Shown piece after piece: positions 1 to 64,000 of a stretch of DNA of 64,000 nucleotides. Within the stretch, counting starts at the first letter, position 1. Each line of letters begins with the position of its first letter. The position numbers were made by a program, and so were the translations under genes. The notes beneath the pieces are model-generated. The model ran no database searches and was not told where the DNA came from. It saw only the letters and a list, made by a program, of their open reading frames with translations. Source of the stretch: an uncultured Alphaproteobacteria bacterium (GTDB lineage Bacteria; Pseudomonadota; Alphaproteobacteria; Micavibrionales; Micavibrionaceae); NCBI GenBank assembly GCA_937934135.1, contig CALHAW010000003.1, positions 1-64,000 on the forward strand, given 5' to 3'.

Positions 1-138
1 CGCTAGAAATCCTGCATTCCCATATTATTTTTCTCTTTGTGTGTTATTTTCAAATTAACCAATATTTTTTGCTAGAAAGGTTAAAATATTATCTATATGC
101 TCTACATTTAAGTTTTAAAATCAAAATAGGATTAAAAA

Positions 139-264
139 ATGTCTAAATTATTATTGGTAGGAACATTATTTCTAGGGCTTTCCGTAGCTGCTTGTGGAAC
201 GTTGGAAGGTGCAGGTAAAGACCTTTCAAGAGCAGGTGAGGCCGTTCAAGACGTTGCCAGATAA
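139..264 (+). CDS. entericidin-like small lipoprotein
   Basis: A 41-residue ORF begins with ATG, 7 bases after a TAGGA ribosome-binding site. It reads as a short lipoprotein signal peptide with lipobox LSVAAC (Cys19), followed by a tiny mature part containing GTLEGAGKDLSRAGEAV. This matches the entericidin A/B (EcnAB) pattern: a small cell-envelope lipoprotein with an amphipathic Gly/Ala/Lys-rich helix. The role in this organism is unknown; related proteins have been linked to envelope stress and toxin/antidote behaviour in enterics. It stands alone ahead of kdsA, with a small hairpin between them. Confidence 0.75.
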   Translation: MSKLLLVGTLFLGLSVAACGTLEGAGKDLSRAGEAVQDVAR

Positions 265-283
265 AACTGTTTAAGCGGCTTTT

Positions 284-299
284 ATAGGCTACGGCCTAT
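284..299 (+). terminator. possible weak terminator hairpin
   Basis: A perfect ATAGGC/GCCTAT stem with loop TACG lies 20 bases after the small lipoprotein stop codon. It is followed by a T-rich tract (TTACACTTTGTTTTTG) rather than a clean U-run, so it may terminate or merely stabilise the lipoprotein message. The call rests on sequence only. Confidence 0.3.
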
Positions 300-330
300 T
301 ACACTTTGTTTTTGTGCGTTTTTGCGTTAA

Positions 331-1203
<873 letters not shown>

Positions 1204-1204
1204 C

Positions 1205-1280
1205 CGCCAATGTACGCCGATAAACGCGAATAAAAAATTGAATATATAAAATTATTTGTGTTAATTTGCGCCTATTCGCG
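1205..1280. repeat. inverted repeat built of phased 10-bp units
   Basis: The whole kdsA-eno gap is structured. The left arm is three consecutive decamers, CGCCAATGTA (1205-1214), CGCCGATAAA (1215-1224) and CGCGAATAAA (1225-1234). The reverse complement of the right arm is CGCGAATAGG (1271-1280), CGCAAATTAA (1261-1270) and CACAAATAAT (1251-1260), in register. The arms could form an imperfect stem of about 30 bp around an AT-rich 16-base centre. It resembles dispersed intergenic palindromes seen in other bacteria. A role as terminator, mRNA stabiliser or transposed repeat cannot be decided from one copy. Confidence 0.55.
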
Positions 1281-1288
1281 GTTCATAA

Positions 1289-2608
<1,320 letters not shown>

Positions 2609-2648
2609 TAGGTAAAGCGAAAGCGGTTCAATGAGAATTAATGCTCTT

Positions 2649-2816
2649 TTAAATGGCTTTTTTATAATGTCCTGATCCAGACAGCCTAACCGCTTCGTTA
2701 TGTACAATACGCATTTTTTCTCGTGTGCTGGGATCATCGCTATTGTCATTAACAACTTCTGCATCAACATGAGTGTGTAATAGCACTTCCATCGGTAAAA
2801 ACCAGGTATTTTTCAT
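2649..2816 (-). CDS. small hypothetical protein (55 aa)
   Basis: An uninterrupted 55-codon ORF on the minus strand fills part of the eno-ftsB gap and converges on eno. It starts MKNTWFLPMEVLLHTHVD and ends with KKAI. Its composition is protein-like, mixed charged and hydrophobic (for example NDNSDDPSTREKMRIVHNEA), unlike the Ser/Cys/Arg-rich shadow frames nearby. There is no clear Shine-Dalgarno sequence, and an in-frame stop two codons upstream fixes this as the only ATG start. It could be a small gene or a remnant of a larger one. No family recognised. Confidence 0.35.
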   Translation of the reverse strand: MKNTWFLPMEVLLHTHVDAEVVNDNSDDPSTREKMRIVHNEAVRLSGSGHYKKAI

Positions 2817-2867
2817 TTGTTAGAGGCATGTTGAATAATAAACATATTATTACAATAAAATAAAATT

Positions 2868-2977
2868 GAATCATTAGAATCACTTAACGATCTTGTTCTT
2901 GAACTGTTCCTTCTAACGCATTGAATCTATATGATTTTTACCGTTGACCGTGCGAATCAGATGTGATTCAATGACTC
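2868..2977. promoter_or_regulatory. cluster of six GANTC methylation sites upstream of ftsB
   Basis: Six copies of GANTC, the target of CcrM-type methylases, occur at 2868-2872, 2877-2881, 2923-2927, 2954-2958, 2965-2969 and 2973-2977. They lie upstream of and across the presumed ftsB start. By chance one site is expected per about 256 bp, so six in 110 bp is a strong enrichment. A ccrM gene is present in the same window. A link to replication-coupled control of the division gene is inference from Caulobacter. Confidence 0.55.
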
Positions 2978-3297
2978 TAATGAAGGGGTTCATCGAAAAA
3001 CAATATTTCTTACGGCGCAATATGCTCAGCATTATTGGGGTGTGTCTTTCTGTTTACTTCTCTTATCACCTTATTGCGGGACATCGCGGTTATGTTCGCC
3101 TGATGTCATTAGAAAACCGTATAGCCACAGCGCAGTTTGAGCAAGATGCTCTGATGGCGGAACGCGCCGCTATCGAAAAAAAGGTAGTGATGATGCGCCC
3201 TGGATCAACAGATCGTGATTTATTGGAAGAGCGCGTACGCTTTGTCCTTGGTTATCGCGCCGCAAATGAAATTAATTTGCAACAAAATAGCCTATAG
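2971..3297 (+). CDS. ftsB: cell-division protein FtsB/DivIC family
   Basis: Small bitopic inner-membrane protein of the divisome, normally partnering FtsL and FtsQ to activate septal peptidoglycan synthesis. After a short basic N-terminus comes one transmembrane helix (MLSIIGVCLSVYFSYHLIAG), then a coiled coil (LENRIATAQFEQDALMAER) and the family C-terminal motif DLLEERVRFVLGY. It sits between eno and pdhA, the usual alphaproteobacterial position. The start is uncertain: ATG 2971 is chosen, ATG 2980 is equally possible, and the frame opens to a TTG at 2944. None has a good ribosome-binding site. Confidence 0.85.
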   Translation: MTLMKGFIEKQYFLRRNMLSIIGVCLSVYFSYHLIAGHRGYVRLMSLENRIATAQFEQDALMAERAAIEKKVVMMRPGSTDRDLLEERVRFVLGYRAANEINLQQNSL

Positions 3298-3438
3298 CTA
3301 CATACAAAATACTAATTAAAAACAATGGCTTAGTAGTAAAATGCAAGTTTTCTTGTATAAAAACATCCTTCGGGGGTGGATTTTCCTGCTATTTGGGCGT
3401 AAAAATACGACGTGTTTAACAAATAGAGGAGTCGTGTT

Positions 3439-4482
3439 TTGTCCGCATCAAAAGCAAAGAAAACAGGCAAACCCAATAAAAATAAGAAGAGCAACGTCTC
3501 TCATATTTCAAATAGTAACCCAGAGCCAACTTTGGACGAGGTTAAAGAGCTTTATCACGATATGCTTCTTATTCGGCGTTTCGAAGAAAAAGCGGGTCAA
3601 CTGTACGGCATGGGTCTGATTGGTGGTTTTTGTCATCTTTACATTGGCCAAGAAGCTGTCGTAACCGGTATCCAATCTGTACAAATCGAAGGTGATTCTG
3701 TTGTCACGACATACCGTGATCATGGACACATGCTGTCTTGTGGCATGGATCCCAAAGGCGTTATGGCTGAGCTTACTGGGCGTGAGGGTGGATATTCACG
3801 CGGTAAGGGGGGGTCAATGCATATGTTCTCCCAAGAAAAGAAATTCTTTGGCGGTCACGGTATTGTTGGCGCCAGTACTTCAATCGGGACGGGCATGGCC
3901 TTCACCCATAAATATAATGAAGACGGTAACGTTGCTATTTCTTATTGCGGTGATGGCGCGGCGAACCAAGGGCAAGTGGCAGAATGTTATAATATGGCCG
4001 CCCTTTGGAAATTGCCAATCCTTTATGTGATTGAAAATAATCAATATGGCATGGGGACTTCTGCAGCGCGTCATGCGGCGGGACAGCTTTATGCCCGTGG
4101 TCAGGGGTATGGCATTCCGGGTGAACAAGTGGACGGTATGGATGTCTTTGCTGTTCAGGCGGCGGCGCGTCAGGCGCTCGATTATATCCGTACTGGTAAC
4201 GGTCCTTATATTTTAGAAGTTCTGACTTATCGTTTCCGTGGGCATTCAATGTCTGATCCTGCGAATTATAGAACAAAAGATGAGGTCGAAGCGCAGAAAA
4301 ACCAAGATCCTATCAATCAGCTGAAAGAGCTTATGATGAATGATTTTGATATTCCTGAAGAAGAGTTGAAAAAAATTGATAAAGAAATCAAAGCGCGCAT
4401 TAAAGAAGCCGCAGAATTTGCACAAGAGTCACCAGAACTTCCCCCAGAAGATCTGTGGACTGACGTATTGGTAGAGGTTTAG
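3439..4482 (+). CDS. pdhA: pyruvate dehydrogenase E1 component, alpha subunit
   Basis: With the beta subunit it forms the ThDP-dependent E1 that decarboxylates pyruvate and acetylates the lipoyl arm of E2. The 347-residue protein has the ThDP motif GDGAANQGQ ending in VIENNQYGMGT, the family GFCHLYIGQEAV, YRDHGH and RGKGGSMHMFS segments, and the C-terminal YRFRGHSMSDP. A lysine-rich N-terminal tail of about 25 residues precedes the fold. Translation starts at TTG, supported by AGAGGAG seven bases upstream. It heads the pdhA-pdhB-pdhC-lpd cluster, interrupted by a minus-strand small ORF before pdhB. Confidence 0.97.
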   Translation: MSASKAKKTGKPNKNKKSNVSHISNSNPEPTLDEVKELYHDMLLIRRFEEKAGQLYGMGLIGGFCHLYIGQEAVVTGIQSVQIEGDSVVTTYRDHGHMLSCGMDPKGVMAELTGREGGYSRGKGGSMHMFSQEKKFFGGHGIVGASTSIGTGMAFTHKYNEDGNVAISYCGDGAANQGQVAECYNMAALWKLPILYVIENNQYGMGTSAARHAAGQLYARGQGYGIPGEQVDGMDVFAVQAAARQALDYIRTGNGPYILEVLTYRFRGHSMSDPANYRTKDEVEAQKNQDPINQLKELMMNDFDIPEEELKKIDKEIKARIKEAAEFAQESPELPPEDLWTDVLVEV

Positions 4483-4491
4483 TTTTATGAG

Positions 4492-4725
4492 TTATCTAAT
4501 GCCCAGTATAACACGCTGTTCATCAGGTCTTAATCCAGCTCTTCCATTGCTCTTGATCGCGCGTTTGATGCGTCGGTGCTTTGGTGGCAAATTAAGCATA
4601 TGGCCTAATGTCTTGGCATTTATAGATGCTTTATTGAATACGTGTGGAAAACGAAACTGCCAACTATGCCCCGCTTCTGAAAATATTCGGGCGACTTTTT
4701 CTGGGTTTCTATCAAAAATATACAT
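4492..4725 (-). CDS. small hypothetical protein antisense within the pdh operon (77 aa)
   Basis: A 77-residue minus-strand ORF occupies the pdhA-pdhB gap. It begins MYIFDRNPEKVARIFSEAGH and continues with a basic stretch (PPKHRRIKRAIKSNGRAGL) and ends with PDEQRVILGIR. A plausible AAAAGG ribosome-binding site lies 8 bases before the ATG. The composition looks soluble and protein-like, whereas the overlapping plus-strand frame is rich in Cys, Ser and Arg. It diverges from pdhB and converges on pdhA. No family recognised; the basic middle could bind nucleic acid, but that is speculation. Confidence 0.45.
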   Translation of the reverse strand: MYIFDRNPEKVARIFSEAGHSWQFRFPHVFNKASINAKTLGHMLNLPPKHRRIKRAIKSNGRAGLRPDEQRVILGIR

Positions 4726-4778
4726 ATGTGTTACCTTTTCTTATTCTTATAAAAATAACATTAAATAGGATTTAAATT

Positions 4779-6215
4779 ATGTCAATACAAATTTTAATGC
4801 CGGCGTTATCGCCAACGATGACTGAAGGTAATCTTGCGCGTTGGCTTAAAAAAGAAGGCGACAGCGTTGAATCTGGCGATGTAATTGCCGAGATTGAAAC
4901 AGATAAGGCTACCATGGAGGTAGAAGCCGTAGATGAAGGGGTTATTGGTAAAATCCTGATTGAGGCGGGAACAGAAAATGTTTCTGTTAATTCGCCTATC
5001 GCTATTCTTCTTGAAGATGGCGAAAGCACAGATGATATCAAAACCGGTGACAGTGCGCCAGCGGCAGCACTATCTGCCCCAACGGAAGATGCGCCAGCAG
5101 CAGCAGCGAACATGTCAACCGATGTGGCCGTACAGCCAACAGGCGCGCATGTTGAAAACCGTGACATTTTATATGCCCAAGGCGTTGTGATTGAACCGCC
5201 TGTTTTTGACGAAGCCCCCTTTATGGCCGCAACACAAACACAAACTGTTCGTGTCGCCCTGCGGGACGCGATGAGCGAGGAAATGCGCACCGATGAAGAC
5301 ATCTATATTATGGGTGAGGAAGTTGCCGAATATAATGGTGCCTATAAAGTCACCGAAAATATGCTGGATGAATTTGGTTCGAAACGCGTGATTGATACCC
5401 CCATTACAGAACATGGCTTTGCCGGTATTGCTGTGGGGTCTGCTTTTACAGGGCTTAAGCCGATTGTAGAATTTATGACTTTTAATTTCGCCATGCAAGC
5501 GATTGATCACATTATCAACTCTGCCGCCAAAACGCTTTATATGGCGGGTGGTCAACTGGGTTGTCCGATTGTTTTCCGCGGACCAAACGGCGCGGCGTCC
5601 CGTGTAGGGGCGCAACATTCGCAATGTTATGCTTCATGGTACGCCCATATTCCAGGCTTAAAAGTTGTCTCCCCATGGAGTGCCGCCGATGCAAAAGGCT
5701 TAATGAAAGCCGCCATCCGTGATCCAAATCCTGTTATCTTTTTGGAAAATGAATTGATGTATGGACAAAGCTTTGACGTGCCAACAGATCCTGATTATGT
5801 GATTCCGCTTGGCCGAGCAAAAATTGAACGTGAAGGATCAGATGTTACTATTGTGGCATTCTCTATCATGGTTGGTAAAGCGTTAGAAGCGGCAGAAAAA
5901 TTAGCAGAGCAGGGGATTGATGCAGAAGTCATTAACCTTCGTACCATTCGCCCGCTTGATCGTTTCACCATTCTTGAAAGCGTAAAGAAAACCAATCGTA
6001 TTGTTTCTTGTGAGGAAGGCTTTCCATTTTCTGGTATCGGCGCAGAAATCGCAGCGCTTATCGGTGAACATGCGTTTGATTATTTGGATGCACCGCTAAA
6101 ACGTGTCCATGCCGCAGATGTACCACTTCCATACGCCGCCGGTTTAGAAAAATTAGCACTGCCCCAAACAGAACAAATCATCCATGCCGCGAAGGAAGTT
6201 TGCTATGCCAATTAA
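4779..6215 (+). CDS. pdhB: pyruvate dehydrogenase E1 component, beta subunit with N-terminal lipoyl domain
   Basis: This is the second half of E1. Residues 1-80 are a biotinyl-lipoyl domain with the lipoylation site ETDKATMEV (Lys43). An Ala/Pro-rich linker reaches to about residue 145. The transketolase-pyrimidine domain follows ([44 protein letters not shown]), then the transketolase C-terminal domain ([29 protein letters not shown]). The extra lipoyl domain is typical of many alphaproteobacteria and explains the 478-residue length. It overlaps the start of pdhC by 11 bases, implying translational coupling. Confidence 0.97.
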
Positions 6216-7503
6216 AATATTAATGCCCGCGCTTTCACCAACTATGACAGAAGGTAATCTTGCCAAATGGCATAAGGCCGAGGGCGACACGGTTGAATCG
6301 GGCGATGTGATCGCGGAAATTGAAACTGACAAGGCCACAATGGAAGTTGAGGCCGTTGATGAAGGCGTAATGGGTAAAATTATTGTCCCCGCAGGAACAG
6401 AGAATGTTGCGGTAAATCAAATGATTGCCGTTCTTCTGGAAGATGGTGAAAGCGATAGTGATATAGATGCGATGTTGAAAGAAGAAGGCAGTAGAAACAC
6501 TCCTGTTGCTCCTGCTGAAGCCGATTCACCGGAAGAAAAAGCCCCTGAAACGAATAGTGAGCCTATGCAAGCGCAACCACAAGCGGCACCTGCACCACAG
6601 CAAGCAGGCAATAGAATTTTCGCCTCTCCTTTGGCGCGCCGCATTGCGGAACAAAAAAATATTGATTTAGTTACCCTAAAAGGTTCAGGGCCGCGCGGTC
6701 GTGTCGTGAAAGCAGACTTGGAAAGCGCTTCTTCTGCGCCTCAAGCAAGCGCGGCGTCTACTGCTCCTGCCGCTGTGGCACAACCAACGGGTGAACAGAA
6801 AATCAACGAATTTGGAATGATTTATAATGAAATTCCGAATAACAATATTAAGAAAATCGTTGCCGCGCGCCTTCAAGAATCAAAACAAACCGTGCCACAT
6901 TTCTATTTGACGATTGAATGCCAAATTGATGAGTTGATGCGTACCCGTAAAATAATTAATGATGCGGCCAATGGAGAGTACAAATTATCCGTGAATGATT
7001 TTATTGTGAAGGCCTCTGCTAATGCGCTTAAAGTTTATCCTGCGGCAAATGTCTCATGGACCGATGATGCGGTGCGCCAATATGTGCATTCTGATATCTC
7101 GGTCGCTGTTTCCACGCCAAATGGCCTGATTACACCGATTGTAAAGGCGGCTGAAACTAAAGGTTTAAAAGAAATTTCCGCAGAGATTAAGGATTTAGCT
7201 GGGCGCGCCCGTGATGGAAAATTAAAACCCCAAGAATTTCAGGGCGGAACATTCAGCGTGTCTAACCTCGGCATGTTTGGTATTAAGGCGTTTGACGCTA
7301 TTATCAACCCGCCGCAAGCCTGTATTTTGGCCGTTGGTGCGGGGGAGAAAAAGCCTTACGTGGATGGAAATGATGTGAAAATTGGAACATTTATGAGCTG
7401 CACGCTATCAGTAGATCATCGCGCCGTTGATGGCTCTGTCGGGGCGGAATATTTGAAGGTTTTAAAACAATATATCGAAAACCCAGCCGCGATGCTGGTT
7501 TAA
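6205..7503 (+). CDS. pdhC: dihydrolipoamide acetyltransferase (E2 of pyruvate dehydrogenase)
   Basis: Core of the pyruvate dehydrogenase complex, transferring acetyl from the lipoyl group to CoA. ATG 6205 is chosen over the in-frame upstream GCC/ATG region because GAAGGAAG lies 6 bases before it. Domains in order: one lipoyl domain (Lys43 in ETDKATMEV), an Ala/Pro/Gln-rich linker, the peripheral-subunit-binding domain ([27 protein letters not shown], about residues 138-172), a second linker, and the catalytic domain ending with the active-site motif DHRAVDG. At 432 residues it is a normal single-lipoyl E2. Its lipoyl domain is nearly identical to that of pdhB. Confidence 0.97.
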
Positions 7504-7532
7504 ATTTTTAATGCGTATTAAGGAGTAAAATT

Positions 7533-7706
7533 ATGAGTTCGGCTGTGGCTATTGGGCATACCATTGATTTTGGTGTGCCATCGTTGAAAGCTTTGTTTGC
7601 AAAAACAGGAGGTAAATTACCAGAAGGCGAAAAGCCTTCAGTGACTGTTTGGCCAGCAAGCTATTTTGTTCAGGCAATGGCTATTGCTGATAAATTCGTG
7701 ATTTAG
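7533..7706 (+). CDS. small hypothetical protein between pdhC and lpd (57 aa)
   Basis: A 57-codon ORF lies exactly between the E2 and E3 genes, on the same strand. It has a textbook AAGGAG ribosome-binding site 7 bases before its ATG, stronger than those of several neighbouring genes. The product starts MSSAVAIGHTIDFGVPSLKA and contains KLPEGEKPSVTVWPASYF. There is no signal peptide or transmembrane segment. The lpd ATG follows its stop by 10 bases, so it would be co-transcribed with the pyruvate dehydrogenase genes. Family not recognised; function unknown. Confidence 0.6.
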   Translation: MSSAVAIGHTIDFGVPSLKALFAKTGGKLPEGEKPSVTVWPASYFVQAMAIADKFVI

Positions 7707-7716
7707 AAAGAAAAAT

Positions 7717-9120
7717 ATGACTGATACAAATTTTGATGTGGTTGTAATAGGCGGTGGCCCTGGTGGCTATGTTGCGGCGATACGCGCCAGTCAACTGGGC
7801 ATGAAGGCCGCGCTTGTTGAGGCAAACCATTTGGGCGGCATTTGTCTGAACTGGGGCTGTATCCCGACCAAGGCGCTGTTGCGCTCGTCAGAAATTAATC
7901 ATTTACTTAATCATGCTTCTAATTATGGGTTTGAAATCAAAGACTTCTCGTTCGATATTAAGAAAGTGGTTGAGCGTTCCCGCGGCGTCGCAACACAGCT
8001 TTCCGGCGGTGTTGGGCATTTGCTTAAGAAAAATAAAGTGACTGTATTTGATGGCTTTGGGAAGCTTGAGGGCAAAGGAAAAATTTCTGTCACGAAAGAT
8101 AAAAAACCTGTAGCAACCCTAACAGGCAAGCACATTATTATTGCCACAGGCGCACGGGCGCGGGTTATTCCGGGGATGGAGCCTGATGGCAAGCAAATCT
8201 GGACTTACCGCGAGGCAATGGTACCGACCGAAATGCCAAAATCGGTTCTGGTGGTGGGATCTGGTGCAATCGGTATCGAATTTGCGTCCTTCTATCGCAA
8301 CATGGGCGCCGAAGTGACCGTGGTTGAGATGATGGATCGCGTCATGCCTGTTGAAGACGCAGAAATTTCTGATTTCGCGCAAAAACAGTTCGAAAAACAA
8401 GGTATGCGCATCATAACAAGCGCAAAAACGTCAAAAATCGACAAAAAACCGAAAGAAGTTATCGTTTCTATCGAAAAAGGCGGTAAAACAGAAAAAATTA
8501 CCGTTGAAAAAGTCATTATGGCGGTTGGAATTGTAGCAAACACCGAAAATATAGGCCTTGATAATGTAAAAGGCGTTAAATTAGACCGTGGTCACATTGT
8601 CACTGATGGTTATATGAAGACAGGTGAGGCGGGCGTCTACGCGATTGGTGATGTTTGCGGCGCGCCGTGGCTGGCGCATAAGGCCTCGCATGAAGGCGTG
8701 ATATGTGTTGAAAAAATTGCTGGGCAAAAAGACGTGCATCCGGTTGTAAAAACGAATATTCCGGGTTGTACCTATTGCATGCCACAAGTGGCGAGCGTTG
8801 GACTGACTGAGGCTGCTGCGAAAGAGGCGGGGCATAAGCTCAAAGTCGGACGTTTTCCCTTTATGGGGAACGGGAAGGCAATCGCGCTCGGCGAGCCTGA
8901 TGGCATGGTGAAAACCATCTGGGATGAAAAAACGGGAGAATTGCTCGGCGCGCACATGGTTGGCGCAGAGGTAACAGAATTAATCCAAGGGTATGTTGTT
9001 GGAAAAACTGCGGAATTGGTAGAAGCAGATTACATGCACACCATCTTCCCGCACCCAACTTTATCCGAAATGATGCATGAAAGCGTGTTAGATGCCTATG
9101 GCAAGGTTATTCATTTTTAA
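7717..9120 (+). CDS. lpd: dihydrolipoamide dehydrogenase (E3)
   Basis: FAD flavoenzyme that reoxidises dihydrolipoamide with NAD+, serving pyruvate dehydrogenase and possibly 2-oxoglutarate dehydrogenase or glycine cleavage. Visible features are the FAD Rossmann motif GGGPGGYVAAIRA, the redox disulfide GGICLNWGCIPTKAL, the NAD-binding VVGSGAIGIEFASFY, the FAD motif YAIGDVCGAPWLAHKA, and the C-terminal dimer/active-site motif HTIFPHPTLSEMMHE. The length, 467 residues, is typical. It has no N-terminal lipoyl domain. It closes the pdh operon. Confidence 0.97.
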   Translation: MTDTNFDVVVIGGGPGGYVAAIRASQLGMKAALVEANHLGGICLNWGCIPTKALLRSSEINHLLNHASNYGFEIKDFSFDIKKVVERSRGVATQLSGGVGHLLKKNKVTVFDGFGKLEGKGKISVTKDKKPVATLTGKHIIIATGARARVIPGMEPDGKQIWTYREAMVPTEMPKSVLVVGSGAIGIEFASFYRNMGAEVTVVEMMDRVMPVEDAEISDFAQKQFEKQGMRIITSAKTSKIDKKPKEVIVSIEKGGKTEKITVEKVIMAVGIVANTENIGLDNVKGVKLDRGHIVTDGYMKTGEAGVYAIGDVCGAPWLAHKASHEGVICVEKIAGQKDVHPVVKTNIPGCTYCMPQVASVGLTEAAAKEAGHKLKVGRFPFMGNGKAIALGEPDGMVKTIWDEKTGELLGAHMVGAEVTELIQGYVVGKTAELVEADYMHTIFPHPTLSEMMHESVLDAYGKVIHF

Positions 9121-9157
9121 TTGACATAATTATTTATTACTGTTATTAATCTGAAGT

Positions 9158-9550
9158 ATGAATACTAAAAAAGATTCAATTAATTCATTTTTTCAAACCA
9201 TTGCCGATCATAAAACTGGCGATGATAATGTTTCTTTTTCCTTTTCCTTTAATGGCGTAACGCTTAAGCTTTTAACAGATGGAGAATCTGTAACAATTTT
9301 AAAACTCTCTGTTCCTAAGAAAGATAGGCGGCAAGGGCGAGCAACGTTAGCTCTAGAATGGCTCACAGCCTCCGCAGATAAGCACCAGATTACTTTAGAT
9401 GTGATATCCGCCCCTGATCACGAGAGCATTATAAAGCCTAAGGATTTGGTAAGCTTTTATAAAGCCCATAAGTTTGAATCGGTAGCCCCCGATTCTATCG
9501 AGCTTATGCGCAGGCATCCACAAAGAGCTAAACTTGTATCAAAACCTTGA
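9158..9550 (+). CDS. GNAT-like N-acetyltransferase domain protein
   Basis: A 130-residue protein of uncertain function. A central strand and helix, TILKLSVPKKDRRQGRATLALEWL, reads as the GNAT acetyl-CoA-binding motif A with the loop RRQGRA. The later segment LVSFYKAHKFE matches the GNAT motif B region (FYkk.GFe). The N-terminal 45 residues are not assigned. No clear ribosome-binding site is seen. It lies between lpd and lipA without overlap, so co-transcription is possible but not shown. The substrate cannot be predicted. Confidence 0.6.
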   Translation: MNTKKDSINSFFQTIADHKTGDDNVSFSFSFNGVTLKLLTDGESVTILKLSVPKKDRRQGRATLALEWLTASADKHQITLDVISAPDHESIIKPKDLVSFYKAHKFESVAPDSIELMRRHPQRAKLVSKP

Positions 9551-9706
9551 TTTTTTTTTAACGGTCCTGTTGTCTGCAGATAATTTTTAATGCAAAAAAC
9601 ACCCAACAAAATTTAAAAATTCTGTTATATCTAACGCAGATCCTATGTCGCTCTCTGCTTATTGTGAAGTAACGAACTAGGCAAATTGAATATTACGGTA
9701 AATAAT

Positions 9707-10663
9707 ATGACCTACAATACTGACCTTCTTGACCGCGCAAAGCGCCATCCTGAAAAGCAAAAGCGGGAAGATCGCCCGATGGGCAAAAAGCCCGATTGGA
9801 TTCGTGTAAAGGCGGGCGGGCAAAGTGAGACCTATAAGGAAACACTGAATGTCGTTAAAAATTTAAAACTCACCACAGTATGTGAGGAAGCGGGATGTCC
9901 GAATATTGGAGAATGTTGGGATAAAAAACACGCCACCTTTATGATTATGGGGGAGGTTTGTACCCGCGCTTGTTCATTCTGTAATGTTGCAACGGGAAAG
10001 CCTGATGCGCTTGATAAATATGAACCGCTTAAAATTGCTGTGGCCGTTGATAAAATGGGGTTGAAGCATGTGGTTGTTACCTCTGTTGATCGTGATGATT
10101 TGAAAGATAGTGGGTCGGCACATTTTGTAAAGACAATCGAAGCCATCCGTTTTAAATCACCCGACACCACCATTGAAATTTTACCAGGGGATTTTCGTGG
10201 CGCGATTGAGGATATTGATATTGTGACACGCGCCAAACCTGATGTGTTTAATCACAACATGGAAACCGTGCCGCGCTTATATCCAACCATCCGTCCAGGT
10301 GCGCGTTACTTCCGCTCACTTCGTTTGCTTGAACGGGTAAAAGAAGTGGATCCAACCATCTTCACTAAATCTGGTCTTATGGTGGGTCTGGGTGAAACCC
10401 GTGAAGAGGTCGCGCAAGTTATGGACGATATGCGCGCCGCTGATATTGATTTCATTACCATTGGGCAGTATCTACAGCCAACGCCAAAGCATTCCCCCGT
10501 AGAGCATTTTTGGACACCCGAAGAATTTGAAGGGTTAGAGAAAATGGCGCGTGCCAAAGGATTTCTTATGGCGTCTTGTACACCGCTAACCCGTTCCAGC
10601 CACCACGCCGGTGAAGACTTCGCCAAGCTCCGTCAGGCACGCGCAGAGAAACTTGTTTCATAA
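9707..10663 (+). CDS. lipA: lipoyl synthase
   Basis: Radical-SAM enzyme inserting two sulfurs into octanoyl groups on lipoyl domains, so it makes the cofactor needed by the E1-beta and E2 proteins encoded just upstream. The auxiliary cluster motif is [12 protein letters not shown] and the radical-SAM motif is [15 protein letters not shown]; the C-terminal SxS-type end appears as [16 protein letters not shown] 9707 gives 318 residues; an in-frame TTG at 9686 is possible, but neither start has a strong ribosome-binding site. The coq10-like gene begins 6 bases after the stop. Confidence 0.97.
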
Positions 10664-10669
10664 ACAAAT

Positions 10670-11131
10670 ATGCTCTCTCACGTTGAACAAAAAATATTGC
10701 CTTACACGCCTGATCAAATGTTTGATTTGGTTGCAGGGGTGGATGAATATAAAAAATTCGCCCCATGGTGCGTCGCCAGCCGTATTAATAAATGGGAAGG
10801 TGATACCGTTTTTTATGCCGATTTGATTGTCGGCTATAAAGTCTTTCGGGAGAAGTTTTCATCCAAAGTCATTCTCGACCCTAAAAAAGAAATCACGATT
10901 GAATACCAAGATGGCCCGCTTCAAAACCTCACCAATCATTGGAAATTTTCTGAAACAACAGAAGGGCATTGCCTCATTGATTTTTCGGTCGAGTTTGAAT
11001 TTAAAAATGGCGCGCTTCAGTCTTTAGCCACAATGTTTTTTAATGAGGTCGTAAAACGTATGATTGCGGCCTTTGAAAAACGTGCAGCAGAAATTTATGG
11101 AGAGCCTAAATCTGCGTCAACAAAATTTTAA
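10670..11131 (+). CDS. RatA/Coq10 family START-like protein
   Basis: A 153-residue polyketide-cyclase/START-type lipid-binding protein. Family segments include YTPDQMFDLVAGVDEYKKF, APWCVASRI, GPLQNLTNHWKF and the C-terminal NEVVKRMIAAFEKRA. Relatives bind coenzyme Q (Coq10) or, as RatA, affect ribosome association. In alphaproteobacteria it usually follows lipA, as here, 6 bases downstream. It converges on cinA and the two coding ends overlap by 26 bp. Which of the two described roles applies cannot be read from the sequence. Confidence 0.88.
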   Translation: MLSHVEQKILPYTPDQMFDLVAGVDEYKKFAPWCVASRINKWEGDTVFYADLIVGYKVFREKFSSKVILDPKKEITIEYQDGPLQNLTNHWKFSETTEGHCLIDFSVEFEFKNGALQSLATMFFNEVVKRMIAAFEKRAAEIYGEPKSASTKF

Positions 11132-11585
11132 ATGATTCGTACATGGTTTGTCGGCGCACAGATGCACGGTCTCCATCAAAATAAAATTGATGCGCTTCTG
11201 GTACGCTGTTTTTAACGCAGCAACCAATGTAAACCAGTCCAACGGGCTTAATTTCCGTGCCACCATCCGGCCCCGCAATTCCTGTCACAGAAATTGAAAT
11301 ATCAGCGAGAGAATTTTTTAATGCGCCCACTGCCATTTCGCGTGCGGTCTGCGCGCTCACTGCGCCATGTTCGGTCAATGTCGCTTCGGAAACATGCAGG
11401 CAGTCGATTTTGGCTTGATTGGAATAGGTCACAAAACCGCGTTCTAATATTGCGGAAGATCCTGATTTATCAGTAATGGTGGCGGCAATCATGCCGCCTG
11501 TGCAAGATTCCGCCGTGGCGAGTTTCCAGTTTTTTTGTTTTATACCTGCAAAAAGCAGATCAATTAAATCAGAGCAATCCTGCAT
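11106..11585 (-). CDS. CinA C-terminal domain protein (nicotinamide-nucleotide amidohydrolase)
   Basis: A stand-alone 159-residue CinA-C/PncC domain, which in characterised members deamidates NMN to nicotinate mononucleotide and recycles pyridine nucleotides. The family signature ATAESCTGGMIAATITDKSG is clear, followed by GFVTYSNQAK and ISVTGIAGPDGGT. It lacks the N-terminal molybdopterin-binding-like domain of long CinA proteins, which is usual in alphaproteobacteria. It overlaps the end of pgpA by 17 bp and is the last gene of an ispDF-pgpA-cinA operon. Confidence 0.93.
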   Translation of the reverse strand: MQDCSDLIDLLFAGIKQKNWKLATAESCTGGMIAATITDKSGSSAILERGFVTYSNQAKIDCLHVSEATLTEHGAVSAQTAREMAVGALKNSLADISISVTGIAGPDGGTEIKPVGLVYIGCCVKNSVPEAHQFYFDGDRASVRRQTMYESFKILLTQI

Positions 11586-12069
11586 AACGCAATCCTATGA
11601 TAATCAGGGCGGCAAAAATACCTGCAACGACATCATCAATCATTACGCCCATTGGCCCTTTAAATTTTTTATCCAAATATCCGATCGGGGTTGGTTTTAA
11701 AATATCAAAAAACCGAAACAGGATAAAAGCGAGTAGGATAGGAACGGGTGCGAGCGTCACAGGGATCAACGCGATCCACATGCCGACGACTTCATCGATG
11801 ACGATCATGCTCGAATCTTTTTCGTGAATCATGCCTTCAAAATGTTTGGAAGCCCAAAGGCCAACGGGAAAGCATATAGCAATCGCCAGAAGTAACGACG
11901 GTACACCGCCAAAATAAAGAAAGAAAATTCCAAAAGGAAGTGCGGCTACCGTACCCCATGTGCCAGGGGCGGGTTTTAATAAGCCTGCCCCACCCCACGT
12001 GGAAAGCCATGTTGCGGGGTGATGAAAATTTAAGCGGTTTAATATGTCCTGCGATTGGAATTTAATCAT
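11569..12069 (-). CDS. pgpA: phosphatidylglycerophosphatase A
   Basis: Integral membrane phosphatase converting phosphatidylglycerophosphate to phosphatidylglycerol. The 166-residue protein has the family start LSTWGGAGLLKPAPGTWGT, several hydrophobic helices, the central VIDEVVGMWIAL and the C-terminal GVMIDDVVAGIFAAL with conserved acidic residues. It lies 14 bp after ispDF and overlaps cinA, so the three are probably one transcript. The family length and motifs leave little doubt. Confidence 0.95.
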   Translation of the reverse strand: MIKFQSQDILNRLNFHHPATWLSTWGGAGLLKPAPGTWGTVAALPFGIFFLYFGGVPSLLLAIAICFPVGLWASKHFEGMIHEKDSSMIVIDEVVGMWIALIPVTLAPVPILLAFILFRFFDILKPTPIGYLDKKFKGPMGVMIDDVVAGIFAALIIIGLRYAGLL

Positions 12070-12083
12070 GTGTCATTGTGCAT

Positions 12084-13244
12084 TTAGTTTTGAGGTATTT
12101 CAATAGTGACGAGCGCTTGGCACGCGATGCCTTCTTTACGGCCTGTAAAGCCTAAACCTTCGGTCGTTGTGGCCTTAATACTGATCAGCGTTTCAGGGAG
12201 TTTTAGAATCTCAGAAATACATGTTTGTATGGCGGCGCGGTGGGGGCCTATTTTAGGCGCTTCTGCCATAATGGTCACGTCAATAAATTGGAGCGCGCCA
12301 CCCGCATTTTTAAGCATCTTATGCGCTTCTTGTAGGAAAAACGCGCTATCTGCGTCTTTCCATTGCGGATCGGAAGGGGGGAAGTGCGTGCCGATATCAC
12401 CTTTGTTAATACCGCCAAGGATAGCGTCCGTAATGGCATGTAGCACGACATCTGCATCAGAATGTCCCGTGAGCGCGACATCATGTGGGATTTCAAGCCC
12501 GCCAAGCATCAATTTACGCTCGCTTGGAGTTATCTCAAAAGCATGAACGTCAAAGCCAGAGGTCGTTCTTGTTTTCAGAGTATTGGCGATAAATGTTTCG
12601 GCCATGATTAAATCCTCTTGGGTGGTGATTTTAATATTAGCGCGCGATCCCGTGATAAGGGCAACTTCATGTCCCATAGCACGCATAAGTCCCGTGTCAT
12701 CAGTAAAGCTGTCATCATCCGCGAATTTTTCATGCGCTTTAATAAGGTGCTTTAAATCAAAGGCTTGCGGTGTTTGGATAGACCATAGCGCTTCACGGTT
12801 TACAGTTTTATTGCCCCTTAATAGCGTATCGGAGACAGGGCAAGCCAGCGTCGCGGCTTGGTTCTCTTCCATAGAATCAAGTAACTTTGTGATGTCTTTA
12901 ACCGAGATGAGGGGTCTTGCGGCATCGTGGATGAGTATTATATCTCCATTTTTTACTTTAATAAAAAACTTTAAACCATTATAAATACTTGATTTTCTTG
13001 ATTTTGATCCAGTAATTGGTACATTGATATCTAAGCCCTTTACTGCTTCATCATATAGCGCCCGATGCTCTTCGTTAATTAGCACTGTAATAGACTGTAA
13101 GCCGGGCATACCAAAGAATTTTTCAATCGTATGGCGCAGGACGGTCTTACCTTGAATCTTATAATATTGTTTTGGTGTGTTATCACCAAAACGTGTGCCG
13201 CTGCCCGCGGCAGGAATCAAAAGGTGAAAGGGTTTAATTGTCAT
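12084..13244 (-). CDS. ispDF: bifunctional IspD/IspF isoprenoid enzyme
   Basis: A fused enzyme of the MEP pathway. The N-terminal half (about 1-225) is 2-C-methyl-D-erythritol 4-phosphate cytidylyltransferase, with the nucleotide loop LIPAAGSGTRFG and IHDAARPLIS. The C-terminal half (about 228-386) is 2-C-methyl-D-erythritol 2,4-cyclodiphosphate synthase, with zinc ligands in SGFDVHAFE and GHSDADVVLHAITDA and the substrate loop GDIGTHFPPSDP. The fusion is a typical alphaproteobacterial trait. It diverges from ntrY across 44 bp, leaving a short shared promoter region. Confidence 0.97.
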   Translation of the reverse strand: MTIKPFHLLIPAAGSGTRFGDNTPKQYYKIQGKTVLRHTIEKFFGMPGLQSITVLINEEHRALYDEAVKGLDINVPITGSKSRKSSIYNGLKFFIKVKNGDIILIHDAARPLISVKDITKLLDSMEENQAATLACPVSDTLLRGNKTVNREALWSIQTPQAFDLKHLIKAHEKFADDDSFTDDTGLMRAMGHEVALITGSRANIKITTQEDLIMAETFIANTLKTRTTSGFDVHAFEITPSERKLMLGGLEIPHDVALTGHSDADVVLHAITDAILGGINKGDIGTHFPPSDPQWKDADSAFFLQEAHKMLKNAGGALQFIDVTIMAEAPKIGPHRAAIQTCISEILKLPETLISIKATTTEGLGFTGRKEGIACQALVTIEIPQN

Positions 13245-13288
13245 ATTGGAATCTTGCTTTTTATTCTTAAATTGGTGATAGTCCTAAA

Positions 13289-15625
13289 ATGAATAAAGGT
13301 CAAATTGCTTCCTTATCTAAAGTCGAAACAAACGCTGATATTGGGTATAAAAAATACGGGTTTTGGCGGGGCTTTGCGGATGCGCTTTTAGGCCCTAAAA
13401 GCCGTATTAGTGGCCTGCGTCGCCGTTTTACCAACCGTAGCTGGAGTACGCGGCTTTCTTTCATTCTTATTGGCCTTGCGATTATTAGTGGTTTTGCGAC
13501 CTATGCCGCATTAACAGAGACGCCGCCCTTTGGCGATGACCCACACACAGTTATTTGGTTGTTGAATATTGATCTGGTCATTCTGCTATTCCTTGTGATT
13601 TTAATTGCGCGGCGAATTGTATCGATCTGGAGCGGGCGGCGGCGGAATATCGCAGGATCACGGCTTCATGTCCGCCTTGTGCTGACATTTAGTATCATGG
13701 CGGCTTTGCCGGCAATCATTATGGCGGTATTTTCTGCGTTCTTCTTTCATTTTGGGGTGCAAACATGGTTCAACGATACGGTGAAAACAGCGGTATATGA
13801 GTCCCAAGCCGTTGCAGAAGCGTATTTGGAAGAGCATCAACAGCTTATTAAAGCCGATATTTTAGCGATGGCAAATGATATTGATCGCCAATCCCTAAGG
13901 ACGTTGGATTCTCAAGAGGCGTATGACCGCTTATTACATACGCAAGCTTTCTTAAGAAATTTTTCTGAATCGATTGTTTTTAATTCAAATGGTCAGATTT
14001 TGGCGCGCTCTGGTTTAACCTTTACATTGACCTTTGAAACAGTGCCTGATTTTCAGTTGGATCAAGCGCGAGATGGAGAGGTCGTTCTGTTAACTAGTGA
14101 TGCGGATGATCGCGTACGCGCCCTTGTACAACTGGGAAGTGGTAATAATGATTTCTTATTTGTGGGGCGGCGTGTTGACCCTACGGTGTTGTCCTATTTG
14201 ACATCCGCTAAGGATGCCACACAACGTTATGCCACGCTTGAAGATAGTTTTTCTGGTCTTCAAGTAACTGTGACCATGATTTTCATTGTTGTGGCGTTAT
14301 TGTTATTGATGGCGGCGATGTGGGCAGGGATTGTGCTGGCACGGCAATTAGTGAGTCCCATTAGTACATTAATTTCCGTTTCTGATCGTGTACGGGCAGG
14401 GGATTTAACCGCACGTGTCCCTAAACAGGATCAAGTGGAAGAGTTTGACTACCTTGCCCAATCTTTTAATCGTATGACCAGCCAATTGGAAAGCCAACGG
14501 GATGAATTGGTTACAACGAACCGTCAATTAGACCAGCGTCGCCAATTAACCGAAACGGTTTTAAAAGGTGTGCCTGCGGGAGTGATGGGGGTTGACCAGA
14601 TTGGACAAATCTCATTCGCTAATGATGCCGCGGCGATTTTATTTGAGGCCGAAGGGAAGGTTTTGATTGATACCAATATTAGCGACCATTTGCCAGAGAT
14701 TAAAATTCTTTTGGAAGAGGCCTATAAAAATCCTGAAAAAATTGCGCAATCCGAAGTGCCGTTCACAACAAAAAACGGAAATAAACTTAGCTTCATTGTA
14801 CGTATTGCGATTGAAAATATTCAAGGGGGTAAGCAACGGGCGATTTTAACTTTCGATGATATTACGGAACTTCAATCTGCGCAACGTAAGGCTGCGTGGG
14901 CAGATGTGGCGCGGCGTATTGCGCATGAAATTAAAAATCCGCTTACGCCCATTCAGCTTTCGGCAGAGCGATTACAGCGTAAATATTTAAGCCAAATTAC
15001 TGATGATCCAGAAACATTTGAAGTTTGTACGGATACGATTATTCGCCACGTCGAAGATATTGGCCGGATGGTGAATGAATTTTCTGATTTTGCGCGGATG
15101 CCTGAATCTAAGATTCAACCAACAAAGCTAGTAAAAGAGATTCATGATCTTGTGATGTTCCAAAATGCAGCGCATCCAGAAATTGCGATTACAATTCAAG
15201 GAAACGCCGATAAAAACAAACCCGTTCCATGTGATAACCGGCAAATACGGCAGGCACTGACCAATTTAATTCAAAATGCTGTTGATTCTATTCAGTCTTA
15301 TCAAAAAGATCATATGGAACATAAGGGTAAAATTATTATTACTTTGGAAGAGGGAACTGAGATTTTTAAAATACATGTTCAAGATAATGGCTTGGGGCTT
15401 CCTGAAAATGAAGAACCTTCAAAGTTAAGTGAGCCTTATATTACGCATCGTGAAAAGGGGACGGGTTTGGGGCTGGCGATTGTAAAGAAAATCATGAGCG
15501 ACCATAATGGTGAGCTTTTGATTAACCGCCGTGACGATGCGCACAGAGGGGCGTGTATCAGCTTACTGCTTCCTGATATTGTAATAGGCGATGATGAACA
15601 TGAAAAAGAATTGAAACGCGCATGA
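13289..15625 (+). CDS. ntrY: NtrY-type membrane sensor histidine kinase
   Basis: Sensor of the NtrY/NtrX two-component pair, linked in other alphaproteobacteria to nitrogen, redox and envelope control. The 778-residue order is: three N-terminal membrane helices (about 50-155), a periplasmic loop of about 160 residues, a fourth helix (IFIVVALLLLMAAMWAGIVL), HAMP (about 350-405), a PAS domain (VLKGVPAGVMGVDQIGQISF), the HisKA box with His546 in RRIAHEIKNPLTPIQL, and the ATPase domain (NLIQNAVDSI, DNGLGLP, GTGLGLAIVKKI). All catalytic motifs are intact. Its 3' end overlaps ntrX by 4 bp. Confidence 0.95.
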   Translation: MNKGQIASLSKVETNADIGYKKYGFWRGFADALLGPKSRISGLRRRFTNRSWSTRLSFILIGLAIISGFATYAALTETPPFGDDPHTVIWLLNIDLVILLFLVILIARRIVSIWSGRRRNIAGSRLHVRLVLTFSIMAALPAIIMAVFSAFFFHFGVQTWFNDTVKTAVYESQAVAEAYLEEHQQLIKADILAMANDIDRQSLRTLDSQEAYDRLLHTQAFLRNFSESIVFNSNGQILARSGLTFTLTFETVPDFQLDQARDGEVVLLTSDADDRVRALVQLGSGNNDFLFVGRRVDPTVLSYLTSAKDATQRYATLEDSFSGLQVTVTMIFIVVALLLLMAAMWAGIVLARQLVSPISTLISVSDRVRAGDLTARVPKQDQVEEFDYLAQSFNRMTSQLESQRDELVTTNRQLDQRRQLTETVLKGVPAGVMGVDQIGQISFANDAAAILFEAEGKVLIDTNISDHLPEIKILLEEAYKNPEKIAQSEVPFTTKNGNKLSFIVRIAIENIQGGKQRAILTFDDITELQSAQRKAAWADVARRIAHEIKNPLTPIQLSAERLQRKYLSQITDDPETFEVCTDTIIRHVEDIGRMVNEFSDFARMPESKIQPTKLVKEIHDLVMFQNAAHPEIAITIQGNADKNKPVPCDNRQIRQALTNLIQNAVDSIQSYQKDHMEHKGKIIITLEEGTEIFKIHVQDNGLGLPENEEPSKLSEPYITHREKGTGLGLAIVKKIMSDHNGELLINRRDDAHRGACISLLLPDIVIGDDEHEKELKRA

Positions 15626-16338
15626 TCAGTAAAAATATAACCAATAAATCTATCTTAGTCGTTGATGACGAAGCGGATATCCGCCGCCTTATTCGTGGAA
15701 TATTGGAAGATGAAGGGTATAGCGTTATCGAAGCAGAAAATTCTAAACAGGCGGCAGAGCAATTCGAAAAAAAAAGCCCTGACCTCGCCATATTAGATAT
15801 CTGGCTTCAGGGGAGTGAAAAAGACGGGTTAGAGATTTTACAAAGCTTTAAAGAAACCAAGCCATATTTTCCTGTTTTGATGATTAGTGGACACGGCAAT
15901 ATTGAAACGGCGGTGCATGCAATTAAAAATGGAGCTTATGACTTTATTGAAAAACCGTTCAAGTCAGATCGTTTGTTATTAATGATTGCCCGCGCTTTGG
16001 AAAAGGCGGCATTGCAGAAAGAAAATGAAGATTTAAAAATCCAAGGTAATTTGACCATTTATTGCTTTATGTTGATTTTATCGTTCTTACCAGATGCAAC
16101 AGCCCGCTCTCCCGAGGTTAAAAATGATGTTTATGATGTATCTTTACGACAGGCGCGGGAAGATTTTGAACGGAAATATCTTATGGCGCAAATTCAAAAA
16201 TTTGAGGGAAACATATCAAAAACGGCGGCTTTTGTTGGGATGGAGCGTGCGGCGCTGCATCGGAAGCTGAAGTCCCTTGATATTTCGCTCAACGACGCGC
16301 AAAATAACAATAAGTCTGTAAAAAGCCAAACGGGTTAA
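15622..16338 (+). CDS. ntrX: NtrX-like response regulator lacking the sigma-54 AAA+ domain
   Basis: Cognate regulator of NtrY by position and sequence, but only 238 residues against roughly 450 for ordinary NtrX. Residues 9-125 are a complete receiver (acidic pair D15/D16, phosphoacceptor D59 in AILDIW, S89, K111). Residues 126-166 are a short linker with a hydrophobic run (LTIYCFMLILSFL, 144-156). Residues 175-218 are the NtrX Fis-type helix-turn-helix (LRQAREDFERKYL, GNISKTAAFVGMERAALHRK). The whole ATPase/sigma-54 interaction module, with Walker A and GAFTGA, is absent and the reading frame is intact. It would bind DNA but could not drive sigma-54 open-complex formation. Confidence 0.9.
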   Translation: MISKNITNKSILVVDDEADIRRLIRGILEDEGYSVIEAENSKQAAEQFEKKSPDLAILDIWLQGSEKDGLEILQSFKETKPYFPVLMISGHGNIETAVHAIKNGAYDFIEKPFKSDRLLLMIARALEKAALQKENEDLKIQGNLTIYCFMLILSFLPDATARSPEVKNDVYDVSLRQAREDFERKYLMAQIQKFEGNISKTAAFVGMERAALHRKLKSLDISLNDAQNNNKSVKSQTG

Positions 16339-16371
16339 AAAGCGGACGTTATATCTAAATAGGAAATCAAC

Positions 16372-17745
16372 ATGCGGATTATCATTTGTGGAGCGGGGAA
16401 GGTTGGCTACAGCATTGCGGCTTATCTGTCGCGGGAAAATAATGATGTGACTGTCATTGACCACGATCCTGTATTGGTGGCGCGGGTTAATTCAAGCTTA
16501 GATGCAAATGGCATTGTAGGATTAGCGTCTAGCCCCGAAGTGCTTGATAAAGCAGGGGCAAATGATGCAGATATGATCGTCGCCGTCACACATCAAGATG
16601 AAGTGAATATGGTGTCCTGTCAGGTTGCGCATTCTATTTTTAATGTTCCCAAGAAAATTGCCCGTATTCGTAACCAAGTCTTCCGTGATCCTGTATGGGC
16701 AAATTTATTCAGCCGTGCGCATATGCCGATTGATGTTATTATTTCTCCCGAGGTCGAAGTTGCCTGCGCCGTAGAAATGCGCCTGTCTGTTCCAGGGACA
16801 ACGAGTGTAACGCCAATGACGCGCGGCGCGCTTTATTTATGTAGTGTGCTTTGTGAAAATAATTGCCCTGTTGTTAATACGCCATTACGCCAATTAGCGA
16901 CCTTATTTCCAGATAACCGCATACGTATTGTTAGTATTGTACGCGATGGTAAATTTATGGTGCCAAAAGCCGATGATCAAATGTTGATTGGTGATGAGGT
17001 GTTTTTTGTTGCAGAAAAATCACAACTGAAACGTATTTTGATTGGTTTTGGTCATGAGGAAAAAGAAGCGCACAATATTATTATTGTTGGCGGTGGTAAT
17101 ATTGGTACAACTCTGACGGAAATTATTCAAAAAGAACATAAAAGCATTAATCTTAAAGTAATTGAGAGCAACCCAGAGCGGGCAGAGCTTTTAAGTCAAA
17201 AATTAGAAAATACATTGATTTTAAATGCCTCTGGCCTTGATGCAAAAGTACTGGCAGAAGCCAATATTAAAGAAACAGATACTTTAATTGTATTAACCAA
17301 TGATGATGAAACAAATATTTTAGTGTCTTTGTTGGCGCGCCAACATGGCTGTGATCGTGTTATTCCGCTTGTGAATAAAGAATCATATAACCCGTTAACG
17401 GCGTCATTGGGTTTTGGTGCGGTTATTTCGCCCAAGGCAATTACGGTGTCTAATATTATGAAACATGTGCGCCGTGGCCGTGTGAAAGCGGTACATAATC
17501 TATTTAACTATGCGGAAATTTTAGAGATTGAAGCGTCTGACGCAATTTCTGTTTTAAACACGCCGTTATATGATTTACCCCTTCCTAAGGGCGTTTTGGT
17601 TGCGGCCATTGTCAGGGGGGAGCAAGTCATCCTGCCGACAGGGGAAACAACGATCAAAACAAAAGACCATGTTATTATTCTGGCCACACAGGGGCAGGCG
17701 GCGAAGGTAGAAAAAATGTTCTCCGCCCAAGTCGATATTTTTTAA
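16372..17745 (+). CDS. trkA: Trk potassium uptake regulatory protein TrkA
   Basis: Cytosolic NAD(H)-binding subunit that gates TrkH/TrkG K+ channels. The 457-residue protein is a tandem of two RCK units. The first Rossmann motif is ICGAGKVGYSIAAYLSREN, and the second, IIVGGGNIGTTLTEII, lies near residue 240; each is followed by a TrkA-C domain (for example LYDLPLPKGVLVAAIVRGE at the end). It follows ntrX after 33 bp, as in most alphaproteobacteria. No channel subunit gene is in the window. Confidence 0.95.
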   Translation: MRIIICGAGKVGYSIAAYLSRENNDVTVIDHDPVLVARVNSSLDANGIVGLASSPEVLDKAGANDADMIVAVTHQDEVNMVSCQVAHSIFNVPKKIARIRNQVFRDPVWANLFSRAHMPIDVIISPEVEVACAVEMRLSVPGTTSVTPMTRGALYLCSVLCENNCPVVNTPLRQLATLFPDNRIRIVSIVRDGKFMVPKADDQMLIGDEVFFVAEKSQLKRILIGFGHEEKEAHNIIIVGGGNIGTTLTEIIQKEHKSINLKVIESNPERAELLSQKLENTLILNASGLDAKVLAEANIKETDTLIVLTNDDETNILVSLLARQHGCDRVIPLVNKESYNPLTASLGFGAVISPKAITVSNIMKHVRRGRVKAVHNLFNYAEILEIEASDAISVLNTPLYDLPLPKGVLVAAIVRGEQVILPTGETTIKTKDHVIILATQGQAAKVEKMFSAQVDIF

Positions 17746-17784
17746 GTTTAGTCTTTACGTTTATTTTTTATATAGGATATTTTA

Positions 17785-18672
17785 ATGCCGCGTTTTGTTT
17801 ATTTAAACGGTCAATATGTTGATCATTCCAATGCTTTTATTCACGCAGAAGATCGCGGTTTTTTATTTGGCGATGCGGTGTATGAAGTGATTGCCTGTAT
17901 TCATGGCCATTTGGCGGATGAAGTTGGGCATTTAGACCGGCTTAAACGCTCCTTGAATGAGCTTAAAATGGAGATGCCAGTTGAGCGTGAAACTTTGCGT
18001 TTTTTAATGCGTGAATTGCTCCGTAAAAATAAACAAAAAAATGCTGCTATTTATATTCAAATCTCAAGAGGCAGCGCCAAGCGTGATTTTAAATTCCCCG
18101 ATGTCGATACACCGCAGACTTTGTTGATGATCAGTTCTGATTTTGATTATGACGGTAATGTTGGTGTTGTAAAAGGCATTCGCGTTAAAACAGTGCCAGA
18201 TATAAGGTGGAAGCGACGTGACATTAAAACTGTTTTATTATTACCGCAATCTATGGCGAAACAAAGCGCAGTTGATGATGGTTTAGATGATGTGTTTATG
18301 CTGGATAAAGACGGCTTTATTACCGAGGCATCGGCCAGCAATGCATGGATTGTTAATAAGGAAGGGACGCTTATAACACGGCCTGTCACACATGATATTT
18401 TAAAAGGAATTACCCGCACAGCGATCGAAAAACTATGTCGTGATGAGAATATAAAAATTGAAGAACGGGCGTTTAAACCAGAAGAAGCGTATGAGGCGAT
18501 TGAAGCGTTTACGACAAGCGCTACCGCTCTGGTTACGCCAGTTGTTGAAATTAATGGGCATAAAATAGCAGATGGAAAACGCGGCAAGATTACACAGAAA
18601 ATTTATGAAGAATACCGCGCTTATGTTGATGGTTTACGTGGCAAACAAGTTTCTTGGGAGTCGGGCCTATAA
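17785..18672 (+). CDS. dat: D-amino-acid transaminase (class IV PLP enzyme)
   Basis: PLP-dependent fold-type IV aminotransferase, predicted to interconvert D-alanine and D-glutamate for peptidoglycan. The 295-residue protein shows YLNGQYVDHSNAFIHAEDRGF at the N-terminus, the PLP-lysine region KTVLLLPQSMAKQSA, and EASASNAWIV followed by TAIEKLCRD. Branched-chain transaminase and aminodeoxychorismate lyase share this fold. The D-amino-acid assignment rests on family resemblance and on the conserved trkA-dat-hfq gene order. Confidence 0.87.
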   Translation: MPRFVYLNGQYVDHSNAFIHAEDRGFLFGDAVYEVIACIHGHLADEVGHLDRLKRSLNELKMEMPVERETLRFLMRELLRKNKQKNAAIYIQISRGSAKRDFKFPDVDTPQTLLMISSDFDYDGNVGVVKGIRVKTVPDIRWKRRDIKTVLLLPQSMAKQSAVDDGLDDVFMLDKDGFITEASASNAWIVNKEGTLITRPVTHDILKGITRTAIEKLCRDENIKIEERAFKPEEAYEAIEAFTTSATALVTPVVEINGHKIADGKRGKITQKIYEEYRAYVDGLRGKQVSWESGL

Positions 18673-18674
18673 TT

Positions 18675-19313
18675 ATGCGGGATCAATACAAAGCCATTAT
18701 TTTTGATTGGGATGGAACGCTTGTGGATACGTGCGGTTTAATATTAGACGCGCATAATCATGTTCGTGAAGCGATGGGACATAAAAAATGGACATCAGAA
18801 GAATTTACGGGGCAGGCAAGTAAATCTGCGCGGGAATATTATCCATTGATGTATAAAGAGCGCGTTGACGAAGCAATGAATATCTTAAAACAATATGTCC
18901 GTGACAATCATTTAAAATCATTAGAGCCGATGGAATATGCGCGTGAGGCGTTAAATGCTATTCAGCTTCCTATGGCGATTGTGAGCAATAAAACACACGA
19001 GTTTTTACAAGTTGAGATAGACCATTTGGGCTGGCGCGATTATTTCCAATCGGCGATTGGGGCAGGGCATGCAGAGAAAGATAAACCGCATCCTGCACCG
19101 TTATTAATGGCTTTGGGTCAAATGCAAGATGACTTAACGCCGCAGGACATACTTTATATTGGTGATACGGAAACTGACCTGATGACCGCGCAAAATGCGG
19201 GATGTGATGTAGCGTTGGTACAATCAGACAGGCCGCGTCCTGATTTGGTTGCGCAGTACACACCAACCTTTATCTGGGATGATTTAAGGTCTATAAATGA
19301 GGCTCTGCTTTAG
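18675..19313 (+). CDS. HAD-family phosphatase (phosphoglycolate-phosphatase-like)
   Basis: A 212-residue haloacid-dehalogenase hydrolase. Motif I is IIFDWDGTLVDTCG (nucleophile and acid Asp), motif II is the MAIVSNKTHEF region, the motif III lysine lies in AGHAEKDKPHPAP, and motif IV is ILYIGDTETDLMTAQNAG. A helical cap sits between motifs I and II. The substrate is not determined. ATG 18675, two bases after the dat stop, is preferred to an in-frame TTG at 18654, which would overlap dat. It is an insertion in the usual dat-hfq order. Confidence 0.88.
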   Translation: MRDQYKAIIFDWDGTLVDTCGLILDAHNHVREAMGHKKWTSEEFTGQASKSAREYYPLMYKERVDEAMNILKQYVRDNHLKSLEPMEYAREALNAIQLPMAIVSNKTHEFLQVEIDHLGWRDYFQSAIGAGHAEKDKPHPAPLLMALGQMQDDLTPQDILYIGDTETDLMTAQNAGCDVALVQSDRPRPDLVAQYTPTFIWDDLRSINEALL

Positions 19314-19402
19314 GCTTATAGGCAATCCGCTTGATTTTTATAGGCTGGCGCGCTAAGACAGGCGCAACGATAATAATAAATTAGATAAATAAGGAGCCGA
19401 AA

Positions 19403-19648
19403 ATGGCCGACAAACAACAAAATCTTCAAGACGTATTCCTCAATAAAATCCGTAAAGAAAAAATGACTGTGACGGTCTTTTTAATGAATGGTGTGAAATT
19501 ACAGGGCATTATCACATGGTTTGATAATTTTTCTATGTTGATGCGCCGCGAAGGACAGGTACAGCTTGTTTATAAGCACGCAATTTCAACCATCATGCCG
19601 GGCGGTCCATTAGATCTGCAAGATGAGTCAAACAAGGATGACGCGTAA
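19403..19648 (+). CDS. hfq: RNA chaperone Hfq
   Basis: Hexameric Sm-like RNA chaperone that matches small RNAs to target mRNAs. The 81-residue protein has the Sm1 motif ([20 protein letters not shown]) and the Sm2 motif [10 protein letters not shown]. An AAGGAG ribosome-binding site lies 9 bases before the ATG. It is followed 3 bases after its stop by hflX, the conserved hfq-hflX pair. The short C-terminal tail is typical of alphaproteobacteria. Confidence 0.97.
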
Positions 19649-19651
19649 GCT

Positions 19652-20989
19652 TTGTCAGATGAAATAATAGGTCTAGACGAGGTAGGCTCCGCCCTTATCA
19701 TCCACCCCATATTTACCAATATCCCCACCTTACAGCGCGGGGATATTGATCAAGCGGTTGAAGAGGCGTGCGGTCTGGCCGAAGCGATTGAACTTGATAT
19801 TATTGATGTGGTTCGTGCCAATGTACGCCGCATGCATCCGGGTGTTTTCTTTGGTAAAGGGACGCTTGAGAATATCTCTAAGGCTGTTTCTGAGAAAAAA
19901 CCTGATATTGTGATGGTAAATTTTACTTTATCACCCGTTCAGCAACGGAATTTAGAAAAAGAATTAAAATGTAAAATTATTGATCGAACAGGGTTGATCC
20001 TTGAAATTTTTGGTACCCGCGCGCAAACAAAAGAAGGCCGCATTCAAGTTGAGTTAGCGCAGCTAGAATATCAGCGCTCCCGCCTTGTAAAAGCATGGTC
20101 GCATTTGGAGCGTCAACGCGGCGGCACTAGCTTTATTGGTGGACCAGGGGAAAGCCAATTAGAGATAGATAAGCGCCTGATTGCGGAGCGCATTCGTAAC
20201 CTAAAACGTGAATTAGAAAAGGTGCGTAAAACCCGTGAATTGGGCCGTAAGGCGCGTGAACGTGTCCCGTTTCCTGTTGTCGCACTTATTGGGTATACCA
20301 ATGCGGGCAAATCAACATTATTTAACCGTGTAACAGGTGCGAATGTGTTTGCCAAAGATTTACTCTTTGCAACGCTTGATCCGACACTGCGTAAGATTGA
20401 ATTACCATCAGGACGAACGGTGATTTTATCAGATACGGTTGGGTTTATTACTGATCTTCCTACGCATCTTATCGAAGCTTTTCGCGCGACGCTTGATCAA
20501 ACACAATATGCGGATGTAATTTTACATGTGCGTGATTCAACGCAGACTGATTATGACGCGCATAAAAAAGATGTAATGGCCATTATGAAAGATTTAGGCA
20601 TTGAATATGAAAGCGATGAGCGGATATTTGAAGTGGTTAATAAGATTGATATCTGCACGCAAACGCGCCGCAATGATATTGAACGAGACAGTAAGTTTAA
20701 CGAAAACACATTCTCTATCTCCGCCCAAACGGGTGAGGGGGTAGAGGAAATGCTTCAAATGATTGATGAGTTTCTATCGCGCCACCGTTTGCATTGCCAA
20801 TATGATATTCCGATGTCTGATGGGAAAGCGCTTGCATGGCTCTATCAACATGGTGAAGTGATTGAGGCGAAAAATATGCCTGATAATAACCAAGACGTCA
20901 CGCGCCTTTTGGTGCATATTGATGAAGCAAACCAGAATCGTTTTGAAGGACTTTTCCCTTATAAGGATATAACCCATGCCGCAGATTAA
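19652..20989 (+). CDS. hflX: GTPase HflX
   Basis: Translation-associated GTPase that binds and splits stalled ribosomes. The 445-residue protein has the N-terminal HflX domain (HPGVFFGKGTLENI, DRTGLILEIFGTRA), the Gly-rich linker (RQRGGTSFIGGPGESQLE), then the G domain with G1 GYTNAGKSTLFN, G3 DTVGFITDLP and G4 NKID. Translation appears to start at TTG 19652, with AAGGA about 13 bases upstream. It overlaps the next gene by 14 bp. Confidence 0.95.
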   Translation: MSDEIIGLDEVGSALIIHPIFTNIPTLQRGDIDQAVEEACGLAEAIELDIIDVVRANVRRMHPGVFFGKGTLENISKAVSEKKPDIVMVNFTLSPVQQRNLEKELKCKIIDRTGLILEIFGTRAQTKEGRIQVELAQLEYQRSRLVKAWSHLERQRGGTSFIGGPGESQLEIDKRLIAERIRNLKRELEKVRKTRELGRKARERVPFPVVALIGYTNAGKSTLFNRVTGANVFAKDLLFATLDPTLRKIELPSGRTVILSDTVGFITDLPTHLIEAFRATLDQTQYADVILHVRDSTQTDYDAHKKDVMAIMKDLGIEYESDERIFEVVNKIDICTQTRRNDIERDSKFNENTFSISAQTGEGVEEMLQMIDEFLSRHRLHCQYDIPMSDGKALAWLYQHGEVIEAKNMPDNNQDVTRLLVHIDEANQNRFEGLFPYKDITHAAD

Positions 20990-21797
20990 TCCTGAAAAAA
21001 TATCAACCTATATCCGTGATGTCGCGGCGGAGAAAATCACGCCGCGCTTTCGTCATTTACAAGAACATGAAATTTCAACCAAATCTGGCCCAACGGATCT
21101 GGTGACGATTGCCGATATTGAAGCAGAGGAAGCGCTTACAGCTATTTTTAAAGACTTACTGCCCGGATCTCACGTCGTGGGGGAGGAAGCTGTGTCTAAA
21201 GGTGAAATTGATATAAGCCTTCTGGCGACGGAAGAAGGATATGTTTGGGTGATTGACCCTGTTGATGGAACAGGGAATTTTGCGGATGGTAATGAGAAGT
21301 TTGGATGTATTGTTGCGCTCGTCAAAGGGGGACAAACAATCCAGAGCTGGATTTTGGATATCCCGCAAGATCACATGGCAATAGCAGAGCAGGGGGCGGG
21401 TGTTGAAATAAACGGCGCCCGTGTTACTTATCTCATCATGGTCACGCCGTTAAAAGACACGCGTGGGTTTATTAGCCGAAAATTTCTTCCGCAAAAAATG
21501 CGCGATGAATTACGCGATGTATTGGATGAACAATTTGGCAATATCGAAACATATGTTTGTTGCGCGCATGAATATTTGGATATTTTAAAAGGGAAGTCTT
21601 TTTTTTCAATGTATTCGCGCATTCGCCCGTGGGATCATCTGGCGGGTGCGATGATGCTGAGTGAGGCGGGTGGTTATATCCGTAAATGGGATGGATCAGC
21701 ATATAAGCCGGGCGACGAACGCGGCGGTTTAATTTGTACAGATACAAATGAAACGTGGCAGCAAATTTATGATTTGTTGTTGAAGGATTATCGATGA
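20976..21797 (+). CDS. inositol-monophosphatase-family phosphatase
   Basis: A 273-residue Mg2+-dependent phosphatase of the inositol monophosphatase/FBPase fold. Metal-binding motifs are present: GEEAVSKGE, DPVDGTGNFADG and the C-terminal WDHLAGAMMLSEAGG. The GTGNF variant in motif A, where classical members read GTxNF, is normal. Candidate substrates are inositol phosphate, histidinol phosphate or 3'-phosphoadenosine 5'-phosphate; I cannot choose between them. It overlaps hflX by 14 bp and is convergent with mazG. A second family member lies at 49059-49862. Confidence 0.88.
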   Translation: MPQINPEKISTYIRDVAAEKITPRFRHLQEHEISTKSGPTDLVTIADIEAEEALTAIFKDLLPGSHVVGEEAVSKGEIDISLLATEEGYVWVIDPVDGTGNFADGNEKFGCIVALVKGGQTIQSWILDIPQDHMAIAEQGAGVEINGARVTYLIMVTPLKDTRGFISRKFLPQKMRDELRDVLDEQFGNIETYVCCAHEYLDILKGKSFFSMYSRIRPWDHLAGAMMLSEAGGYIRKWDGSAYKPGDERGGLICTDTNETWQQIYDLLLKDYR

Positions 21798-21821
21798 GGG
21801 TGATTTTTGGGGTGTTTCATA

Positions 21822-22616
21822 TTATTTCTGCTTTTCCCAAAGTTTTAGCATTTCATCTAACGATAGCGCTTTAAAATCCATATTATTTTTCTTACAGTCG
21901 GCTTCCATGCCCTTAAAACGCTTAATAAACTTCTTATTGGCTTTACGGAGCGCTTCTTCCGAATCGAGGCCGTTCATGCGGCCATAATTGACGAGGCAAA
22001 AGAGTAAATCGCCAAATTCTTCTTCTTTATCAACATGCTGCGCCGCTTCTTTAAACTCAATAATTTCTTCTTCGACCTTTGCAAATGCATCCTCAGCGTT
22101 TTGCCATTCAAAATTTACTTTTGCGGCTTTTTTCTGTAGTTTTTGTGCGCGGAGCAGGGCGGGTAGCCCCTTTGTAACACCATCAAGCGCCCCGCTTTTA
22201 CCCCCTCCCGCATGAAGCTCTTTGTCTTTTTGTTGTTCCCAAATATCTGTTACGGCGTCGGCATTGGCCGCATTTATGTTTCCAAACACATGCGGATGAC
22301 GTGATATCATCTTATCTGCAACGCTCTTGGCAACGTCATCAAAGTCAAACAAAGCGTCCTCAGCCGCCATTTGCGTGTAATAAATGACCTGTAAGAGCAA
22401 ATCGCCCAGCTCAGCCTTCAATTCATCCATATCACCATTTTCTATCGCATCGGCAACCTCATAGGCTTCTTCGATGGTGTATTTAACGATGGATTTAAAA
22501 TCTTGCTCTCTATCCCACGGGCAACCTTGTGTTGGATCGCGCAAGCACGCCATGACCCATTTGAGCTTATCAATAGCGTGTGAGAAGTCCTTATCTTGTT
22601 TGATGGGTATATTCAT
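21822..22616 (-). CDS. mazG: nucleoside triphosphate pyrophosphohydrolase MazG
   Basis: House-cleaning enzyme hydrolysing (d)NTPs to monophosphate and pyrophosphate. The 264-residue length is that of two-domain MazG. The N-terminal domain shows GCPWDREQDFKSI, EEAYEVADAI and ELGDLLLQVIYY (the ExxE...ExxD metal motif), and the C-terminal domain shows KVEEEIIEFKEA and EFGDLLFCLVNYGR. It converges on the phosphatase gene to its left, and its start is followed by a 140-bp AT-rich gap holding a 14-bp palindrome (22699-22712). Confidence 0.95.
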   Translation of the reverse strand: MNIPIKQDKDFSHAIDKLKWVMACLRDPTQGCPWDREQDFKSIVKYTIEEAYEVADAIENGDMDELKAELGDLLLQVIYYTQMAAEDALFDFDDVAKSVADKMISRHPHVFGNINAANADAVTDIWEQQKDKELHAGGGKSGALDGVTKGLPALLRAQKLQKKAAKVNFEWQNAEDAFAKVEEEIIEFKEAAQHVDKEEEFGDLLFCLVNYGRMNGLDSEEALRKANKKFIKRFKGMEADCKKNNMDFKALSLDEMLKLWEKQK

Positions 22617-22756
22617 ATGCTTATAAGCCTATAGGGAATGCAAAAGGGCATCCATACACACGCACCCATGATCCACAGATGATAATAATATTGATGTGAT
22701 AATATATATTATGGAAATTAAAAGATATTCTTCAAAATAGAACGCTTCGGAATATT

Positions 22757-23581
22757 TTAAGCTGCTTTACTTGGCTCGTTATACGTCTTTTGCGCTTTAT
22801 CGAATAATCTAAAGAAATTCTGTGTTGTTTGCGCCGCAAGCTCTTCTTCACGCAGATTAAATAGATCAGCAATAAATTGGCCTGTGTGACGTACATAGGC
22901 TGGCTCATTGGTTTCACCACGGTGCGGCATTGGCGCCAAAAATGGCGCGTCTGTTTCTACTAGGATTTTATCCAGCGGGACTGTTTTTACGATGTCTTGC
23001 AATGCGGTGTTCTTTTTAAACGTCACCATACCTGAAAATGACATATAAAAGCCTTCATCGATTGATTGTTGTGCGAGTGTCTCATTAGAGCTGAAACAAT
23101 GCATTAAAACCTTCGTTGCGCCGTCACAGGCGCCTTCTTCGCGTAAGATTTTAATCGTGTCTTCCTCTGCATCGCGTGTGTGAATAATAAGCGGTAATCC
23201 CGTTTCTTTGGCGGCCTGAATTTGTTTTCTGAACATCATGCCTTGGTCTTCACGCGGGGCATAATCATAAAAATAATCTAAGCCCGCTTCTCCAATACCA
23301 ATAATTTTATCATGCTGATTGGCCAGTGAAATGATGTCATCCAGTGGGATGTCTTTTTCGGTTTCAACGCCGGCGCTGTGAGGATGTGTTCCGATAGAAC
23401 ACCACACATTATCATGTGCGTTCGTAATATTTAATAACTCATCAAGCTCTTCACTGATACGGCAACAAATGGTTTGTAAGCCATCAACACCGTTTTCTTT
23501 GGCGCGCGCAATAATCTCTGGGGGTGTTCCCGCTTCGCTAATATTCTTATGGTTTAAATGACAATGACTATCGATCCACAT
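22757..23581 (-). CDS. tatD: TatD-family metal-dependent deoxyribonuclease
   Basis: Metal-dependent hydrolase of the TatD family (3'-5' DNase, DNA-repair-associated in E. coli). The start MWIDSHCHLNH supplies the HxH metal motif. Further ligands are in GEAGLDYFYDYAP, IIHTRDAEEDT, LMHCFSSN and LVETDAPFLAP. ATG 23581 is chosen, giving 274 residues and placing the start 7 bp after the metG stop. The longer in-frame extension would run into metG and lacks homologous character. Co-transcription with metG is likely. Confidence 0.93.
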   Translation of the reverse strand: MWIDSHCHLNHKNISEAGTPPEIIARAKENGVDGLQTICCRISEELDELLNITNAHDNVWCSIGTHPHSAGVETEKDIPLDDIISLANQHDKIIGIGEAGLDYFYDYAPREDQGMMFRKQIQAAKETGLPLIIHTRDAEEDTIKILREEGACDGATKVLMHCFSSNETLAQQSIDEGFYMSFSGMVTFKKNTALQDIVKTVPLDKILVETDAPFLAPMPHRGETNEPAYVRHTGQFIADLFNLREEELAAQTTQNFFRLFDKAQKTYNEPSKAA

Positions 23582-23588
23582 GTGAAAA

Positions 23589-25166
23589 CTACGCCGCCTT
23601 TTCTGCTGTATCAATACGTGGGAAAATGCCTTCGGGTTTATCAATTTCTGTTCCGCTTTTCAGCATATAATCTTTAGAGATATGAGCATATTGTCGCTCC
23701 CCCTCTCCTATTTTAAGTTGGTTCAAAATACGGTTGGCGGATTCTGGTGTAATGGCTTGCATTAAAATGCCAAGAACGCGAACAACCTCAGCCAGAACAT
23801 AAAGCACTGTTTCCATGCGCTGAGGGTCTGTTTTCTTCAATCCCCATGGCGCTTGGGCGTCCACATATCCGTTGGCTTCAATAACAAGCTTAAAAATTGC
23901 CTCTAAGGCGCGATTAAAGCGCATCTTATCGCACTCTTCTCTTACGGCTTCAAGCGCGCGGTCATGAGCATGATTAAGGAGTTTTTTATCATCATCGTTA
24001 AAATCGCCCGGCACTGGAATTTTCGCATCACAATTTTTGTAGATCATTGAAAGGCTTCGCTGTGCCAAGTTCCCAAGACCATTGGCCAAGTCACTATTAA
24101 TACGTTGTACGGCAAACTCATGAGAGAAATTCCCATCTTGTCCGTGCGATACTTCACGCATTAAAAGGTAACGCGTTTGGTCTAAGCCATAGGCATCAAT
24201 CATATCTTGCGGTGCAACAACATTACCGACAGATTTTGACATTTTCACGCCGTTCACATTAATGAAGCCATGGGCAAATACTTTTTTAGGCATGTCCAAA
24301 TTGGCGGCCATTAAAAAAGCAGGCCAGTAGATACAATGGAAGCGAATAATATCTTTCCCAATCACATGATAATCTGCAGGCCAATATTTTTTATAACTCT
24401 CTGACTCTGTTTCAGGAAAACCAACACCTGTAATGTAATTAGTTAACGCATCCAGCCATACATACATGACATGTTTGTCATCATCAGGGACAGGAACGCC
24501 CCATTTGAAATTGGTTCGTGAAATAGAAATATCCTGGAGGCCAGATTTAACGAAAGAGATAATCTCATTTCGGCGTGATTCAGGTTCAATATATTCAGGG
24601 TGATTTTGATAGAGCGCTAATAATTTGTCACCATAGGCAGACAGGCGGAAAAAATAACTCTCCTGTTCTACCCATTCAACGGGCGCACCAGTCGGGGCAA
24701 GCTTGTGCTTGTTTCCATCGGCATCCGCGGCATCGGTAAGCTCCCCTTCGGTGAAATAGGCCTCATCACGGACAGAATACCACCCTGCATATTTATCGAG
24801 GTAAATATCATCAGGATTATTTTCTTTGATCATATTCCAAATCGCTTTGGAGGCTTCGTAATGGCGTGGTTCTGTCGTACGGATGAAATCATCGTTAGAG
24901 ATATTGAGCTGGCTCGTCATATCAATGAATTTTTGAGCAATTTTATCGCAGAAGTCTTTTGGCTCCATTCCTTGATCTTCAGCTGTTTTAGCGACCTTTT
25001 GACCGTGTTCATCCGTCCCCGTCAAAAACATCACATCAAACCCATCAAGGCGCTTATGCCGCGCCATAACATCGGTCAAAATTTGCTCATAAGCATGCCC
25101 CAAATGCGGCGCTCCGTTTACGTAAGAGATAGCAGTGGTAATATAGAAGGGTTTTTTATCAGTCAT
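23589..25166 (-). CDS. metG: methionyl-tRNA synthetase
   Basis: Class I aminoacyl-tRNA synthetase charging tRNA-Met. The N-terminal Rossmann domain has ISYVNGAPHLGHAYEQI, containing the HIGH equivalent HLGH, and LTGTDEHGQK. The KMSKS loop is MSKSVGNVVAP, and the anticodon-binding helices include WGLKKTDPQRM. From ATG 25166 it has 525 residues, ending without the C-terminal tRNA-binding (EMAP-like) domain found in longer enzymes, as usual in alphaproteobacteria. It diverges from miaB across 57 bp. Confidence 0.97.
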   Translation of the reverse strand: MTDKKPFYITTAISYVNGAPHLGHAYEQILTDVMARHKRLDGFDVMFLTGTDEHGQKVAKTAEDQGMEPKDFCDKIAQKFIDMTSQLNISNDDFIRTTEPRHYEASKAIWNMIKENNPDDIYLDKYAGWYSVRDEAYFTEGELTDAADADGNKHKLAPTGAPVEWVEQESYFFRLSAYGDKLLALYQNHPEYIEPESRRNEIISFVKSGLQDISISRTNFKWGVPVPDDDKHVMYVWLDALTNYITGVGFPETESESYKKYWPADYHVIGKDIIRFHCIYWPAFLMAANLDMPKKVFAHGFINVNGVKMSKSVGNVVAPQDMIDAYGLDQTRYLLMREVSHGQDGNFSHEFAVQRINSDLANGLGNLAQRSLSMIYKNCDAKIPVPGDFNDDDKKLLNHAHDRALEAVREECDKMRFNRALEAIFKLVIEANGYVDAQAPWGLKKTDPQRMETVLYVLAEVVRVLGILMQAITPESANRILNQLKIGEGERQYAHISKDYMLKSGTEIDKPEGIFPRIDTAEKAA

Positions 25167-25193
25167 TTTATAAGTGTTTCTCTTGCCTTTGGG

Positions 25194-25216
25194 ACGGTAA
25201 TTGTGGTTTATACCGT
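25194..25216. promoter_or_regulatory. inverted repeat in the metG-miaB divergent promoter gap
   Basis: A 6-bp inverted repeat, ACGGTA (25194-25199) and TACCGT (25211-25216), is separated by 11 bases. It lies in the middle of the 57-bp gap between two divergent genes, where an operator for both promoters might sit. A loose TTGCCT and TTTATA pair for miaB overlaps it. The dyad is short, so chance is a real alternative. Confidence 0.2.
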
Positions 25217-25223
25217 ACTTGAT

Positions 25224-26570
25224 ATGACTAAAAACACGCAAGCGAAAAAGCTCTATATAAAGACATGGGGATGTCAGATGAATGTTTATGATTCATCGCG
25301 CATGGCGGATATCTTGCGCCCGCTTGGTTATGCGCAGGTGGATGTGCCTGAAGATGCGGACATGATGATCTTGAATACCTGCCACATTCGTGAAAAAGCG
25401 ACAGACAAGGTTTTCTCTGAAATTGGCCGCCTTAAGAAACATAAAGACGAAAAAGAAGCTAAGGGTGGCAAGATGTTGATGGCGGTTGCTGGATGTGTGG
25501 CGCAGGCCGAAGGTGATTTCATTCTTCAACGCGCGCCCGTCATTGATATGGTCTTTGGCCCACAAACTTATCATGAATTACCTGAAATGGTGTTAAAAGC
25601 CAACGGAAATGAGCGCGTGGTGAATACCGACTTCCCCACTATTTCAAAATTTGATCACTTCCCTGAAGAACAAAATCAGGGTGCGGCGGCATTTCTTTCT
25701 ATTCAGGAAGGGTGTGATAAGTTTTGTACATTCTGCGTTGTGCCTTATACACGCGGTGCGGAATATTCCCGCCCTGTTGCAAAAATTATCGACGAAGCCA
25801 AAAAGCTTGTTGATCAGGGCGCAAAAGAAATCACTTTGCTGGGGCAGAATGTAAACGCTTATCACGGTGAAAATAGTGATGGTAAAATCTGGGGTTTAGG
25901 CCGCTTGATTGAGGCTGTGGCGGAAGTCAAGGGTGTGGAGCAAATTCGCTATACGACCTCCCATCCGCGTGATGTCGATGAAGGGTTGATTAACGCCCAC
26001 CGCGATATTCAAAAGCTTGCCCCATTTCTCCATTTGCCTGTGCAAAGTGGGTCAGATAAAATCTTGAAAGCCATGAATCGCAAACATACAGGTGATAGAT
26101 ATCGTGAAATTATTGCGGATATACGTAAAGCGCGCTCTGATATTGTGTTTTCGTCTGATTTTATCGTGGGCTTCCCTGGTGAAACAGACCAAGACCATGA
26201 GGACACAATGCAGTTGATCCGTGATGTGGTGTTTGCCAGTGCGTATTCTTTCAAATACTCCGCCCGCCCCGGTACGCCTGCAGCGAATATGAGTGCGTTG
26301 GTGCGTGAAGATGTAAAAACAGCGCGTTTAACCGAAATTCAGGATTTAATCGCAGCGCAGTATTTTGATTTTAATAAAGCGTCCATTGGTAAGACAATGT
26401 CCGTTCTTTTTGAACGTAAAGGTAAAAAAGAAGGCCAGCTTCAAGGGCGCACCCCTTTCTTTCAGGCCGTTAATGCCGAAGCCAATGACCGCCTACTGGG
26501 TCAATTTGTGGATGTCACCATCACCGCCGCCACGCCCAACGCGTTGGTTGGTGAAGTGAAAACAATCTAA
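25224..26570 (+). CDS. miaB: tRNA-2-methylthio-N6-dimethylallyladenosine synthase MiaB
   Basis: Radical-SAM methylthiotransferase modifying A37 of tRNAs that read UNN codons. The N-terminal UPF0004 domain has KTWGCQMNVYDSSRM with further cysteines in LNTCHIREKA and AVAGCVAQAEG. The radical-SAM motif is CDKFCTFCVVPYTRG. A C-terminal TRAM region (about 380-448) ends the protein. ATG 25224 gives 448 residues; the open frame extends 173 codons further upstream, but only as antisense to metG. It starts the miaB-phoH-ybeY-corC-lnt group. Confidence 0.97.
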   Translation: MTKNTQAKKLYIKTWGCQMNVYDSSRMADILRPLGYAQVDVPEDADMMILNTCHIREKATDKVFSEIGRLKKHKDEKEAKGGKMLMAVAGCVAQAEGDFILQRAPVIDMVFGPQTYHELPEMVLKANGNERVVNTDFPTISKFDHFPEEQNQGAAAFLSIQEGCDKFCTFCVVPYTRGAEYSRPVAKIIDEAKKLVDQGAKEITLLGQNVNAYHGENSDGKIWGLGRLIEAVAEVKGVEQIRYTTSHPRDVDEGLINAHRDIQKLAPFLHLPVQSGSDKILKAMNRKHTGDRYREIIADIRKARSDIVFSSDFIVGFPGETDQDHEDTMQLIRDVVFASAYSFKYSARPGTPAANMSALVREDVKTARLTEIQDLIAAQYFDFNKASIGKTMSVLFERKGKKEGQLQGRTPFFQAVNAEANDRLLGQFVDVTITAATPNALVGEVKTI

Positions 26571-26622
26571 AATATTGCTTAAATTCCTGATTTTTATGCT
26601 AAAATAGAGACTTAACCACTGA

Positions 26623-27639
26623 TTGAGGCAGGACATAGCAAATTCAGATAATTCCAATGAGGGGCAGAGCATTTCCCTGTCATTCGACGATAATGCCCTC
26701 CTTCCTTACCTTTACGGCCCTCAAAGCAGCCATTTACGCCATCTTGAAACGGCGCTTTCCGTTGATATTTCAACGCGTGCAAACACACTTGCAGTACGCG
26801 GAGAGCAGGATAAAATTGAACAGACACGGCAGATTCTTGAAATGCTGTGGGAGAAGATTACGCGTAAACAAGATGTTACAACCCAAGAAATAGATGCGGC
26901 GGTACGATTTATGAATAAAAAATCAAGCAATAACAATTCACAAGAAGATAAAGTTAAACCACTTTATGAAGAAAAATCAGGCATAAAAACCTCGAAAAAC
27001 AAGATACTGTCCCCCCGTTCCCCCAATCAGGCCAAATATATTGAGGCAATACGCAGTCATGATATGGTATTCGGTATTGGCCCTGCGGGAACAGGGAAAA
27101 CATATCTGGCTGTGGCATGTGCCGTTGAAATGTACCAAGCAGGCCTGATTGAGCGCATGGTGTTCTGCCGTCCTGCGGTGGAGGCAGGCGAAAATCTCGG
27201 TTTTCTCCCCGGTGATATGCTGGAGAAAATTGACCCTTATTTACGTCCCATTTATGATGCGCTGCACGATATGATGCCAACAGACGATATTCCGAAAAAG
27301 ATGGAAAAAGGTGAAATAGAGATCGCTCCTCTCGCCTTTATGCGCGGTAGAACCTTAAAAAATGCTTTTGTTGTACTGGACGAGGCGCAAAATACGACCT
27401 CTATGCAGATGAAAATGTTTTTAACTCGTATGGGGGAAGGCACGCGTATGGTGATCACGGGTGATCCTTCACAAACAGATTTACCCAACCATCAACGCTC
27501 TGGCTTAAAAGAAGCGATGACGATCCTCGATAGTATTGAAGAAGTGCCGTTTGTGCATTTTACGGCTAAGGATGTGGTGCGTCATAAATTAGTAACCAAA
27601 ATAATCGAGGCGTATGACAAGCATGACATCCGTGGATAA
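26623..27639 (+). CDS. phoH: PhoH-family ATPase
   Basis: Cytosolic PhoH-like P-loop ATPase, 338 residues. An N-terminal KH-like region (SHLRHLETALSVDISTR) precedes the ATPase domain with Walker A GPAGTGKTYLAVACA and Walker B VVLDEAQNTT, plus TRMGEGTRMVITGDPSQTDL. The only plausible initiation codon is TTG 26623; no good ribosome-binding site is seen and no ATG occurs before the conserved part. It overlaps ybeY by 26 bp, and YbeY/PhoH pairing suggests a role in RNA metabolism. Confidence 0.92.
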   Translation: MRQDIANSDNSNEGQSISLSFDDNALLPYLYGPQSSHLRHLETALSVDISTRANTLAVRGEQDKIEQTRQILEMLWEKITRKQDVTTQEIDAAVRFMNKKSSNNNSQEDKVKPLYEEKSGIKTSKNKILSPRSPNQAKYIEAIRSHDMVFGIGPAGTGKTYLAVACAVEMYQAGLIERMVFCRPAVEAGENLGFLPGDMLEKIDPYLRPIYDALHDMMPTDDIPKKMEKGEIEIAPLAFMRGRTLKNAFVVLDEAQNTTSMQMKMFLTRMGEGTRMVITGDPSQTDLPNHQRSGLKEAMTILDSIEEVPFVHFTAKDVVRHKLVTKIIEAYDKHDIRG

Positions 27640-28162
27640 TAAATCCCCCCTTTCAACACCCAAGCCCAATATTGACGTTTCTGTTCAAGAGCCTGAATGG
27701 GAGACATTTGAAAATGTTGAAACCTTGGTCAAAATGGTAACTGCCGCCACCCTTGGTATGGCAATTTTACCACCGGCGATCATTGGTTGTGAATTAGAAA
27801 CCAGCATTGTCTTAGCAAACGATGATTTAGTGCATATTTTGAATCGGGAATATCGTGAGAAAGACCAACCCACCAATGTGCTGACCTTTGCAACATTAGA
27901 CGATAAAGACAATATAACTCCAGAGGGAGAAAACTTGAATTTAGGCGATGTAATTCTTTCTTATCAAACGATTGAACGCGAAGCGCAAGAGCAAGGAAAA
28001 TTCATGCTTGATCATTTAAAGCACCTTATTGTGCATGGCGTTTTGCATCTTTTAGGGTATGACCATCAAGATGACGAACGGGCCAATGACATGGAAACGC
28101 TAGAGATTCGTATTCTTGAAAGTTTGGGTGTACAAAACCCTTACATTGAAATGGAATTTTAG
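27614..28162 (+). CDS. ybeY: endoribonuclease YbeY
   Basis: Zinc-dependent endoribonuclease for 16S rRNA 3'-end maturation and ribosome quality control. The zinc motif HGVLHLLGYDHQDD near the C-terminus is intact, with the preceding family segment YREKDQPTNVLTFAT. The 182-residue length includes a somewhat long N-terminal tail (about 25 residues rich in Ser and Pro). The start overlaps phoH by 26 bp, so the two are probably translationally coupled, the usual order in alphaproteobacteria. Confidence 0.96.
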   Translation: MTSMTSVDNKSPLSTPKPNIDVSVQEPEWETFENVETLVKMVTAATLGMAILPPAIIGCELETSIVLANDDLVHILNREYREKDQPTNVLTFATLDDKDNITPEGENLNLGDVILSYQTIEREAQEQGKFMLDHLKHLIVHGVLHLLGYDHQDDERANDMETLEIRILESLGVQNPYIEMEF

Positions 28163-28168
28163 CCTATA

Positions 28169-29107
28169 ATGAGCAAAATAATGGATAACATGCTTGATAC
28201 TGACCAAACGCCTTCTGAACCATCGCCTACCATGCCTGCCAATAAACTGGTGGGCGGCAAAAAACATAATCTTTTTTCACAGATAAAGAACATAATGCTG
28301 CGTTCCAAAAATGGTTCGGATTCATTGCGTGAAGCGATCGAGGAATATATTGAAGAAGCCAATGAAAATGGGGGCACTTCTTCCGTTGCGGCGCATGAAA
28401 AATCGCTCATATCCAATGTTTTAAAACTGCGTGATACAACCGTGATTGATGTGATGATTCCGCGCGCTGACATTGCCGCAATTAATGTGAATGCGGATCA
28501 AAAAGATTTAATGGGTTTATTGGCCGAAAGACAATTTAGCCGTATTCCTGTTTACCGTGATACCCTCGATGATGTTTTGGGGACGGTGCATATTAAAGAT
28601 ATTTTATCCTTGATGGCCTCTGGCTTAGCGCTCGATATAAAATCAATGATCCGCCCTGTACCGATCGTTTCCCCGTCTCTCCCTGTTTTGGATTTGCTTT
28701 TGAAAATGCAGGCCGATAGACGTCATATGGTTTTGGTGGTGGATGAACATGGTGGAATTGACGGGCTGGTTACGATTGGTGATTTAATTGAATCGATCGT
28801 GGGGGAATTTGATGATGAATTTGATAATGAAACAACGCCGCAATTAACCGAAAAAGAAGATGGCTCCGTCATTGTAGATGCGCGTTTTAATGTAACAGAA
28901 TTTGAAGATAAATATGGTCACATCTTAAGCGAAGAAGAACGTGAAGAAGTTGATACACTTGGCGGTCTTGTGTTCTTTACTGCATCGCGCATTCCTGCGC
29001 GTGGTGAAGTGATTGAACATGACACAGGTATGGTGTTTGAAATTTTAGACGCCGATCAACGCCGTATTAGTCGCCTTAGAATCTGTAATATTCCGAAAGC
29101 GGAATAA
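28169..29107 (+). CDS. corC: CBS-domain protein of the CorC/HlyC family
   Basis: A 312-residue soluble protein with a pair of CBS domains (VMIPRADIAAINVNADQ, then IRPVPIVSPSLPVLDLLLKM and VVDEHGGIDGLVTIGDLIE) and a C-terminal CorC_HlyC transporter-associated domain (VDARFNVTEFEDKYG, DTLGGLVFFTASRIPARGE). It lacks the N-terminal DUF21 membrane domain, so it is CorC-type. Proposed roles are magnesium/cobalt efflux regulation. It lies in the usual ybeY-corC-lnt order, 4 bp before lnt. Confidence 0.92.
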   Translation: MSKIMDNMLDTDQTPSEPSPTMPANKLVGGKKHNLFSQIKNIMLRSKNGSDSLREAIEEYIEEANENGGTSSVAAHEKSLISNVLKLRDTTVIDVMIPRADIAAINVNADQKDLMGLLAERQFSRIPVYRDTLDDVLGTVHIKDILSLMASGLALDIKSMIRPVPIVSPSLPVLDLLLKMQADRRHMVLVVDEHGGIDGLVTIGDLIESIVGEFDDEFDNETTPQLTEKEDGSVIVDARFNVTEFEDKYGHILSEEEREEVDTLGGLVFFTASRIPARGEVIEHDTGMVFEILDADQRRISRLRICNIPKAE

Positions 29108-29111
29108 TATA

Positions 29112-30512
29112 ATGCCTGTTCTTATTTGGCTCGCTTTATCTCTATTTTCTGGTGCAATCCTTTCTTTTATTCAATCACCAACTGACTATTGGTTGCTTAT
29201 TTTCCCGTGTTTCAGTGTTTTTTATTATTGCTTCACCAAAGCGCAAAATAAAAAGCAAGTTTTTTCACTCGGCTTTCTTTTTTCACTCGGTTATTTCGTT
29301 GCCAGTCTGCATTGGATTGGCAATGCGTTATTGGTGGATGGAAATGATTATAAATGGGCGTGGCCGTTGGCGGTAATTGCGCTCCCTGCTCTGTTATCCC
29401 TGTTTACGGCGCTCTACCTCACTATTTTTTATATATTGTTTAAAAATAAATCCCTTATGGGCTTTGTGGGTTTTTGCCTCGCATTGTTTATATCTGAATG
29501 GGCGCGTGGTCACGCCTTTACAGGATTTCCTTGGAATCTTTATGGCTATGGCTGGATCGGACGTTTGGAGGTTGCACAAACGGCCTATTGGATTGGGCCG
29601 TATGGCCTCACATTCCTCACCATATTTTGGGGAAGTGTTATTGGATTTTGCTGTACGGCGCAGCGTTATAAAATAGTACTTGTCATCGCTCTTATCACAT
29701 TGTTATTTAGTTATTTTATTGGCGATCAACGCCTTAAGAATAAAACACCGCAATTTAACAATGATATTAATATTCATATTGTGCAGCCCAATATTCCACA
29801 GGAAGAAAAATGGCTGGCTGAAAAAGCGGGTTTGAATTTTGAAAAACATACTGCGCTATCAAATGTCGCAAACAGTGTGCGGAAAAATATTATTGTTTGG
29901 CCAGAAACAGCATTATCACCTCTTCTCCTCAATAGTGCCGCGGCGCAGGAGCGCATTCAAAACCTGCTTCACCCCAATACAATTTTACTGGCTGGTGCGT
30001 TGGAAGCGGAACAAAATGGAAGAACTGTCCAATATCACAACAGCTTGATGATGTGGCATCATGGTGGGGTGGCAGAACGTTTTTACACCAAAAGTCATCT
30101 TGTGCCTTTCGGTGAATATATTCCGTTTCAAAAATATATCCCCCTTAAACCTGTCGCTCAATTCACAGGGTTTGAGCGCGGCAGAGGATCAGAAACAATC
30201 ACCATAGCGGGCTTTCCGAGCTTCACACCAAAAATCTGCTATGAAATTATCTTTCCACATAAAATGATTGTACGGGGACAACCGCGCCCTGATTTTATCC
30301 TGACCATCACCAATGATGGGTGGTACGGAAAAAGTGCGGGGCCTTATCAACATTTCACGCAAGCACGCTTTCGGGCGATTGAAAATAACATCCCCGTTAT
30401 ACGCTCTGCCAATACCGGTGTTTCCGGGATTGTTGATGGTTATGGCCGTGTGGTGCAAAAAACTAACCTGATGGAAGCTGTGAAGGTCACTTCCCCTTTT
30501 CTTACATATTGA
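29112..30512 (+). CDS. lnt: apolipoprotein N-acyltransferase
   Basis: Inner-membrane enzyme adding the third acyl chain to lipoproteins such as the RlpA and small lipoprotein encoded here. About six hydrophobic helices occupy the first 200 residues, including FTGFPWNLYGYGWI. The nitrilase-type domain carries the catalytic triad: Glu in WPETALSP, Lys in FYTKSHLVPFGEY and Cys in PKICYEIIFP. The length, 466 residues, is slightly short of E. coli Lnt but complete. It follows corC directly. Confidence 0.95.
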   Translation: MPVLIWLALSLFSGAILSFIQSPTDYWLLIFPCFSVFYYCFTKAQNKKQVFSLGFLFSLGYFVASLHWIGNALLVDGNDYKWAWPLAVIALPALLSLFTALYLTIFYILFKNKSLMGFVGFCLALFISEWARGHAFTGFPWNLYGYGWIGRLEVAQTAYWIGPYGLTFLTIFWGSVIGFCCTAQRYKIVLVIALITLLFSYFIGDQRLKNKTPQFNNDINIHIVQPNIPQEEKWLAEKAGLNFEKHTALSNVANSVRKNIIVWPETALSPLLLNSAAAQERIQNLLHPNTILLAGALEAEQNGRTVQYHNSLMMWHHGGVAERFYTKSHLVPFGEYIPFQKYIPLKPVAQFTGFERGRGSETITIAGFPSFTPKICYEIIFPHKMIVRGQPRPDFILTITNDGWYGKSAGPYQHFTQARFRAIENNIPVIRSANTGVSGIVDGYGRVVQKTNLMEAVKVTSPFLTY

Positions 30513-30574
30513 ATACAATAATATGCGCCAGTTAGTCTTTGCATACGATGCGATGGCATGGTAATTGTCGTAAC

Positions 30575-31033
30575 ATGACTGTTCAGGAAACTATTAATTA
30601 TACGGATGATAAGGCAAGGTCTTCAAAACGACGCAATGCCCTTGATGACGTGATTGCGGATGGTTTAACAAAAATTCGTATCAATAGCGGTTTGAAGCAG
30701 AATGAATTAGCGCAAATATTGGGCATTAAACCTCAAATGGTGAGCCGCTATGAGCGTAAAGAAAGTATTGTGCCTTTTGGTGTTGCTTACGAAATTGCAT
30801 CAAAATTAGGCGTTCCGCTGGATAATTTTTTTGCGAATATCCAACAAAATGGGCAGCAATACGGCCTTTCCGATAATCAACAAGACATGATTAATGATTA
30901 TTTTGCCAATAGTGATGCAATCCAAAGTGATATTGAAAAATTCAAACAGGCGTATTTCTCCATTAAAGACCCTAAAAAACGCTCTGATTTTATGTCTGTT
31001 ATTGAAAATGTCGTAAATACTTACAAAGACTAG
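30575..31033 (+). CDS. XRE-family helix-turn-helix regulator upstream of metK
   Basis: A 152-residue transcription factor. The HTH_3 domain spans about residues 30-85 (LTKIRINSGLKQNELAQIL, KPQMVSRYERKES, VAYEIASKLGVPLDNFF). The C-terminal part is unassigned and helical. A similar regulator sits before metK in many alphaproteobacteria, which suggests but does not prove control of metK. ATG 30575 is chosen; in-frame ATG 30548 and TTG 30539 are upstream alternatives, and none has a good ribosome-binding site. Confidence 0.85.
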   Translation: MTVQETINYTDDKARSSKRRNALDDVIADGLTKIRINSGLKQNELAQILGIKPQMVSRYERKESIVPFGVAYEIASKLGVPLDNFFANIQQNGQQYGLSDNQQDMINDYFANSDAIQSDIEKFKQAYFSIKDPKKRSDFMSVIENVVNTYKD

Positions 31034-31144
31034 CCTTCAAGACCATTTTTTTAGAGCAATCGCTTGATTTTCTGCGACTCTGCCCCTATTTTCGTAGGGT
31101 TATAATTCAATACACAATATTTATTAATAATTGAAAGAGAGATC

Positions 31145-32335
31145 ATGACTGCGAACCCCGCTCCTACAACAATACCACACGCTGAATTGGATAATTTTAC
31201 CTTCACCAGTGAATCTGTATCTGAAGGCCATCCTGATAAAATTTGTGATCAGATTTCTGATGCTATTGTTGACGCTTTCCTTGCGGAAGAGCCGCAGTCA
31301 CGTGTTGCTATTGAAACGGCTGTGACAACTGATTATGTCGGTATTTTTGGTGAGACACGCGGACCAGACAGTATCACACGCGATAGAATGGAAGAGCTGG
31401 GACGTGAGACAATTAAAAAAATTGGTTATGACCAAAAAGGCTTTAGCTGGAAAACAGCCCGTTTTGATGTGCGCGCGCATTCACAATCCGTTGATATTGC
31501 CCAGGGCGTTGATGCCGAAGGCGCAGGTGACCAAGGAATTATGTTTGGATATGCTTGCCGTGAGACAGAGAGCTTGATGCCCGCAGCCATTCAATATTCT
31601 CATGATATTCTACGCTCTATTGCCGAAGCCCGTCATAGTGGTGCGTTAAAAGGGATTGAGCCTGATTCAAAGTCACAAGTATCATTGGAATATAAAAATG
31701 GTATGCCCGTGCGTGCAACGTCTGTTGTGCTTTCAACGCAGCATGCTGAAAGCCTATCTCAAGAAGATGTGCGTGAAGCAGTGCGCCCGTTCATTGAAAA
31801 GACATTGCCAGAAGGGTGGATGCCTTCCGAAGATGAGTTTTACGTGAACCCGACGGGTCGTTTTGTTATTGGTGGTCCTGTTGGGGATGCTGGTTTAACG
31901 GGTCGTAAAATCATTGTTGATACATATGGTGGCTCTGCCCCGCATGGTGGTGGTGCCTTTTCTGGTAAAGATCCAACAAAGGTTGACCGTTCTGCCGCGT
32001 ATGTCGCGCGTTATATTGCCAAAAACGTTGTTGCGGCAGGCTATGCAGATCGTTGTACGATCCAACTTTCTTACGCTATTGGCGTGGCTAAGCCTATTTC
32101 TGTTTACGTGAATGGCCATGATACCGCCACAGTGCCAGAGCCTGTTATTGTTGAAGCGATTAAAAAAGCGATAGATCTAAGCCCACGTGGTATCCGTGAG
32201 CATCTTGAGCTAAATAAGCCAATTTATGCGCGTACAGCGGCCTATGGTCACTTTGGTCGTGCGCCAGAAGCAGATGGTGGTTTCTCATGGGAAAAAACAG
32301 ACCTCGTCGACGCTCTCCAAAAAGAAATCGGGTAA
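31145..32335 (+). CDS. metK: S-adenosylmethionine synthetase
   Basis: Makes SAM from methionine and ATP; SAM is used by CcrM, TrmB, RlmH, LipA and MiaB encoded nearby. The 396-residue protein has the family motifs [31 protein letters not shown] and the P-loop-like [19 protein letters not shown]. Initiation at ATG 31145 is supported by GAAAGAGAG upstream. The 111-bp leader holds a short hairpin and a TATAAT-like box (31101-31106) but no SAM-riboswitch signature that I can recognise. Confidence 0.98.
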
Positions 32336-32377
32336 CACACTCTGCCATTTTTAATAGAACATCACGCGTTAATTTTT

Positions 32378-32941
32378 ATGCTGTTAGGCGTATTAATTAC
32401 GACCTTGAATAGTGCGCAATATATCTATTCTATCCTAAAGAAAGGGGTGCGTCCGCATTTTTACAGTTGGTTAATCTGGACACTTGTTACCGGTATTGCC
32501 GCAGCAGGGCAATTTTCTGCAGAGGGAGGAATAGGCGCTATTGTCATGGGCTGGATGACCATAACCTTGGGCGCTCGTGCGATTGTTGCTTTTCTTTATG
32601 GAGAAAAAAATATAGCTTACAGCGATCGTCTGTCTCTGTTTTTTTGTTTGACCGCAATTATTATCTGGCAGATAACGGACAATGCCCTTTATGCAGTGAT
32701 CATTGCCGCCACCATTGATGCTGTAGCCATCTATCCAACAGTGCGTAAATCTTTTAATGCTCCTCACCAAGAAAATATAATGCATTTTTTATTGGGCAAC
32801 CTCACTGTTTCTTGCTCATTAATTGCATTAGAATCATATAATCCAACCACCATTATTTACCCAATTACTATTATAATTACTAATTTTGCCGTTGCACTAT
32901 ATTTGCTCATTCGTCGCAAGCAGATTGGACAGATAGCTTAA
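32378..32941 (+). CDS. multi-pass membrane protein, PQ-loop-like
   Basis: A 187-residue hydrophobic protein with about six transmembrane helices. The N-terminal segment LNSAQYIYSILKKGVRPHFY followed by SWLIWTL resembles a PQ-loop/SemiSWEET-like repeat, and NAPHQENIMHFLLGNL may be the second half. No transport substrate can be assigned. It separates metK from trmB, which are adjacent in many relatives. Its stop codon shares one base with the trmB start (TAATG), indicating translational coupling. Confidence 0.65.
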   Translation: MLLGVLITTLNSAQYIYSILKKGVRPHFYSWLIWTLVTGIAAAGQFSAEGGIGAIVMGWMTITLGARAIVAFLYGEKNIAYSDRLSLFFCLTAIIIWQITDNALYAVIIAATIDAVAIYPTVRKSFNAPHQENIMHFLLGNLTVSCSLIALESYNPTTIIYPITIIITNFAVALYLLIRRKQIGQIA

Positions 32942-33648
32942 TGACGATAAGTGAACAAAATCAAGAATGGCGGTTTTATGGGCGGCGTGCGGGGCGGAAA
33001 TTAAACGGTGCGCGGCGTGAGGCGCTCGATGAGTGCTACCCTGCCCTTAAAATTACAGATTTACCAAAAGATGGATCAATCAATCCCACCTCTCTTTTTG
33101 AACGCCCCCTTAAAAAATTTATTTTCGAAATTGGCTTTGGTAATGGGGAACGATTGGCGCAGCATTTAAAACAAGAACCTAATACGGGCTTTATTGGCGC
33201 AGAACCATTTAGCAACGGCATGTCTGCCTTCCTCAATGAAACCCAAGAACATAACCCTGATAATATTAGGGTGTTAATGGATGATGCCATGCCGCTTGTG
33301 CGGTCTTTATCAGATCAAAGTCTTGATGCTATCTATGTTCTCAACCCTGATCCGTGGCATAAGGCGCGCCATCATAAACGCCGTATTATTAATGCCGATA
33401 ATTTGGATCATTTTGCCCGTATTTTAAAACCGCGTGGTAAATTGATTATGACGACTGATGTTGAACCCCTTGCAGAATGGATGTGTACGCAGGCCATGTT
33501 GCATGATGCATTTCAATGGACAGCAAACACCGCACATGACTGGCGCGAAACACCGAAGGATTGGATTAAAACCCGCTATGAAACAAAAGGCGCAAAAGGC
33601 GCAGGAAAAATGAATTATTTATTCTTTGAAAAGAATAAAAGCATTTAA
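32941..33648 (+). CDS. trmB: tRNA (guanine-N7-)-methyltransferase
   Basis: SAM-dependent enzyme methylating G46 in the tRNA variable loop. The 235-residue protein has the N-terminal family segment RFYGRRAGRKLN, the SAM motif FEIGFGNGERLAQHL, IGAEPF, the catalytic-region LNPDPWHKARHHKRRI and the C-terminal WIKTRYETKG. It follows metK across one intervening membrane-protein gene and converges on holB; the two coding ends overlap by 30 bp. Confidence 0.96.
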   Translation: MTISEQNQEWRFYGRRAGRKLNGARREALDECYPALKITDLPKDGSINPTSLFERPLKKFIFEIGFGNGERLAQHLKQEPNTGFIGAEPFSNGMSAFLNETQEHNPDNIRVLMDDAMPLVRSLSDQSLDAIYVLNPDPWHKARHHKRRIINADNLDHFARILKPRGKLIMTTDVEPLAEWMCTQAMLHDAFQWTANTAHDWRETPKDWIKTRYETKGAKGAGKMNYLFFEKNKSI

Positions 33649-34743
33649 CGTCGCCAATTTCTTATCCAAATTAGAAAATTGCGCCTGAGAGAAATGCGCC
33701 TTCATCGCTTCATATTTTTGCAACCAAAATGCCAAATCATTATCGAATTTTATGCCCGTTAAGGGTGTTTGTATCGATTGATTTTGTGCCTTTGCAAAAA
33801 TAACGGCCTCTATCATTTTAAGAAAGAAGCGTTCTATATTTTTAAAAGCCTCATCTTTATTCACGCTATTTGATAGGTTATGAATTTCCGTCATGTCATA
33901 GGGCGCTTGTTCAAGGATGCTGATGATTTGTTGCGCGGTTTCAATGCCGCCTGTATCAATGATTGTTTTGGCAAGGCCGATGCTTCCATCTGATAAAAAA
34001 GATAAGATTTGCCGTTCTTCATAGGGCAGGCTTTCGCCTATCTCTCTTTGCATCAGGTCGCTTAACGTATCACTCGTAAGTGGATCAAAATGAATAACAC
34101 GACATCGTGAACGAATAGTCGGGATCATGTTTCCTAAACGATGACAGATTAAAATTAAAATTGCATTCTTTGGTGGCTCCTCCAGAATTTTCAGCAATGC
34201 ATTTTGTGCGTTACGGTTCATGGTGTCGGCATCATCCACCAATACCACACGCCATCCACCGTCTGATGCAGTTTTGCGTAAGAAAGGGGTGGTTTTACGC
34301 GCTGTATCAACATCTAAATTATTTTTGGGTGTGCCTTTGCGTTCATCGATCGGGCGGTGAATGAAAAGAAAATCAGGATGTCCACCAGACGCAATTTGCT
34401 TAAAAACAGGATCTTTATTATTGATTGATAAAGACGTCGCGGGCGGCGGCGTATCACCGAACAATCCTCCATCGGCACTCCCCCCTACTCCGTTTTTTAA
34501 GAGATAACGCGCAAGGCGAAAAGCAAAAGTAGATTTTCCAATGCCTTCTACACCTGAAAAAATAAGCGCATGGGGAATATTGCCTGAATTAATTAAGCTC
34601 AGTACATGGCTTTCAATATTATCATGCCCCACACAAAATGTTGCATCACGCGGCGCTTTTAAGCCTTCTGCTTCAGTCGTAAAACTACCAAAATCATCTT
34701 CATTGAGTTCTTCCCCCATATCTATTGCGTCAAACATGCTCAT
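33619..34743 (-). CDS. holB: DNA polymerase III delta' subunit
   Basis: Clamp-loader subunit. The AAA+ fold is recognisable: GHDNIESHVLSLINSG, Walker A GVEGIGKSTFAFRLARYL, VVLVDDADTMNRNAQNALLKILEEPP (Walker B and sensor) and RSRCRVIHF. ATG 34743 (MSMFDAIDMG) gives 374 residues with an acidic N-terminal tail of about 35 residues before the fold. The start overlaps tmk by 14 bp, so tmk-holB are translationally coupled. It converges on trmB with a 30-bp overlap. Confidence 0.93.
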   Translation of the reverse strand: MSMFDAIDMGEELNEDDFGSFTTEAEGLKAPRDATFCVGHDNIESHVLSLINSGNIPHALIFSGVEGIGKSTFAFRLARYLLKNGVGGSADGGLFGDTPPPATSLSINNKDPVFKQIASGGHPDFLFIHRPIDERKGTPKNNLDVDTARKTTPFLRKTASDGGWRVVLVDDADTMNRNAQNALLKILEEPPKNAILILICHRLGNMIPTIRSRCRVIHFDPLTSDTLSDLMQREIGESLPYEERQILSFLSDGSIGLAKTIIDTGGIETAQQIISILEQAPYDMTEIHNLSNSVNKDEAFKNIERFFLKMIEAVIFAKAQNQSIQTPLTGIKFDNDLAFWLQKYEAMKAHFSQAQFSNLDKKLATLNAFILFKE

Positions 34744-35359
34744 GAAGATGTTCTTTCGCTTGGGTGTATATTTGTGCGGCAATACTGGCCTCATCTTGAA
34801 GGCCGTTAATAGTTTTTATACGCTCTTCTTGCGCGGCAATTTGCAAGAATCCATCACGTAATTTTTTATAGAATGCACGGTCGCCGTGATCGTAATGATC
34901 ACTTGCGCCGCGGGCATGAACACGCTTCATTGCTTCATCCGCAGACAGGTCCAACAAAAAGGTTAAATGCGGCACGGTCTGCCCAATAATATGTTGTTCA
35001 AGCGTGGTGATGAAGTCAAAAGAAATGTTTCCTAAATGCCCCTGATAAACACGGGTTGAATCAATATAACGGTCACATAAAATAACTTTTCCTGCGTTTA
35101 AAGCGGGGTTAATTACATCTTTAATATGTTCGGCGCGGGCAACAAACATCAATAATAACTCTGCATGGTCAGACCATTTACCACCATGTTCTGGATCACT
35201 TAAAAGCACGCGGATTTTTTCTGCGGCGGGTGTGCCGCCTGGTTCGCGTGTGGTAAGGACGTCATGCCCGTCATTACGTAATTTTTGTTCAAGGTGCTTA
35301 ATCTGTGTTGATTTTCCGACCCCTTCGCCGCCTTCAAATGTAATCAGGCACCCGCTCAT
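34730..35359 (-). CDS. tmk: thymidylate kinase
   Basis: Phosphorylates dTMP to dTDP. The 209-residue protein has the P-loop FEGGEGVGKSTQIKHL, the DR(Y/H) motif LCDRYIDSTRVYQG and the LID-adjacent segment TFLLDLSADEAMKRV. It lies one base after the dacC-like gene and overlaps holB, the standard alphaproteobacterial order dacC-tmk-holB. It is complete, with no unusual residues noticed. Confidence 0.97.
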   Translation of the reverse strand: MSGCLITFEGGEGVGKSTQIKHLEQKLRNDGHDVLTTREPGGTPAAEKIRVLLSDPEHGGKWSDHAELLLMFVARAEHIKDVINPALNAGKVILCDRYIDSTRVYQGHLGNISFDFITTLEQHIIGQTVPHLTFLLDLSADEAMKRVHARGASDHYDHGDRAFYKKLRDGFLQIAAQEERIKTINGLQDEASIAAQIYTQAKEHLHEHV

Positions 35360-35360
35360 T

Positions 35361-36485
35361 TCAACGCACTCCTAAAATCGTTTGTTGTATTTTAAAGAAT
35401 GTTTTTTTGAAAAAGCCCAGCTCCTCTACATTTTCTTTTGCGAATAAGGGAATCATGATTGGTGACTGGTCAGGGATTGTAATGCTAATATTGGCAACTT
35501 CATCTCCGGCATTTATCGGCGCAATAAGGGGGGCTTGATAAACGACTTCAAACTTTATCTTATCTTGTTCCCCTTTTGGGATTGTCATTTTAACATCTTC
35601 CTTAACAGTTAAAGCAACGCCCTGCGTCTTACCCATCGCCACAGTAGCTTTAGCAACATCTGCGCCTTTGATTAAGATTGTTTTATTGATGAAGTTATTC
35701 AGCGCCCATTTAATAAGGCGTGTTCCCTCTTCTGCGCGTTCTTTTTCACTTTCCATGCCATTAATAACCATGATAACGCGGCGACTATCTTTTTGGGCTG
35801 TTCCCATCAAACCATAACCACCAACAGTTGTATGACCTGTTTTAAGGCCATCTGCGCCGATCTCTCGATAGAGCAACGGGTTGCGGTTTGCCTGCTTAAT
35901 TGCATTATAAGTAAATTCTTTTTCCGAATAAAAACGATAATATTCAGGAAAATCCTCAATCATACGGCGGGCCAAAAGGGTCAAATCTTTTGCCGTTGAA
36001 TAATGATCAGGATCCGGCCATCCACTGGCATTCATAAAATTAGAATTCTCCATACCCAATTCTTTGGCCTTGCGCGTCATTGCTTGCGCAAATTTATCTT
36101 CGCTGTTAGATAACCCTTCGGCTAGGACGATGGTTGCATCATTTCCTGATTGCACAATCACACCACGAATAAGGTCTGAGACTTTTACTTTTGATCCATC
36201 TTTTACAAACATTTTTGAACCACCCTTGGCCCATGCTTTTTCACTGACGGCAAATTTTGTATTTAAATCGATAATATTATTTTTTAACGCATCAAAAACC
36301 ATATACATTGTCATGACTTTACTCATGGAAGATGTCGGCATCTGTTTTATGGCGTCTTTATCCATTAAAACCTGTCCTGTTTCATAATCAACAATATAAG
36401 CCTGCTTTGCGGTCGTATCTTGACGCGCCTCAACAAAAGACGGAATAGCTGCAAACAAAAGTGCAATAAGAAGAAAACGGATCAT
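35361..36485 (-). CDS. D-alanyl-D-alanine carboxypeptidase (PBP5/6-like)
   Basis: Periplasmic low-molecular-weight penicillin-binding protein trimming pentapeptide stems. ATG 36485 gives 374 residues with a signal peptide (MIRFLLIALLFAAIPSFVEA). The active-site motifs are SMSK (Ser53, Lys56), SGN in VIVQSGNDATIVLAEG, and KTG in DGLKTGHTTVGGYGL. A C-terminal PBP5-like beta domain and an amphipathic membrane-anchor helix follow. A GTG nine bases upstream is a less likely start. It sits in an mltB-rlpA-dacC-tmk-holB group. Confidence 0.95.
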   Translation of the reverse strand: MIRFLLIALLFAAIPSFVEARQDTTAKQAYIVDYETGQVLMDKDAIKQMPTSSMSKVMTMYMVFDALKNNIIDLNTKFAVSEKAWAKGGSKMFVKDGSKVKVSDLIRGVIVQSGNDATIVLAEGLSNSEDKFAQAMTRKAKELGMENSNFMNASGWPDPDHYSTAKDLTLLARRMIEDFPEYYRFYSEKEFTYNAIKQANRNPLLYREIGADGLKTGHTTVGGYGLMGTAQKDSRRVIMVINGMESEKERAEEGTRLIKWALNNFINKTILIKGADVAKATVAMGKTQGVALTVKEDVKMTIPKGEQDKIKFEVVYQAPLIAPINAGDEVANISITIPDQSPIMIPLFAKENVEELGFFKKTFFKIQQTILGVR

Positions 36486-36494
36486 GGAACTCAC

Positions 36495-37412
36495 TTAATC
36501 AATAATTATTTTAGTGTTGGGATTGCCGCCCTGAATAAGAGTCGAGGCGACTTTTTGTGCCTCCGTCTCATTTTTATACGGCCCTAAACGTACACGATAA
36601 TAGGCACGGTCATTAACCTGCGTTGTAGAAACATTAGACGGCCCAATGGACGATAAACGATTACTTAAATTAAGCGCGTTTGCTTCGTTTGAAAATGAAC
36701 CAGCCTGCACAAATATTTTAGATTCTCCATAAGCTGGTTTAATATTTTGTAGCTGCGTTGGCGTTGAAGTTAACGGTTTAGAGTCAATACTGGCCATCTG
36801 TATTTTTTGAATAGGCTCTTTTGGCGGTAAAACCATACGGTCTTCAATCACGTTTTGTTGCCCATTATTAAGCGCTACTTCAAATCCACGTGTGTCATCA
36901 CCACGTTTTGCCATTAAGGCAACTTGACGGCTTTCTTCAGGAAGTACTTGGATCTTAACTTTGGCAGTACCTTGATTTTTAAAGCCAAGAAGCTCTGCGC
37001 CGCGTTCTGAAACATCTAACACACGGTCATGCGCAAATGGGCCACGGTCATTCACTCGCATGATAAGCGAGCGTCCATTTGTTAAATTGGTCACACGAAT
37101 AATGCTCGGCATTTGTAAGGTGCGATGCGCCGCAGTTAGCTCAAATTTATCAAAGATTTCGCCATTGGCAGTTTGCTTGCCATGAAAGTTTGGGCCATAC
37201 CATGACGCCGTCCCTGTTTCAGTCTTGCTATATGTTTCTTTGGGATAGTAACGCCGTCCTTTAATACTATAAGAACTTCCCACTTTAAAATATCCTTTGC
37301 TTTGTTGTTCATTAGACAGCGGCATTTGCTTGGCTACATGTGCCGCATATTGTGCGCTTGAACAGGCCGTTGTAACAAGTGACATAGTGATAATCAGTAA
37401 TAATTTTTTCAT
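36495..37412 (-). CDS. rlpA: septal ring lytic transglycosylase RlpA (SPOR-domain lipoprotein)
   Basis: Outer-membrane lipoprotein that cleaves glycan strands lacking stem peptides during septation. The signal peptide ends in lipobox LVTTAC (Cys17). The double-psi beta-barrel domain (about 65-165) carries GTASWYGPNFHGKQTANGE, with the catalytic-type DRGPFAHDRVLDVS. A linker leads to a C-terminal SPOR domain (KIFVQAGSFSNEANALNLS, YYRVRLGPYKNETEAQ). Length is 305 residues. It is followed by the carboxypeptidase gene 9 bp downstream. Confidence 0.94.
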   Translation of the reverse strand: MKKLLLIITMSLVTTACSSAQYAAHVAKQMPLSNEQQSKGYFKVGSSYSIKGRRYYPKETYSKTETGTASWYGPNFHGKQTANGEIFDKFELTAAHRTLQMPSIIRVTNLTNGRSLIMRVNDRGPFAHDRVLDVSERGAELLGFKNQGTAKVKIQVLPEESRQVALMAKRGDDTRGFEVALNNGQQNVIEDRMVLPPKEPIQKIQMASIDSKPLTSTPTQLQNIKPAYGESKIFVQAGSFSNEANALNLSNRLSSIGPSNVSTTQVNDRAYYRVRLGPYKNETEAQKVASTLIQGGNPNTKIIID

Positions 37413-37445
37413 GATGTTTAAAATACTCTGTGGTTAAATTAAGGG

Positions 37446-38420
37446 TTATTGCGCAATCGCATCAGCCAACAGGCCGACAGAGGTCGCAAAATAAGTTGAA
37501 CGATTCCACCGCATAATTGTTTGATAATTATTATAAACAACAAATGCCTGACCGTTTACGCCATCTGGTGCAACGATAGATGATGTGATGTCATCCGTTG
37601 GTAATGGTGATCCATTATATTGCCGCACCCCTTGTGATGCCCAATGTGACAATGGCTTTTTAATCTTTGGCCCTAACATGCTTTTTGGGAAACCTGCGGG
37701 TAATGTCACACGGCGCCCCCATCTTTGGCCTGTTTTCCATCCGCTTTTCTTGAGGTAATTTGCTGTGGAGGCAAAAACATCTTTTTTCGTTCCCCAAATG
37801 TCACGTTTACCATCCCCATTCCCATCCACGGCATAGGCGTTAAAGCTGGACGGCATAAATTGGTTTTGCCCCATTGCACCCGCCCATGACCCCTTCATGT
37901 TTGCGGCACTGATATGCCCCGCATCAATAATTTTAAGAGCATTGATAAGCTCTTTCTTAAAGAAAGTTGCGCGGCGGCCTTCCCATGCAAGGGTGGCGAG
38001 GGCTTCTACAACACCGAATCCGCCTGTATTGCTTCCGAAATTTGTTTCAATTCCCCATAATGCCACAATAAATTGTTTGGGTACGCCATATTGTTTTTCA
38101 ACTTCATCTAAGGCTTGGTAATGATCTTTGATTAATTGGCGCCCTTTTGTAATACGTGTCTGGCTCACAATTTGCTCTCTATATTGCGCAAATGTTTTTG
38201 TGCCTTCTGGTTGTTTACGGTCAAGCTCAATAATGCGTTGCTTGGGTTGAATATTGTAAAGTGCGGCATTAATGGTGGCTTGTGAAATGCCTTGCTGCGC
38301 TGCTTCTTTACGGATTCCAACCAGCCAATCTTCATAAGATTGCGTTTGCGCAAAAACAGGCGATGGAAGTATTGCGATCGCAATCACAAATAAAATAATT
38401 TTAAAACGAGTATGTAACAT
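37446..38420 (-). CDS. mltB: lytic murein transglycosylase (MltB family)
   Basis: Periplasmic lytic transglycosylase making 1,6-anhydro ends in peptidoglycan. A signal peptide (FKIILFVIAIAILPSPVFA) precedes the SLT_2-type domain; the catalytic glutamate lies in IVALWGIETNFGSNTGG, followed by MGQNQFMPSSFNAYAVDGNG and IWGTKKDVFASTANYL. There is no lipobox, so it may be soluble periplasmic. At 324 residues it lacks the C-terminal peptidoglycan-binding domain found in some relatives. Two GANTC sites (38436-38440, 38454-38458) lie just upstream. Confidence 0.93.
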   Translation of the reverse strand: MLHTRFKIILFVIAIAILPSPVFAQTQSYEDWLVGIRKEAAQQGISQATINAALYNIQPKQRIIELDRKQPEGTKTFAQYREQIVSQTRITKGRQLIKDHYQALDEVEKQYGVPKQFIVALWGIETNFGSNTGGFGVVEALATLAWEGRRATFFKKELINALKIIDAGHISAANMKGSWAGAMGQNQFMPSSFNAYAVDGNGDGKRDIWGTKKDVFASTANYLKKSGWKTGQRWGRRVTLPAGFPKSMLGPKIKKPLSHWASQGVRQYNGSPLPTDDITSSIVAPDGVNGQAFVVYNNYQTIMRWNRSTYFATSVGLLADAIAQ

Positions 38421-38498
38421 GGGTAACCTTTCAAAGAATCCGTAACGTATGCAGAGTCTATCGAAGGTTAGCTTATGATAAAAGGGTTTTTAAGCGCT

Positions 38499-38966
38499 TT
38501 ATACAACCTCTACCTTGGTTGTATTATCGCTTAATTTTTGTTCTAAATCCTTAATGAATTGATCCCCATTTGTGACTTGGGTTACAGAAATACTGCCCTG
38601 CCCCACACCACTGACAATAACGGTGGAATAACCCAATATACGGCCCAGAATTGGTTGCTCAAGGTACGCATTTTCAATTTTCCCAAATTCCATGCGTGTC
38701 CAATCCCGTGTGAGAAAGCCCATCCGGCTCATCACTTTCTTATTGGTGAGTACTAAATCCGTCATTGTATAATGAATAAAGGCATTATAAGACGGATACA
38801 ATGTCAAAACAATAATCACAAATGCCATAACAGGATGAAAAAATACCCCTGCTAGCAAGGCGATAATTAGATATATAAGCGGCGCCGCAAAGACAATATG
38901 ATGAATCTTGGCATGATTCTTAATCTCTTCACCCTCGGTCAGTAACGCTTGTATTGAATGCACCAT
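38499..38966 (-). CDS. membrane protein with bacterial PH domain
   Basis: A 155-residue protein with two hydrophobic helices ([20 protein letters not shown] and [19 protein letters not shown]) followed by a bPH2/YdbT-type pleckstrin-homology domain ([52 protein letters not shown]). Proteins of this type are common and mostly uncharacterised. It is the first gene of the minus-strand group and is separated from the tRNA by about 110 bp. Confidence 0.8.
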
Positions 38967-39079
38967 GTTTTATTCTACCATTTTTTACAAATAAATCACA
39001 AAAAAGCTTTACGGCGAAGGGTGTTATAGGTATTTTGCCCCAGATATTTAGAAATAACCGCAATAATACTATCTTGTAC

Positions 39080-39170
39080 GGACAGATGGCAGAGCGGTTG
39101 AATGCACCGGTCTTGAAAACCGGCATGGGTGAATAGCCCATCCAGGGTTCGAATCCCTGTCTGTCCGCCA
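39080..39170 (+). tRNA. tRNA-Ser (anticodon UGA)
   Basis: A complete class II tRNA with a long variable arm. The acceptor stem GGACAGA pairs with TCTGTCC, the discriminator is G and CCA is encoded. The D-arm is TGGCAGAGCGGTTGAATGCA, the anticodon stem-loop CCGGTCTTGAAAACCGG has anticodon TGA, the variable arm is CATGGGTGAATAGCCCATC and the T-arm is CAGGGTTCGAATCCCTG. UGA reads UCA, and also UCG/UCU by wobble depending on modification. Confidence 0.97.
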
Positions 39171-39189
39171 TTTTTCCTTTACGATTTTC

Positions 39190-39217
39190 TTGACTTTATG
39201 ATGTTGTGCTGTATATT
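39190..39217 (+). promoter_or_regulatory. probable sigma-70-type promoter for rplU-rpmA
   Basis: TTGACT (39190-39195) and TATATT (39212-39217) are separated by 16 bases and lie about 80 bp upstream of rplU. This is the best promoter match in the gap between tRNA-Ser and rplU. The leader of about 70 bases could carry a ribosomal-protein regulatory structure, but I see none clearly. Confidence 0.5.
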
Positions 39218-39295
39218 CACGCATTCTTGTGAGAATCTCTATTTTAAGAATGACTTACAAGCCATTGAAATAATTATAAAATTAGGAATACAAAC

Positions 39296-39598
39296 ATGTT
39301 TGCAGTCGTACGCACAGGCGGAAAACAATATAAAGTAGCGGCAAAAGATCGCTTAGAAGTAGCATTAATTGACGCCAAAGCAGGTGATAAGATCGATCTT
39401 GAGGTCCTGATGACGTCAGATGGTAAATCTGCCGACATGGCAAAAAAAGGTGCAAAAGTCAGCGCGACAGTGATTGAACACACACGCGCAGACAAAATTG
39501 TGGTATTTAAGAAGAAACGTAGACAGAATTATCGCCGTACAGCAGGACACCGTCAGGATCTGACAGTTATTGAGATCGCCGATATCAAAGCTGCATAA
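39296..39598 (+). CDS. rplU: 50S ribosomal protein L21 (bL21)
   Basis: Large-subunit ribosomal protein binding 23S rRNA. The 100-residue protein starts MFAVVRTGGKQYKVAAKD and has the basic C-terminal KKKRRQNYRRTAGHRQDLT, as in all bL21. It forms the standard rplU-rpmA-obgE unit; a 75-bp spacer with a hairpin separates it from rpmA. Confidence 0.98.
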   Translation: MFAVVRTGGKQYKVAAKDRLEVALIDAKAGDKIDLEVLMTSDGKSADMAKKGAKVSATVIEHTRADKIVVFKKKRRQNYRRTAGHRQDLTVIEIADIKAA

Positions 39599-39622
39599 GT
39601 TATAGAGTAAGAAAAAAAACAG

Positions 39623-39647
39623 CCTCCTCCCGTTTACGGGTATGAGG
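39623..39647 (+). other. hairpin in the rplU-rpmA spacer
   Basis: CCTC (39623-39626) pairs with GAGG (39644-39647), and CCCG with CGGG around loop TTTA, giving a two-part stem with a small internal loop. No U-run follows, so it is unlikely to be a terminator. It could be a processing or mRNA-stability element that differentially affects rplU and rpmA. Confidence 0.35.
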
Positions 39648-39673
39648 GCATCTAAAAAAGAAGGACATTAGGT

Positions 39674-39955
39674 ATGGCACATAAAAAAGCAGGTGGTAGT
39701 TCAAGAAACGGTCGTGATTCAGAAGGAAGACGCCTTGGCGTTAAGAAATCTGGTGGACAAGCCGTTTTAGCAGGAAATATTATTATTCGCCAACGTGGAA
39801 CAAAATATAATACTGGTAAAAATGTCGGTATTGGTAAAGATCACACAATCTTCGCTCTCGTAAACGGTGCGGTTATGTTCTCTAAGGGCCGTGGCGGTAA
39901 ATCAATCGTGAATGTTGTTCCTGCGAATGACCTTGCTGCACAAGCGGCTGAGTAA
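39674..39955 (+). CDS. rpmA: 50S ribosomal protein L27 (bL27)
   Basis: Ribosomal protein whose N-terminus reaches the peptidyl-transferase centre. The start [16 protein letters not shown] is the standard uncleaved Gram-negative form, without the cleavable Firmicute extension, followed by [20 protein letters not shown] and GVGIGKDHT-like sequence. The 93-residue length is normal. A strong intrinsic terminator follows 27 bp after the stop. Confidence 0.98.
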
Positions 39956-39981
39956 TCTAGAACATTAAAAATTAAATGATT

Positions 39982-40014
39982 GGATGATCGGAACATTTCG
40001 GTCATCCTTTTTTT
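39982..40014 (+). terminator. intrinsic terminator after rpmA
   Basis: GGATGATC pairs with GGTCATCC (one T-G wobble), with a further G-C pair at the loop, around a short A/T-rich loop. Seven T residues follow immediately. It ends the rplU-rpmA transcript and separates it from obgE. Confidence 0.85.
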
Positions 40015-40056
40015 ATTTACCCCCTCAACCAATCGCTAATAAGTCAATTTTTCATC

Positions 40057-41052
40057 ATGAAATTTCTCGATCAAGCAAAAATATACGTAAAAAGCGGCGA
40101 TGGCGGCGGTGGCTGTATCTCATTTCGCCGTGAAAAATATGTTGAGCGCGGCGGCCCTGATGGCGGTAACGGCGGACGTGGTGGGGACATCGTATTCATA
40201 GCTGTTAATGATATGAATACCTTGATTGATTTTCGCTATACTCAGCATTTTCGTGCGCCCAACGGCTCAGGCGGCGCAGGACGTGACCGTTCTGGCGCAA
40301 AGGGGGAGACAATTACCATTAAAGTCCCTGTTGGTACTGAGATCATTGATGCAGACCAAGAAACCGTTTTGGTTGATATGGCTGAAGAGGGGCAAAAAAT
40401 TACCTTTCTTAAGGGCGGCGATGGTGGTTTTGGGAATGCGCATTATAAAAGCGCAACCAATCAAGCTCCCCGTAAATCAACACCAGGTTGGCCCGGTGAA
40501 GAACGTGATATATGGCTGCGTCTTAAATTAATTGCGGATGTTGGCTTGCTTGGCTTGCCCAACGCGGGAAAATCGACGTTTTTGGCCGCGGTATCACGGG
40601 CAAAGCCTAAAATTGCTGATTACCCGTTTACAACATTGCACCCTAATCTAGGTGTTGTGAAGGCGGGCGACTACAGTTATGTGATTGCCGATATTCCTGG
40701 TCTTATTGAAGGCGCACATGAAGGGCAAGGCCTCGGCCATCGGTTTTTAGGTCATGTTGAGCGTTGTTCTGCCCTACTCCATCTGGTTGATGCGACGCAA
40801 GATGATGTTGTTGGTGCTTACAAAACGATTCGTGGCGAATTGGAAAAATACGGCGCAGGCCTCGTGAAACGTCCAGAAATTGTTGCTCTCACCAAAATGG
40901 ATGCAATCGGTGAAGAATTGGCATTAGACCAAGCGCGTATATTGGAAGAGGCAACGGGTATTAAACCCCTCATTATCTCCTCTGTCGCGCAAACTAATAC
41001 TGAATCAACACTTTATAAGCTCGCCGATATTGTGAAGGCAAAAAGACAATAG
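40057..41052 (+). CDS. obgE: GTPase Obg (CgtA)
   Basis: Ribosome-assembly and stress-linked GTPase. The 331-residue protein has the glycine-rich Obg fold ([32 protein letters not shown]), then the G domain with G1 [13 protein letters not shown]2 [13 protein letters not shown]3 [16 protein letters not shown] and G4 LTKMD. It has no extra C-terminal OCT domain, as in most alphaproteobacteria. It follows the rpmA terminator, so it probably has its own promoter. Confidence 0.97.
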
Positions 41053-41091
41053 CTACTTCCCTTCATTTTCAATGAAGGATATGATTTGTTT

Positions 41092-43686
41092 ATGATTAAA
41101 ACAGACACGCCCCAAACCATTTACCTTAAAGATTACAAAGCGCCAGAGCATAAACCTATTCATGTGGATTTATCGTTTGATATTCAGGATGGTAAAACCA
41201 TTGTGACCTCTGTGGTGCAGTACACAAATACCAGCCCAAATGATGAGCCGCTTTTTTTAGAGGGCGAAAAATTAAAGCTTATTTCCTGTAAATTGGATGG
41301 TAAAGATGTGAAACCAAAAATCACAGATAAGGGACTAACGCTTCCCTGCCCCGGTCGAGATATTTTTACATTGGAGATCGTGACTGAAATAGAGCCTGAA
41401 AAGAATACAGAGCTTGAAGGGCTTTATCATTCTGGTGGCACCTATTGCACACAATGCGAAGCGCAGGGCTTTCGCAAAATCACCTATTACCCTGATCGCC
41501 CCGATGTGATGGCCACCTTTAAAGTCATGGTTGAAGCCGATAAGAAAACATGCCCTGTGCTGTTATCTAATGGTCACATGATTGATTCTGGTGATGCTAA
41601 AAATGGTCGTCACTTTACAATATGGGAAGATGCAACGCCAAAGAGTCCGCATCTTTTTGCCCTTGTTGCCGGAGATTTAGAGCGCGTAGAAGATAAATTT
41701 ACCACCATGTCTGGCCTTGAAGTTGACCTGCATATCTACGTTAAAAAAGGCGATGAAGGGCAATGTGATCACGCCATGCAATCTTTGATTAAATCCATGA
41801 AATGGGATGAAGAAGTCTATGGCCGTGAATACCAATATAATATTTTCAATATTGTCGCCGTCAGTGATTTTAACATGGGCGCAATGGAAAATACGTCGCT
41901 TAATATATTCAATACGGCGCTCGTCCTCGCGCAGCAAGAAACAGCAACAGACACAGACTTCATTCGCGTTGAAAGCGTGATTGCACATGAATATTTCCAC
42001 AACTGGACAGGCAACCGCGTGACCTGCCGTGATTGGTTTCAACTTTCCCTTAAAGAGGGTTTAACGGTTTTTAGAGATCAGGAGTTTTCTGCGGATTTAA
42101 ATTCCCGTGCCGTGCAACGGATTGATGATGTAACGCATTTACGTCGCCATCAATTTCCTGAAGATGCCTCCCCTCTCGCCCATCCTATTCGTCCCGAAAG
42201 CTATATTGAGATTAATAATTTCTACACTATGACCGTGTATGAAAAAGGTGCGGAGGTAATCCGCATGTTTCATACATTATTGGGCGCAGAAACATACCGC
42301 AAAGCGACAGATCTGTATTTTGACCGTTATGATGGAAAGGCCGTAACAATCGATGACTGGGCGCAATGTATGGCGGATGCATCGGAAATGGATTTAGAAC
42401 AATTTAAGCTTTGGTATTCTCAAGCTGGCACACCAGAAATCAAAGCTACAACACAATATAACGCGAAGAAGAAAAACTTCACACTCACGCTTGAACAATC
42501 AATTCCTGACACAGCAGGGCAAATGGATAAAAAACCAATGCACATTCCTGTTGCTGTTGGTTTGTTAGATAATGATGGTAAGGATTTAATTGGTACGCAC
42601 GTGCTTGATCTTAAAAAATCAAAACAAGACTTCATATTCGAAAATATTGACAGCCAACCTGTGCCATCCATATTGCGGAACTTCTCCGCTCCAGTGAAAC
42701 TTAGTACAGATTTGAGCGATGAAGATCTCGCCTTCCTGATGGTGCATGACACAGATGGTTTCAACCAATGGGAAGCGGGTCAAAAATATGCCCTGCGTAC
42801 TATCAACAAAATGCTCGCCGGTGAAGAATTGCCGGCTGCGTTTATAGAAACATTCGGTAATGTTTTAGCACGCGCTCATAATAGCAATGCAGACCGTGCT
42901 TTAATCGCTCGCGCCTTCTCTTTACCAAGCATATCTGAAATATCTCAAGCGCAAGAAGTTGTTGATCCAACAGCTATTAACAAAATACGCAACCAAATCA
43001 AAAAGGCGATTAAGGCCGCCCATAAAACAGAAATGAAGACCATTTATGAGCTTTGTGCAGGCTGTGAAAGCTTTAGTATCACCCCTGCGGCTATGGGGCG
43101 GCGTGCATTGCGCAATATATTGCTTGATTATCTAACAGCAACAGATGGAACAGGGTGTGCCAAGTTGGCGACTAACCATTATAAAACCGCCAATAATATG
43201 ACGGATTTAACGGCGGCGCTCTCTGCCCTCCTTACCAATAAAAATGCAGATCGTGATGGTGTGTTACAGGATTTCTATGATCGTTTTAAAGATTATCTTC
43301 TGGTCATGGATAAATGGTTTGGCCTTCAGGCTTCGGCCAATCATGATGGTGTTTTTGATGATTTAGAAAAGCTGAAAGTGCATCCTGATTTTTCAATGAC
43401 AAATCCGAACCGCGTACGCTCACTCTATTCTGCGTTCGCCATGAACAATCCCGTAGCGTTTCATGATACGAGTGGCCGTGGTTATGATTTCTTGAAAAAT
43501 GGAATTATTGAATTGAACGCCATTAACCCCCAAATTGCGGCGCGTATGGTGACACCGTTTAGGGAATGGAAGCGTTACACGCCCGACCGTCAGGACAAAA
43601 TGAAAGCCGCGCTCCAAGACATCGCTTCTTTACCCGATATCTCACCCAATGTCTTTGAATTGGTAAATAAGAGCTTGGATGGTTAA
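41092..43686 (+). CDS. pepN: aminopeptidase N
   Basis: M1-family zinc metalloaminopeptidase. The substrate motif GAMEN occurs in NMGAMENTSLNIFN. The zinc motif is HEYFHNWTGNRVTCRDWFQL with the third ligand Glu in LKEGLTVFRDQEFS. Domains I-IV of the gamma-proteobacterial-type PepN are all present. ATG 41092 gives 864 residues; TTG 41086 is an alternative whose spacing from AAGGA (6 bases against 12) is better. It overlaps rnhB by 8 bp. Confidence 0.95.
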   Translation: MIKTDTPQTIYLKDYKAPEHKPIHVDLSFDIQDGKTIVTSVVQYTNTSPNDEPLFLEGEKLKLISCKLDGKDVKPKITDKGLTLPCPGRDIFTLEIVTEIEPEKNTELEGLYHSGGTYCTQCEAQGFRKITYYPDRPDVMATFKVMVEADKKTCPVLLSNGHMIDSGDAKNGRHFTIWEDATPKSPHLFALVAGDLERVEDKFTTMSGLEVDLHIYVKKGDEGQCDHAMQSLIKSMKWDEEVYGREYQYNIFNIVAVSDFNMGAMENTSLNIFNTALVLAQQETATDTDFIRVESVIAHEYFHNWTGNRVTCRDWFQLSLKEGLTVFRDQEFSADLNSRAVQRIDDVTHLRRHQFPEDASPLAHPIRPESYIEINNFYTMTVYEKGAEVIRMFHTLLGAETYRKATDLYFDRYDGKAVTIDDWAQCMADASEMDLEQFKLWYSQAGTPEIKATTQYNAKKKNFTLTLEQSIPDTAGQMDKKPMHIPVAVGLLDNDGKDLIGTHVLDLKKSKQDFIFENIDSQPVPSILRNFSAPVKLSTDLSDEDLAFLMVHDTDGFNQWEAGQKYALRTINKMLAGEELPAAFIETFGNVLARAHNSNADRALIARAFSLPSISEISQAQEVVDPTAINKIRNQIKKAIKAAHKTEMKTIYELCAGCESFSITPAAMGRRALRNILLDYLTATDGTGCAKLATNHYKTANNMTDLTAALSALLTNKNADRDGVLQDFYDRFKDYLLVMDKWFGLQASANHDGVFDDLEKLKVHPDFSMTNPNRVRSLYSAFAMNNPVAFHDTSGRGYDFLKNGIIELNAINPQIAARMVTPFREWKRYTPDRQDKMKAALQDIASLPDISPNVFELVNKSLDG

Positions 43687-44293
43687 TAACTTCGATCAAC
43701 AATTTAACGCTCCCGTCTGCGGGATAGACGAAGTTGGCCGTGGCCCCCTCGCCGGTCCTGTTGTATCAGCATGTGTTCATATCCCTGACGAACATCTTAA
43801 TAATCCGCTTTGGGCGCAAATCACGGATAGTAAGAAAATCTCCACCATCAAGCGTGAAAAGCTGTTTGAGCCGATAAAGGCGCTCTGTGTGTATAGTATT
43901 GCAGAGGCAAGTTGTCAGGAAATTGACCAGCTCAATATTCATCACGCAACACTTCTTGCGATGAAACGGGCGTTTGAGGCAATGCCGCGCGCTCTCTCCA
44001 TGCAAACAGCATTAATTGATGGAAAATTTGCGCCTGATATTGCCTGTAACACCCAAACCGTCATTAAGGGGGATACGCTCTCCCTTGCTATTGGGGCGGC
44101 TTCCATTATCGCTAAGGTCACGCGTGATCGCCTTATGACCCAACTTCATGCTGAATATCCTTATTATGGCTGGGATAGCAATGCAGGATATGGCACCAAG
44201 GCACATATGGAAGGGCTGGAAAGCCATGGCCTGACTCAATATCATCGTCTTTCCTTTGCACCGTGTAAGGTGCTTATTAAGACTGCTGGTTAA
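43679..44293 (+). CDS. rnhB: ribonuclease HII
   Basis: Endoribonuclease removing RNA from RNA-DNA hybrids and misincorporated ribonucleotides. The 204-residue protein has the catalytic-Asp segment PVCGIDEVGRGPLAGPVV, DSKKIS, IIAKVTRDRLM and the C-terminal YPYYGWDSNAGYGTKAH. It overlaps pepN by 8 bp (ATGGTTAA) and precedes ccrM, an order also found in Caulobacter and relatives. Two small hairpins (44297-44326) follow the stop, without a U-run. Confidence 0.96.
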   Translation: MVNNFDQQFNAPVCGIDEVGRGPLAGPVVSACVHIPDEHLNNPLWAQITDSKKISTIKREKLFEPIKALCVYSIAEASCQEIDQLNIHHATLLAMKRAFEAMPRALSMQTALIDGKFAPDIACNTQTVIKGDTLSLAIGAASIIAKVTRDRLMTQLHAEYPYYGWDSNAGYGTKAHMEGLESHGLTQYHRLSFAPCKVLIKTAG

Positions 44294-44355
44294 CCCACCC
44301 GTAGCGGGTTTACCCGTCTGAGGGTAATGAATTTTTACTTTAAAAATTCAACATA

Positions 44356-45586
<1,231 letters not shown>

Positions 45587-45611
45587 CTTATTTTATGAAT
45601 AATAGTGTTAT

Positions 45612-46022
45612 ATGAACTCACTTTTTAAAATTATTACAGACAATACCGCCAACACGGATTTCACAATCTTAAACCAATCTATCATGGTTCAGGGTTTAGA
45701 GGTTTCAATGTCTATCGGTGTTCTCGACTTTGAAAAAAAAGCGCCGCAACGTGTTGTTATTTCTCTTGAGTTAGAGATTGATGAAACGGCATGCTCTAAA
45801 CCTGACTGCATTGATGAGGTTATTTCTTATTCAGATATTGTAGAGGACGTTAAGACGCTTTGCGCTTCTAAACATTATGAACTTGTTGAAACATTTGCCC
45901 ATGACATTGCATCTACTTGCTTAAATAGCGGGTCACAAGCCAAGCGCGTTACCGTAAATGTAATGAAGCCAGACATCATGAATGACGCCAATGTAGGTGT
46001 TACAATTAAAGCTGAGAGATAA
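45612..46022 (+). CDS. folB: dihydroneopterin aldolase-family protein
   Basis: FolB-type tunnelling-fold protein, 136 residues, predicted to cleave dihydroneopterin in folate synthesis. The family segments VQGLEVSMSIGVLDFEKKAP and VISYSDIVEDVKTLCASKHYELVETFAHDIA match FolB, including the Glu/Tyr-containing core. An N-terminal extension of about 22 residues is unassigned. The related epimerase FolX cannot be excluded. It stands between ccrM and a minus-strand gene. Confidence 0.82.
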   Translation: MNSLFKIITDNTANTDFTILNQSIMVQGLEVSMSIGVLDFEKKAPQRVVISLELEIDETACSKPDCIDEVISYSDIVEDVKTLCASKHYELVETFAHDIASTCLNSGSQAKRVTVNVMKPDIMNDANVGVTIKAER

Positions 46023-46026
46023 TTAT

Positions 46027-46893
46027 TTATCTATAGTCAAAACTGGCAAGTAACCGTGCTTCAAGCGGGTCTTCAAAGATATCAATCCCGTCTAACTTAC
46101 CAAACATAACGCCAAGTGGAAAACTATCACGGCCTTTTGTCGCACCTTGATATTCAGAAAATGTAATGCGCATTCTGGCATAAGCTAAGCGATTAAAATC
46201 TTTATTTTGTAATTCACGCGGGCGTTCAATTTCTTGATATTTGTGACGGACAATAAGAGCTTGCGCAACATGCTCATCCAGTTCAATAAAATCAAAGGTG
46301 AAAGGTTTATTCAGGATAAGGATCAAATTACGAGGGTAATTTTCAATCACACCATCATTGCCGCAAATATCTTCGCGGTACGAATTTCCACCAATTTCAA
46401 CACGGCGAAGCCCATTAAAGGCGGTTTTATTAATAAGCGGGAAGCCTTTTCTTAATTCATCATAACGCCCTAAATCAATCGGCACGACAACCTTAAATTT
46501 ATGGGCAAAATTATCACGCCCCTCTTTAATTAAATCTCTCGCGGCTTTACGTACACGAATCCATTCAAAATCATCATTGTAAAATTTCTCATAAATATCG
46601 CATTCATTGATCAGAAGGAAATTATCAATCGCGGCATCATTTGTAAGCTCTAACGCATTCTTCTTCCAATAAAGCCGCGAAATATTTTCTAATGTGGGAT
46701 GAACATACGCATCTTTATGCTTATCTTTCACAATCGTAATGTCATTATCGCTTAATTCACTTTTGATGTTTTCATCTTCAAGGCCAAGAGTAATGTCCGA
46801 TCCCGCCGTGAAATCATTGCGTTTCAGGTAGTCTTGCGCCTGTATGGGCAAACTAAAAGCCAAGATAAGTACAAATAACGTTAGAATCTTCAT
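46027..46893 (-). CDS. exported hypothetical protein
   Basis: A 288-residue protein with a cleavable-looking signal peptide (MKILTLFVLILAFSLPIQAQ) and no further membrane helix, so probably periplasmic or secreted. The mature part is rich in charged and aromatic residues (YLKRNDFTAGSDITLGLEDE, LYWKKNALELTNDAAIDNF, FPLINKTAFNGLRRVEI, ARMRITFSEYQGATKG), with two cysteines that might form a disulfide (INECDIYEK and REDICGNDG). I do not recognise the family. It lies 45 bp after mutY on the same strand and converges on folB. Confidence 0.75.
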   Translation of the reverse strand: MKILTLFVLILAFSLPIQAQDYLKRNDFTAGSDITLGLEDENIKSELSDNDITIVKDKHKDAYVHPTLENISRLYWKKNALELTNDAAIDNFLLINECDIYEKFYNDDFEWIRVRKAARDLIKEGRDNFAHKFKVVVPIDLGRYDELRKGFPLINKTAFNGLRRVEIGGNSYREDICGNDGVIENYPRNLILILNKPFTFDFIELDEHVAQALIVRHKYQEIERPRELQNKDFNRLAYARMRITFSEYQGATKGRDSFPLGVMFGKLDGIDIFEDPLEARLLASFDYR

Positions 46894-46938
46894 AATAAAA
46901 TTATAAATCCTTTCTGGATTATGAGCAAACTTTTGCTT

Positions 46939-47988
46939 TTATTTCATAAGCTTAACAACTTTTGCGAAAAGCGTCGGCAGGCCTAATTCCCTTATTTTTG
47001 AGTGTGACACCCAAATAGGGTCATTTTCAGGCAAAATTATCCCCTTTTCATGCTGGGCTTGTGTTTGGGGCTTAATTTGAAGCACTAAATCAAAATGCGT
47101 AAAGCTGTGCTTTACCGATAATTTAGGCATTGTGATGTGTTTTCCTTCTTTCCACTCACTCGTCGGTAGGCCGAGCATACCCCCCAGCATTTCGTTTTCA
47201 TCGCGGCGTAAAAATAAAACTTCATTATTTTCATTGGTAATCCAATAAACTTGCCCCATTTTCTGTGGCTTCGCTTTCTTGGGTTTTTTCTTAGGCAGCT
47301 CTGCCTCGCACCCTTTTGCCCGCGCTTGGCAACAATCAATTACTGGGCATAAAAGGCATTTAGGTGATTTAGGGGTGCAAATTGTTGCCCCTAAATCCAT
47401 TAAGGCTTGGGCATAATCTCCTGGCTTGTCTGTATGATTATCTGCCAAAGACCCCGCTAAGGTTTTCAAATGTTTCTTACTGTCGGGCATCGGTTCATGA
47501 ATATTGAACAGGCGCGCCATAATTCGTTCGATATTGCCATCGACAACATTGGCGGGCTTGTTAAAGGCAATCGCACGAATTGATGCGCTTGAATAATCCC
47601 CTATCCCCGGAAGTTTTTTGAGCGCCTCTTGCTCTTGCGGAAAAACGCCATCTAACTCCCACGCGACTATTTGTGCGCATTTATGAAGATTGCGCGCCCG
47701 CGCATAATAGCCAAGCCCTGCCCACTCATGCATGACCTCTTCTTTATCTGCACTGGCTAAATCATGAATCGTTGGCCATTTTGTGATAAATTTTTGGAAA
47801 TACGGCCCCACTGTCACAACGGTTGTTTGCTGCAACATAATTTCTGATAACCACACATGATAAGGCGTGGGCGTTTGCGCTTTAAGCGCCCGCCACGGCA
47901 TCGTGCGGCGATGTTTATCATACCATTTCAGTATTTTTTTACGGAAAGCAGTGACATCTATATTGTTATCGGATTCTGAAACTGCCAT
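46939..47988 (-). CDS. mutY: A/G-specific adenine DNA glycosylase
   Basis: Removes adenine mispaired with 8-oxoguanine. The helix-hairpin-helix glycosylase core shows TMPWRALKAQTPTPYHVWLS, EIMLQQTTV, LPGIGDYSSASIRAIAF with the catalytic Asp in VVDGNIERIMARLF, and the [4Fe-4S] ligands CTPKSPKCLLCPVIDCCQ. The C-terminal NUDIX-like 8-oxoG domain (VYWITNENNEVLFLRRDE) is present. ATG 47988 gives 349 residues, leaving only 10 bp to the divergent dciA start; a GTG at 48042 would overlap dciA. Confidence 0.95.
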   Translation of the reverse strand: MAVSESDNNIDVTAFRKKILKWYDKHRRTMPWRALKAQTPTPYHVWLSEIMLQQTTVVTVGPYFQKFITKWPTIHDLASADKEEVMHEWAGLGYYARARNLHKCAQIVAWELDGVFPQEQEALKKLPGIGDYSSASIRAIAFNKPANVVDGNIERIMARLFNIHEPMPDSKKHLKTLAGSLADNHTDKPGDYAQALMDLGATICTPKSPKCLLCPVIDCCQARAKGCEAELPKKKPKKAKPQKMGQVYWITNENNEVLFLRRDENEMLGGMLGLPTSEWKEGKHITMPKLSVKHSFTHFDLVLQIKPQTQAQHEKGIILPENDPIWVSHSKIRELGLPTLFAKVVKLMK

Positions 47989-47998
47989 ATTACTTTCT

Positions 47999-48490
47999 AT
48001 GTGTGCCTTAAAACTTCTTTCTGATACCGTTCCGCGTGTCACTGATAAAACCTTTAAGCGTAAATTCGTGGCGCTTGGGAAATTATTGACGCGATGGGAG
48101 GATATTATGGGCGAACAGATGGCAACGCAAGCCCAACCGCTTAAAATACGCTACCGTAAGCCAAAGCGTAAAGGCGACCGCCCCGAAGCCACGCTTGATA
48201 TTGCGGCCTCTTCGGCTCACTCATCGCTGTTGGCCATGCAAAAAGGAATGCTATTAGAGAAGATTAATTATATTTTTGGTGAAGCGCTTGTTACAGACAT
48301 TCGCTTCATTCATACGCAGGTAAAATCATCAAAAACCCCGCCTAAACATCAACAAACACTGTCGGATGATGAAAAAAACTCTTTATCTCAAATGCTTAAC
48401 AATATAGAAGATGAGGATATCCGCGCACGGCTCATGAATATGGGGTCTGCATTAATCGCGGATCACAAAGCACAGGATAGTAAATCATGA
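47999..48490 (+). CDS. dciA: DUF721/DciA-family protein
   Basis: DciA-like protein, the ancestral loader of the replicative helicase DnaB in bacteria lacking DnaC. ATG 47999 gives 163 residues. The KH-like DUF721 fold is recognisable: FVALGKLLTRWEDIMGEQMA, QPLKIRY and TLDIAASSAHSSLLAMQKGM, then LLEKINYIFGEALVTDIRF. The C-terminal 45 residues are acidic and probably disordered. In alphaproteobacteria it normally lies between mutY and dsbA, as here. Its stop overlaps the efp start by 4 bp. Confidence 0.87.
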   Translation: MCALKLLSDTVPRVTDKTFKRKFVALGKLLTRWEDIMGEQMATQAQPLKIRYRKPKRKGDRPEATLDIAASSAHSSLLAMQKGMLLEKINYIFGEALVTDIRFIHTQVKSSKTPPKHQQTLSDDEKNSLSQMLNNIEDEDIRARLMNMGSALIADHKAQDSKS

Positions 48491-49053
48491 AAGTAGCAGC
48501 CATAACCCTACGTAAAGGGAATGTATTGGAATATAACGGCAAGCTCATGATCGTAACGGGTCAAGAAATTATGCAGCCTGGAAAAGGCGCGTCTGTTATC
48601 CAAGTAGAAATGCGGGACATTCGTTCAGGAAACAAAGATAATGTACGCTTTAGAACACAAGAAACGATTGAACGCATCCGCCTTGATCAATCAGAATTTC
48701 AATACCTCTTTAATGATGGTGAAACATATACTTTTATGAACACTGAAACTTATGAGCAAGTGATGGTAGCGGCCGATATTGTTGGCGACCCTGCTGTGTT
48801 CTTACAAGACGGCATGATGGTGACCATTGAAACGCATGAGGGTGAGCCTTTGGGCGTTCAGTTACCTGATACTGTGACACTAGAAGTCACAGAAGCTGAA
48901 CCTGTTATTAAAGGCCAAACGGCCACAACATCTTATAAACCGGCTATCCTTGAAAATGGTGCAAAGGTTATGGTTCCGCCCCATATTGATGTGGGGACAC
49001 GGGTTGTTGTTAAAACTGAAGATGGCACTTATGCCGAACGCGCGAAAGATTAA
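48487..49053 (+). CDS. efp: translation elongation factor P
   Basis: Relieves ribosome stalling at polyproline. The three-domain, 188-residue protein has the KOW-like N-terminal domain with the modifiable loop QPGKGASV (Lys33), an OB domain (YTFMNTETYEQVMVAADIVG) and the C-terminal domain PPHIDVGTRVVVKTEDGTYAERAKD. The loop lysine suggests lysylation (EpmA/EpmB) rather than rhamnosylation, but no modifying enzyme is in the window. It overlaps dciA (ATGA). Confidence 0.97.
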   Translation: MKVAAITLRKGNVLEYNGKLMIVTGQEIMQPGKGASVIQVEMRDIRSGNKDNVRFRTQETIERIRLDQSEFQYLFNDGETYTFMNTETYEQVMVAADIVGDPAVFLQDGMMVTIETHEGEPLGVQLPDTVTLEVTEAEPVIKGQTATTSYKPAILENGAKVMVPPHIDVGTRVVVKTEDGTYAERAKD

Positions 49054-49058
49054 AAAAT

Positions 49059-49862
49059 ATGCCCGCTACCTCTCCTATTATTAATATTATGATCAAGGCC
49101 GCTGAAAAAGCGGGCCGCTCCCTTACCCGTGACTTTGGTGAGGTCGAACAGCTTCAGGTCTCTCGTAAAGGCCCCGCTGATTTTGTAACGGCTGCGGATA
49201 AGCGCGCCGAAAAAATCATCTTTGAGGAATTAAAACAGGCGCGTCCGTCTTATTCTTTCTTAATGGAAGAAAGCGGCGCTATCGAAGGCGATGATAAAGA
49301 TCATGTTTGGATCATTGACCCCCTCGATGGTACACATAATTTTATGCATGGTGTGCCGCATTGGTGTGTGTCTATTGCGCTATCTGTGAATGATCGTATT
49401 GAGGCTGCCGTTATTTATGATCCAATCAAAGAAGAGATTTTCCGCGCTGAACGTAGTGGTGGTGCCTTTATGCGCAACAAACGCCTCCGCGTTTCGGGAC
49501 GCAGTGACATGGAAAGCGTGATGATCGCTTATGGCTCAACAACGCCTGATCCAAAGAAACAAGCACTCTATGTGAATGAACTACACGCTGTTTCACAACA
49601 GGCAGTTTTTACACGCAGATATGGCGCAGCCGCTCTTGACCTTTGTTATGTTGCCGCTGGCCGTTTTGACGGATATTGGGAACGGGGTTTAAAGCCATGG
49701 GATGTTGGCGCGGGTTATTTGATTTTGAAAGAATCTGGTGGCTTTATAACTTCTATCGATGATCGCAAAGACCCAATCTATAGCGGTAATCTGGTTGCAG
49801 GTAATCAGGATGTTTATAACAATCTTCACAAGATCTTGAAGGATGTCTCTAAAACAAAATGA
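49059..49862 (+). CDS. suhB: inositol monophosphatase SuhB-like
   Basis: A 267-residue IMPase/SuhB family phosphatase. Metal-binding motifs: MEESGAIEG, the DPLDGTHNFMHGVP loop and the C-terminal LKPWDVGAGYLILKESGG. In E. coli SuhB also acts in rRNA antitermination; whether that applies is unknown. It starts 5 bp after efp and overlaps the next gene by 4 bp, so efp-suhB-ompA-like are one unit. It is closer to classical SuhB than the paralogue at 20976-21797. Confidence 0.9.
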   Translation: MPATSPIINIMIKAAEKAGRSLTRDFGEVEQLQVSRKGPADFVTAADKRAEKIIFEELKQARPSYSFLMEESGAIEGDDKDHVWIIDPLDGTHNFMHGVPHWCVSIALSVNDRIEAAVIYDPIKEEIFRAERSGGAFMRNKRLRVSGRSDMESVMIAYGSTTPDPKKQALYVNELHAVSQQAVFTRRYGAAALDLCYVAAGRFDGYWERGLKPWDVGAGYLILKESGGFITSIDDRKDPIYSGNLVAGNQDVYNNLHKILKDVSKTK

Positions 49863-50632
49863 GAGGCATAATACTCCTTCTTCTCTTCTGCTTTTTTACA
49901 CTCCCTGCGCATGCCCAAAATTATGTGCCACCGCCTTTGTTTGATACGCCGCAAAATATTGTCACAGAAACGTTGCCTGATGAAACACCGGCTGAAACAA
50001 AAACTATTCCTGCTGCCCCTCTTATTGCGCCCACACCACCAGTAAAACCAAAAACAAAACTGCAAGCAAAACCTAAACCTCTTACAAAGAATCAAATTCC
50101 ACCGCCGCCTTCATCTCGTGGTATTGTCAAAGGGCCTGTCACCATGCCGTCTGCACCAGCCAAGGCCGTTGAGGCCGAGACATTATTTGAACCAACCGAA
50201 GAAATCGCACCGTTTTTCGAAAAACCACCCACGCCAATTAAACCTGAACAAGCGCCAGCACTATTGGCTAAGCCAGAGGATGTTCCGCCGCTACCTCCAT
50301 TCAAAACGCTTTCTGGTGGAGCATTACAATCAACGCTTTATTATGTAAGCCACACCAAAACATTGAGCAACGCCAATAAGAAAACAATTACGCACTTAAT
50401 CATTCCTGAATTAAATAAAGCAGGAGACAGTAAAAGAATATTAATCCAAGCCTATGCCTCCCCCCAAGAAAACATCCTGAATGGGGATCGTCGCATTGCG
50501 CTGTCTCGCGCTTTAAACATACGAAAACAACTGATTGAGGGCGATATCCGCGCCAATCGTATAGATGTGAGAGCCATTGGTTCAAAAACAAATACCCAGC
50601 CTTTGGATCGTGTAGAGCTGATTATTCGTTAA
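49859..50632 (+). CDS. exported OmpA-like domain protein
   Basis: A 257-residue protein with a signal peptide (MRGIILLLLFCFFTLPAHAQ), a long proline/lysine/threonine-rich linker (about 25-155: PPVKPKTKLQAKPKPLTK, PPSSRGIVKGPV) and a C-terminal OmpA-type peptidoglycan-binding domain (RILIQAYASPQENI, DRRIALSRALNIRKQLIEG, RIDVRAIGSKT). There is no beta-barrel and no lipobox, so it is probably a free periplasmic wall-binding protein. It overlaps suhB by 4 bp (ATGA). Confidence 0.8.
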   Translation: MRGIILLLLFCFFTLPAHAQNYVPPPLFDTPQNIVTETLPDETPAETKTIPAAPLIAPTPPVKPKTKLQAKPKPLTKNQIPPPPSSRGIVKGPVTMPSAPAKAVEAETLFEPTEEIAPFFEKPPTPIKPEQAPALLAKPEDVPPLPPFKTLSGGALQSTLYYVSHTKTLSNANKKTITHLIIPELNKAGDSKRILIQAYASPQENILNGDRRIALSRALNIRKQLIEGDIRANRIDVRAIGSKTNTQPLDRVELIIR

Positions 50633-50775
50633 TATGGTGGATAAAGCGGCTTTGCGCCCTTCCCATGATTGACAAAAAGCCCTTAAATCCCGCACTTTGT
50701 CCTATATTTCCAACAATACTGGCGCAACCAATAAGGTTGACCAGTTTCATTATGAAAAAATGAAAGGCATTTTTT

Positions 50776-51888
50776 ATGGAATCCGGTAAAGCACCTCTAG
50801 GTTTTCTACTTATTTTACTTCTCGTCTTTGGTGGCGCGGCTGGCGCAGGCTGGCTTGCATTCAGCGACACTAAAACGGGCATCTCTGCCATTGATGGCGG
50901 CATTGCAAAATTACAGGGGCTTTTCCCACAATCAGAAAATACAGCGCAGACAACAACTGCACCCACAACAGAAGATCATGCGCACGGCGATCACCATGGT
51001 CATGGTGGCGGCCATGACCACCATGCACAATCTTCTACAGAGGATAACAATGTTCCAGGAAAGCAAGGGCAATTATATGATAAGCCCGTAAATCCTGTTT
51101 TGGGCGTCCGTAGTGTTGGTGATTCTGCCGCTCCTATTCAAGTGCGCGAATTTTTCTCTTTGACCTGTAATCATTGTGCCACTTTTCATGGCGGTGCATA
51201 TCAGCAGTTAAAACAAAAATATATTGATACGGGTAAAGTTCATTTTATCTTTGAGGAATTTCCGCTTAATGGTCCTGCGCTTTATGGGTCAATGATTGCC
51301 CGTTCCTTACCGGAATCGCGCTATGAAAGCTTTATTACGCTTTTACTAAAAACCCAGGAAGACTGGGCTTTTAGTGGCGATTTCAAAAGCGCATTAAAGA
51401 AAAATGCCGCCCTTGCAGGGATGAACGAAGAGCAATTCGAGGCCGCCTTTAACGATAAAGAACTTCAAAAAGCAATCGCAACCAATATTCAAGAAAGCTC
51501 CAATGCGTGGAAAATCTCTTCAACACCAAGCTTTGTGATTAATGATGGTGAGCGTATCTTAAGTGGTATTCGTTCCCTTGAAGATTTTGAAAAAGTCATG
51601 TCACATTTAACAGGTGAAAACTTTGGAACGGCATCTGCTGCTCCCCAAGCAACATCAGCTCAAGCAACACCAATTATTGAGCTAGCACCTACTCCAATCG
51701 AAACAACCGCGCCCGTTCAAGTACCAGCAACCGCACCAACGGCCCCTTCTGTTACACCATCTATTACTGCGCCCGTGACACCTGTTGCGCCCGTTACGAT
51801 TGACGTACCAACACCAGAGGCCGTGATGGAAAAAGCACCAGAACTGGAAAGTACAACCATTGATATTAATGACTTGTTTGAACCTTAA
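50776..51888 (+). CDS. DsbA-like thiol:disulfide protein with a histidine-rich linker
   Basis: A 370-residue membrane-anchored periplasmic thioredoxin-fold protein. An N-terminal helix (FLLILLLVFGGAAGAGWLAF, uncleaved or signal) is followed by a histidine-rich stretch with eight His in residues 68-83 (HAHGDHHGHGGGHDHH). The DsbA/Thioredoxin_4 domain (about 105-280) has the redox motif CNHC (Cys131, Cys134) and the cis-Pro region KISSTPSFVIND. A Pro/Ala/Thr-rich tail of about 75 residues ends in DINDLFEP. A DsbA-like gene before smc is usual in alphaproteobacteria; the His-rich linker and long tail are not. Confidence 0.9.
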   Translation: MESGKAPLGFLLILLLVFGGAAGAGWLAFSDTKTGISAIDGGIAKLQGLFPQSENTAQTTTAPTTEDHAHGDHHGHGGGHDHHAQSSTEDNNVPGKQGQLYDKPVNPVLGVRSVGDSAAPIQVREFFSLTCNHCATFHGGAYQQLKQKYIDTGKVHFIFEEFPLNGPALYGSMIARSLPESRYESFITLLLKTQEDWAFSGDFKSALKKNAALAGMNEEQFEAAFNDKELQKAIATNIQESSNAWKISSTPSFVINDGERILSGIRSLEDFEKVMSHLTGENFGTASAAPQATSAQATPIIELAPTPIETTAPVQVPATAPTAPSVTPSITAPVTPVAPVTIDVPTPEAVMEKAPELESTTIDINDLFEP

Positions 51889-51936
51889 GAAAGAGCCAAA
51901 CATCATCATGTATTTTAAAAGAAACGCGTATAATTA

Positions 51937-54900
51937 ATGCTTCAATTTACTAAACTCAGACTGAATGGCTTTAAGTCCTTTGTGGAACGCACGGAATTGG
52001 AAATCAATACCGGTCTCACAGGGATTGTGGGGCCAAATGGTTGTGGTAAATCAAACCTTGTTGAAGCCTTGCGTTGGGTTATGGGTGAAACATCTGCCAA
52101 ACGAATGCGCGGCGGCGCAGGGATGGAAGATGTGATCTTCAATGGAACAGATACACGTCCCGCCCGTAATTTTGCCGAAGTCTCTCTTCTTCTTGATAAT
52201 TCTGCACATGAAGCGCCCGCCGCTTATAATGCAGATGAAGATATCGAAGTGGTGCGTAAGATCGAAAAAGACAAAGGCTCACTTTATAAAGTAAACGGTA
52301 AAACAACCCGCGCCCGTGATGTGCAAATGCTGTTCGCTGATACGGTCACTGGCGCAAATTCACCGGCTCTTGTGTCTCAAGGGCGCGTGACGCAAATGAT
52401 TAACGCAAAACCGCAAGATCGTCGCCTTATACTCGAAGAATCTGCCGGCGTTTCTGGCCTTTATGTGCGTCGTCATGAAGCAGAGCTTCGGTTGCGCGCC
52501 GCGGATGGAAATTTGCAACGCCTTGATGATTTACTCGGCAGTATGGAAGGGCGTCTTGGCTCGCTCAAAAAACAAGCTCGCCAGGCTGTGCGCTATAAAG
52601 AGTTATCCGAACAAATTAAAGAACTTGAACGCTCTATCGCTTATTTGGAATGGCGCGTTTTGGTTAATAAAATTGAATCTGCCAAAACAAAATTTGGGGA
52701 CGCGGAAAGTATCGTGGCAGAGCGTACTTTAACCGTTACGCAATTAACCCAAACACAAAATGTTCAAGCAGAAGAACTGCCCGCCCTTCGCCAAAGCGAA
52801 GCAGAATCTTCTGCGGCGCTCCAAGCTCAAAAATTAACTCTACAACGCATTGAAGATCAAGAAAAAGCGATCGAAGAACAGCTTGAAGAAGCTCAACTTC
52901 AACTCAGCCGCCTGCAACAAGATCGCGGACATGAAACAGAGAGCGAAAAAGAAAACTCCGAAACATTAGCCCGCCTTAAAAAAGAAGAAGAACGCCTTCA
53001 ACAGAGCGAGCAAAATGATGCCGCCAATTTAAGTGAAAAACAAGACATTAAAGACCGCCTTGAAAAAGAAGTCGCGGCCTTAGAAGATGAATATGAATCT
53101 TTCATGGGGCAACTGGCAGAGAAAAAAGCCGACCGTCACAGCATTGAAAAACAAGTTACAGCCAATGAAAGCCGCCTTTCTGTGGCTATTGAGCGCAAAG
53201 AAACACTCACAAATAATCTTCAGGCGGCGCAGGCTCGCTTTGACCAAGACAATAACCATGATCGCCTAAAGTCAGAAATTGAAGCGCTCGAAAAAGAAGT
53301 TTCTAATTTGCGCACACAAATAGAGGCCGCTAAAGAAACGCAAGAGGTAGCCACGGCCGCCGTTGATACCGCCCGCGAAGCACAACAAACAGCCAGCAAA
53401 CAAGAATCAGAAATTCTAACTGAAATCAAAACATTAGAAACAGTTCTTCAATCTAAATCTGAAAAGAATTATATCCCTGTTTTAAACGATATAGAGCCTG
53501 ATTCAGGTTTTGAAACCGCTCTATCGCGTGCCTTGGGTGATACTTTGATGGCCTCCACCGATGATAATGCCCCAATGGTTTGGATGGATCGTGATTTTGA
53601 TATTTCGTCTTTCCCTGCGCTTCCTTCACAGGCACAAGCGCTAGAACCTTTTGTAAAAGCGCCTAAACACCTTAAAGCCGCTTTGAGCTTCATTGGTGTG
53701 GTGGATAGCGAACAAGCAGGCAATGACTGCGCCACCGCGCTGAAACCTGGTCAATCTGTTGTGTCTAAAGACGGGGCGTATTGGCGTTGGGATGGGCTGT
53801 ATATCAAGGCCGAAGCCGCGGATCGCCACGCTCTGCAGCTACAGCAAATGAACCGCTTGAAAGATCTACAAGAACGCTTGCCTAAAATACAAGCGCAAGC
53901 AGAAAATAGTCAAAACGCTCTTGAAACTGCACTGCAACAACGGGCAGAAAAACAAGAAACATTCGAAGCATTACAACATCAGACACGCGAAAAAGAATCT
54001 TCTTTGGGCGATAAGCAGAGCGAGATTAGCCGCCTCACCCAAGAACGCTCGGGCCTCTTTGCTGAAATAGCCAAGCTTGAAGAATCTCTTGCCAATACCA
54101 ATAACGACATCACTGAGCTTGAAGAGTCTTTAACAGAGAATAAAAAAGCGCTTGAAGAGCAAGACGAAAAAGCTATCAAAGAAGAAAATCAACGTACCGA
54201 AGCACTACGCGAAAAACTCGCCACTATGCGTAATAATTTGCGCGAAGCGCTACGTGATTATGACATGGTTCAACAAGAACAAAGCCGCCGTAAAGCCCGT
54301 CTTCACGGGATTGCTGATGAATCTGTTCATCTTCAAAACCGTATCATTCGCTCTCGTGAACGCTTAAAGGATTTGAATGAACGTGAAGCGCAGCTTACTG
54401 AAAAACGCGATTCACTGAAAAACGCACCCAAAACGATGGGATCAGAACGCGATGGTCTTTTGCAACGTATTGGTGAACTGGAAGCGAAACGAAACCAAGA
54501 TGCCGACCGCCTTGCGAAGGTTGAGAATGAATTATCAGAAACGACCCGCGCCCTTAAAGAGGCTGAAAGCACATTAAGCGAAGCCCGTGAAATCCGCGCC
54601 GGCGCGCAGGCGACTGCGTCTGCAGGCCAAGAACAGCTTGATGAAATTGTAAGCTCTATCCAAGAGCATTTCGAAATGGCGCCCGAAACACTGATCACTG
54701 AAACAAATCTAAATATTGGTGAAGATCAGGCATTGCCCGCTATTGAGCCACTGAAAGAGAATAAAGATAAATTCTCCCGCAGCCGCGACTTAATTGGCGC
54801 CGTGAATTTACGCGCCGAAACTGAAGCATCGGAGCTGGAAAAAGAAGTTGGTGGCATTCTTGAAGAACGCAATGACTTGATCCAAGCGATTGAAGAGCTT

Positions 54901-55422
54901 CGTGAAGGCATCGAAAAACTTAACGTTGAAGCACGCGATCGTCTTTTAACCGCGTTTGATCTGGTGAATGGCCATTTCCAAAAATTATTCGTACAGCTTT
55001 ATGGTGGCGGTAGCGCAAAACTTGAATTAATTGAATCCGATGATCCTCTTAATTCTGGTCTCGAAATCTTCGCACAGCCTCCGGGTAAGACTTTACAATC
55101 CCTCTCCCTTCTTTCAGGGGGTGAACAAACTTTGGCTTCTATTGCGCTTATTTTTGCGATGTTCTTAACCAATCCATCACCAATTTGTGTCCTTGATGAG
55201 ATTGACGCACCGCTTGATGATGCCAATGTTGATCGCGTGTGTGACTTGCTGGAACAAATTGCAGAACGCGGCGAAACACGCTTCCTCGTCATTACACATC
55301 ACCGCCTTACCATGGCGCGGATGGATCGCCTTTATGGTGTAACTATGGCTGAGCGTGGCGTATCACAGCTTGTTTCTGTTGACTTAAATGAACAGATGGA
55401 CTTCCTTGAGGCCGCTGAATAG
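51937..55422 (+). CDS. smc: chromosome segregation protein SMC
   Basis: Structural maintenance of chromosomes ATPase organising the nucleoid with ScpA/ScpB. The 1161-residue protein has Walker A GIVGPNGCGKSNLVEALRWV at the N-terminus, two long coiled coils (about 170-500 and 660-1000) separated by a hinge domain (about 505-650), then the signature LSLLSGGEQTLASIAL, Walker B ICVLDEIDAPLDDANV and a D-loop. The C-terminal 80 bp overlap a minus-strand gene. It follows the DsbA-like gene. Confidence 0.97.
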   Translation: MLQFTKLRLNGFKSFVERTELEINTGLTGIVGPNGCGKSNLVEALRWVMGETSAKRMRGGAGMEDVIFNGTDTRPARNFAEVSLLLDNSAHEAPAAYNADEDIEVVRKIEKDKGSLYKVNGKTTRARDVQMLFADTVTGANSPALVSQGRVTQMINAKPQDRRLILEESAGVSGLYVRRHEAELRLRAADGNLQRLDDLLGSMEGRLGSLKKQARQAVRYKELSEQIKELERSIAYLEWRVLVNKIESAKTKFGDAESIVAERTLTVTQLTQTQNVQAEELPALRQSEAESSAALQAQKLTLQRIEDQEKAIEEQLEEAQLQLSRLQQDRGHETESEKENSETLARLKKEEERLQQSEQNDAANLSEKQDIKDRLEKEVAALEDEYESFMGQLAEKKADRHSIEKQVTANESRLSVAIERKETLTNNLQAAQARFDQDNNHDRLKSEIEALEKEVSNLRTQIEAAKETQEVATAAVDTAREAQQTASKQESEILTEIKTLETVLQSKSEKNYIPVLNDIEPDSGFETALSRALGDTLMASTDDNAPMVWMDRDFDISSFPALPSQAQALEPFVKAPKHLKAALSFIGVVDSEQAGNDCATALKPGQSVVSKDGAYWRWDGLYIKAEAADRHALQLQQMNRLKDLQERLPKIQAQAENSQNALETALQQRAEKQETFEALQHQTREKESSLGDKQSEISRLTQERSGLFAEIAKLEESLANTNNDITELEESLTENKKALEEQDEKAIKEENQRTEALREKLATMRNNLREALRDYDMVQQEQSRRKARLHGIADESVHLQNRIIRSRERLKDLNEREAQLTEKRDSLKNAPKTMGSERDGLLQRIGELEAKRNQDADRLAKVENELSETTRALKEAESTLSEAREIRAGAQATASAGQEQLDEIVSSIQEHFEMAPETLITETNLNIGEDQALPAIEPLKENKDKFSRSRDLIGAVNLRAETEASELEKEVGGILEERNDLIQAIEELREGIEKLNVEARDRLLTAFDLVNGHFQKLFVQLYGGGSAKLELIESDDPLNSGLEIFAQPPGKTLQSLSLLSGGEQTLASIALIFAMFLTNPSPICVLDEIDAPLDDANVDRVCDLLEQIAERGETRFLVITHHRLTMARMDRLYGVTMAERGVSQLVSVDLNEQMDFLEAAE

Positions 55423-55789
55423 TGAGTTTTTGTGGGGGATTTGTTTGAACCTCAAAATTATAAGCGACCGCCAGAGACACAGGAACAGCATAAGCAAATA
55501 TCTGAGCGGCGCGTACTATTTTACTGCCCGTTGATGGCTTTAAATTCACATTTTTACTAATATAATCATGAAAGGCGGTCCCAAGGGCAAATCCCATAAA
55601 GCCAGCAATCCCCCCAACAGCAAGCGACTCCCCTAAATCAAACATATTTTGAACAACACCATTTGACGCAATAAGAAAATCTGCTGCTAAGGATTTGGTG
55701 ATAATAGGGTTTACAACACCAGAAAAGGCCACGGCTGTAGCGCCTATATTTGCTTCTCCATATTTTCCACAAAAGCCTTGGTATTTCAT
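55343..55789 (-). CDS. hypothetical membrane protein overlapping the smc 3' end
   Basis: A 148-residue protein starting at ATG 55789, with an excellent AAGGAA ribosome-binding site 7 bases upstream. It has Gly/Ala-rich hydrophobic segments (LAVGGIAGFMGFALGTAFHD, IFAYAVPVSLAVAYNF), suggesting two or three membrane helices, and a polar tail rich in Gln and Pro. The last 27 codons lie antisense to the SMC C-terminus (80-bp convergent overlap). It diverges from atpI. Family not recognised. Confidence 0.7.
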   Translation of the reverse strand: MKYQGFCGKYGEANIGATAVAFSGVVNPIITKSLAADFLIASNGVVQNMFDLGESLAVGGIAGFMGFALGTAFHDYISKNVNLKPSTGSKIVRAAQIFAYAVPVSLAVAYNFEVQTNPPQKLTIQRPQGSPSVHLSQQKQAVIRHAQP

Positions 55790-55839
55790 CAAGAGTTCCT
55801 TAAATTTGTAAATATGTGCATGACACAAAGGATATATTT

Positions 55840-56145
55840 ATGTCAATTAATAAAATCAACGATGACCCTAAACTTGAAAAACTTCAGGCAGAACTTAAAG
55901 ATGCACGGGAAGAATATGAAGAAGATTACAACCCCAAACCCGCCCCTGACACACACTCTGAAGGCGCATCGATTGGATATGAATTTCTGGCTTACATTAT
56001 CTCTGGTGGGTTGCTTGGCTATGGGCTGGATTATTTGACAGGCTGGGTTCCTTTCGGGCTTATGGTCGGAATGATATTAGGTATGGTGGGCGGCGTTTTT
56101 CGGGCCAATCACCGCACCCAACAGGCCAATAAAAAAAGACCCTAA
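55840..56145 (+). CDS. atpI: ATP synthase protein I (AtpI)
   Basis: A small membrane protein, 101 residues from ATG 55840 with AAAGGA 7 bases upstream. It has a charged coiled-coil N-terminus (DPKLEKLQAELKDAREEYEE) and two helices (GYEFLAYIISGGLLGYGLDY and GLMVGMILGMVGGVF), matching AtpI/DUF-type ATP-synthase gene 1 protein, thought to assist c-ring assembly or Mg2+ uptake. It opens the Fo operon; the 213-bp gap to atpB shows no ORF and no clear structure. Confidence 0.88.
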   Translation: MSINKINDDPKLEKLQAELKDAREEYEEDYNPKPAPDTHSEGASIGYEFLAYIISGGLLGYGLDYLTGWVPFGLMVGMILGMVGGVFRANHRTQQANKKRP

Positions 56146-56358
56146 ATGTCGCCTGACTGTTTTACTAAAACATCTCTTTCATAATTACCCTCAAAAACTT
56201 GCACAAATGGACATTTTCTCTCTTTGAGGCATTGCAAAGCAGGTTTAAATCCTTTAAATAGAGTACAAATTTTATGGATGTTATGTCCCCCGCCAAATGG
56301 GTGTGACTGCAACCTTAAGAAGAATTAAGTGAAGCAGAATTTTAAAGGGTAATACAAA

Positions 56359-57105
56359 GTGGCAAATCCGATTAAACAATTTGTTATTGAGAATAAAGTA
56401 GATCTAAGCATCGGTGGTATTGATGTTTCTTTCACAAATTCTGCCTTGTGGATGGCTATCGGCTTTGTTGTTTCTGTCACTTTCTTGATGATCGCCAGCA
56501 GTAAAAAATCAATGGTTCCGGGACGAATCCAAATCTTAGGGGAAATGCTCTATATGTTTATTGCCGATATGGTCCGTAATACGATTGGGCCAAAAGGAAC
56601 ACGCTATTTTCCCTTTGTTTTCACGCTATTTGTCTTCGTTCTTATGGGTAACATGCTAGGTTTGATGCCTTATTCTTTCACCTACACCAGCCACTTGGCC
56701 GTTACAGGTGGCTTGGCGCTACTTATCTTTGCGATGGTGATTATCTTTGGTTTATTCAATCACGGCTTTAAATTCTTTACCTTATTCGCCCCCCCTGGTG
56801 TGCCATGGTTTATTTACCCTGTTTTGGTACCGATAGAGATTGTCTCTTTCTTTGTGCGCCCCCTTACCCTTGCGGTTCGTCTATTTGCAAATATGATGGC
56901 CGGTCACATTATGTTAAAAGTGGTCGCTGGCTTTGCCGCAGGCACGGCTACTATGGGTGTGGGGTATCTTGCGCTGGGCGCGTTCCCTGTCATCATTAAC
57001 ATGATGCTGATTGCGTTTGAGCTTTTGGTCGCAGCAATTCAGGCTTATGTTTTCGCAATTTTAACATGTGTTTATTTGAAGGATACAGTTGATCTTCATC
57101 ATTAA
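56359..57105 (+). CDS. atpB: ATP synthase Fo subunit a
   Basis: Proton-channel subunit of F-type ATP synthase, 248 residues, with five to six membrane helices. The essential arginine is in PLTLAVRLFANMMAGHIMLK, and the last helix has LLVAAIQAYVFAILTCVYL. Translation starts at GTG, with AAAGGG about 9 bases upstream. It is part of the alphaproteobacterial split operon atpI-B-E-F'-F; the F1 genes are not in the window. Confidence 0.97.
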   Translation: MANPIKQFVIENKVDLSIGGIDVSFTNSALWMAIGFVVSVTFLMIASSKKSMVPGRIQILGEMLYMFIADMVRNTIGPKGTRYFPFVFTLFVFVLMGNMLGLMPYSFTYTSHLAVTGGLALLIFAMVIIFGLFNHGFKFFTLFAPPGVPWFIYPVLVPIEIVSFFVRPLTLAVRLFANMMAGHIMLKVVAGFAAGTATMGVGYLALGAFPVIINMMLIAFELLVAAIQAYVFAILTCVYLKDTVDLHH

Positions 57106-57185
57106 TTTTGCGATATAAATTTTTGATATAATTATGGTTTTTAATTTTTAATAATTTCATTTAACTAAAAAGAAGGAAAAGAAAA

Positions 57186-57410
57186 ATGGATGTAGATGCA
57201 GTAACAATTTTGGCAGGAGCGCTTGTTGCGTTACCCGCACTCGGCGCGGCGATTGGTTTGGGACTTTACACGGCTGCTTATGCTGCCGGTGTTGCACGTA
57301 ACCCTGATGCTAAACCACAGCTTGATGAAAAATTCTTCATCGTTTTGGCGTTTATTGAAGCCCTTGGGATTATCCCAATCGGTATCGGCGCTGCACTTCT
57401 CTTCGGTTAA
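57186..57410 (+). CDS. atpE: ATP synthase Fo subunit c
   Basis: Proteolipid of the rotor ring, 74 residues, two helices joined by the polar loop ARNPDAK. The ion-binding carboxylate is Glu58 in VLAFIEALGIIPIGIG. No Gln/Ser Na+-ligand pattern surrounds it, so H+ coupling is likely. The Gly-rich first helix is ALGAAIGLGLY. The second helix (FFIVLAFIEALGIIPIG) differs from the usual alphaproteobacterial form. An AGAAGGAAAAG site precedes the ATG. Confidence 0.95.
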   Translation: MDVDAVTILAGALVALPALGAAIGLGLYTAAYAAGVARNPDAKPQLDEKFFIVLAFIEALGIIPIGIGAALLFG

Positions 57411-57419
57411 GAGCAGTTT

Positions 57420-58148
57420 ATGATCGGTAAAATCGAGAAAATAATAGCAACATTATCGCTGTCTTTGATGGCGGTAATGATTGTGGCCTCTCCCCTTTCT
57501 GCGGAAACACCTATCCATGACATCGATATTCAGGATAAGTTTCAGACCGTTGAAACTCTGAATAATGCTGTCGTACAAACAAAAGCGCATGGTGATGCTT
57601 ATGATGCAGGCCATCATAAAGCAGATAAAGAGATTGATGGCCTCCCTCAGCTCGATTTTACAACCTACACACCACAGCTTTTCTGGATGTTTGTGTTCTT
57701 TTCTTTGCTCTATATTATTTTCGCAAAGAAAGCCTTACCCGAAATTTCAGGAACGATTGAAGGACGTAAAAATCATATTCAATCTGACCTCGAAGCGGCA
57801 GAAAAATTAACAGCAGACGCAGATAACGTTCATGATGCTTACAATCAAGGCTTAGTCGAGGCACAAAATGCCGCCAATAAGACTATTCAAACAATGGAAG
57901 ACAAAATGAAAGTTAAGGTCGAAAAGGCAATGAATGATTTTGCTATACGCTCCACAGAAGAGATTCAAAATGCGGAAGATCGTATCATTGCTGCAAAACA
58001 GGCCGCGATGAAAGACATGAATAAAATTGTCACGGATGTGACGGCAGAAGCTGTTGAAAAAATTATTGGACAGTCCGCTGATAAAGCCGCCGTTCAATCA
58101 ACCGTTGAAATGTTAAACGAACAACAACCAAAAGCAAAGGCTGCCTAA
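57420..58148 (+). CDS. atpF': ATP synthase Fo subunit b' with N-terminal export extension
   Basis: Peripheral-stalk subunit b', 242 residues. A signal-peptide-like start (LSLSLMAVMIVASPLSA) and a periplasmic segment of about 55 residues precede the membrane helix LFWMFVFFSLLYIIFAKKAL. The long coiled coil with LPEISGTIEGRKNHIQSDLE and AEDRIIAAKQAAMKDMNKI follows. An N-terminal extension on b' is known in other alphaproteobacteria; this one is long. It begins 9 bp after the atpE stop. Confidence 0.92.
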   Translation: MIGKIEKIIATLSLSLMAVMIVASPLSAETPIHDIDIQDKFQTVETLNNAVVQTKAHGDAYDAGHHKADKEIDGLPQLDFTTYTPQLFWMFVFFSLLYIIFAKKALPEISGTIEGRKNHIQSDLEAAEKLTADADNVHDAYNQGLVEAQNAANKTIQTMEDKMKVKVEKAMNDFAIRSTEEIQNAEDRIIAAKQAAMKDMNKIVTDVTAEAVEKIIGQSADKAAVQSTVEMLNEQQPKAKAA

Positions 58149-58151
58149 GCT

Positions 58152-58646
58152 ATGATGGATATTCTTGCACATGACACCAGCCTTTGGGTTGCTATCTCTT
58201 TTGTTATTTTTGCCGCTATTATTTTTGTACTAGGTCGTAAATCTGTTACCGCCAGCTTAGATTGCAAAATCGAAGAAATTAAAAGTGAAATTGAAAATGC
58301 AGAACGTCTTCGCGTTGAAGCGCAAGAATTGCTCGCGCAATATCAACGTAAACAGCGCGATGCCGAAAAAGAAGCGGGCGAAATGCTAGAACATGCAAAA
58401 AAACAAGCAAAGCAACTTAAAAAGGATGCTGAAAAAGAGCTCGCTGTCAGTATGGATCGCCGTGAAGATCAGTTAGCAGAACGCTTAAAACGCATTGAAG
58501 AAAACGCAATTTCAGAAATTCAAAGCCACGCCGCAGACTTGGCCGTAACGGCATCCCAAGAAATGATTATTAAAACATTGGATGATACATTAAACGCATC
58601 CCTCAATGAGAAAACAATCAAGGGCATTGCAAAGCAAATTAATTAA
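58152..58646 (+). CDS. atpF: ATP synthase Fo subunit b
   Basis: The second peripheral-stalk subunit, 164 residues. It has one N-terminal helix (LWVAISFVIFAAIIFVLG) followed by a continuous coiled coil (SEIENAERLRVEAQELLAQY, KQAKQLKKDAEKEL) and the C-terminal SQEMIIKTLDDTLNASLNEK. It lies 3 bp after the b' gene and ends the Fo operon; nadD follows after 62 bp. Confidence 0.95.
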   Translation: MMDILAHDTSLWVAISFVIFAAIIFVLGRKSVTASLDCKIEEIKSEIENAERLRVEAQELLAQYQRKQRDAEKEAGEMLEHAKKQAKQLKKDAEKELAVSMDRREDQLAERLKRIEENAISEIQSHAADLAVTASQEMIIKTLDDTLNASLNEKTIKGIAKQIN

Positions 58647-58708
58647 GCTTTTAATAGTGAAGCCTCTCAAATATAGGGCGCGCCATTTAAGATCTTAAAA
58701 GGGTACAT

Positions 58709-59335
58709 ATGCCTTCACTCTTCACTCCCCCTACTTTATTTGACGCGCCGCGTTGGAATGGTATGCGCATTGGTCTCCTTGGTGGATCGTTCAACCCGCC
58801 TCATGCTGGTCACCTTCATATAGCCCGCATTGCCAAAGCAAAATTAGGGCTTGATTGTATATGGTGGATTGTCACCCCACAAAACCCGCTGAAAGATACA
58901 AAAAATATGGCGCCTTATACGGAACGCTATCAGAATGTTTCTACTATGCTGGAGCATAAACCTCACCAAATTCCGACCCATATTGAGGCTATGCTTGGCA
59001 CGCAATACACATTTCAAACGATTGAAGGGTTGCGCGCCACCTACCCTAAAACAGATTTTGTTTGGGTTTGCGGCATGGATAACGCCCATATCTTCCATAA
59101 ATGGGATCGATGGCAAGATATTATTCAGATCATGCCTATGACGTTTATTGCCCGCCCGCCTGCTCATAACCTTGTTCAAGGATGCCCTTTGCGTCAAACA
59201 CGCCATGTGCCACATCATTTTACAACGGCTGGGCGTAAAACAGACCTTAAAAACCCCGGTATTTACTGGATAAAGGGCAATAAAATGCTCGATATCTCCT
59301 CAACACAAATAAGAAAAAATAAGAAAAATCAATAA
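58709..59335 (+). CDS. nadD: nicotinate-nucleotide adenylyltransferase
   Basis: Adenylates nicotinate mononucleotide to deamido-NAD+. The 208-residue protein has the nucleotidyltransferase motif IGLLGGSFNPPHAGHLHIA (HxGH), WWIVTPQNPLK, and ISSTQIRKN at the C-terminus (ISSTxIR). In alphaproteobacteria it lies next to rsfS and rlmH, as here; a promoter and a terminator-like hairpin separate it from rsfS. Confidence 0.96.
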   Translation: MPSLFTPPTLFDAPRWNGMRIGLLGGSFNPPHAGHLHIARIAKAKLGLDCIWWIVTPQNPLKDTKNMAPYTERYQNVSTMLEHKPHQIPTHIEAMLGTQYTFQTIEGLRATYPKTDFVWVCGMDNAHIFHKWDRWQDIIQIMPMTFIARPPAHNLVQGCPLRQTRHVPHHFTTAGRKTDLKNPGIYWIKGNKMLDISSTQIRKNKKNQ

Positions 59336-59362
59336 CTTAGATGTGTTAACGCTGTATATTCA

Positions 59363-59391
59363 TTGTCTGTTAATCGAATCCGCGATATAAT
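59363..59391 (+). promoter_or_regulatory. strong sigma-70-like promoter upstream of rsfS
   Basis: TTGTCT (59363-59368) and a consensus TATAAT (59386-59391) are separated by exactly 17 bases, the best promoter match I found in the window. A GANTC site (59376-59380) lies in the spacer. Transcription would start near 59398, about 30 bases before a terminator hairpin. Confidence 0.6.
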
Positions 59392-59423
59392 AAATTAATG
59401 GAGCAACCATTCTATATAGTATT

Positions 59424-59462
59424 AAACCGACTTTCTGATTGATTTCAGAGGCCGGTTTTTTT
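59424..59462 (+). terminator. intrinsic terminator in the rsfS leader (possible attenuator)
   Basis: AAACCG (59424-59429) pairs with CGGTTT (59453-59458), and TCTGA (59434-59438) with TCAGA (59445-59449), around a TTGATT loop. Seven T residues and a further T-rich tract follow. It lies about 90 bp after nadD but directly downstream of the 59363-59391 promoter, so it may end the nadD transcript, attenuate rsfS, or end a short RNA of about 65 nt. Confidence 0.7.
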
Positions 59463-59557
59463 AGTTTTTTACTAAGAATAAGCCAAGAGACTGAATAGAA
59501 AAAAGGAGACACAATATTATAAACAGCACATCGAAGGGGCATCTTAAACTGTCCGAT

Positions 59558-59932
59558 ATGAAAGACCTTGTTTTACAATCCATTGATGATGATAAAGGGT
59601 TCGACGTTCAAACCATTTCACTCAGTCAACAAGTCAAAGATGAAGACAGCGCCATTCACGATTCCTCCCTCGCTGATTATATTATTATCGCCTCTGGTAC
59701 TTCCACCATGCAAATTAAATCTATTGCGACTAAATTAAAAGACCGCCTCAATGCGCGCGGTATTAAAGACATCCGCATTGAAGGACTCATGCAATCTGAT
59801 TGGGTTGTGGTTGATATAGGCGATATTGTCGTACATCTATTTCGCCCCGAAGTGCGTGAATTTTATAACATTGAAAAAATGTGGAACATGCCAACCCCCA
59901 CCGCTTCCCATGATGATCTTATTACAGCTTAA
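59558..59932 (+). CDS. rsfS: ribosomal silencing factor RsfS
   Basis: Binds uL14 on the 50S subunit and blocks subunit joining in stationary phase. Family segments LVLQSIDDDKGFDVQTISL, DYIIIASGTSTMQ, IEGLMQSDWVVVDIGDIVVHLFRPEVREFY and EKMWNM are clear. The ATG at 59558 has no properly spaced ribosome-binding site and gives a 124-residue protein. A strong AAGGAG (59503-59508) instead points to an in-frame ATT at 59516, which would add 14 residues and match the usual N-terminal length. Confidence 0.93.
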   Translation: MKDLVLQSIDDDKGFDVQTISLSQQVKDEDSAIHDSSLADYIIIASGTSTMQIKSIATKLKDRLNARGIKDIRIEGLMQSDWVVVDIGDIVVHLFRPEVREFYNIEKMWNMPTPTASHDDLITA

Positions 59933-59971
59933 GCTCTTTTACTAAAGCCGATAATCTGTCATCCTGATGGA

Positions 59972-60409
59972 ATGTTCAGCGCTATAGATCTTATTGTTAT
60001 TGGCAGGATGAAGAAGAACTCTGTTTTTCTTCCGCCATTTGAAGAATATAAAAAACGCCTCAAAACAAAATTAAGCGTGATTGAGCTTGAAGGACATTCC
60101 CAAAAAAAAGAGCTGGAAAAAATCGTCACTAAAATTGATAACAACGCCGCGCTTTTGGTGCTTGATGAAAAAGGGAAATCTTACCCCAGCATAACGCTCG
60201 CTCAAACACTCGATGGATTTGAACAAACAAAGCTTCAAATCATTATTGGCGGTGCGGATGGCTTAAATAATGATATTAGGAAAAAGGCAGATATCATCAT
60301 GTGTTTTGGCCAACAAACATGGCCCCACATGATGGTGCGCGTAATGATGATGGAACAGCTTTACCGTGCGCAACAAATCCTTTCCAATCACCCATATCAT
60401 CGGGAATAA
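59972..60409 (+). CDS. rlmH: 23S rRNA pseudouridine1915 N3-methyltransferase RlmH
   Basis: SPOUT-family methyltransferase, 145 residues. The SAM-binding knot shows LLVLDEKGKSYPSITLAQTL and IIIGGADGLNNDIRKKAD, and the C-terminus is WPHMMVRVMMMEQLYRAQQI followed by HPYHRE, all standard. RsfS-RlmH pairing is conserved in alphaproteobacteria. The ATG lies 39 bp after the rsfS stop and the EnvC-like gene follows by 6 bp. Confidence 0.96.
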   Translation: MFSAIDLIVIGRMKKNSVFLPPFEEYKKRLKTKLSVIELEGHSQKKELEKIVTKIDNNAALLVLDEKGKSYPSITLAQTLDGFEQTKLQIIIGGADGLNNDIRKKADIIMCFGQQTWPHMMVRVMMMEQLYRAQQILSNHPYHRE

Positions 60410-60415
60410 TAAGGA

Positions 60416-61600
60416 ATGCGATTCCTTTCTCTACTTATCGTTGGTTTATTAATCACGGCGCAGGCGCCTATCCCAAACGCGCACCCTACGCAGGAAATTG
60501 AAAAACAACGCCAAAGCACCGCAGAAAAGGAAAAGCGCCTAAAAGCAGAAATGCGCGCTCTTAAAAATAAGTTAAAAGGCACACAAGATACCATGGTCAG
60601 TGTTGCGGGTGATATCCAATCGAATGAGCGCGTTTTACTTAAATTAGAATCACAAATAGATAAGAAGAACGCCGAACAAGCGGCGCTAGAAGCGGAGCTT
60701 GATAAAGACAAAGCCGCACTCTCTAATTTAGTGCTGGCGTTAACGCGCGTACGGAACGTTCCCCCTGAAGCCTTAATTGCCCGCCCAGGCACGCCCTTGA
60801 AAACCGCCCAAAGCGCCCTGCTTTTAAACTCTATTTTGCCCTCCCTTTACAGCCGCGCCGATAGCCTCCGCGCCAATTTAGAAATATTAAACACCCTTAC
60901 CTTGTCTTTAGAAGATGATAGAACCAGAGCCTTAATCACCGCAAAAAAGCTGGAAGATAATCATACAAAGCTTGCCGCTCTTATGGCGTCGCGTAAAAAT
61001 CTCTATGTTCAGACAACTAAAGACCATAAAAAGCAGCAAGCGGAATTAAAGCGAATCTCCGCGCAGGCAACAAATTTACGCGATCTCGTCAATCGTATCG
61101 AAAAGAAACAACAGGCAGAGGATAAAGCCCGCGAGCAACGCGCCCAACAGGTAAGCGTTGCCCCCTCCACACGCGCCTATCAACGCACCCCTATTCCAAA
61201 GACGGGCGCGGCGCAGCTTCCGGTATCGGGCGTTATAACTGCAACCTATGGCAGCACAGATGAAATTGGCGCCATTGCAAAGGGATTAAAAATCACAAGC
61301 CGGTCAAAGGCGCTTATTGTTGCGCCCATGGGCGGTGTGGTTGATTATACAGGCCCTTTCAAAAATTATGGGAATATAGTGATCTTGCGGCATAAAAATT
61401 CTTACCACAGCCTTATTGCGGGATTGGATAAAATCGATACAATCGTGGGGCGTGCCGTTAATGCGGGAGAGCCGATTGGAAAAATGCCAGCCAAAGCAAT
61501 AAACGGTGCTTCCGATAATGCCCAACCTGCCTTATATTATGAATTACGTTATAAAGGGCGTCCGGTAAACCCTTCTAAAAAAATATCCGGCCTTAAATAA
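60416..61600 (+). CDS. EnvC-like murein hydrolase activator
   Basis: A 394-residue exported protein. After a signal peptide (RFLSLLIVGLLITAQAPIPNA) come long coiled coils (residues about 25-85 and 180-245) and a C-terminal LytM/M23-like domain (about 265-394; ALIVAPMGGVVDYTGPFKNYGNIV). The zinc ligands of active M23 enzymes are lost: the usual HxxxD is replaced by GLKIT and the HxH strand by YYELR. It therefore resembles EnvC, an activator of AmiA/B/C amidases at the septum. It lies next to ctpA in the usual order. Confidence 0.9.
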   Translation: MRFLSLLIVGLLITAQAPIPNAHPTQEIEKQRQSTAEKEKRLKAEMRALKNKLKGTQDTMVSVAGDIQSNERVLLKLESQIDKKNAEQAALEAELDKDKAALSNLVLALTRVRNVPPEALIARPGTPLKTAQSALLLNSILPSLYSRADSLRANLEILNTLTLSLEDDRTRALITAKKLEDNHTKLAALMASRKNLYVQTTKDHKKQQAELKRISAQATNLRDLVNRIEKKQQAEDKAREQRAQQVSVAPSTRAYQRTPIPKTGAAQLPVSGVITATYGSTDEIGAIAKGLKITSRSKALIVAPMGGVVDYTGPFKNYGNIVILRHKNSYHSLIAGLDKIDTIVGRAVNAGEPIGKMPAKAINGASDNAQPALYYELRYKGRPVNPSKKISGLK

Positions 61601-61618
61601 ATAAAAGAAAGATTAGTA

Positions 61619-62971
61619 ATGCGCTTTTTCCTTGTTTTAATATTCTTATTCACCGCTCCTTTCTCTGTCATGGCACAAGAAGACAATAGAACAGCCGGTG
61701 ACGCGTCTGAAACAGCAGATAAAAAACCACAAACAAAGGAAGAAACCTATCGCCAGCTGGGGCTTTTTGGCGATGTTTTTGCTCGTGTTCGTGCGCAATA
61801 TGTTGAAGAAGTAGGTGATGAAGATCTTGTTGAAAATGCGATTCAAGGAATGCTCACCAGCCTCGATCCACATTCTTCTTATTTAGATGATGATGATTTC
61901 AAAGATATGCAAGTGCAAACGCGCGGCGCGTTCGGCGGCCTTGGTATCGAAGTCACCATGGAAAATGGCTTTGTAAAAGTTGTCTCCCCCATTGACGGCA
62001 CACCGGCCTATGATGCAGGTGTTCAATCAGGTGATTTCATCACCCATTTGGATGAAGAACCCGTACTTGGCCTTTCTTTGGCCGAAGCCGTCGATAAAAT
62101 GCGCGGCAAAGTTGGCGTTCCTATTACAATCACTGTTATCCGTGAAGGCGCGGACGAGGCCATGGATATTGAAATCGTGCGGGACATCATCAAAATCCAA
62201 TCTGTTAAAAGCCGTGTTGAAGAAGATGATATTGGGTATTTGCGTATTACAACATTTAACCAAAACACCATGCCAGGTTTGAAAAAAGCCATTGAAAATA
62301 TTCAAAAAGAAAGTGATGACAAATTAATCGGGTATGTTCTGGATCTACGTAACAATCCAGGCGGCCTTTTGGATCAGGCGATTGCCGTTTCTGATGCCTT
62401 TCTTGATAAGGGAGAAATTGTTTCTACCCGTGGCAGAAATGAAAAAGACACAAAACGTGATAACGCAACAAAAGGGGATTATCTAAATGGTAAACCAATG
62501 GTTGTTTTGATTAATGGTGGTTCTGCTTCTGCTTCTGAAATTGTTGCAGGCGCGCTTCAGGATCATAACCGCGCCATTATCTTGGGTGAACAATCCTTTG
62601 GCAAAGGTTCTGTCCAAACAATCGTTCCTCTTCCTGGCCATGGCGCAATGCGTTTAACAACGGCGCGTTATTACACGCCTTCTGGTCGCTCTATTCAGTC
62701 TGAAGGCATTACGCCCGATATTGAAGTGAAGCCAGCTACGTTAGAAGAACTTGGCGGACGTAGTAGAACACGTGAAGGTGACTTACGCGGCGCCCTTAAA
62801 AACGAAGACAAAGATAAAGAAAGTAATAAATCAAAGAAAAAACTGGATGCTTTAAAAGATAAAGAAGAGGCAGAAGACGACAAGCCTCAAGATTATCAAC
62901 TTATTCGTGCGATTGATCTGTTACGCGGTATTATTTTGTACGGGGAACAGGTGCAACAGGCTCAAAAATGA
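61619..62971 (+). CDS. ctpA: carboxyl-terminal processing protease CtpA (S41)
   Basis: Periplasmic serine protease with a signal peptide (RFFLVLIFLFTAPFSVMAQ), a PDZ domain (about 105-190, GGLGIEVTMENGFVKVVSP) and the S41 core. The Ser/Lys dyad is in INGGSASASEIVAGALQDH (Ser) and LGEQSFGKGSVQTIVPLPGH (Lys). The C-terminal 55 residues are Lys/Asp/Glu-rich and probably disordered. It overlaps the following gene by 4 bp (ATGA). At 450 residues it is normal. Confidence 0.95.
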   Translation: MRFFLVLIFLFTAPFSVMAQEDNRTAGDASETADKKPQTKEETYRQLGLFGDVFARVRAQYVEEVGDEDLVENAIQGMLTSLDPHSSYLDDDDFKDMQVQTRGAFGGLGIEVTMENGFVKVVSPIDGTPAYDAGVQSGDFITHLDEEPVLGLSLAEAVDKMRGKVGVPITITVIREGADEAMDIEIVRDIIKIQSVKSRVEEDDIGYLRITTFNQNTMPGLKKAIENIQKESDDKLIGYVLDLRNNPGGLLDQAIAVSDAFLDKGEIVSTRGRNEKDTKRDNATKGDYLNGKPMVVLINGGSASASEIVAGALQDHNRAIILGEQSFGKGSVQTIVPLPGHGAMRLTTARYYTPSGRSIQSEGITPDIEVKPATLEELGGRSRTREGDLRGALKNEDKDKESNKSKKKLDALKDKEEAEDDKPQDYQLIRAIDLLRGIILYGEQVQQAQK

Positions 62972-64000
62972 GCAACTTTAAATCTCAACTCACCGAAGAA
63001 ATTGAAAAACGCGGCCTATCTGAACAGGCCGCGGAAACAAGTGACGTGAAGAAAAAACCTAAACTTAAGAAGGAAAAAACACCCAAAAAAGAGAAAACGC
63101 CCAAGGTAAAAAAAGCGAAAAGTTCTAAATCTAAAGAACCTAAAATAAAAAGCAAAAAATCTGCCATACCGTTTTCTTTTACGTCTTTCTTCATTGCTCT
63201 TATTCTGGGGCTTGTCTTCCTTTGCGCTTTCATGGCCTATTTATATTTTAATGCAGAAAAAACTGCTGCTAATATGGAAGCCAAACTCCCTACCAAAACC
63301 GCCCTCGTCAATAAAGAAACAAGCGTTAATATCGAGGATGCCCAACCCGTATTGCGGATGCAGCCCGTGGTAAGCGCCCCAACGGACGAAACCACGCCTA
63401 CTGCTAACTCAACGCCAATAAAACAAAAAACTGATGAAACAGAGCAAACCGCAAGCGATACACAAATCGCGCCTTTTACGGGCTTGTTCCAAAACACAGA
63501 TTTTGGCTTATTGCCTCGTATCAATAAAGAAAATGGTATGACGGCATTTCAGGCCTATAAAAAACCAACAACCGTCAATCAAAACAAACCCTCCATTGCT
63601 TTCATTGTTACGGGGCTGGGCATTAATAACAAACAAACCAATACCCTCATTAACGATATACCAGATAATGTAACGTTGGCTTTTTCCCCTTACGGCATCA
63701 CTGTTAAAAAATTAATGATGCAGGCCCGTCAGGCGGGACATGAAACATGGCTGTCATTGCCCCTTCAAACAAAAGACTTCCCCCTACAAGATCCTGGCCC
63801 TCTTGCCATTTTAAATGCGGCAAATATCCGCCAAAATCAGGCACGGCTCAATACTGTGATGGGTAAGGCGGCGGGTTATGTTGGGTTTATCACAGAAAAA
63901 GATCATATATTCCGCAGTGAAGATGCACGGACAAACCCCATCTTTAAAGAAATTTTTGACCGTGGCCTCTCTATCATCGATAGCAATAACCAATCCATTA
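62968..64000 (+). CDS. divergent polysaccharide deacetylase-family protein (3' end outside window)
   Basis: An open frame of 344 codons that runs off the window without a stop. It begins MSNFKSQLTEEIEKRGLS, continues with a long Lys/Pro/Glu-rich cytosolic segment (residues about 30-68), one transmembrane helix (FFIALILGLVFLCAFMAYLY), a linker, then the divergent polysaccharide deacetylase (DUF610/YibQ-like) domain with PSIAFIVTGLGINNKQT, LAFSPYGITVKKLMMQARQ and GHETWLSLPLQ. It overlaps ctpA, the normal envC-ctpA-deacetylase order in alphaproteobacteria. It was identified from the reading frame alone. Confidence 0.85.
   Translation, partial: MSNFKSQLTEEIEKRGLSEQAAETSDVKKKPKLKKEKTPKKEKTPKVKKAKSSKSKEPKIKSKKSAIPFSFTSFFIALILGLVFLCAFMAYLYFNAEKTAANMEAKLPTKTALVNKETSVNIEDAQPVLRMQPVVSAPTDETTPTANSTPIKQKTDETEQTASDTQIAPFTGLFQNTDFGLLPRINKENGMTAFQAYKKPTTVNQNKPSIAFIVTGLGINNKQTNTLINDIPDNVTLAFSPYGITVKKLMMQARQAGHETWLSLPLQTKDFPLQDPGPLAILNAANIRQNQARLNTVMGKAAGYVGFITEKDHIFRSEDARTNPIFKEIFDRGLSIIDSNNQSI

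Follow-up and report, generated by a model that had tools for sequence, protein, structure and literature searches.

The window, a stretch of 64,000 nucleotides from the genome of an uncultured alphaproteobacterium (family Micavibrionaceae), contains ntrY, which encodes a sensor histidine kinase of 778 amino acids (13289–15625, + strand). The Pfam domains NtrY_N, HAMP, PAS, HisKA and HATPase_c are all found in this protein, and the gene is complete by domain content. It is followed by a short form of ntrX (15622–16338, + strand), an open reading frame without internal stop which encodes 238 amino acids and whose ATG overlaps the stop codon of ntrY as ATGA (15622–15625), and then, downstream, by trkA. 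In alphaproteobacteria, ntrBC is commonly located upstream of ntrY; no ntrBC is found there at the window locus, where a divergent gene encodes an IspD-IspF fusion (12084–13289). The sole tRNA of the window, a tRNA-Ser with a TGA anticodon (39080–39170), is also its sole Rfam match at the gathering score.

In the 238-residue protein, Pfam detects a receiver (Response_reg, residues 11–122, E 3.2e-30) and a helix-turn-helix (HTH_8, residues 179–217, E 8e-11); Sigma54_activat is not detected, and nothing is found between the two domains. The receiver with its C-terminal helix, as delimited by Pfam, alignment and AlphaFold2 (residues ~10–140; 15649–16041, + strand), includes D15, D16, D59, S89 and K111, and the four residues D15, D16, D59 and K111 are invariant in an alignment of 35 NtrX rows. 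The NtrX-type Fis helix-turn-helix (HTH), delimited by Pfam and alignment (residues ~174–218; 16141–16275, + strand), has an alanine at position 210. The two are joined by a linker (residues ~141–169, including LTIYCFMLILSFL; 16042–16128, + strand) that replaces the AAA+ module, has low confidence in the AlphaFold2 model and shows no recognisable AAA+ remnant. The GAFTGA, Walker A and Walker B motifs expected of a sigma-54 activator are missing together with the module.

The AlphaFold2 model, based on a 35-row alignment (pTM 0.63), shows a long C-terminal helix of the receiver (residues 115–141) and the HTH helices from 175 to 218. Both domains mostly have a pLDDT above 90; the region ~141–169 is poorly determined, and the blocks of the linker have values of 46–54. 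The top structural matches of the model are chains of Brucella NtrX (5m7n, 5m7o, 5m7p, 4d6x, 4d6y); in the matches restricted to the receiver, the window protein is 56–60% identical to Brucella NtrX.

The best NCBIfam match of the protein is the NtrX model (NF051870), with 273.6 bits in two stretches for a cut-off of 600, compared to 611.1 bits for the full-length NtrX of a congener. The protein remains below the cut-off because the defining module is missing. It shares with alphaproteobacterial NtrX the place after ntrY, as in the relatives compared, and the same Fis-type HTH, and its receiver and HTH are nearest to those of NtrX, but it lacks the central AAA+ module which these proteins have. 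The open reading frame, the Pfam domains and the key residues thus agree with the preliminary description of the locus, which had recognised a 238-residue receiver joined to an NtrX-type HTH, without AAA+, beside ntrY.

The AAA+ module in NtrX of related genomes

The relatives used for comparison are species representatives, many of them with draft assemblies. The NtrX frames of eight of the nine congeners are 473–500 residues long; in the ninth (G002), ntrX is split across two contig ends with overlapping sequence. In the order, a receiver match at E 1e-30 was obtained in 131 of 142 genomes, the window genome included, and the remaining 11 have no match. NtrX loci were taken in from 129 of the other 130 matching genomes. 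The one left out (G069) has a frame of 143 amino acids which starts 7 bases from a contig end and is probably cut there. The 129 loci consist of 123 complete frames (119 retained by a motif filter, and four that fall outside this filter or whose C-terminal motif varies) and six frames truncated at a contig end or at an N gap. The complete frames have 434–621 amino acids, stop to stop. A profile for the AAA+ region of NtrX matches all 129 relatives, including those that are cut, with a weakest E value of 5.1e-43; strong matches of its members are expected by construction, since the profile was made from 119 of these sequences, but the ten unused ones match too. The same profile does not match the window protein.

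The class-wide search gave a match in 323 of 385 genomes. Among the matches listed, the only frames shorter than 434 amino acids, besides that of the window, are those of G255 and G431, which are at contig ends, and of G482, which has a frame break; AAA+ sequence is present in all three. In a scan of named genomes (80 loci), the frames free of contig-end cuts have at least 454 amino acids. Several candidates for a short NtrX were rejected: those of G002, G017, G045, G077, G137, G255 and G431 are explained by contig ends and that of G018 by an N gap, and three loci with a match through residues 11–203 (L090 and L106, both Kordiimonas, and L099) have frames of 463–467 amino acids. In the distant alphaproteobacterium G482, ntrX (L186, contig C112) lies in two overlapping frames with the break inside the AAA+ region, which is either real or a sequencing error.

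When the AAA+ part of a congener NtrX was compared to the window genome (43 contigs, completeness 97.19%, contamination 0.32%), only FlbD was found, and the missing piece was not found elsewhere in this genome. Architecture and orthology are read directly from the sequence, and relative to the relatives read the absence of AAA+ in the window ntrX is a loss, private to the window genome within the sampled set. The preliminary description had proposed an in-frame loss of AAA+ from an NtrX orthologue, which is supported by the presence of AAA+ sequence in all 129 NtrX loci read from the rest of the order. It had also taken a full-length gene in relatives as evidence to the contrary, and had asked whether close relatives share the short form. 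None do (eight congeners have the full-length gene and the ninth is split at contig ends), but this does not contradict a loss: it confines the loss to this genome among those sampled. No report of an NtrX without AAA+ was found in the open-licence literature, as far as the available parts of these texts extend.

Linker, constraint and alternative explanations

The linker contains a run of 13 uncharged, hydrophobic residues, LTIYCFMLILSFL. In 11 relatives, the sequence that precedes the AAA+ module is charged and the sequence that follows it is acidic; by eye, GNLTIYCFMLILSFLPDATARSPE fits neither, and LTIYCFMLILSFL is unlike both flanks. The LP of the window linker and what comes after it as far as LRQARE may nevertheless align with the LPPE...LREARE end of the relatives. 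In the search for an AAA+ remnant, 14.9% of 1000 shuffles did as well as the best ungapped segment (PFIAL, in another frame) and 7.4% as well as the best collinear pair, with the reverse strand nearly as high; a gapped profile search of the three forward frames gave no AAA+ match. An alignment that tolerates frameshifts was overfitted and is disregarded here. The proposal that the hydrophobic run is a relic of the junction, made in the preliminary description, therefore finds no support in these tests. An origin of the linker as a copy from elsewhere in the genome was also rejected: besides itself, it has only chance-level matches (E 0.45 or weaker).

The short form is known from one draft assembly of 43 contigs, and the assemblies of relatives do break inside ntrX (at contig ends in G002, G017, G045, G077 and G137, at an N gap in G018, and probably at a contig end in G069). 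An assembly artefact, in which about 700 bases were dropped or mis-joined inside a gene that is in fact full length, nevertheless appears unlikely. The reading frame is maintained, with an intact domain on either side of the linker, in an assembly of high completeness and low contamination (values above), and this assembly contains the linker only once, which argues against a join to another assembled place. Moreover, a simple collapse should leave collinear flanks, whereas about 25 codons of the linker resemble, by eye, neither flank of the relatives. This lack of recognisable flanks speaks mildly for a real rearrangement that is not very recent. That a real deletion left a dying remnant without function seems more doubtful still. 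In the HTH tree, which has 51 columns and no support values, the longest branch is that of the window protein (0.62), the branch of NtrY is longer than that of TrkA (0.44 vs 0.25), and the alanine at position 210 is found where serine is present in 98 of 99 distinct full-length NtrX (set L008–L116) and in 111 of the 115 sequences matched among 119 NtrX of the order. The window genome, of 1.72 Mb, is also smaller than those of eight of the nine congeners and has 11 receiver matches, compared to 10–23. The long HTH branch and the alanine at 210 allow either a changed DNA preference or weaker constraint. However, the gene has neither stop nor frameshift, the signature residues of the receiver are kept and the kinase is intact. 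The receiver is 66–73% identical to those of the eight aligned congeners, slightly below the 68–89% observed among the congeners themselves, and its branch length (0.32) is close to that of G007 (0.31), whose gene is full length; that of G009 is 0.35. As for the hydrophobic run, it could make the regulator membrane-associated, so that it would work close to the membrane kinase NtrY, but this is very improbable: 13 residues are short for a membrane-spanning helix, the confidence of AlphaFold2 is low there, and the run is absent in the 11 relatives compared.

The gene is probably the orthologous ntrX of the ntrY-ntrX pair, shortened in this lineage by an in-frame deletion of the entire AAA+ module, which leaves a receiver, a short flexible linker and the NtrX HTH. 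What counts against this explanation is that it depends on a single draft assembly, that the hydrophobic run is unexplained, and that the long HTH branch and the alanine at 210 would also fit relaxed constraint. In addition, the trees disagree: the window groups with G004–G007 in those of NtrY and TrkA, but lies near G035, G010 or G003 in those of the receiver and the HTH, which have few columns and no support values.

The sigma-54 contact loop and the Walker motifs in related NtrX

The 109 loci L008–L116 give 99 distinct full-length NtrX, of which 98 have the Walker A pattern and none has GAFTGA. GAFTGA is likewise absent from all 129 NtrX of the order relatives; one of 119 NtrX of the order has an FTGA-like stretch without GAFTGA. 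The FlbD of the window genome, used as positive control, has the motif. The same distribution is described for Caulobacter, in the available part of the source (PMC10274813): NtrC and NtrX are without GAFTGA, and FlbD and TacA have it. As judged from these sequences, the NtrX that lost the module was not a sigma-54 activator beforehand, and the idea of the preliminary description that a sigma-54 activator had been converted into a plain DNA-binding regulator is not supported on that point.

The window genome has rpoN, as do all ten genomes of the genus. One of them (G007) has two rpoN matches (C111, C89), compared to one in each of the nine others, which may reflect a duplication or a mixed bin. 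FlbD is the only strong sigma-54 AAA+ match in the window genome; it scores 711.5 bits with the FlbD model, just below the cut-off of 750, and its gene is located between a FHIPEP-family gene and a MotA/ExbB-family gene. The weaker Sigma54_activat matches (E 1.6e-5 or weaker) were rejected as activators, and correspond to two Clp-type, one Mg-chelatase-type and one MgsA-type ATPase. FlbD and NtrX are both present in the nine congeners, five of which have a third activator-like AAA+ frame. A search for rpoN and for a separate AAA+ activator, as suggested in the preliminary description, thus finds both, the second in the form of a GAFTGA-bearing FlbD.

In an alignment anchored on FlbD, the Asp-Glu pair of Walker B is kept in 102 of the 123 complete NtrX of the order and missing in 21 (the six cut frames are left out of this count). 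Two of the 21 also lack the Walker A Lys, and two (G095 and G104) have Glu for Asp, perhaps a mild change. The loss of Walker B requires at least eight changes on a quick tree, which was calculated without the motif columns and in which two long rows (G064 and G036) meet. In a sister family (f7: L201–L207 and L194, from G126, G127, G052, G128, G049, G043, G047 and G055), Walker B is broken in all eight members read; two also have a changed Walker A Lys, and the receiver and an HTH are kept.

FlbD was sought in the 21 genomes in which the NtrX pair is missing, and a match was obtained in 20. When G108 (cut before the motif) and G127 (a match 38% identical, not clearly FlbD, with the pair present) are left out, FlbD keeps Asp-Glu in 18 of 18 readable cases and the exact GAFTGA in 17 of them. 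The FlbD of G059 (L293) is without the exact GAFTGA and has intact Walker motifs. Since FlbD keeps Walker B in the same genomes, the erosion affects NtrX specifically, and does not result from a general decay of AAA+ proteins or from sequence quality. Since the pair is intact in 102 of 123 NtrX, most of the order still seems to make use of the ATPase. Moreover, in the part of the source available, ATP binding and hydrolysis are expected to contribute to the function of the GAFTGA-less NtrC of Caulobacter (PMC10274813), which counts against dispensability of the ATPase in general.

From the sequences compared, the window gene looks like the endpoint of the erosion of the NtrX ATPase in the order. 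The balance tips slightly towards a model in which this ATPase is dispensable in several lineages of the order and was lost stepwise: no sigma-54 loop first, then repeated loss of Walker B, and the whole domain gone in the lineage of the window. This would have produced a receiver-HTH regulator from a protein of the NtrC family, rpoN and a true sigma-54 activator staying in the genome.

Proposed mechanism and comparison with known regulators

With the phosphorylation-site residues and an intact kinase gene at hand, the window protein is most likely a phosphorylatable receiver-HTH regulator which acts at promoters that do not depend on sigma-54. NtrY would phosphorylate D59. Structures of NtrX receivers show that the receiver pairs differ between states, and phosphorylation would change the dimerisation of the receiver, and so the binding of DNA by the HTH dimer. 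The paired HTH domains would bind DNA close to promoters that ordinary sigma factors recognise, and would repress or activate promoters of RNA polymerase with a non-sigma-54 factor, without ATP hydrolysis. In the absence of AAA+, neither ring assembly nor an ATP-dependent step is possible.

The proposed binding at promoters of ordinary sigma factors is based on the relatives without GAFTGA and on the precedent of Caulobacter NtrC, which acts at sigma-70 promoters according to the part of the source available (PMC10274813). As described there, the GAFTGA-less NtrC of Caulobacter and Rhodobacter are, like the window protein, regulators of the NtrC family without the sigma-54 contact loop, and act at sigma-70 promoters, but they keep AAA+, whose ATPase is expected to matter in Caulobacter, whereas the window protein has no AAA+.

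The loss of AAA+ in the window NtrX suggests that this genome has no further need of the ATPase. If the proposed explanation is true, a natural NtrX without AAA+, beside relatives with an eroded ATPase, would indicate that NtrX can fulfil some function with receiver and HTH alone, and the role of AAA+ in GAFTGA-less NtrX could be tested by removal of the domain.

The redox regulators ActR/PrrA/RegA (NF033791) have a receiver, a short linker and a Fis-type HTH, without ATPase, and this layout defines the family. The comparison to PrrA/RegA that was made in the preliminary description therefore holds for the layout, and the window protein is, as far as its sequence tells, an NtrX by descent and PrrA/RegA-like by layout. 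If so, it would be a concrete case of PrrA-type receiver-HTH regulators arising from proteins of the NtrC family. It differs from ActR/PrrA/RegA by its partner, NtrY, and by its origin through domain loss from NtrX, and the model of that family matches only its receiver, with 80.2 bits for a cut-off of 250.
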